Virus record (IMG/VR): IMGVR_UViG_3300021425_001670
Span: 1-25,766 of that record
DNA length: 25,766 nt
DNA from: a virus
Direction: 5' to 3' (one strand)
The translations under genes were made by a program, and so were the position numbers. Position 1 is the first letter of the stretch; the number at the start of each line of letters is the position of its first letter. Below are positions 1-25,766 of the stretch, piece after piece. The notes beneath the pieces were generated by a model. That model searched no databases, was not told the origin of the DNA, and worked only from the letters and a program-made list of their open reading frames with translations.

Positions 1-918
1 GACAGACATATCGTCACCTTCCGCATCCTTCGCATAATACTTCTTAGGTTGCGTCCCCTTGACATCTTTACCAATCTCAGGGTCTTGAGGTGCTTTCTTC
101 TCTACGAGTTCTACTGCGTCCAACCATTTGCGGAGTTTCTTACCACCACATTCAACGATGACATAGTTCGCACCCAATACAGATACGATACCGACTTCAT
201 CGCTTTCTTTAACAACAACAGTGTCACCCAGTTCGAACAACTCACCAGACACATATGCCTCACGAGTGTCATCTTTCTTACCTAAGTCGATGTGACGTTT
301 GAATGAACGTTCCTCTTTCAGACCCATTCCCTTACGCACATCGTTGAATAGTTTGCGAGTGTCCTTGTCGGACATAGACTTTGGAATACCCTGTGCGAAT
401 GTCTGATAATCATTGTCACTGGCAGCCTGACGCATCTTGGTTGCAGACATACCCTCGACACCTTCTGCATCAGGGTCGCGTCTACCAGCAGAGACAACAT
501 TGATTGACTCAAAGTTATAGAACCCGTGACGTGCTTTCTTACCGTTGTATTTGTTCAACAGGACTTCAAAGGTTCTCACTTGGTCACCACCGACAACCAT
601 AGTGACTTTCTTATAACCCATGTCATACAGTTTGGTGGCAATGTCGATTGCGTTTCTTGCAGTCTTATCTACGATGATGTTACGACCATTCTTTGGGAAC
701 ATCTTGCGTAGGTGTTTGATTTTGTCTGAGTATGACAGGGGGTTTTTCTTTGGGTCTTGGGACTGCGACACATAAATCTTATAGTCTGCACCCTTAGACC
801 TCTTTACCAAAGCATCAATCAGTTTACCATGCCCAATCGTTGGCGGATTCATCCGACCAAACGTGAAGAAGACTTCGCGTTCTTCTTCAATCAAATAATC
901 ACTGAAATTTTTAATCAC
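1..918 (-). CDS. Cytidylyltransferase-like nucleotidyltransferase, 3' end beyond the window
   Basis: The frame is open for 306 codons from a GTG at 918 to base 1, so the C-terminus is outside the window. The N-terminus reads FTFGRMNPPTIGHGKLI, the (H/T)xGH nucleotide-binding signature of the cytidylyltransferase/NMNAT superfamily, and SATKMR further on matches the ISSTxIR motif. Such enzymes transfer a nucleotide to a phosphorylated small molecule; the substrate is not evident here. About 110 residues after the core have no recognised domain. GTG is chosen because the first in-frame ATG lies inside the GRMNPP motif. The gene overlaps the upstream basic-protein gene by 8 bp. A second, shorter member of the superfamily is at 7697-8056. 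Confidence 0.8.
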   Translation of the reverse strand, partial: MIKNFSDYLIEEEREVFFTFGRMNPPTIGHGKLIDALVKRSKGADYKIYVSQSQDPKKNPLSYSDKIKHLRKMFPKNGRNIIVDKTARNAIDIATKLYDMGYKKVTMVVGGDQVRTFEVLLNKYNGKKARHGFYNFESINVVSAGRRDPDAEGVEGMSATKMRQAASDNDYQTFAQGIPKSMSDKDTRKLFNDVRKGMGLKEERSFKRHIDLGKKDDTREAYVSGELFELGDTVVVKESDEVGIVSVLGANYVIVECGGKKLRKWLDAVELVEKKAPQDPEIGKDVKGTQPKKYYAKDAEGDDMSV

Positions 919-1396
919 TTTTTTGACCGCCCCGTTTTTTCGCAAGTTCTGCCTTACGAACTTTCGGCAGAATCTTTTTAGCAAGTTTATCAATCTTTGG
1001 TTTCAACTTATCTAGTCGTTTCTCAAGTCCCTGTCTACGAGCCATTGATAGTTCACCTTTATCAATACCCTTTGTCATTTTCTTGAGGAATGTGTTTCTT
1101 GCTTGTTTCTGTGCGCGGGTTTTCAGCTTGTCTATAGACGCAACCTTACGAGCAGCACGCTTACGACCCAAGGCAATCTTTGACTTCATCTTTTTCATTT
1201 GACGGGATTTTGCGAGACGCTGTTGGACAGTCAGTGCTTCTGACTTTGGATTCGGGGGATTCGTTGATGCATATTCCGCATCAGTTCCCGCACCGATATC
1301 GCGCTTTCTTTTCTTCGCATTGGTTGCTTGGAACTCATCACCCGTTTGGGTGTAGTCCACATTCAGAAATGTTTTCAGGCCCATTGGTTTAGCCAT
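911..1396 (-). CDS. Conserved lysine/arginine-rich phage protein
   Basis: A 161-residue protein of unknown function. It is extremely basic: from about residue 60 on it is a run of Lys/Arg-rich segments predicted to be helical (QQRLAKSRQMKKMKSKIALG and similar), with no membrane segment and no signal peptide. Strong positive charge suggests nucleic-acid binding or packaging into the virion, but that is inference. The ATG at 1396 has a good ribosome site (GAGGTAAGAC), which overlaps the end of the preceding gene, so the two are translationally linked. From memory, similar proteins occur in T4-like cyanophages beside the KxDG protein upstream; I cannot check this here. Confidence 0.75.
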   Translation of the reverse strand: MAKPMGLKTFLNVDYTQTGDEFQATNAKKRKRDIGAGTDAEYASTNPPNPKSEALTVQQRLAKSRQMKKMKSKIALGRKRAARKVASIDKLKTRAQKQARNTFLKKMTKGIDKGELSMARRQGLEKRLDKLKPKIDKLAKKILPKVRKAELAKKRGGQKSD

Positions 1397-1399
1397 GTC

Positions 1400-2611
1400 T
1401 TACCTCTTCGGTTTTTCCCATCCCTTCAGTATGTCAGGACTGAAGTTATTATACGAAAATTCAAGGCGGTCAACCAACTTGACCGCATCACCACCTAATT
1501 TATCAATAGCGACAAAACCTTCTGCGCCTGTGCGAACCTTATAACCCTTCTTGGTTTGCACAAACGCATCATAGTTTGCAATACTATTAAGTTTATTTAT
1601 AAGTTTTAGTTTCGCAAATACAATATTTTTCTGTAAATCAAACATGTTTACAAGAGATTTTTTGTTTCGTGTCGAGAAAAACTTCATGATTTCATCCAAC
1701 TTCTGCTGTTGAACCATGCGGCCCTTCTCTGATTTGCGTTTCTCCATCTCTTTTACAAACTTATTGTCAATCCATTTGATGAGACCCGTGACATGTTTGT
1801 TACTATTCGGAATGACCTGACCCTCACGCACGAAGGTGTTATTGTATTGTTCAATCAATCGTGCGAGTTCTTGGTTTTTCTCCAGTTCACGCAAGGTCGA
1901 ACCCGCGATACTGTTGAAGAGTTTACCAGCCGTTGACAGATACTTGGTCACCTCGGCAGTCTCTTTCTTGTCCATTGTCGCACCACCGACATCACGCAAC
2001 ATCGCGTCTGCGGAGTATACATTCTTGGACTGTTTGAACTTCGATACATCGACACCGTAGGATGCCTTCATCGATTCGAAGTCTTTACCAGTGTATGTCG
2101 TGTGCCAGACGATTCCGATTTGCGCTTTGCGAACTGCTTCTGCCTGTTCGTATGGGACTGCGTATATGATTGTATTGGGGTGGAAGGTTGTATACTTCTG
2201 ACCGTCAATCGTTTCATTCTTTAGGTCTCCTTTTGAGAACAAGAAGTCACCCTGAACGACACCCTTGATACCAAGTTCAGGAAGATAACGAAGCGCAGCC
2301 TTCATCTTGTCTGCGAGGTCACCTGACATATCTGCGTCAATCTCTGCGGCAGACTTATAGATTTTAGGATTCTTTGCAAAGATACCTTTCTTCGCAACAA
2401 AGAAGTTTCCGTCCGATGGGTCTTGTCCTGCGAAGATTGCAGGCGCACCGTCCCACTTTACAGATAGTTTACTCTTAGACTCACCCGCAAGCATGTCACG
2501 GAGTTCACGCAACGCATTGATTGCCTGACGAGTTCCGTTCACACCACCATAGAGAACCTTGTCCTCGATATGAGTCATGTGAGTATTCTTTTGTTCTATC
2601 AGTGTAAGCAT
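1400..2611 (-). CDS. Putative ligase-like nucleotidyltransferase (KxDG protein)
   Basis: 403 residues. Residues 49-60 read LSVKWDGAPAIF; K52-x-D54-G55 matches motif I (KxDG) of ATP-dependent DNA/RNA ligases and capping enzymes, where the lysine takes the AMP. Other pieces in family-like order are FVAKKG (71-76), GVVQGDFLF (117-125, position of motif IIIa), AEGFVAI (363-369, resembling motif IV EGxVxK) and AVKLV (376-380, resembling motif V). The spacing between IIIa and IV, about 240 residues, is far longer than in classical ligases, so a helical insertion or a non-ligase function is possible. No OB-fold domain is evident. The start overlaps the upstream stop as TAATG. Function is inferred; I recall uncharacterised relatives in marine T4-like phages. 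Confidence 0.7.
   Translation of the reverse strand: MLTLIEQKNTHMTHIEDKVLYGGVNGTRQAINALRELRDMLAGESKSKLSVKWDGAPAIFAGQDPSDGNFFVAKKGIFAKNPKIYKSAAEIDADMSGDLADKMKAALRYLPELGIKGVVQGDFLFSKGDLKNETIDGQKYTTFHPNTIIYAVPYEQAEAVRKAQIGIVWHTTYTGKDFESMKASYGVDVSKFKQSKNVYSADAMLRDVGGATMDKKETAEVTKYLSTAGKLFNSIAGSTLRELEKNQELARLIEQYNNTFVREGQVIPNSNKHVTGLIKWIDNKFVKEMEKRKSEKGRMVQQQKLDEIMKFFSTRNKKSLVNMFDLQKNIVFAKLKLINKLNSIANYDAFVQTKKGYKVRTGAEGFVAIDKLGGDAVKLVDRLEFSYNNFSPDILKGWEKPKR
1594..1601 (-). promoter_or_regulatory. T4-type late promoter box inside a gene (weak candidate)
   Basis: An exact TATAAATA on the minus strand inside the KxDG gene, about 200 bp upstream of the basic-protein start at 1396. It lies in a locally AT-rich stretch and spells ordinary codons (I-N-K), so chance is quite possible. 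It is listed because every exact match seen in the window is on the coding strand. Confidence 0.25.
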
Positions 2612-3903
2612 TACATTACCTTCAAATGAACTGCGGATGATTTAGTTTGTGACTTTGCGATACGAACCAGATATTCTAAAACCTGTTCTTCTCTACCTTC
2701 AATCGCTGTAAATAGTTCAACTACCATATACTTAGACATCAACCAATCGACATTTTTCTTTTCGAGTTTTGCGAGAAAGACTTCCTTACTATCTCTCTCA
2801 TCGGTCATCGAATAGTTTTTCCAGAACTGGTCAAAGAACCTAGCAGGGTCTTTCTTGTAGATTTGTTCTAATACCTTCTTAGGCGTTAGTTCTCGACCAA
2901 CCGCATCCTTCATCGCATCACTGATACCACCAAAGGATACCTTACCCTGTTTTGCTTTGTTACCGATAATCTCACATTGGAATGTCGGGAAGGTTCTGAA
3001 CTGAAGTTGGAAGTTGCCTGACCCAAACAGATAACCATCTTTAGCGTTATAAAAATCTCTTTTACCGTAAGTCTTTTTGGTGAACTTGGGTGCTTTGAAT
3101 GGTCTACCTTTATTGACCTGAACGAGTTTGGGTTTTTTACCAATCTTCTTGAGTGAGACACCTATGATATCACGAGCAGTATATGCCTTGAGTAGTTCGT
3201 TATTGAGTTCAGCGATACTCTTCGCATCAAGAATACGATACTTATTCTCTGCGCCTCTTGCGACTGCCCAAATATCTGCGGGAGACCACTTGTTGATATT
3301 CTTGAATAACTTCTCTTGTCGATTGAGTTCTTTCCATTTATTCTCAAGAGCTCCGACCCAAGTTGAACCACGATGCCATGTATAATCTTTATTCAAGACT
3401 TTCTTCAGAAGTCTCGCACCATTGATAGATGACGCAATCCACTGGTCATCAGAGAGAAGGATTTCTGATTCCTTTGCATCAACATGTGTCTTACGGAATG
3501 CTGCTCTAAGGTCATCAGGAGAGAACTTGGTGTTTGGATTGTCCCAGATTGCTTGTGCGTATACACATTGTGCGGATTCGGTTGCACGGGTGTTGTCTGA
3601 ACCACCACCAGAACCACGTCCACCGCCACCGAACTCTGCGTTCTTCTTTAGTTTACCGAATGCAAACTCTTCCCCGTCAAGAGTCTTGAGGGGTTTTGCA
3701 CCCAGACCTTTGGAGTTACCTGTGCGGATTGCTTTTTCGATTGCGGAGTCATACTGAATGACAACTTTGTCACCGTTGACAAGTTCAAATGGTTCACCAG
3801 ATTTCAGTTTTTGAATAAAAAGGTCAGCACGATACCCACGGTCAGGGCGTGTGATTTCCCCAAATGTCAACGAACTTTCATTGAGTTGATTAAACTGAAG
3901 CAT
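2611..3903 (-). CDS. Conserved phage protein of unknown function (about 430 residues)
   Basis: Not recognised as a named family. It starts MLQFNQLNES; a Gly/Ser-rich linker (GGGGRGSGGG) lies near residues 93-102 and separates a small N-terminal segment from a mixed basic C-terminal region. There is no signal peptide and no membrane helix. A longer reading from 3975 exists, but the late promoter box at 3936-3943 would place the transcript start near 3930, downstream of that codon, so the ATG at 3903 is preferred. An early-type promoter at 3990-4018 would also serve it. It overlaps the KxDG gene by one base (TAATG), and the four leftmost genes form one unit. Late control would fit a virion or assembly role, but this is inference. 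Confidence 0.75.
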   Translation of the reverse strand: MLQFNQLNESSLTFGEITRPDRGYRADLFIQKLKSGEPFELVNGDKVVIQYDSAIEKAIRTGNSKGLGAKPLKTLDGEEFAFGKLKKNAEFGGGGRGSGGGSDNTRATESAQCVYAQAIWDNPNTKFSPDDLRAAFRKTHVDAKESEILLSDDQWIASSINGARLLKKVLNKDYTWHRGSTWVGALENKWKELNRQEKLFKNINKWSPADIWAVARGAENKYRILDAKSIAELNNELLKAYTARDIIGVSLKKIGKKPKLVQVNKGRPFKAPKFTKKTYGKRDFYNAKDGYLFGSGNFQLQFRTFPTFQCEIIGNKAKQGKVSFGGISDAMKDAVGRELTPKKVLEQIYKKDPARFFDQFWKNYSMTDERDSKEVFLAKLEKKNVDWLMSKYMVVELFTAIEGREEQVLEYLVRIAKSQTKSSAVHLKVM

Positions 3904-3935
3904 CGATTTCCCATTTATACGAATAGTATTACTTC

Positions 3936-3943
3936 TATTTATA
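3936..3943 (-). promoter_or_regulatory. T4-type late promoter (TATAAATA)
   Basis: An exact TATAAATA, the -10-like box used by the T4 late sigma factor gp55, preceded by CT. The predicted transcript start is near 3930, giving a leader of about 27 nt before the ATG at 3903. It would drive the four-gene unit 3903 to 1. Confidence 0.7.
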
Positions 3944-3949
3944 AGATTT

Positions 3950-4606
3950 TTAACACCAACCATTGGCGTAATCATCTTGATATATTACTTTTATATCAGA
4001 AATCGATTTAGATGTCAAGTCAGAAATTTTCCATTTTGATTTATGTTTAGATACTGTCGCGTAGATTTCTGGTAGGTCTATTTCCAGAATGTCTTCCATC
4101 AACGATTTACACTTATCAAAGTCGCGTATGTCAAATACATGGTCGTAGTAATGTATATTACCAGCACAAAAAGATTGTGAATATACCTCAGTCAGATTGA
4201 TACCGTATTTTTTATGTTCTTTAACGATGTCATTGATATCCCTTCCCGTCCATTTCAACGCACGAAATTCCTCATAGATATTTGCTTCTTTCTGTTGGAT
4301 AGCAAAGTTGATTGCGCTCAACCATCGTTCTACAGGGTCTCGTTTGATAACAAACTTTAATGCGTCATCGCGCCAGAGGTCACCGTTTCTCTCAACAAAC
4401 TCTCGGCGACCATGAAGTTCTGACTGACGGTGAGGAAAATATCCATGAGGATTGTTTGATGATGTTTCTCGATAAGGTAGACCATTGAGGTCAGACCACA
4501 TGACTTTCAATGTCGATGAACAGTTCTTCGGTATGATACGAAAGTCTATCTCGTCACCGAAATAGAGAACATTATACCTGTTATCAAAATAAGACCGCTG
4601 CGCCAC
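3950..4606 (-). CDS. Sulfotransferase family protein
   Basis: 218 residues when started at GTG 4606, which follows a good ribosome site (GAGGA, then ACAGA). The open frame runs further upstream, but that part is the alternative-frame shadow of the PD-(D/E)XK nuclease gene. IIPKNCSST (24-32) matches the 5'-phosphosulfate loop (PKxxST) and FVIKRDPVERWLSAIN (85-100) matches the 3'-phosphate loop (RDPxxRxxS) of PAPS-dependent sulfotransferases of the membrane-associated type. No membrane anchor is visible, so this would be a soluble cytoplasmic enzyme moving sulfate from PAPS onto an unknown acceptor, perhaps a glycan. It overlaps the nuclease stop by 23 bp. An early-type promoter for the next gene sits inside its 3' end. 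Confidence 0.8.
   Translation of the reverse strand: MAQRSYFDNRYNVLYFGDEIDFRIIPKNCSSTLKVMWSDLNGLPYRETSSNNPHGYFPHRQSELHGRREFVERNGDLWRDDALKFVIKRDPVERWLSAINFAIQQKEANIYEEFRALKWTGRDINDIVKEHKKYGINLTEVYSQSFCAGNIHYYDHVFDIRDFDKCKSLMEDILEIDLPEIYATVSKHKSKWKISDLTSKSISDIKVIYQDDYANGWC
3990..4018 (-). promoter_or_regulatory. Sigma70-like promoter, extended -10 (upstream of the 430-residue protein)
   Basis: -35 TTGACA (4013-4018), 17-bp spacer, TGA followed by -10 TATAAA (3990-3995). It lies in the 3' end of the sulfotransferase gene and has the same layout as seven other sites in the window. Predicted transcript start is near 3983. Together with the late box at 3936 it gives the downstream unit two temporally different promoters. 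Confidence 0.7.
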
Positions 4607-5264
4607 TCTGTTCCTCATTATATTTTTCGATAGTATCGCGCAATGAGTTAATCCAGTTGTCGCGATGTTCGACAAAGATTTGAGGTTTGTCCTCACCGTC
4701 AACAGAGATGAGTGTGACCAGTTGGGTGATAGGTTGTCCTGTGCGTTCTTCCCACATGACTGCATACGCAGCTTCCTGCATAAAGTAGTTATTAATCCAT
4801 TCTTTCTTCTTTTTCTTACGACTGGTTTTGAAGTCGATGATGGATAGTTTTCCATCGAATTCGGCAACACAGTCTACGCGACCAGCAACGCCTAAGTGAG
4901 TTGAGTAGAGAGGTGCTTCCTGTGCGTAGACTGTGCCGATAAAACCATCGAGAATTGGTTTCATAATAAGAAACGACTCAATCACATCAGGGGTATACCC
5001 ATCCTGATAACCTTCGTCATTGTCAATATACTTCTCGATGATTTCATGAACTCTTGTCCCCCGTGTTGATGCACGGTGGGAGATACGATTTGCTTCTTCC
5101 TCACCAACCTTTTTACGCCATGCGGCGATACTCGCCCGCGAAAGAATAGACAGGACAGTAGTAATAGACGGAAGGTCAATCCCTTCGGGGGTCTTATACT
5201 TACGACCCTTCTCCGTGGTGACGGTTTGCATCTCATTGAGTTGGGTTGGTTGATGATTAAACAT
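4584..5264 (-). CDS. PD-(D/E)XK exonuclease (RecB/Cas4-like)
   Basis: 226 residues. The core is GVAGRVD (125-131), then IIDFKTS (142-148) and QEAAYA (163-168), giving D131, D144-x-K146 and Q163: the metal-binding Asp pair, catalytic Lys and motif-IV Gln of RecB-like nucleases. TPEGIDLPSITTVLS near residue 25 is typical of the phage members of this family. The likely role is DNA exonuclease in recombination, repair or host DNA degradation, alongside uvsX. A run of lysines (149-154) follows the catalytic Lys and may contact DNA. ATG at 5264 overlaps the upstream stop by 8 bp. Confidence 0.85.
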   Translation of the reverse strand: MFNHQPTQLNEMQTVTTEKGRKYKTPEGIDLPSITTVLSILSRASIAAWRKKVGEEEANRISHRASTRGTRVHEIIEKYIDNDEGYQDGYTPDVIESFLIMKPILDGFIGTVYAQEAPLYSTHLGVAGRVDCVAEFDGKLSIIDFKTSRKKKKKEWINNYFMQEAAYAVMWEERTGQPITQLVTLISVDGEDKPQIFVEHRDNWINSLRDTIEKYNEEQSGAAVLF

Positions 5265-5850
5265 TTCGTATCTTTTCCATTTTCTTTCGTGCTGCTTTCC
5301 ACTGAGTATAGGTCAATGGTTTACGAGCAACACCACACGCGAGTTTTCTTTTGGCGAACTCTTCCTTGAGTATCTTCTTGGCATCTGCACCGATGAATGC
5401 ACCGACCAGTTCTAACAACGCACGGCGGAAAGAACGACCATGATGCATGTGACCCAGACAATGTGCCAACTCATGCAACAGAGTGTATTCGTCCAACCCT
5501 GCTTTACTATCTAGGACTACTGCCCAACCGTCAGTCCAACCAGCCATACCACGACCCGTGTTGCGTTCTTTGAGAACAACTGCGGGTTGCTTCATGAGGT
5601 CACGGTCTGTGCGACTTTCTAGTTTCCAAACCTTCTGCCACTTCTTGGTCTTGTAGATTTGTTTCGCCCGTTTCTGTGCTTCTTCGATAGTCTTGAAGTC
5701 TTTGACTTTGTATCGTCTCTGGAAAGCAAACTCTGCCTGATAGGTCTTGGACTTTTCGGAGTCACGCCGACCAGCAGCCCCACGATTCTGTTTGTGACTA
5801 TGCTTTCGAACATATTCACCATACAACATTTTGAGTGCATCTACTTCCAT
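5257..5850 (-). CDS. Putative zinc metallopeptidase-fold protein (HELAH)
   Basis: 197 residues. LLHELAHCLGHMHHGRSFRRALLELVG carries the HExxH zinc signature at 126-130 and a downstream HGRSF (137-141) that could give the third zinc ligand, as in SprT-like and related small metallohydrolases. The N-terminal 80 residues are basic and Lys/Gln-rich, suggesting nucleic-acid or protein binding. No secretion signal, so it should act in the cytoplasm. A role in cleaving DNA-protein crosslinks (SprT-like) or in shutting off host proteins is possible but unproven. It overlaps both neighbours by a few bases and directly follows a second, unrelated-looking HExxH gene. Confidence 0.7.
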   Translation of the reverse strand: MEVDALKMLYGEYVRKHSHKQNRGAAGRRDSEKSKTYQAEFAFQRRYKVKDFKTIEEAQKRAKQIYKTKKWQKVWKLESRTDRDLMKQPAVVLKERNTGRGMAGWTDGWAVVLDSKAGLDEYTLLHELAHCLGHMHHGRSFRRALLELVGAFIGADAKKILKEEFAKRKLACGVARKPLTYTQWKAARKKMEKIRNV

Positions 5851-6287
5851 TGTGCCAACATGTCCTTTGCTTCTTGTGCTACTTGTGCTTCACGAGCATA
5901 TGCATCGATTTCCCACGGTTGGTCATCATACTTTGTATTCGTATGATACTCACCATCCCACTCAGCGACTTTGACCAGACAGTCATCGACAATCTGAATG
6001 CCGTGGTCATTCAACCGACCACTCGCAATCTGTTGAGCGTGAATCATCTCATGGGCGATATTGACTTTGATGGTTTCGATATCGAGTGCCTCACCTTGAA
6101 CATGCGTAGCAATCTCGATATCGATATCATCGGCATCACCGTAACAATAACCACCAGCGTCACCATCACACTTCTTCATCAAGTCAATGCGAAGGTCACC
6201 CTCATACTTGTCTAGGTCGAGGACTGCCGCAACTGCGCTGATGTAATCTTGAACATCGTATCCATTGTCTTCTAAGTAAATATTCAT
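5841..6287 (-). CDS. Small acidic protein with HExxH motif
   Basis: 148 residues from ATG 6287, which has a ribosome site (GAGAGG, then TTGTT). NIAHEMIHAQQ (76-86) has the HExxH motif at 79-83. A Gly/Asp/Cys-rich patch (KKCDGDAGGYCYGDADD, 39-55) precedes it and could bind metal. The C-terminal third is acidic and contains DAYAREAQVAQEA. No export signal. It is the first gene after a strong sigma70-like promoter, so expression in early or middle infection is likely. Proteolytic activity is inferred only from the motif; the substrate is unknown. Confidence 0.7.
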   Translation of the reverse strand: MNIYLEDNGYDVQDYISAVAAVLDLDKYEGDLRIDLMKKCDGDAGGYCYGDADDIDIEIATHVQGEALDIETIKVNIAHEMIHAQQIASGRLNDHGIQIVDDCLVKVAEWDGEYHTNTKYDDQPWEIDAYAREAQVAQEAKDMLAQWK

Positions 6288-6314
6288 AACAACCTCTCTT
6301 CTCACTATACCTTT

Positions 6315-6343
6315 ATAGTATCAGCTCGGGCAAAAATTGTCAA
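6315..6343 (-). promoter_or_regulatory. Sigma70-like promoter, extended -10 (upstream of the HEMIH gene)
   Basis: -35 TTGACA (6338-6343), 17-bp spacer, TGA then -10 TACTAT (6315-6320). It lies in the 67-bp gap between the peroxiredoxin stop and the HEMIH gene, giving a leader of roughly 20 nt before ATG 6287. One of the eight matched promoters. Confidence 0.8.
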
Positions 6344-6372
6344 GAACTTTCTTTCACAACAATATCAATGAC

Positions 6373-6942
6373 TTAGACAGGGGCAACTGCGGGTTCTAGA
6401 ATGTTTAGGACTCTCAGGACATTCTGCGGCGATGAAACACCGTATGGGTCTTCACCATGATTGTCCTCAAAGCCTGGCTCTGGCAGGAACTCTTCGACCA
6501 CACCATCTTTGACAATCATCGCATAACGCCATGAGCGATATCCAAAACCAAGATTTGCTTTGTCAACCAACATGCCCATCTTGCGAGTGAACTCACCTGA
6601 ACCATCTGGAACAACTTTTACATGTTTGAGGTTCTGGTCTTTCGCCCAACAGTTCATCACGAAACTATCGTTGACTGAGATACAGTAAATATCATCGATA
6701 CCATACTCTGCGAACTTACCTTCATCAGCAAGTTTCTCAAAGTCTGGCAACTGATATGTCGAACATGTTGGAGTAAATGCGCCTGGCAGTGAGAACACTA
6801 CCACACGTTTTTTCAAATCACTACTACCAAACAGAAACGAGCTACTTACTTGTCGCCATTCAAATGGGTTGTCCCCACCCAGTTCATCATTACGAACACG
6901 GGTTGGGAATGTTACTTGAGGTAATACTACACCTTTATTCAT
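6373..6942 (-). CDS. Peroxiredoxin (AhpC/TSA, Prx5-like)
   Basis: 189 residues. VVVFSLPGAFTPTCS (47-61) is the peroxidatic-Cys motif of the Prx5 subfamily (PGAFTPxCS), with the active Cys at 60; ISVND and a later GYRSWRYAMIV strand also fit. The enzyme reduces hydrogen and organic peroxides using thiol partners in the cytoplasm. Length matches a one-domain Prx5 without a fused glutaredoxin. A phage-borne copy probably protects the infected cell or the phage enzymes from oxidative damage; it sits among genes for Fe(II)-dependent oxygenases, which are peroxide-sensitive. The start overlaps the small gene upstream (ATGA). Confidence 0.92.
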   Translation of the reverse strand: MNKGVVLPQVTFPTRVRNDELGGDNPFEWRQVSSSFLFGSSDLKKRVVVFSLPGAFTPTCSTYQLPDFEKLADEGKFAEYGIDDIYCISVNDSFVMNCWAKDQNLKHVKVVPDGSGEFTRKMGMLVDKANLGFGYRSWRYAMIVKDGVVEEFLPEPGFEDNHGEDPYGVSSPQNVLRVLNILEPAVAPV

Positions 6943-7094
6943 CCGTCAAACCTTTCACTGTTTAACATTGCTTCAATATATTCGTCCTCATCATTAGTAA
7001 TCCAATGAGGACGAGCTTCTTCACCGACTGATTCTTCATAGTCGATATCTTGGGTAGAGAAAACTCTACCAATCCAGTTAAGTAATCTAATCAT
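6939..7094 (-). CDS. Small conserved-looking phage protein, 51 residues
   Basis: An uninterrupted 51-codon frame fills the gap between the hydroxylase-like gene and peroxiredoxin. It starts MIRLLNWIGRVF (an amphipathic N-terminal helix) and continues acidic (DYEES, NDEDEYIEAML). Its ATG at 7094 overlaps the upstream stop by 8 bp and its stop overlaps the peroxiredoxin start as ATGA, the junction style used by real genes throughout this window. No function is known to me. Confidence 0.75.
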   Translation of the reverse strand: MIRLLNWIGRVFSTQDIDYEESVGEEARPHWITNDEDEYIEAMLNSERFDG

Positions 7095-7713
7095 CTAACT
7101 TCCAATCAATTACTATGTGAATACGTTCACAATCGGTAGGGTTCACTACCGAATGCTCTTTTGTATGGTCTATCATATAGACCTTACCTTTTTCCATATG
7201 TAACTCATCACCATTATTACTCAGTGTAATATCTGGATGTGTCACAACTGGTATATGTATACGTTTCTTATCGCCCGTTCTCTCATCACTGTGAGGGTCA
7301 ATCTTCGAATGAGGATTCATGAGATTAAACACGAACATCATAATCTGACCTTCACCTAAAGATTTCGACAATAACTCCTTGATATCATTAAAGAATTTTC
7401 TATCATAATACTTCTCATATAGATTACCCTTTGTAGGAACATCGGTTTCATAATCACCGTAGTTCATAAACTTTATGATATCTTCTACAGTCCATCCGCT
7501 GGCCAGTTCTTCGATAGTTTTGTGACTATCCTTTTCGAGGACAGGATACAAAACGGGTAATCGCTCAAGTTCTGAAAAAAACGGAATGTTCTTTTTACTG
7601 AACTTGGCAAACTCACCCATCCAGTCAGCGTCATCAATATCTGAGAAGAGGTCAACATAATGACTTACATCAACCTCTCCCAGAACCTTGATTGTTTTAA
7701 GATGCGAGACCAC
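7087..7713 (-). CDS. Aspartyl/asparaginyl beta-hydroxylase-like oxygenase
   Basis: 208 residues from GTG 7713, preceded by AAGGAAAGAAC as ribosome site; the longer reading from 7776 would overlap the upstream gene by 80 bp. The C-terminal half has IDPHSDERTG (H-x-D), then RIHIPVVTHPD, HMEKGKVYMIDHTKEHSVVN and a conserved ERIHIVID end, the cupin-fold pattern of the Asp/Asn beta-hydroxylase family, with two metal ligands from HSD and a distal His from HSVVN. Such enzymes use Fe(II), O2 and 2-oxoglutarate to hydroxylate proteins or small molecules; the substrate here is unknown. It is one of four putative oxygenases in the window. Confidence 0.75.
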   Translation of the reverse strand: MVSHLKTIKVLGEVDVSHYVDLFSDIDDADWMGEFAKFSKKNIPFFSELERLPVLYPVLEKDSHKTIEELASGWTVEDIIKFMNYGDYETDVPTKGNLYEKYYDRKFFNDIKELLSKSLGEGQIMMFVFNLMNPHSKIDPHSDERTGDKKRIHIPVVTHPDITLSNNGDELHMEKGKVYMIDHTKEHSVVNPTDCERIHIVIDWKLDD

Positions 7714-8056
7714 GTTCTTTCCTGATTTTGGTTGCAGAGATGTCTTCGATTTCTTTATCAAATGTCTCCTGTTCAATTGCGTATCCTACATCACGTCCAT
7801 AAGTAATGTTCACAATGTTAGGAACATAGATGATTTCGAAACAATTATAATCGAATCCTTCTTCTACAAGCGCCTTGTAGATTTCTTCTTTACGTTCTTC
7901 TTGGTCATACGGGTTCTTGTCAGTTCCGTCTGACTCTCGAAGTAAAATTGCTACTTGACCAGTTTTGGCAAGGCATCGCTTAAAAAGCTCTGTATGCCCT
8001 TTATGCCAGGGCTGAAATCTTCCAAGCATTTGCGTAGTTGGTTTAGTCCAATCCAT
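7697..8056 (-). CDS. Nucleotidyltransferase (cytidylyltransferase/NMNAT-like)
   Basis: 119 residues. MLGRFQPWHKGHTELF carries the HxGH motif (residues 18-21) and ISATKIRKE near the C-terminus is the ISSTxIR motif, so both halves of the active site are present. PNIVNITYGRDVGY between them resembles phage relatives. The gene overlaps the upstream kinase by 106 bp in the -1 frame. The protein begins MDWTKPTTQM, which is how the transferase half starts in kinase/nucleotidyltransferase fusion proteins as I remember them, so the two genes probably cooperate or are split remnants of one protein. The substrate cannot be told from sequence. Confidence 0.85.
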   Translation of the reverse strand: MDWTKPTTQMLGRFQPWHKGHTELFKRCLAKTGQVAILLRESDGTDKNPYDQEERKEEIYKALVEEGFDYNCFEIIYVPNIVNITYGRDVGYAIEQETFDKEIEDISATKIRKERGLAS

Positions 8057-8385
8057 TGTTTTATCCTAATATCATATCGTTGTGGTTGTTGAAATAGTTT
8101 GTTGGTATCTTCGAATCGACCCTCTTCAATGGTGTCCATCCAAATGACAAAGTCAGCTTCTGCAATATCTCTCAACTCAGAAGTTGGACATACAAAATCT
8201 ACAATGCCCCATTGCCCACTCATGTAGCGAGCTTGGTTCTGTCTACCAATAGGTGAAAAATCCCAGTTGTCTGTATACTCTCTAACAGTATCAGCATTGT
8301 GGTGAGGGATTAAAAAGTGGTAGGACAACTCCCTTGCGAGAGTTGTCTTTCCTGAGCCAGGCAGCCCCATGATGAGTATCTTCAT
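7951..8385 (-). CDS. P-loop kinase (adenylylsulfate-kinase-like)
   Basis: 144 residues. MKILIMGLPGSGKTTLAREL gives a Walker A loop (GLPGSGKT, 7-14); HHNADTVRE and FVIWMDTIEEGRFEDTNKLF follow the APS-kinase-like pattern. The recognisable fold ends near residue 108 (QPQRYDI). The last 35 residues are encoded where the next gene's conserved HxGH region is read in another frame, so this tail is probably not conserved. ATG at 8385 overlaps the DUF932 stop as TAATG. It likely phosphorylates a small molecule and hands it to the adjacent nucleotidyltransferase; APS itself is not certain as substrate. Confidence 0.8.
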   Translation of the reverse strand: MKILIMGLPGSGKTTLARELSYHFLIPHHNADTVREYTDNWDFSPIGRQNQARYMSGQWGIVDFVCPTSELRDIAEADFVIWMDTIEEGRFEDTNKLFQQPQRYDIRIKQWIGLNQLRKCLEDFSPGIKGIQSFLSDALPKLVK

Positions 8386-9335
8386 TAGGACACCAGCGCG
8401 TATTCCACAGCTTTCTCAACTGCTTTGACTTTGCGTGATTGGTTTACACCGAACCATGCAGAGGTTAAACGAGTATCGTTCTCACGACCCATCTGGTGGT
8501 CAGTCAGGTAGGTCACACTGTTCAGTGCTTGCCACCATGTTCCCTCACCGAACTCTGCGCCAGGCTGAGTTTCCAGAACTTCATATGCTTTCTTTGCATT
8601 CGTGGTCAGGTCTTCGATAGTCTTGACATTGACTTCTTTCTTACCTTGATAGGTGCGAGGGAATACCTCGTTGTAGTAACCAATCAGTGCATCCATGTCG
8701 AAGCGTTTGGACGAAAGAAACTCTGCGGTCTCTTTATACTGTTGGAACTTCTCAGATGCGATACCCAAAGTCTCTTTTACTGAGTCAGGGTTGAATGCAG
8801 TGCGGTGGTTCAGAGACACCGAGTTTGCAACCTTCTGACCAAGCGACAGTGACAGTGTGTTGTTGCACACTACACGAATCGGTGTGAACCGAATGTCGAT
8901 TGACTTACCATACTGATGTGGGTTGGAGAACAAGAGATATGAGTCAACTTGGTCTTCACCAAGAATCGTAAAGGTGTCTTTCACCTTTGCAAGACCCCAT
9001 ACCATGTTACCATCTTTGAGTGAACCAGCGGTGTGCATTTCCATGTCACCCGCAAGGACATACTCAGAGAAGAACTCAAACGCTTCTTCATTCTGAACGG
9101 GATTCCATCCTTTACCGATGACATCCAGAACTTTGTTGTCAGAGGAACGGACAAGTGCTTGTTTGCCTTCCACTGTTGCACCAGATGATGTTACGAGGTC
9201 TTCTTTCTCAACTGTCCAGTCCAGACCAGCCTTCTCCATCATCTGACGGGGAGTCAGGTCATTTGATACAGGAACACCAAGTCCGTGCCACGGAACTTCT
9301 CCTGCGTATGCCATTGTTTCTACTGCATGTGCCAT
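8385..9335 (-). CDS. DUF932 phage/plasmid-like protein
   Basis: 316 residues. MAHAVETMAYAGEVPWHGLGVPV at the N-terminus is the hallmark of the DUF932 family found on phages and plasmids. Family function is not established. The body is soluble, with conserved pieces such as FTPIRVVCNNTL and a C-terminal TSAWFGVNQSRK. ATG 9335 is chosen over TTG 9341 because AAGGAG lies 7 nt ahead of it. A strong sigma70-like promoter stands directly upstream with a leader of about 28 nt, so this should be an early gene leading the run toward 6373. Confidence 0.88.
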   Translation of the reverse strand: MAHAVETMAYAGEVPWHGLGVPVSNDLTPRQMMEKAGLDWTVEKEDLVTSSGATVEGKQALVRSSDNKVLDVIGKGWNPVQNEEAFEFFSEYVLAGDMEMHTAGSLKDGNMVWGLAKVKDTFTILGEDQVDSYLLFSNPHQYGKSIDIRFTPIRVVCNNTLSLSLGQKVANSVSLNHRTAFNPDSVKETLGIASEKFQQYKETAEFLSSKRFDMDALIGYYNEVFPRTYQGKKEVNVKTIEDLTTNAKKAYEVLETQPGAEFGEGTWWQALNSVTYLTDHQMGRENDTRLTSAWFGVNQSRKVKAVEKAVEYALVS

Positions 9336-9369
9336 AATCAATCTCCTTCTAGTTTGCGATTATGTTTTT

Positions 9370-9398
9370 ATAATAACACAAACTTATAATAAAGTCAA
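9370..9398 (-). promoter_or_regulatory. Sigma70-like promoter, extended -10 (upstream of the DUF932 gene)
   Basis: -35 TTGACT (9393-9398), 17-bp spacer, TGT then -10 TATTAT (9370-9375). The -35 overlaps the stop codon of the oxygenase gene. The sequence just downstream (TATTATAAAAACAT) is identical to that of the promoter at 17464. Confidence 0.85.
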
Positions 9399-9895
9399 GC
9401 GTTTTTTCCAAAAAAAGTTAAAGAAACTCTATCTTTTTTTCCGAAGTTGGGATTGTGTAGGGTGTGTGAGTCAAATGCAACTGCTCGATTTCTTTCCCAC
9501 TCGACATACTCATCTTTGATTGTAGTCCCCTGTCCTTCGCATCCAAGCATATACAGGACACCAGAGCGCTCAAAGTTTTTGTCAATGTGTTGGGGGATTT
9601 CCATTCCATATGTCTGAAGTGTAGGAAAGGTCTCTACGGGATGTCGAAAGAAAGTCATCAATGTGACCTCAATAGACAACTCGTTTCGAATCGTATCAAC
9701 CACATCACCAAACAGGTCTACCAGATTGTCACTACGGTAACAGTCAATCCAGTCTTGAACTGCGTAGTATGCACCACCCCGTCTTTCGCCGTAGTCATAC
9801 GCACTATACATTCTACACTCTTGATAAGCTTGAACCAACTCCTCGAAGGAGTCATCACTCAAAAAGTTATCAACTACTTGGACTGAAGATTTCAA
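9395..9895 (-). CDS. 2OG-Fe(II) oxygenase-like protein
   Basis: 166 residues. EIPQHIDKNFERSGVLYML places an H-x-D pair at 103/105, and FDSHTLHNPNFGKKDRVSLTFF supplies a distal His (144 or 147) and Arg 156 for 2-oxoglutarate, the order expected in small prolyl-hydroxylase-like oxygenases of phages. The N-terminus (VVDNFLSDDSFEEL) is typical of that group. The start is TTG at 9895, since no in-frame ATG occurs before residue 29; it overlaps the cyclase stop by 26 bp. The substrate is unknown. It ends the long operon that begins at the 15268 late promoter. Confidence 0.75.
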   Translation of the reverse strand: MKSSVQVVDNFLSDDSFEELVQAYQECRMYSAYDYGERRGGAYYAVQDWIDCYRSDNLVDLFGDVVDTIRNELSIEVTLMTFFRHPVETFPTLQTYGMEIPQHIDKNFERSGVLYMLGCEGQGTTIKDEYVEWERNRAVAFDSHTLHNPNFGKKDRVSLTFFGKNA

Positions 9896-11687
9896 TGGTC
9901 TCTTCCTTACCCTTCACCTTGATATCACCAATCTTCTTGGTCGGTATATCAATCTGGTCATTTGTGTATGACGATATGATTGTCTTGTAATCTATGTAGT
10001 CACCCCGTGCGGCAGTGGCTTCTAATCTTGCGGCGAGATTGACCGCATCTCCAATAACTGAGTAATCAAATCTGGATTCAGAACCCATATTCCCAACAAT
10101 ACAGTCACCAGTATTAACTCCAGTCCCCACGTTGATAGGAGGGAGACCACGCGCCTCATATTTTTCTCGAAGTTCATTTGTCTTCTCCTCAATCTCGATA
10201 GCAGACTTTACCGCCATCTCTGCGTGGTTGGGACAAGGCAACGGTGCGTTCCAGAATGCCATGATGCAATCACCCATATACTTATCTATTGTTCCACCGT
10301 TGCGTAGAATGATGTTGGTCATCTCGTTCAGGTATTCGTTGATTAGATGCACGAGCCCTTCAGGGTCATCGTTATTTTTGTAGTGTTCTGATATCGGAGT
10401 GAACCCACAGATGTCCATAAACAGGAATGTCATCTCTTTGCGTTCACCACCCAGTTTCATCAGGGACGGGTCACTTGCAAGCATGTCAACCATGTCGGGT
10501 GATAGGTATGTCCCGAACTGACCCTTAATCATTTGCTTCGCTTTGAACTGTGTATAGAACTGAACAAACGAACCGTGTGCAAAGATTATAACAAATGTTA
10601 TAACAGGGAAGATAGGGTCAAGGAGCATGAAGGTATTGTCGAATATCAGTGACGCACCATACACGAAACTTGAACTGATAATGAGAAAGACTACCCCCGA
10701 AATCACGATGGAAAGTTTAGATAACATGAATAGTATCACTATCGATACCACAATCGTTGCGAAAAGTTCATAAAACTTGAACTCTGGCATTCGTGTGATA
10801 GTCACACCGTCAATCATTGTCTTCAACAGGTTTGCCTGAATGTCGTGCGGATACATCGCACCGATAGGTGTAGAGACGAGTGACGAACCCTCAAAGGTCG
10901 CGCCTAGTATCGCAATACTTCCGCTGGGTATCTGGTCTATCTCTGTGAAGGAATATCTCTTGAACTCATTCCAGAATGCAATACGCACATTACTATTATC
11001 GTCTGTCTGCACCACATCGAACTTCGGTATGCGAACAAATCGTATTCCATAATCGTCCGTCTTGACTTGATATGATATGTCCCCCGCAGCCACGCGAAGG
11101 ATATCCAGTGCGAAGGCAGGATACATGCGTCCCTCGAAGTTCTCAATCAAGGGGACTCTGCGTGTGATACCATCAACATCCTGTGTTGCAGAGATTGTTC
11201 CGTAACCGATTGCCGCATCCATGATTTCGGGTCGTGCAAATAACATACCTTTAATCTCTGGTCGAAACTCTACCGCATCACGTTCCCCAAAGGTTGCAAC
11301 ACCGACAGGTTTTGGTCTGCGGTCTGTGTTTGTTTTGTTGCTCGGCGCGACTGCGATTACAGCATTCATATCAAACAGAGTATCCGCAAATGCCTCGTCA
11401 CCCCCAAACCTGTCTGGTTCTGACAATAAGATATTGATACCCAGTATCGAGTTGTTCAGTTTCACCAACTCATTTGCCATCGTTTCGCGGGGGATTGGAT
11501 ACTGACCGAACTCCTCTAGAGTTGATTCGTCAATATCAATAAGGACAATCTGTTCGGATTGTTTTGATTCCTGTCCTCTTTGCATTGAGTCAAAGAAAGA
11601 CAGTCTCGCACTTTCAAGGAGAAAGGGGTCGAGCAGTCTCAGGGTTACCATCAACCCCAGTGTAATAAGGACATGCCATGTTTTCAT
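9870..11687 (-). CDS. CHASE2-domain adenylate cyclase (class III)
   Basis: 605 residues. An N-terminal membrane segment (4-24) is followed by a CHASE2 extracytoplasmic sensor (about 30-300, with IVLIDIDESTLEEFGQYPIPR), three membrane helices (about 305-375) and a cytoplasmic class III cyclase (about 415-600). Catalytic residues look intact: metal Asp 425 (FLFMDICGFT) and Asp 473 (YMGDCIMAFW), Lys 469 and Asp 541 at the purine-selectivity positions (adenine-type), Asn 550 and Arg 554 for the transition state. It should make cAMP from ATP in response to a periplasmic cue. The start overlaps the FecR gene stop (ATGA), and FecR/CHASE2-cyclase neighbours are also seen in bacterial genomes. A full-length membrane cyclase is very unusual cargo for a phage. 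Confidence 0.93.
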   Translation of the reverse strand: MKTWHVLITLGLMVTLRLLDPFLLESARLSFFDSMQRGQESKQSEQIVLIDIDESTLEEFGQYPIPRETMANELVKLNNSILGINILLSEPDRFGGDEAFADTLFDMNAVIAVAPSNKTNTDRRPKPVGVATFGERDAVEFRPEIKGMLFARPEIMDAAIGYGTISATQDVDGITRRVPLIENFEGRMYPAFALDILRVAAGDISYQVKTDDYGIRFVRIPKFDVVQTDDNSNVRIAFWNEFKRYSFTEIDQIPSGSIAILGATFEGSSLVSTPIGAMYPHDIQANLLKTMIDGVTITRMPEFKFYELFATIVVSIVILFMLSKLSIVISGVVFLIISSSFVYGASLIFDNTFMLLDPIFPVITFVIIFAHGSFVQFYTQFKAKQMIKGQFGTYLSPDMVDMLASDPSLMKLGGERKEMTFLFMDICGFTPISEHYKNNDDPEGLVHLINEYLNEMTNIILRNGGTIDKYMGDCIMAFWNAPLPCPNHAEMAVKSAIEIEEKTNELREKYEARGLPPINVGTGVNTGDCIVGNMGSESRFDYSVIGDAVNLAARLEATAARGDYIDYKTIISSYTNDQIDIPTKKIGDIKVKGKEETIEIFSPSS

Positions 11688-12790
11688 TGTTTGATATTTA
11701 TAGTAGTATTACCACCACCATTGACCATGATGGGGTCAAGTTCTTTCCCTTCTGTGTCGATATTGATTGTAGTCTCTTCATCACTTGCAACCGATATCTC
11801 TATTTGTGATGTGACATTACGAATCATCGTAATCTTATCACCCTCAACAATCGTGCTGATTTGAGTCACTGTATCAAAGCCCTCGCTTGTCCCTTCTACG
11901 ACAGTATCACCCTTATCCTCTTTCTCTTTCAACAATTCTGCGTCTAGGTCAGAGTAGTTATCTAGTAGGTTTTCGAGAAGTTCCACATCAAGGAAATTGA
12001 TATCAAGTTCTGTAAATTCCAGATAGTCACGTTCTAGTTCCTCGTCTTCTAATAGTTGTTCATCGAGAAAGTCGATATCAAGAGGATTGATATTCTTACT
12101 ACTATTCACTGAAGTATAGAACTCTTGTTCCGTCATTCTCTCTCGCGGTGGATTAATAATCAAAATGTTATCCAGCATATCTAGAGTCAGGTCTAGAATG
12201 GCAGGATTGCTGGGAGGCATCTCACTCACAGAGGTTGTGGTGGATTCAAACGGTTTGTTCAACACCACCTCACCAGTCATAGTTGCAACAATAATCTCAC
12301 CCGATGATATCCCATTCACATCGGGCAACAATACTACAAGTGTTCGACCAAACTCGTCTACGGTCACAGTAAAGTCTGTGCCGCGAATACCGATTGAGGC
12401 AGTCGGTGTTCTCAATCTAATATTCTCTTTTTCAATCGTCCCAAGTTTGCCTGTAATGAAACGAGCAGTTCCCTGCGCGAATGTCATTGCAAGGTCAGAC
12501 TTGCTTGGGTCATCATCAAACACCACATTGTCAATCACAATGCGTGTGTGTTCGGTCATGCGAAGTTTCGAATCATCGACAAACTTCACCTGCATACGCC
12601 CCTCGCCCGTGCGAAGGTCGTCTTTTGATATTATGTCGAACCCTTTTTCAGGTTCGATTTCATTTGTGTCTCTAACTACTTGTCTCCAGCCGACTGCACG
12701 GTCAATGAGACCCACATCCTTACTGGCAGCCTGTAGCGGTGCCAGAATCAGACTGAGAAACACATAAGGTATTATCCGTAGTTGCGTCAC
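11684..12790 (-). CDS. Exported FecR-domain protein
   Basis: 368 residues from GTG 12790, which follows GAGGGTTCAG; a TTG at 12808 is the alternative. A signal peptide (PYVFLSLILAPLQA, about 8-21) predicts export to the periplasm. The FecR domain (about 30-175) includes SDLAMTFAQGTARFITG and the hallmark TPTASIGIRGTDFTV (about 128-142). The C-terminal half is highly acidic with an internal repeat: DIDFLDEQLLE (about 238) and DINFLDVELLE (about 263). FecR domains relay envelope signals; here the partner is probably the CHASE2 sensor encoded next, overlapping as ATGA. It overlaps the curlin-like gene by 71 bp at its 5' end. No sigma-factor gene is adjacent, so the classical FecI/FecR arrangement is not indicated. 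Confidence 0.85.
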   Translation of the reverse strand: MTQLRIIPYVFLSLILAPLQAASKDVGLIDRAVGWRQVVRDTNEIEPEKGFDIISKDDLRTGEGRMQVKFVDDSKLRMTEHTRIVIDNVVFDDDPSKSDLAMTFAQGTARFITGKLGTIEKENIRLRTPTASIGIRGTDFTVTVDEFGRTLVVLLPDVNGISSGEIIVATMTGEVVLNKPFESTTTSVSEMPPSNPAILDLTLDMLDNILIINPPRERMTEQEFYTSVNSSKNINPLDIDFLDEQLLEDEELERDYLEFTELDINFLDVELLENLLDNYSDLDAELLKEKEDKGDTVVEGTSEGFDTVTQISTIVEGDKITMIRNVTSQIEISVASDEETTINIDTEGKELDPIMVNGGGNTTINIKQ

Positions 12791-13457
12791 CTGAACCCTC
12801 GATTTCAATGCTTAATGTATCGGTCTGCAATGTAGACTGTTGGTCTACTTGTATGTCCCAATAGTTGGTCGTTCCTACACCGTCAATGGTGAGAGAGTGA
12901 CCATCGTAACCGTCAACATCGATGTCGATAGTAACATTACTTCCCAAGAAGTCGATAGCATTTGTTGCGTTGTTCGCATCGATATCTGCGCCTACATTAT
13001 TGTAGTCACCATCGATAGTCCAGTCAACATCTGCTCCTGTTGCTTGGTCATTGTTACCTACAGCAAGGTCAAGCGTATTGTTGTTCCCGTCAAGGTCAAT
13101 CATAAAGTCTCCACTACCAGCACCGTAGGTATCCGTTGGGTCAATCTCAATCTTGACTGTGTTTGTATCACCGTCAACATCAAGGTCTAATACATTACTG
13201 TCACCGATGATGTTACCCAATACTTTGTTGGTATCTCCAACAGTATCGATGCTGACAGTGACATCAGTCCCGTCAATCTTCATCTTCGTGGTGTCGGTAT
13301 CGTTTGCCCCAATTTTGTTGCCACTACCGTCTTGAGTAATATCGATATCTGCACCAGACCCTACTTGGTCGATGTAGACCGCATTATCAGCCCATACAGG
13401 CGATGTCCCTGCGTTTACTAGGAACAGCATCACAAATATTCTTTGCAAAGTGTTCAT
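12720..13457 (-). CDS. Exported curlin-like repeat protein (putative amyloid subunit)
   Basis: 245 residues from ATG 13457 with a very strong ribosome site (AAAGGAG). A clear signal peptide ends at VWA (23). The mature protein opens with VYIDQVGSGADIDITQDG, the Q-x-G-x-x-N...Q-x-G-x-x-N rhythm of CsgA/CsgB curlin repeats. Later repeats keep the roughly 20-residue spacing and Gly/Asn positions (DGDTNTVKIEID, DGNNNTLDLAV, DGDYNNVGADID) but replace Gln with Asp, giving a very acidic, probably calcium-binding or beta-solenoid chain. Two cysteines close the protein (C232, C244). Its place directly after csgG makes it the likely substrate of that pore. True amyloid formation is unproven. Confidence 0.75.
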   Translation of the reverse strand: MNTLQRIFVMLFLVNAGTSPVWADNAVYIDQVGSGADIDITQDGSGNKIGANDTDTTKMKIDGTDVTVSIDTVGDTNKVLGNIIGDSNVLDLDVDGDTNTVKIEIDPTDTYGAGSGDFMIDLDGNNNTLDLAVGNNDQATGADVDWTIDGDYNNVGADIDANNATNAIDFLGSNVTIDIDVDGYDGHSLTIDGVGTTNYWDIQVDQQSTLQTDTLSIEIEGSGDATTDNTLCVSQSDSGTATGCQ

Positions 13458-13458
13458 C

Positions 13459-14271
13459 TTACTCTCCTTTGAATGTCCAGAACTGTTTTCTGTTTCCAAG
13501 TTCTATCAGTTCTAGGACACCTGTTTCAATCGCCCGTTGAGTGGCAATCGAAACGCTTTCGTTACGGGCAGTTCCAGACTCTATCTCAACGAGTCTAGTT
13601 CCCTGTTCTACATAACGAAATACGTCTCCGCCAAATGCGACAGATAGTATGGTCTTGCTTGTTATGACATCAAGCAATACCTCACCAGTCGCAACACTTA
13701 TCAACCTCATGTTGATTGTCACCGTGTCACGACTAAACTCTCTGGAAGAGCCGATGCCGAGATATCTCGCACCCGCACCTCCACTTTCGGTAGAGTGGTC
13801 ATATCCCACAATACCCCCTGCAATAATCATACCAGCGAATGTCAATGCTGGTAGTTTCTTTGCACCTTTTCCGTCATAAGACTCTCGTGTCTGTCTTATG
13901 AGTTGTCTCTCTTTCGTTAACCAGTCCAATGCAGTTCTATCGACTACCTTGAAGAACTTACCATTAGACGCACGAGTCAAAGCACGAATCAGATATACAT
14001 CTGGTGCTTGAGTCACAACAGAACTAAATGATGTCCCACCATTTGCGTTTTGTCTTTTCTGCCCTGTCTGGTCGGTGAACGAATAAATCGCTACCGTTGG
14101 TTTGCGTATCGGCGGTTCAATGTTCTGTAGTTGTTCTATGAGAAGATTCGATTGAACTTTGACTGGTTCTGGTTGTGCTGGTATATCCCAGCTAGTCCCA
14201 CCTAGTGTGGTGCAACTAGAAACCAAAATCGCCGATAGGAACAGTAATGACAGTCGTGCTACCATCTTCAT
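13459..14271 (-). CDS. csgG: CsgG, curli secretion pore lipoprotein
   Basis: 270 residues, near the E. coli CsgG length. A lipoprotein signal ends in ILVSSC (Cys 20). Conserved CsgG features are visible: VAIYSFTDQTGQ (60-71), SFSSVVTQA, LIRALTRASNGKFFKVVDR, IAGGIVGYDHSTESGGAGARYLGIG, TVTINMRLISVATGEVLLDV, TSKTILSVAFGGDVFRYVE and the RAIETGVLELIELG end. In bacteria CsgG forms a nonameric outer-membrane channel that exports curli subunits. Its start overlaps csgF by 56 bp and its stop is one base from the curlin-like start, so the three are translationally coupled. CsgE, the periplasmic adaptor, is not seen in the window and may come from the host or be unnecessary. Confidence 0.95.
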   Translation of the reverse strand: MKMVARLSLLFLSAILVSSCTTLGGTSWDIPAQPEPVKVQSNLLIEQLQNIEPPIRKPTVAIYSFTDQTGQKRQNANGGTSFSSVVTQAPDVYLIRALTRASNGKFFKVVDRTALDWLTKERQLIRQTRESYDGKGAKKLPALTFAGMIIAGGIVGYDHSTESGGAGARYLGIGSSREFSRDTVTINMRLISVATGEVLLDVITSKTILSVAFGGDVFRYVEQGTRLVEIESGTARNESVSIATQRAIETGVLELIELGNRKQFWTFKGE

Positions 14272-14749
14272 CGGTTACCGTTAACTCCACTGTGTTTTCT
14301 ACATCATCTTTTACATATGAGATACCCGCCCCTTCGATTTCAAATTCACCTTGATTGGTTGGGTTCTCACCGAACATCTCTTCCACAAGTTGTCTGGACA
14401 GTGTAGAGTAAATTCGACTTTCTACGTTTCGTATAAACTTAGCAAGTGTCGTATTCTTTGCGTCTCGTTCTATTTCTTTTTGTAGGTCTTCTAGTTCTTG
14501 TTCTAACGCTTGTTTGCGTGAGGTCTCTTGGTTCTCAATCGTCAGATAGTGTGATGACTGATTGATACCATTGAATGACGGGGATTTGAAGTTATGTTCG
14601 ATTGGTGCGCCTATCGCATGACCTATACCCAGACCCCAAAGGATACCCACAACAAACCACAATACAGGACTAAAGATTAACTCTCCCTTAGTCTTTCCTG
14701 CATTGACCATCAAATCCCATGACTTTTGTTCTCTAGGTGTTCTCTTCAT
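14216..14749 (-). CDS. csgF: CsgF-like curli assembly protein with N-terminal membrane segment
   Basis: 177 residues. From about residue 52 it matches CsgF in layout: NFKSPSFNG (CsgG-binding segment, RNPNFGGNP in E. coli), SSHYLTIENQETSRK, LAKFIRNVESRIYSTLSRQL, and a C-terminal VELTVTDEDGSTTVITVPIGDFGF like the NVTDRKTGQTSTIQV end of E. coli CsgF. CsgF plugs the CsgG channel at the cell surface and helps nucleate fibres. Unusually, about 25 charged residues precede a long hydrophobic stretch (25-48), much longer than a normal signal peptide; ATG 14710 would shorten this. ATG 14749 has AAAGG 7 nt upstream and overlaps the previous gene by 17 bp. Confidence 0.85.
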   Translation of the reverse strand: MKRTPREQKSWDLMVNAGKTKGELIFSPVLWFVVGILWGLGIGHAIGAPIEHNFKSPSFNGINQSSHYLTIENQETSRKQALEQELEDLQKEIERDAKNTTLAKFIRNVESRIYSTLSRQLVEEMFGENPTNQGEFEIEGAGISYVKDDVENTVELTVTDEDGSTTVITVPIGDFGF

Positions 14750-14981
14750 CGTCCTGCCTTTTTAACTCAATCGCTGTATCGAGTTTCTGTTGTAATCGTA
14801 TGATATCATTGTCAAGCATACGAATACGGTCAATTAAACCGATAAGAGTTACATGCGCTTCACCCAATTTGACTTCCACTTTCTCTGTAATGGTCTTCCA
14901 GACAAAGTAAATCATATACAACATACCTACTGCGGCAACAATCGGAAATCCAAAGTCCTTGATTGCTTGAACAATATCCAT
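14733..14981 (-). CDS. One-helix membrane protein with coiled coil, paralogue 2
   Basis: 82 residues. An N-terminal hydrophobic helix (FPIVAAVGMLYMIYFVWKTI, 12-31) is followed by a charged, probably coiled-coil tail (HVTLIGLIDRIRMLDNDIIRLQQKLDTAI). The same plan and several positions (GFPI, DNDIIR against NHDMIR) recur in the preceding gene, so they are likely duplicates. It has a strong ribosome site (GAGGAG) and starts on the upstream stop (TAATG). Small holin-like proteins of the BhlA type share this architecture, so lysis or membrane-channel function is possible, but the position ahead of csgF/csgG could equally mean a secretion accessory. Confidence 0.7.
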   Translation of the reverse strand: MDIVQAIKDFGFPIVAAVGMLYMIYFVWKTITEKVEVKLGEAHVTLIGLIDRIRMLDNDIIRLQQKLDTAIELKRQDDEENT

Positions 14982-15262
14982 TAATCTCTCCTCGCATCAT
15001 GTTTACCATCGGCACGAGAGATTCTTTGTAGGTCTGGTTTTATTCCCAGAACAACACACATAGTTGTATCGATACGAATCATGTCATGATTCATAGTCTT
15101 AACGCGATTATCAAGGGCTCCAACAATCCCGTGTAGGGATTCAACTTGACCTATCACGCCATTCATGATGTATTTGAGAGTCAGAAACATAAAGAAACCG
15201 CCGATTAATGCGGCAGCGATTGGAAACCCTAATTCTGCGATTAGAGTTAACACATTCTCCAT
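14981..15262 (-). CDS. One-helix membrane protein with coiled coil, paralogue 1
   Basis: 93 residues from ATG 15262 (MENVLTLIAELGFPIAAALI), matching the start of its paralogue downstream (MDIVQAIKDFGFPIVAAV). A TTG at 15298 is possible, but it lies upstream of the late promoter box and would not be on that transcript. A hydrophobic helix (about 12-33) is followed by a helical tail (HGIVGALDNRVKTMNHDMIRID) and a basic end. It is the first gene after the 15268 late promoter, with its ATG almost at the predicted transcript start. Holin-like or secretion-accessory roles are guesses. Confidence 0.65.
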   Translation of the reverse strand: MENVLTLIAELGFPIAAALIGGFFMFLTLKYIMNGVIGQVESLHGIVGALDNRVKTMNHDMIRIDTTMCVVLGIKPDLQRISRADGKHDARRD

Positions 15263-15267
15263 GTTTC

Positions 15268-15275
15268 TATTTATA
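15268..15275 (-). promoter_or_regulatory. T4-type late promoter for the curli/FecR/cyclase operon
   Basis: An exact TATAAATA (context CTTATAAATAGAAAC) sits between a terminator and the first gene of the seven-gene run. By the T4 rule the transcript would start within a few bases of the ATG at 15262, so the first gene may be read from a very short leader. No early-type promoter was found between 15262 and 9870, which points to late-only expression. Confidence 0.7.
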
Positions 15276-15296
15276 AGGAAAGGGGTCTCTATAGAC

Positions 15297-15327
15297 AAAA
15301 AAATGAGAGACTAACCGTGGGTCTCTC
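15297..15327 (-). terminator. Rho-independent terminator after the TauD-like gene
   Basis: On the minus strand GAGAGAC, a 9-nt loop and GTCTCTC form a perfect 7-bp stem (15321-15327 with 15305-15311), followed one base later by seven Ts (15303-15297). It separates the tmRNA/tRNA/TauD transcript from the operon starting at 15268. The 80 bp between it and the TauD-like stop hold nothing recognisable. Confidence 0.8.
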
Positions 15328-15409
15328 GCGGGTCTATTTCGCGACCAACCGTTGGAGTGTAGTGCTTCCGCACATTCCGACCAGAGCGAGTTTTAAGACA
15401 TCATCGGGT

Positions 15410-16438
15410 CTATATCGCAAACTTCTTACCCTCTTCGTATTCTTTTTTACGAATCGAGTCTACCAGTTCAAGAAACTCTCCACCATTCATGACTTTACCA
15501 TCAACCACATATCTGTCTTGATGACCTTCGCCTGGATATAGTTTATCCATATATGAGACACTTCGCCACATCTTTCTCATGTTACCGTCTTTAATATCGG
15601 TTGGACGGGCGTGTAGAGTGATGTTCTGTTCCATATAGATTACCTGACCATCTTTCCAATCGTGGGTGTAGATGTATTCGGGACGATTGATTTTTTCCCA
15701 GAGATAATCTTTGAACTTCTTACTTTCTTCCTCTGACATACCATAAAACTTATGAAACAGTGAGCCAGGAAAGTGAATACCATAGATGCCAGCGGGTGTC
15801 TTTTGTCTCAGACCAGACATCATACCATCAACAGGGACTTGATTGAACTTGACAAGTTGCTTTTGTTCGTCCATCAAATCCTGTGTAAAGTTATCTCTGT
15901 TCCAACGATACACACTCTGGAGTTCATCAACCATCGTTTTGTCCTCGTGGTTGAGTTTGTCATATGCCTCTTTGGTGCATAGAAATGCAGTCTGCGAGTT
16001 CTCTGTGTGTTCAACAGATACCAGACCGATAACACGGTCACCGTCACCTAATGCAACTTGGTCACTATGCCATCCCAGTTTACCATTCGCAAAGATACCT
16101 TTGGGGCGACCCTTTTCGTTCTTTTGAAAGGTCACAACAGACATTGCGCTTCTGTATTCTGGTTCAATCTCGGAAGAACTATTCAGAATATTCAAACGAA
16201 GACTATTCCAATGTCTTCCCTTCATAGTCCCGTGAGAGGTTGCCATCTCTACGATAGAGTGTGTAGGAGTTCCCCACTGCATCTGAATTTCATATGTTCG
16301 CTTCTGGTCGAGTTTCTGGTCTACCAGAACGACAGACTCATTCGCGATAAGTCTACCCAAGTCTGCGATATTCTCATCAGAGTAGATATCAAAGTCATAC
16401 GCTTCTACTGCGTTATTTTTTAGAGTTCTTACTTTCAT
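15410..16438 (-). CDS. TauD/TfdA-like 2OG-Fe(II) dioxygenase
   Basis: 342 residues. GWHSDQ gives the H-x-D metal pair (H124, D126), and [21 protein letters not shown] supplies the distal His 276 and Arg 292 for 2-oxoglutarate; the spacing of about 150 residues fits the TauD family. It should be a soluble Fe(II)/2-oxoglutarate dioxygenase; sulfonate, amino-acid or other substrates cannot be told apart. It starts 22 bp after the tRNA-Pro 3' end and lacks its own clear promoter, so it is probably co-transcribed with the tmRNA and tRNA. The ribosome site is weak. A strong terminator follows. Confidence 0.85.
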
Positions 16439-16459
16439 ACAACTATATATCCAATTTGT

Positions 16460-16536
16460 TGGTCGGGGTTGGAAGATTCGAACTTCCGACCTCTCGCTCC
16501 CAAAGCGAGCGCACTACCAGACTGTGCTAAACCCCG
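16460..16536 (-). tRNA. tRNA-Pro (UGG)
   Basis: A 77-nt gene with a complete cloverleaf: acceptor CGGGGTT/AACCCCG, D arm GCAC...GTGC, anticodon stem CTCGC/GCGAG around loop TTTGGGA (anticodon TGG), T arm GGAAG-TTCGAAT-CTTCC, discriminator A and encoded CCA. It reads CCN proline codons, mainly CCA and CCG. It begins about 7 nt after the end of the tmRNA coding piece, so both probably come from one precursor that RNase P and other nucleases separate. Confidence 0.96.
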
Positions 16537-16581
16537 CAAAAGTGGGGACTTCTGTTGCTAGGCGTCCCCTGACCCCGAAGA

Positions 16582-16626
16582 TTATGCCGCTAGGCGGATA
16601 TCTTCATATGCATTGTTATCGTTTGC
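16582..16626 (-). other. tmRNA tag reading frame
   Basis: Resume codon GCA at 16626-16624; the encoded tag is ANDNNAYEDIRLAA followed by TAA. The ANDN opening is typical of alphaproteobacterial tags and the LAA end is the ClpXP-type degradation signal. The middle (YEDIR) is not a tag I recognise. Confidence 0.92.
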
Positions 16627-16716
16627 ATTTACGAGTTTGTTACGGTTAAGGTCGCTTCCACACCTATTCTCCACTCACCTATTCAATACCTGTCGAACCT
16701 AATTCGCCCCCTTCAA

Positions 16717-16781
16717 GAACACACTAGAGCCTGCACATAGGGATTTCCTCAGGCGTGTGCGAACCTTCCCCTAGTGTGTTC
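16717..16781 (-). repeat. Inverted repeat closing the tmRNA intervening segment
   Basis: GAACACACTAG (16781-16771 read on the plus strand as CTAGTGTGTTC) pairs perfectly over 11 bp with 16717-16727. It extends the acceptor stem of the tRNA-like domain into one long hairpin, which presents both mature ends for trimming when the intervening segment is cut out. Confidence 0.85.
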
Positions 16782-16848
16782 ATGGTGGAGGCGGTGGGAA
16801 TCGCACCCACGTCCAGTCTACCTTTTAGTTTGCTTCATCGAATACCTG

Positions 16849-16856
16849 TATTTATA
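16849..16856 (-). promoter_or_regulatory. T4-type late promoter for the tmRNA/tRNA/TauD unit
   Basis: An exact TATAAATA overlapping the last codons of the 68-residue gene. Counting six bases on, the transcript would start near 16843, exactly at the P2 strand ATTCGATG of the acceptor piece, so hardly any 5' trimming would be needed. Confidence 0.7.
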
Positions 16857-17058
16857 CTCCAAGAATATTTCCTGCTTTATTCTGGTCAAGAGTGCCACCA
16901 TTGCGGAGATGTTCCTCTACCTGTTCAAAATAGAATGCGGCATCCTCGTGACCATACTCTTCGAGTGCTTGCTTACATGCCTTGAAGAAAAGCATTTCCT
17001 TCATTGCCGAACCATTCTCAGCACCCGATGCGCGATGCGTCTTTCCTGCGCGTTGCAT
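16852..17058 (-). CDS. Small hypothetical protein, 68 residues
   Basis: No family recognised. The N-terminus is basic (QRAGKTHRASG); the rest looks helical (MKEMLFFKACKQALEEYGHEDAAFYFEQVEEHLRNGG). The ATG overlaps the upstream stop as TAATG, so it is the second gene of the two-gene unit behind the 17464 promoter. Its last codons contain the late promoter of the tmRNA. No signal peptide or membrane segment. Confidence 0.65.
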   Translation of the reverse strand: MQRAGKTHRASGAENGSAMKEMLFFKACKQALEEYGHEDAAFYFEQVEEHLRNGGTLDQNKAGNILGV

Positions 17059-17336
17059 TAGATAACCTCGTCAACAACATTCATGACAGCAGCTTGGGAA
17101 TGACCGCCGATGTGCCACTCACGAACTTCATATATTGACTTGTCTTCTTTCCAGTCATAGATAGTCGCAAGAGTTCCATCATTGAACTTGATTGCCCACT
17201 CTGCTTGGACTTTTTCTTCTTCACCCGCGAACCTAATCGGTTCACCAAAGGTCTCAACCAAACGATTATATGATGTATTGATTGTGCCTTGAAGACATGT
17301 TCCTACAACGTCAAAATCACCAGTAACAAAATTCAT
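17058..17336 (-). CDS. Hypothetical protein, 92 residues
   Basis: Function unknown. It starts MNFVTGDFDVVGTCLQGTINTSYNRLVETFGEP and contains WAIKFNDGTLATIYDWKEDKS, a beta-rich soluble pattern. The ATG at 17336 follows AGGAAAGGAAAAG, an excellent ribosome site; a GTG at 17396 would add 20 residues with no support. It is led by the 17464 promoter through a leader of about 120 nt, the longest in the window, so some leader-based control is conceivable. Confidence 0.75.
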   Translation of the reverse strand: MNFVTGDFDVVGTCLQGTINTSYNRLVETFGEPIRFAGEEEKVQAEWAIKFNDGTLATIYDWKEDKSIYEVREWHIGGHSQAAVMNVVDEVI

Positions 17337-17463
17337 AACTTTTCCTTTCCTGAATTTCATATTCATAAACACATTATAAAATATCATGGGAAACACGCAC
17401 CTCTACACTCATAACCGAGAACTTCACTGTAGACCAACCATCCTTAATTCCCATCATGTTTTT

Positions 17464-17492
17464 ATAATAACAGACTATTCAGAAGATGTCAA
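17464..17492 (-). promoter_or_regulatory. Sigma70-like promoter, extended -10 (upstream of the 92-residue gene)
   Basis: -35 TTGACA (17487-17492), 17-bp spacer, TGT then -10 TATTAT (17464-17469). The -35 lies at the 3' end of the 80-residue gene. The leader contains ATGGGAA and, about 60 nt on, TTCCCAT, a possible long-range stem. Confidence 0.85.
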
Positions 17493-17731
17493 GAACTTTT
17501 TTCCATTTCAAGCATCTTTTTTTCAATATCATTTTGAGGTTCTTTCGCAGCTTCCATCTCTGCGGCAACCTTCTGTGCCTCTATGAGACGAGTGACACGG
17601 CGTTTCACTGACTTAGGAACATGTCCACCATCAGAGTATTTCTCAGCCCACATAGCAAGTTCTGCTTCGATATACTTGCGACCCTTGAGGGCGGCATTGG
17701 TTGTGCGTTGAAGTTTTCGATTACCATACAT
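17489..17731 (-). CDS. Small basic helical protein, 80 residues
   Basis: No family recognised. It is rich in Lys, Arg, Glu and Ala (KSVKRRVTRLIEAQKVAAEMEAAKE), probably one long helix or coiled coil, with no export signal. The ATG at 17731 sits on the upstream stop (TAATG) and has AAGGAAG as ribosome site. It is the last gene of the hydrolase/DUF3310 unit. Confidence 0.65.
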   Translation of the reverse strand: MYGNRKLQRTTNAALKGRKYIEAELAMWAEKYSDGGHVPKSVKRRVTRLIEAQKVAAEMEAAKEPQNDIEKKMLEMEKSS

Positions 17732-18006
17732 TAGTTTCTTCCTTCTTTGTCGTGGACGTGTAGTTGAATGAGTGCGTAGTGTAACACTTTGAGAATGTCC
17801 TTACGATTGTAACCGTCTTTGTTACCATACCGTTGTGCATACTTCATGATGTTTCCGATACAGAAACCATCACCGTGTCCACCATCGATAATGAACTCAG
17901 TCGCTTGAAACTTGTTCTTAGAATAGTGTTCACCATATGTCGCATCGACATACTGATATAGTTCTTCGAGGTATGTGTCCTCATCATATTTGTATTGAAT
18001 ATCCAT
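17731..18006 (-). CDS. DUF3310-like phage protein
   Basis: 91 residues from ATG 18006, which overlaps the hydrolase stop (TAATG) and has AGGTGGAAG upstream. GHGDGFCIGNIMKYAQRYGNKDGYNRKDILKVLHYALIQL (44-82) matches the conserved core of DUF3310 (usually FxxGNxxKYxxRxxxKdg), a small domain common in phages and sometimes fused to nucleotide-metabolism enzymes. Its biochemical role is not established. A well-matched promoter inside the hydrolase gene (18118-18146) could express it independently. Confidence 0.75.
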   Translation of the reverse strand: MDIQYKYDEDTYLEELYQYVDATYGEHYSKNKFQATEFIIDGGHGDGFCIGNIMKYAQRYGNKDGYNRKDILKVLHYALIQLHVHDKEGRN

Positions 18007-18599
18007 TACTTCCACCTATAAAATATATGTTCACCAATCTGACCTACCATGTGCATACCCTTTGCAGTCGCCCAACGAGGACTCACATAGGTCGCATGAT
18101 AGTGTGTCGCACCTTCTGTTATACCACGATACTCATCGTGTGTCAAGAACATTCTTGCGATATACTTAGATTTCTCCCATGCACGGCCTGGCAGTGGGTC
18201 ATCACTGCGTCCATCACAATACCAAGAAAACTGACAACGATTACGCTGTGGGTATTGTCTACCACTCGCGGCGGTATACATCTTTGCCTCATAGACTACA
18301 CCACAGACAGTGTTCGGCCATCGAGGGTCATTGACACGGTTCTGAGTTACATCTGCGACAGCATACAATCCTGCGTCTAGTTCGTTTCGTGCCTCGTGAT
18401 ATAGGTTCAGTGCCATACACAACATATCTTCATCTGTGTAGGATAGTTCCTCTATAATCAGAGACTCTGATTCTGATGCGACTTGTTGAACGACAACCTC
18501 TTTATCCTTGAATACTTCAATACCAAGATTGACAAGAGTGACGATGGACAACGCTAACATCAACGTTAGGGCAATCCGTGTTAGATTTTGATTTTCCAT
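18006..18599 (-). CDS. SleB-type cell wall hydrolase with N-terminal membrane anchor (candidate endolysin)
   Basis: 197 residues. An N-terminal hydrophobic helix (about 8-27, ALTLMLALSIVTLVNLG) is followed by a short linker and a Hydrolase_2 (SleB/CwlJ) domain from about 55: MALNLYHEARNE with the probable catalytic Glu 69, then ADVTQNRV, CQFSWYCDG, GATHYHATYVSPRWA and IGEHIFYRWK. This fold cleaves peptidoglycan glycan strands. The single uncleaved-looking N-terminal helix suggests a signal-arrest-release endolysin held at the inner membrane until lysis. The ATG lies six bases after a consensus -10 box, so the mRNA would be nearly leaderless. No holin is adjacent, though one-helix proteins occur at 14733-15262. 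Confidence 0.85.
   Translation of the reverse strand: MENQNLTRIALTLMLALSIVTLVNLGIEVFKDKEVVVQQVASESESLIIEELSYTDEDMLCMALNLYHEARNELDAGLYAVADVTQNRVNDPRWPNTVCGVVYEAKMYTAASGRQYPQRNRCQFSWYCDGRSDDPLPGRAWEKSKYIARMFLTHDEYRGITEGATHYHATYVSPRWATAKGMHMVGQIGEHIFYRWK
18118..18146 (-). promoter_or_regulatory. Sigma70-like promoter inside the hydrolase gene (upstream of the DUF3310 gene)
   Basis: -35 TTGACA (18141-18146), 17-bp spacer, TGG then -10 TATAAC (18118-18123). It is fully within coding sequence but meets all the shared criteria of the promoter set, and lies about 105 bp before the DUF3310 start. Confidence 0.5.
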
Positions 18600-18605
18600 T
18601 CTCGT

Positions 18606-18634
18606 ATTATATCAAATCTATCAATCAATGTCAA
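18606..18634 (-). promoter_or_regulatory. Consensus sigma70 promoter (upstream of the hydrolase gene)
   Basis: -35 TTGACA (18629-18634), 17-bp spacer, TGA then -10 TATAAT (18606-18611): a perfect consensus. It overlaps the 3' end of the upstream gene. The predicted start is at or within a few bases of the hydrolase ATG (18599). Confidence 0.88.
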
Positions 18635-19310
18635 GTTCTATTTCTTCAATCAGCATATCTCTCATATGACGAGCTCGTTCATCTTCTATACTTTCGAGAG
18701 ATTGATTCTTGAACTTGAACGCAAGTGTAAATCTTTCACACTCAGTATGAGCAGCGTGCCAACAATGATGGTCAGGTTCATCCAACCTACCAAAATAGTA
18801 ATGACGACATTGCCACCCTTTCTTATCTTTTATCTTTACGACAGTATCGGTCTTCTTGTCATAATAAGAAAAGTGTCCAGCACCAGTCTCACTCCATGTA
18901 AACAACAACTGATAACAATGTGCGTCCCAGTTTGTATGCCATGACACAAAACCGCCTGGCGGATAAAATGATGTAAGTGCGTTGGTATGTGCGCCGAACA
19001 ACTTAGGCATCTCACCCTTTGTCTTTTGTTCAAATGCCGCAAACTTTTCGGGAGCTAACTTCTTCGCATTAGAAATCTGAAAACTGTATCCGAATGGTGG
19101 AGGCCCATCGTGCCAGTTCTCATAATGACTCTTGAATATCTCTTCTCGTAAATAATATTCACTTGTATAGTGATTACCATTGAAGGCAGTTCCACCACCC
19201 GTATTCAGATGATATCGGGGATGATTATAATCAGGAATACTTCGAAACTCATTGATGGTATCATCAAGAATCTTTAGAATATTCTTATTACGGATTACAA
19301 CTTCAGTCAT
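18621..19310 (-). CDS. Putative 2OG-Fe(II) oxygenase-like protein
   Basis: 229 residues. The centre reads SFYPPGGFVSWHTNWDAHCYQLLFTWSETGAGHFSYYD, followed by HHCWHAAHTECERFTLAFKF: a double-stranded beta-helix style order with His 125, a possible second ligand at N127 or D129, a distal His (185 or 188) and Arg 193. A strict H-x-D is absent (H-T-N), so assignment is tentative and activity uncertain. Soluble, no export signal. The ATG overlaps the thyX stop by 8 bp. Confidence 0.55.
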   Translation of the reverse strand: MTEVVIRNKNILKILDDTINEFRSIPDYNHPRYHLNTGGGTAFNGNHYTSEYYLREEIFKSHYENWHDGPPPFGYSFQISNAKKLAPEKFAAFEQKTKGEMPKLFGAHTNALTSFYPPGGFVSWHTNWDAHCYQLLFTWSETGAGHFSYYDKKTDTVVKIKDKKGWQCRHYYFGRLDEPDHHCWHAAHTECERFTLAFKFKNQSLESIEDERARHMRDMLIEEIELDID

Positions 19311-19965
19311 TCAACGCTTCTACGATGTCGGGGAAGTGAACACCGATAATCTCCCAACACTTGTCGGCAATCAGTGAGTGTTCCTTCTGCGTTCCGTTAC
19401 CACGGCGAAGTTCACAATAGTGAATCCAACTACGCAATGTGCCTGACATATACAAAACCGATTCGGTGTTACCTTCAGGAAGAACTGCACGAGCCTGTTC
19501 TTTCGCAATACCATTTTCGATTGCCCACTCATATGCCTTATATGCGGCATTGATTGTTTTCGACTGATGCATATTCCACTTTTCTAACAAATCTTTATCA
19601 TCTGTCTCTACAGAGTTCTGACGATTCTTGGTATCCTGTAGTCTTGCTTCACGATGAATGAAGTCAAGGTCTTGGGTGGGGTCTGCATATCGTTGACTAA
19701 ACTCTTGGAATGAGAATGAACGGTGACGCAAAATCTGACGTGCGATGTCGCGTGTCGTTTTGATTTCCATAGTCATATGCACCATCTCAAATGGTGACCA
19801 GTGTTGTTCTCGAATCAAGTAACGCAACAACTTAGGTGCGGTTGCCGTGTTGTTCTGATTTGCGGGATTACTCACCCGTGCGGTGTATGCAATCAGGTCT
19901 GCGGCAGTCTTACAATCTGTTATTGCAGACGGTTTACTCAATGCGATAAGATTAACTTCGCTCAT
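19303..19965 (-). CDS. thyX: Flavin-dependent thymidylate synthase ThyX
   Basis: 220 residues. RHRSFSFQEFSQR at 80-92 is the ThyX signature RHRxxSxxxxSxR, and the C-terminal LPEGNTESVLYMSGTLRSWIHYCELR carries the substrate-binding region. The enzyme makes dTMP from dUMP using methylene-tetrahydrofolate, FAD and NADPH, supplying dTTP for phage replication in the cytoplasm. Length is normal for the family. It sits in the replication block behind the helicase and a small membrane protein, overlapping the latter by 14 bp. Confidence 0.97.
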   Translation of the reverse strand: MSEVNLIALSKPSAITDCKTAADLIAYTARVSNPANQNNTATAPKLLRYLIREQHWSPFEMVHMTMEIKTTRDIARQILRHRSFSFQEFSQRYADPTQDLDFIHREARLQDTKNRQNSVETDDKDLLEKWNMHQSKTINAAYKAYEWAIENGIAKEQARAVLPEGNTESVLYMSGTLRSWIHYCELRRGNGTQKEHSLIADKCWEIIGVHFPDIVEALND

Positions 19966-20176
19966 TTCTTAGATACTCCGATGCTTCGTTGATATCATAG
20001 TCTGTGATATGTATGTCATGTTTACTACGCATATATTCAAGTGTTTGTTTCAATGCGATTGCAGAACCTTCTGACATTCCTTCGTCAAGTCCACGCATGT
20101 AACCACGATAGAGTCCATACCAGTATGAGAAGAAGATTGTTGCGAGAACAATCGCTGTGTGTAATAATGCGTCCAT
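19952..20176 (-). CDS. Small membrane protein, 74 residues
   Basis: One N-terminal hydrophobic helix (TAIVLATIFFSYWYGLYRGY, 7-26) followed by a soluble tail with EGMSEGSAIALKQTLEYMRSKHDIHITDYDINEASEYL. No family recognised. Good ribosome site (GGAGTAGAC) and tight placement between helicase and thyX support a real gene. Topology is likely N-out/C-in given the Arg residues after the helix. Confidence 0.7.
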   Translation of the reverse strand: MDALLHTAIVLATIFFSYWYGLYRGYMRGLDEGMSEGSAIALKQTLEYMRSKHDIHITDYDINEASEYLRNERS

Positions 20177-20178
20177 GT

Positions 20179-21555
20179 CTACTCCATTTTGAAGTCCTTG
20201 AACTTCTCTATCTGTTCTTGGGTTGCGGATTTATCGAAGGCGGGTCGGTCATCAACGATACCCTCTTCTTCATCATCCTCAAGTCGCATCTTACTGCGGT
20301 CAACCTTTAGTGTGAACCTGTTATACTTAGTCGGGTCATTATAACGGTTCTTCAACTGTTTGACCAGTATCTTACCAAGATTGTTCAGTTCATCGTTTGA
20401 GATGAGCGCGAACATGAGGTCTGCGGTAGCGGGTAGTCCAAAAGATTCGGACGTGTCTTCAAGCCCAACATCGTCATTAGAATAACCAGAACGAGTCGTC
20501 TGCGTTGCAGATACAATCGGAACATTGAACTCGACTGCGAGTCCCCTAATCTCTTCTGCAATACTTTTAATGTATGAATATGAGTTGATAGCACCGCCCA
20601 TTCCTTTCATTCGTGATGACGCACAGATATTTAGATAGTCAATAAAGATAATCTCTGGCACAAAGTTCTTCTTCAGTTTCAGTTCATTCAACAACGCACG
20701 GAAGTGAGATGTGTTTGCTTGACCCGTAGGGTATTCTTTGATGATAAGTTTACCCTGCGTCTTGGCGGCAATCTGACTAACCTTATCAGTGAACATATCC
20801 TTTGACAGGTTCTCTAGTTGGTCAATCGGAACATTCAATAAGTTCGCATCGATACGTTCTGCGATGCGTTCTTCTGCCATCTCCATTGTGATATACAAAG
20901 CATTCCTACCCTGCGCTAGAACAGAAGCTGCTTGGTGACACATGAACAATGATTTACCCACGCCTGTCCCTGCGAGCGCGATGTTCAATGTCTTGTTGGG
21001 TAGACCACCTTTGGTAATCTTGTTGAAGTAATCAAGGTCAAACGGAACACGTTCTTCCTGTTCGTGATAGAAATCATAACGACCATCTACATTCTCAAGA
21101 TAGTCGTGACCGATGTTGGTATCAAAGGTAACACCCAGAGCCTTACTCAGAACATCAGGGATTGCCTGTTTCTGTAGGGTTGCATGTTTACCATCAATGA
21201 TAGAGATAGACTCCATCACTGCGTTGAACACCGCACGGTCTTGACACCACTTCTCTGTGCGTTCAATCAACCACTCAAGGTTCTCTGGTTCAGGTGTGAA
21301 GATGTTAGGCAGTAGTTCTACTGCGATGCGGTAATCGTCTTCACTCAGACGATTGTTCTGGTCTATCTCAATCTTGAATGCTTCGAGAGTCGGAAGTTTA
21401 TTGTAATCCGAAACAAATTTCGCAACCTCTTTGAAAAGCCCCTTGTAAACACCCTCAAAGTAATCAGGTGAAATAAACGGAAGAACTTTTCGCATATATT
21501 CTTCATTCGTTAGTATATTCCTCAGAACTGTCTGTTCCAGATTGATATTCATCAT
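20179..21555 (-). CDS. gp41: Replicative DNA helicase, T4 gp41/DnaB family
   Basis: 458 residues. The RecA-like motor starts near 170: LNIALAGTGVGKS gives Walker A (196-202); ALYITMEMAEERIAERID is the H1a-like segment; PEIIFIDYLNI is Walker B; VSATQTTRSGYSNDDVGLEDTSESFGLPATADLMFAL is the H3/H4 region; VKQLKNRYNDP ends the core. The N-terminal 140 residues match the helical domain of phage DnaB-type helicases. It should load as a hexamer on the lagging strand and work with a primase. Length is close to T4 gp41. A sigma70-like promoter lies inside the upstream gene. Confidence 0.95.
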   Translation of the reverse strand: MMNINLEQTVLRNILTNEEYMRKVLPFISPDYFEGVYKGLFKEVAKFVSDYNKLPTLEAFKIEIDQNNRLSEDDYRIAVELLPNIFTPEPENLEWLIERTEKWCQDRAVFNAVMESISIIDGKHATLQKQAIPDVLSKALGVTFDTNIGHDYLENVDGRYDFYHEQEERVPFDLDYFNKITKGGLPNKTLNIALAGTGVGKSLFMCHQAASVLAQGRNALYITMEMAEERIAERIDANLLNVPIDQLENLSKDMFTDKVSQIAAKTQGKLIIKEYPTGQANTSHFRALLNELKLKKNFVPEIIFIDYLNICASSRMKGMGGAINSYSYIKSIAEEIRGLAVEFNVPIVSATQTTRSGYSNDDVGLEDTSESFGLPATADLMFALISNDELNNLGKILVKQLKNRYNDPTKYNRFTLKVDRSKMRLEDDEEEGIVDDRPAFDKSATQEQIEKFKDFKME

Positions 21556-21916
21556 AAATCTCTTTCAATTCGTCTATTACTTCTGTGGTGGCGGTGATTT
21601 CACCCTTCTCATCTTTAGCGATAAGTGTTCCGTCATTGATAGATTTATCAATGATTGAATTTAATATTCTACCACAATATTCCTGTAATGTCAAGTCCTC
21701 TGTTGTGAGGTCAGGGTCAGGTGATGATACGACACTAAAGTTAAACGATAGGTGTCCCTCATCCTCATCCTCTCCCACATACTCAATCGCACCAAAGGAG
21801 ATTACTGTCTCAGGAAACTCTTCAAGAATACGAATGTGCCATGCGTGAATATCATTTTCGGCAGGGATAATCTGATAGTGAATATCCTCACTCAACATAT
21901 TTACAATATCATTCAT
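21503..21916 (-). CDS. Acidic hypothetical protein, 137 residues
   Basis: No family recognised. The protein starts MNDIVNMLSEDIHYQIIPAE and is acidic throughout (EYVGEDEDEGHLSF, SGTDSSEEYTNE at the end), soluble, mixed alpha/beta. The ATG at 21916 follows GGAGAAACA, a good ribosome site; it overlaps the stop of the 26-codon gene as ATGA and runs 53 bp into the helicase gene. A promoter for the helicase is embedded in its coding sequence. Its place between uvsX and the helicase suggests a replication or recombination accessory role. Confidence 0.7.
   Translation of the reverse strand: MNDIVNMLSEDIHYQIIPAENDIHAWHIRILEEFPETVISFGAIEYVGEDEDEGHLSFNFSVVSSPDPDLTTEDLTLQEYCGRILNSIIDKSINDGTLIAKDEKGEITATTEVIDELKEIYDEYQSGTDSSEEYTNE
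21666..21694 (-). promoter_or_regulatory. Sigma70-like promoter inside the acidic-protein gene (upstream of the helicase gene)
   Basis: -35 TTGACA (21689-21694), 17-bp spacer, TGG then -10 TAGAAT (21666-21671). About 110 bp before the helicase ATG. It shares CTTGACATTAC with the promoter at 23068. Confidence 0.65.
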
Positions 21917-21993
21917 TGTTTCTCCAACCATACTGATACAACAATCACGATACCGACAATGAAAACCAAACCTATGAAATCATTCAACGGCAT
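21913..21993 (-). CDS. 26-residue single-helix membrane peptide
   Basis: A short frame from ATG 21993 encodes one hydrophobic helix (FIGLVFIVGIVIVVSVWL) with short polar ends. It overlaps the uvsX stop by 14 bp and its own stop overlaps the next ATG as ATGA, so it exactly bridges the gap between two genes. A weak ribosome site (GAG, 7 nt upstream) is present. Function unknown; such tiny membrane peptides are easily missed by gene finders. Confidence 0.6.
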   Translation of the reverse strand: MPLNDFIGLVFIVGIVIVVSVWLEKQ

Positions 21994-23014
21994 CGACAAT
22001 CTCATCCATGTCTACTTTTTGGGCGAGTCCGATTGAGTATTGCGACTTGATGAACTCTGCGAAGTCTGTGTTCTCGAAGACGGGATTCCAAAATTCCTTT
22101 GTGAGCGTTTCAGCCTGACGAACTTTCCGTTCCTCACCAGCGACACTATACCAACCATTAGAAGGCTTGACGACATAACCACCAGCCAGAGCAACGTCCA
22201 GAAGACCACTAAACTGTTGAACACCACCCTCCCAAGATACTGAAATAGGGATTTTACTTTTCTCTTTAACATAACGAGACTTCTCCACATTGATGATGAA
22301 GTGATAACCTTTAATCTCTGTGCCTTGTTTGTCTTGTTGACGACCAAGAATCCAGATGTTATCGGCACTATAGTAGATACCTGTGCCACCACCTACGATG
22401 TCTTTCGGGAAGAGACCAATCTCTTTGTATGTGTGGTTGACGGCAAGCATCGGAATATTCTTCATGGTCAGGTAGGGAGTTACCATGCGGAACAAACCTT
22501 TCAACGCTTTAGCACGAGACATATCTGCAACCGACTTCTCATTGATTGCGTCTTCGAGTTCTTTCTTAGACGCAAGGTTACCAATAGAGTCAATGACAAC
22601 GATGACATTATCTTCTCGTGTCAGTTCCTCAAGTTGACCAATCAAGTCAAACTTGAGTTCCTCTACATTCGCAATCGGCGTATGCAGAACTCGGCTGGTG
22701 TCAATCCCGAACTGCTCAAAGTAAGATTGGGGTGAACCAAACTCACTATCATAAAAAAGCAGAACTGCATCTTCTTTCTCTTTCAAGTATGCGCCTGCCA
22801 TCAACAGGGCGAAAGAGGTTTTGAAGTGCTTACTCGGCCCTGCCAGAACTGTTAAGCCTGGCGTGACACCACCGTCAATACTTCCGCTCAACGCAACATT
22901 CACCATCGGAACATTGGTTGGCACCATATCTTTTTCAGTGAAGAACTTGCTATCAGCTAAGACCTCAGTTGTCTTGATTTTGCTGTTCTTCTTCAGTTTG
23001 TCCATAATCGACAT
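21980..23014 (-). CDS. uvsX: UvsX recombinase (RecA-like)
   Basis: 344 residues from ATG 23014 (MSIMDKLKKNSKIK), which has AGGA 8 nt upstream; ATG 23035 is an alternative. LTVLAGPSKHFKTSFALLMA carries a Walker A loop of the UvsX type (GPSKHFKT, 59-66), and VIVVIDSIGNLASKKE is Walker B with the following loop. DIVGGGTGIYYSADNIWILGRQ and IINVEKSRYVKEKSKIP are further RecA/UvsX core segments. It catalyses strand exchange in recombination-dependent replication and repair. Length is a little below T4 UvsX. A sigma70-like promoter sits in the 3' end of the upstream gene. Confidence 0.95.
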   Translation of the reverse strand: MSIMDKLKKNSKIKTTEVLADSKFFTEKDMVPTNVPMVNVALSGSIDGGVTPGLTVLAGPSKHFKTSFALLMAGAYLKEKEDAVLLFYDSEFGSPQSYFEQFGIDTSRVLHTPIANVEELKFDLIGQLEELTREDNVIVVIDSIGNLASKKELEDAINEKSVADMSRAKALKGLFRMVTPYLTMKNIPMLAVNHTYKEIGLFPKDIVGGGTGIYYSADNIWILGRQQDKQGTEIKGYHFIINVEKSRYVKEKSKIPISVSWEGGVQQFSGLLDVALAGGYVVKPSNGWYSVAGEERKVRQAETLTKEFWNPVFENTDFAEFIKSQYSIGLAQKVDMDEIVDAVE

Positions 23015-23885
23015 TGTTTGATTCCTCACGTTCATCTAAGTCATATTGTTTACGATAATCATTGTTTATATTAACACATTTCTCAAGTAATGTCAAGTCA
23101 TTATCAAACAATGTAAATGCTTTTGTGTCTTTGGGGAAACATGCGCCCCCGAACCCACGTTTACCATCATAGCCTGGCACACGAGTGTGTCCCAAACCAA
23201 TGCGTGGGTCTTTACCAATCGCATTGACAATCGTTGGGAAGTTACAACCGAACTTCTCGATTGAATCATAAAGTTGATTGAAGAAGGTCACTTTGGTTGC
23301 GAGGAATGAGTTTACACCATACTTCACAAATGCTGCTTCAGGGCCTGATGTAAATACATATTCCTTTGCTGTGCAAAGACTGTAGATACTATACAACTCC
23401 GCAAGTCCGCGACAAGCTTCAGGATGTCCACCAATCACATGATACTCTGCATTGACAAACTGTTCCTTCGCATTTGATTCAGTCAGAAACTCAGGATTGA
23501 TTGTCAGTCGTTTCAAATCATCTTCAAAGATAGATGAATATAAACGGTCAACGATATCAGGGGTGATTGTTGATTTGATAACAACTCCACCCTCAGTATG
23601 TTCTAATAGTTTCAATGCGGCATCTTCTACGATAGATGCGTCTACGAAACCATTTTCTGACATAGGTGTTGGCGCACAGATGAAACTGACATGTGGTTTC
23701 CAGTCTAACAGGTCATCGATAGTTGTATCATATTTGGGGTCAACATAGAACTTTTCAATCTCTGTATGTGTGAATGCATAATCAACAGCACCACCCACGA
23801 AACCATGACCTACAATACCGATTCTCATTTTTTGACCCAACTCTTGTTCGGAGGGTCTTTTATCGATTTGAGTTTCTTCACTCAT
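22965..23885 (-). CDS. UDP-glucose/GDP-mannose dehydrogenase family protein, short form
   Basis: 306 residues. IGIVGHGFVGGAVDYAF (22-38) is the GxGxxG NAD site; KYGVNSFLATKVTFFNQL (188-205) is the central-helix Lys/Asn region; GFGGACFPKD (245-254) holds the catalytic Cys 249. It lacks the separate C-terminal sugar-binding domain of full-length enzymes (about 390 residues or more); after residue 270 comes an acidic Glu/Gln-rich tail that overlaps uvsX by 50 bp. The likely reaction is NAD-dependent oxidation of a UDP-hexose to the uronic acid. It directly follows a matching epimerase gene, suggesting a short pathway from UDP-glucose to UDP-galacturonate, perhaps for glycan or DNA decoration. 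Confidence 0.85.
   Translation of the reverse strand: MSEETQIDKRPSEQELGQKMRIGIVGHGFVGGAVDYAFTHTEIEKFYVDPKYDTTIDDLLDWKPHVSFICAPTPMSENGFVDASIVEDAALKLLEHTEGGVVIKSTITPDIVDRLYSSIFEDDLKRLTINPEFLTESNAKEQFVNAEYHVIGGHPEACRGLAELYSIYSLCTAKEYVFTSGPEAAFVKYGVNSFLATKVTFFNQLYDSIEKFGCNFPTIVNAIGKDPRIGLGHTRVPGYDGKRGFGGACFPKDTKAFTLFDNDLTLLEKCVNINNDYRKQYDLDEREESNNVDYGQTEEEQQNQDN
23068..23096 (-). promoter_or_regulatory. Sigma70-like promoter, extended -10 (upstream of uvsX)
   Basis: -35 TTGACA (23091-23096), 17-bp spacer, TGT then -10 TAATAT (23068-23073), within the 3' end of the dehydrogenase gene and about 50 bp before the uvsX ATG. Confidence 0.75.
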
Positions 23886-24824
23886 TTAGTTTACTCCATA
23901 GTAGTCTTTATACCAACGAACAAATGCCTCGACACCTTGTTCGATATTCACTTTGGGTTTGTAACCCAGCTCTCGGAGTTTCCCAGTGTTACTCCAAGTT
24001 TCCAGCGTATCTGCTGGATGACGGGGAGCAAGTTCAATGTCTGCTTCCCTACCTAACTCTTTACTTATACACTTGATAAAGTGCATTAGTTCTACCTGTT
24101 TACCTCTACCGATATTGAAGATTTCGTTGGACGGAATATCTTCGAATAAAATCGTTTTGATACCATTTACGATGTCGCCGACATAGGTGAAGTCTCTTTT
24201 CATATCACCATAGTTGAATGCCTGAATCGGTTTACCCTTTACAATATTATCGGTGAACTGAAACAGTGCCATGTCTGGTCTACCCCACGGGCCATATACA
24301 GTGAAGAAACGCAATCCCACATTGTTCAGACCAGAGATTTTGAACTGACATTCGTTTACATACTTGGTGTATGCATATGCGTTCAACTGGTGACCAGTCA
24401 CTTGGTCTTCTACCCAACCTGTAGGCGGAATCGGTGTCCCACCATAGACAGAACTGGTTGACGCATAGACAACCTTCTGAACATTATACATCTTACACAC
24501 CTCAATCAGGTTTTGAGTGGCATCGATATTGTCCTGATGATAGATGCGTTCCTTACCAAAGGAGTCACGCACATTCGCACGGGCGGCAAGGTGAATGACA
24601 ATATTCGGTTTGATTGCTTGGAATGCATTGTCAAGGTCATCAAAGTCCTTGAGGTCACACTCATACACTTCATGTCCAAAGTATTCTACCCGTTGTTTCT
24701 TCAACACAGGGTCATAGAATGTATTGTAGTTATCGAGTCCGACAACATCGAACCCGTCTTCCAAAAGGGAATCCGCAAGGTGACTTGCGATGAACCCAGC
24801 CCCACCTGTTATTAATATTCTCAT
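23886..24824 (-). CDS. NAD-dependent nucleotide-sugar epimerase (UDP-glucuronate 4-epimerase-like)
   Basis: 312 residues. MRILITGGAGFIASHLADSL is the extended-SDR NAD site, ASTSSVYG holds the catalytic Ser and YAYTK (150-154) the Tyr/Lys pair. GLRFFTVYGPWGRPDMALFQFT is characteristic of the UDP-glucuronate 4-epimerase/CapI group. It should interconvert UDP-GlcA and UDP-GalA in the cytoplasm. The start lies on the upstream stop (TAATG), and the dehydrogenase that makes UDP-GlcA follows after two bases. Length is typical of the family. Confidence 0.88.
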   Translation of the reverse strand: MRILITGGAGFIASHLADSLLEDGFDVVGLDNYNTFYDPVLKKQRVEYFGHEVYECDLKDFDDLDNAFQAIKPNIVIHLAARANVRDSFGKERIYHQDNIDATQNLIEVCKMYNVQKVVYASTSSVYGGTPIPPTGWVEDQVTGHQLNAYAYTKYVNECQFKISGLNNVGLRFFTVYGPWGRPDMALFQFTDNIVKGKPIQAFNYGDMKRDFTYVGDIVNGIKTILFEDIPSNEIFNIGRGKQVELMHFIKCISKELGREADIELAPRHPADTLETWSNTGKLRELGYKPKVNIEQGVEAFVRWYKDYYGVN

Positions 24825-25766
24825 TATCCGTTCCTGTAGATGTATTCCAACGCTCGGTCTGCTTCTTTATCTAGTGGTCGGTTTTCATACCAGTTACCAG
24901 TCTCACGGTCTAACTCACTACACAACTCAGATATCTGTGAGGCAGTGATAGGGTAACCTTTGGATACTGCGTTACCCGCAACCGCAACCATAATCTGATA
25001 CATCTTGTGATACCAACCAGTCCCAGTAATAGACCGATACTCCTGTTCCAACCGTTTAGGAAAGAACGGGCAATCACGGTATGATGTCCAAGTGTAATCA
25101 GTATTATCTAGGGAGTTCTTACGATGCTCCATTACTGCTTTCTGTAACTCAGGCGGCAGTCTGTCCATAAAGGTCTTACCCTGTGTCTCAACATACGAGT
25201 GTTTGTTCATCAACATATCAGGGTCTAGTTTGACACCATCGTTGGTGAAGATGAAATCATACGCATCAGGATACTGCGCGGGAACATAATACATACGCGA
25301 CAGGTCTTTGGTCTGTTCGTCACCCAGTTCACCAAACTGTTTGTTCATTGCGAACCAGAAGTGCGGTAGGTCTTTGGACACCACACACTTAGTCAACGGA
25401 AAGACCAGACGGAACTTGAGTTGCTCCTCACGAGACGATGCTGTTGAGTAACACACATAGTGATACTCACCAAACATCTCATGAAGATTTTGTTTTAGTT
25501 GACTAACAGGCTCAATATCGGCAGTATGATGTATATGGTAATCATCAACATCAAGACAAGCCCAACCACCCCAATAATCAACATTCTTATTAGACCTCGT
25601 AGTGTCTTGAAAGTAACGAGCAGGACTAATAAGAGGAGAAGAATGATTTCCACCCTTTTGACCTTTCTGTTGTGATAAGGAATACAACAAGGACTCAAAG
25701 TCGTCCCAAGAGTCAAACTCCTGAACACGATGAGTCTTGTTGTCAAACGTATTCTTGAATATAGTT
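24824..25766 (-). CDS. Primase-like phage protein (AEP-type?), 5' end beyond the window
   Basis: The frame is open from the right edge to a TAA at 24824, about 313 codons; the true start is outside the window, and starts near 25690 are internal. HSSPLISPARYF is followed by GWACLDVDDYHIHH, a D-x-D that could be the metal site, then YVCYSTASS and KFRLVFPLTK, and DLSRMYYVPAQYPDAYDF. This order (acidic pair, S/T-rich strand, R-x-V-x-P-L, R-x-x-Y-x-P) resembles the archaeo-eukaryotic primase fold in phage replication proteins, though it may be a relative without primase activity. Position ahead of uvsX and the helicase supports a replication role. The C-terminal 100 residues are helical and unassigned. 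Confidence 0.55.
   Translation of the reverse strand, partial: TIFKNTFDNKTHRVQEFDSWDDFESLLYSLSQQKGQKGGNHSSPLISPARYFQDTTRSNKNVDYWGGWACLDVDDYHIHHTADIEPVSQLKQNLHEMFGEYHYVCYSTASSREEQLKFRLVFPLTKCVVSKDLPHFWFAMNKQFGELGDEQTKDLSRMYYVPAQYPDAYDFIFTNDGVKLDPDMLMNKHSYVETQGKTFMDRLPPELQKAVMEHRKNSLDNTDYTWTSYRDCPFFPKRLEQEYRSITGTGWYHKMYQIMVAVAGNAVSKGYPITASQISELCSELDRETGNWYENRPLDKEADRALEYIYRNG

Follow-up and report, generated by a model that had tools for sequence, protein, structure and literature searches.

Why a lytic phage should carry a ribosome-rescue RNA of its own is the question raised by a locus in the IMG/VR virus record IMGVR_UViG_3300021425_001670. Positions 1-25,766 of this record, a linear virus fragment with a G+C content of 43%, were analyzed (hereafter, the window). 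The minus strand of the window contains, at 16856-16541, a complete circularly permuted (two-piece) tmRNA gene, whose parts and neighbors are listed in Table 1. Very probably, it specifies an alphaproteobacterial-type tmRNA that is borne by the phage, is complete and under structural constraint, and is used late in infection together with host factors.

Table 1. The tmRNA gene of the window, its parts and its neighbors
Feature	Position	Strand	Comment
68-aa ORF, function not assigned (..NKAGNILGV*)	16852..17058	-	TAA stop inside the late box
Candidate T4-type late promoter box TATAAATA	16849..16856	-	Overlap with the stop codon of the 68-aa ORF
5' leader and acceptor piece	16783..16848	-	
P2, 5' strand	16822-16814	-	
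T arm	16810-16794	-	
Acceptor stem, 3' strand	16793-16787	-	
ACCA	16786-16783	-	Encoded in the gene
Intervening segment	16712..16782	-	71 nt, hairpin; expected to be excised
Coding piece	16541..16711	-	
Acceptor stem, 5' strand	16711-16705	-	
TTCGA	16697-16693	-	
P2, 3' strand	16692-16685	-	
Tag frame ANDNNAYEDIRLAA*	16582..16626	-	Resume codon GCA
3' hairpin of the coding piece	16569-16544	-	Conserved CAACAGAA loop
tRNA-Pro(TGG)	16460..16536	-	4 nt past the alpha_tmRNA model end
TauD-family 2-oxoglutarate dioxygenase-like protein	15410-16438	-	3' of tRNA-Pro; only in some close relatives
csgF, csgG, curlin-like repeat protein, FecR-domain protein	11684-14749	-	Curli-type export cassette
CHASE2 + class III adenylate/guanylate cyclase, 605 aa	9870-11687	-	Pfam CHASE2, Guanylate_cyc

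Two Rfam models of permuted tmRNAs match the gene over their full length (cmscan): RF04321 (tmRNA_permuted) at 16844-16582 with 123.8 bits (E 4e-24), and RF01849 (alpha_tmRNA) at 16893-16541 with 116.1 bits (E 2.3e-31), far above the respective cut-offs of 47 and 50 bits. The covariance-model search proposed in an earlier note on this DNA thus bears out its reading of a permuted tmRNA, and every piece listed there can be located, on the minus strand, the note having named no strand. ARAGORN, the usual tool for tmRNAs, makes no call on this gene. The acceptor piece precedes the coding piece, and the two halves pair in the acceptor stem, over the 7 bp originally proposed and with G-U at the third pair, and in P2. 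For P2, the proposed pairing stands, but 7 bp, split into two blocks (3 + 4) that include G-U pairs, fits this slightly shorter and less regular helix better than the proposed 8 bp. The G-U third acceptor pair is an identity element for AlaRS. The intervening segment, noted before as hairpin-forming, indeed folds alone into a hairpin of ~11 bp (-25.6 kcal/mol). Folding of the joined pieces as a single sequence does not reliably recover P2, so the assignment of this helix rests on covariation. The tag reads (A)ANDNNAYEDIRLAA*, that is, 14 residues with a degradation signal ending in A-A and a C-terminal LAA as in ClpXP-type tags.

Covariation was tested in an alignment of 22 viral relatives at 19 pairs of the acceptor stem, the T arm, and the 3+4 bp P2. 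Standard pairs fill 98.1% of the cells, two-sided changes occur at 12 of the 19 pairs, and all three helices show covariation; the observed number of paired cells, two-sided changes, or covariation score was reached in 0 of 500 shuffles. In the control, where the partner strand was slid by 1-3 columns, pairing drops to 40.7-53.1%. The U-G third acceptor pair is invariant in all 22 aligned sequences. Together, the E-values and the covariation exclude a chance origin of the gene. The viral relatives have intervening segments of 3 to 264 nt that are not conserved, the remaining parts being kept; such swings in length with the rest intact are expected if the segment is removed. Since phages sometimes acquire pieces of host ssrA at integration sites (PMC9004378), and many relatives are missing the gene, it might be taken for a fragment of a host gene that was picked up recently, or for a functionless pseudogene. 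This is strongly disfavored by the covariation and is also at odds with the viral-clade kinship, the conserved neighborhood, and the phage-type promoter box described below, and we consider it extremely improbable.

The phage context claimed earlier for the gene is supported by the source of the record, a virus collection, and by T4-like UvsX, a gp41-type helicase, and ThyX, along with which the window encodes a DNA primase and an exonuclease, as well as CsgF, CsgG, FecR, a CHASE2-cyclase, and a TauD-like protein. Combining T4-like replication genes, the csgF-csgG-curlin-FecR cassette, and thyX, as is typical of Melnitz and the pelagimyophages, the window, judging by its gene content, comes from a marine myophage that is T4-like, bears curli genes, and is related to them. 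Curli cassettes in phages have been reported for the pelagimyophages and Melnitz. The nearest annotated curli-cyclase cassettes belong to Pelagibacter phage HTVC008M and phage Melnitz, and the nearest annotated phage by the helicase is C48C1 (Kyanoviridae, 73% identical), which has no permuted tmRNA. No named phage is a close relative by DNA: apart from tRNA-Pro, DNA alignments were obtained only for the helicase of C48C1 (75%) and SsrA of Melnitz (72% over 143 nt).

In close relatives, the gene order is thyX - cell wall hydrolase - u112 - small ORF - tmRNA - CsgG - curlin - FecR - cyclase. The 68-aa upstream ORF adjoins the tmRNA in these genomes too, and TauD sits between the tmRNA and CsgG in most of those that keep the order. 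The cyclase comes after CsgG-curlin-FecR in most CsgG-bearing viral relatives; the solved structure closest to the product of the window gene is the CyaB catalytic domain (3r5g). A cyclase is annotated in the HTVC008M and Melnitz records, and the word "cyclase" is absent from the text of the examined papers on these phages. The presence of the tmRNA is patchy: many relatives with the same gene neighborhood do not have it, which indicates that the gene is dispensable, though useful.

According to the earlier note, the phage acquired the gene from its host line. This is unproven, as the nearest kin are other phages, whereas the tmRNAs sampled from cellular alphaproteobacteria, SAR11 among them, group apart in a clade of their own; by the same token, any acquisition from a host must be old. 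The closest tmRNAs by identity are seven viral ones (81-87%), compared with 61% for the best SAR11 tmRNA and 62% for the best one from another alphaproteobacterium. In the tree, which has to be read with caution because the RNA is short, the window gene lies inside an 8-row viral clade (support 100/100), itself nested in a 42-row viral clade that contains Melnitz (97/90). Cellular alphaproteobacteria including SAR11 fall into a single clade (100/100 with long branches removed). Monophyly of the viral rows as a whole is compatible with the data (p = 0.505). SAR11 is disfavored as a direct donor, given the low identity and its position inside the cellular clade; in the AU test, a grouping of SAR11 with the window's clade is disfavored but not rejected (p = 0.10). 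The tags differ as well, those of SAR11 being short (ANDELALAA, ANNKLALAA) versus the 14-residue viral tag, and no bacterium with the tag of the window was found in a first genome scan. These observations suggest an old viral lineage of tmRNAs in phages rather than fresh captures from hosts. The main value of the window gene is as evidence for such a lineage with a distinctive promoter design.

The candidate promoter is a T4-type late box just upstream of the tmRNA. The window contains five copies of TATAAATA, always on the gene-bearing minus strand, with 0.72 copies expected from shuffles. An exact copy is located 40-56 nt before the T arm in 49 of the 83 distinct viral permuted tmRNA genes with enough upstream sequence, a fraction that describes a sample collected via the tag pattern and protein neighbors and not all phages; shuffled controls yield on average 0.17 and at most 2 such genes. 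None of 46 cellular permuted tmRNA genes has an exact copy at this position. The distance to the T arm is 46 nt in the window and 49 nt in Melnitz, and in one member of the window's clade (L126) the box is retained, but 27 nt further upstream. A gene for a gp33-like late coactivator is present in the relatives tested, for instance, in a 144-kb relative. Conservation of the box thus favors the late promoter postulated earlier; it suggests that TATAAATA of the window is a candidate T4-type late promoter, with transcription predicted, by analogy with T4, to start near 16843. The tRNA-Pro probably shares the tmRNA transcript.

A working tmRNA could also act mainly early, by tagging host or truncated proteins made from host messages that are cut during takeover. 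An early role was proposed by the authors of Melnitz, where ssrA lies directly behind an early promoter (PMC9004378). Of the 50 viral genes with the late box in a somewhat larger set, 30, Melnitz included, also carry a TTGACA-like -35 element, nearly always 17 nt ahead of the box. With this spacing, the site is composite: TATAAA can act as the -10 element and TATAAATA as the late box. For Melnitz, our reading agrees with the early promoter of its authors, and the late box would add a late promoter at the same place. At 15-19 nt from the box of the window, a sigma70 -35 element is missing, and the window's clade has the late box only. As the box also lies at the end of an upstream coding frame in the window and its clade, overlapping the stop codon, a sigma70 start there is unlikely, although read-through from an upstream early promoter may occur. 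On balance, a mainly early role seems unlikely for the window gene, and we favor its late use. The timing predicted from the catalogue is early and late expression in Melnitz and late-only expression in the window's clade.

No SmpB gene was found in nine phage records including the 144-kb relative (G001), while the control detected SmpB in 10 of 14 genomes. For the window, a 25.8-kb fragment, this search is relevant only via the relatives. Since a phage-encoded SmpB was thus not found in them, SmpB of the host is presumably used. Late in infection, the host RNA polymerase modified by the phage would start at TATAAATA and produce a precursor of the tmRNA and tRNA-Pro. Host tRNA-processing nucleases would then free the CCA end and excise the intervening hairpin, leaving two pieces joined by pairing in the acceptor stem and in P2. 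Recognition of the G-U pair would let host AlaRS charge the molecule, which host SmpB would then bring to ribosomes that have stalled on broken mRNA. Such a ribosome would append the phage-specified 14-residue tag ending in LAA, the tagged product would be degraded, and the ribosome would return to phage translation. As the gene is divergent, its sequence does not prove that the tmRNA is active with host factors.

The lack of SmpB in the phage relatives would also suit a decoy, a role discussed for the mycobacteriophage DS6A tmRNA, which has no tag: instead of working as a tmRNA, the molecule would titrate SmpB of the host or block trans-translation by the host. Inhibition of endogenous tmRNA by a tag-less tmRNA-like molecule is mentioned, with reference to earlier work, in two papers (PMC4131195, PMC11915505). 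However, the tag frame with its ANDN start and A-A end is kept in nearly all catalogued viral genes (as ANDN..AA), and so are the 3' elements of the coding piece, which a decoy would not need. We therefore regard a decoy as very unlikely and retain the tagging tmRNA. In a wider form, with about even chances of being correct, the proposal is that marine T4-like phages keep their own old lineage of two-piece tmRNAs, which have longer tags than SAR11 and are driven by a composite early/late promoter, and that reduction to a late-only promoter in the window's clade would make trans-translation late, phage-controlled, and reliant on host SmpB.

The earlier note supposed that permuted ssrA had rarely if ever been described in a phage. 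In fact, Buchholz et al. (2022) reported a two-piece tmRNA in the OM43 phage Melnitz, used ARAGORN to find 53 two-piece tmRNAs in phage genomes, with 50 being marine or aquatic, and observed permuted tmRNAs in 17 of 47 Melnitz-like contigs (PMC9004378). A 2025 tmRNA database lists 79 unique bacteriophage tmRNAs (PMC11915505). The phage two-piece tmRNA is therefore already known, and the window provides a well-supported further example. What is added to the 2022 study is the conservation of the late box, the viral kinship of the window gene, and the ARAGORN misses. ARAGORN misses 24 of 90 distinct viral permuted tmRNA regions, including the window and five other members of its clade (L123, L124, L126, L171, and L243). 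Counts of phage two-piece tmRNAs based on it are thus lower bounds, and surveys that use ARAGORN only undercount phage tmRNAs.

The best comparison is with the Methylophilales phage Melnitz (EXVC044M, MZ577097), likewise a T4-like curli-bearing marine myophage with curli genes, thyX, and the cyclase, whose permuted tmRNA has the same order of parts and is ~63% identical to that of the window over the two aligned pieces. The tags are ANDNYVPVDYALAA in Melnitz and ANDNNAYEDIRLAA in the window, and the intervening segment is 142 nt versus 71 nt. Melnitz has a sigma70 promoter overlapping the late box with the 17-nt spacing, whereas the window has the late box only; the host of Melnitz is OM43. 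With the alphaproteobacterial two-piece tmRNA (RF01849, Caulobacter type), the window gene shares the permuted order, the G-U acceptor pair, the ANDN-type tag, and the 3' CAACAGAA hairpin, and it matches the full model. It is divergent, scoring 116 bits versus ~140-310 for the cellular alphaproteobacterial tmRNAs, which have no late box and belong to a separate clade. One-piece tmRNAs of Bacillus phage G, mycobacteriophage Bxz1, and others are phage-borne ssrA genes too (PMC4131195). Like that of the window, they presumably work with host factors. Their gene order is understood to be ordinary, whereas the window gene is permuted.

The tmRNA is followed on its 3' side by a glutamine riboswitch in Melnitz and by tRNA-Pro in the window, where no glutamine riboswitch scores above the Rfam cut-off. 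The Melnitz riboswitch has been described as controlling ssrA. It is situated 3', not 5', of the tmRNA, at 8191-8239 of our Melnitz locus (L270), directly after the tmRNA model end at 8183 and before a late-transcription coactivator gene at 8496, and therefore more likely acts on this downstream gene. Among the other copies of TATAAATA in the window, one (15268-15275, minus strand) immediately precedes a likely ATG (~15265) that opens a run of small-protein and curli genes, and another (11702-11695) lies just upstream of the CHASE2-cyclase gene.
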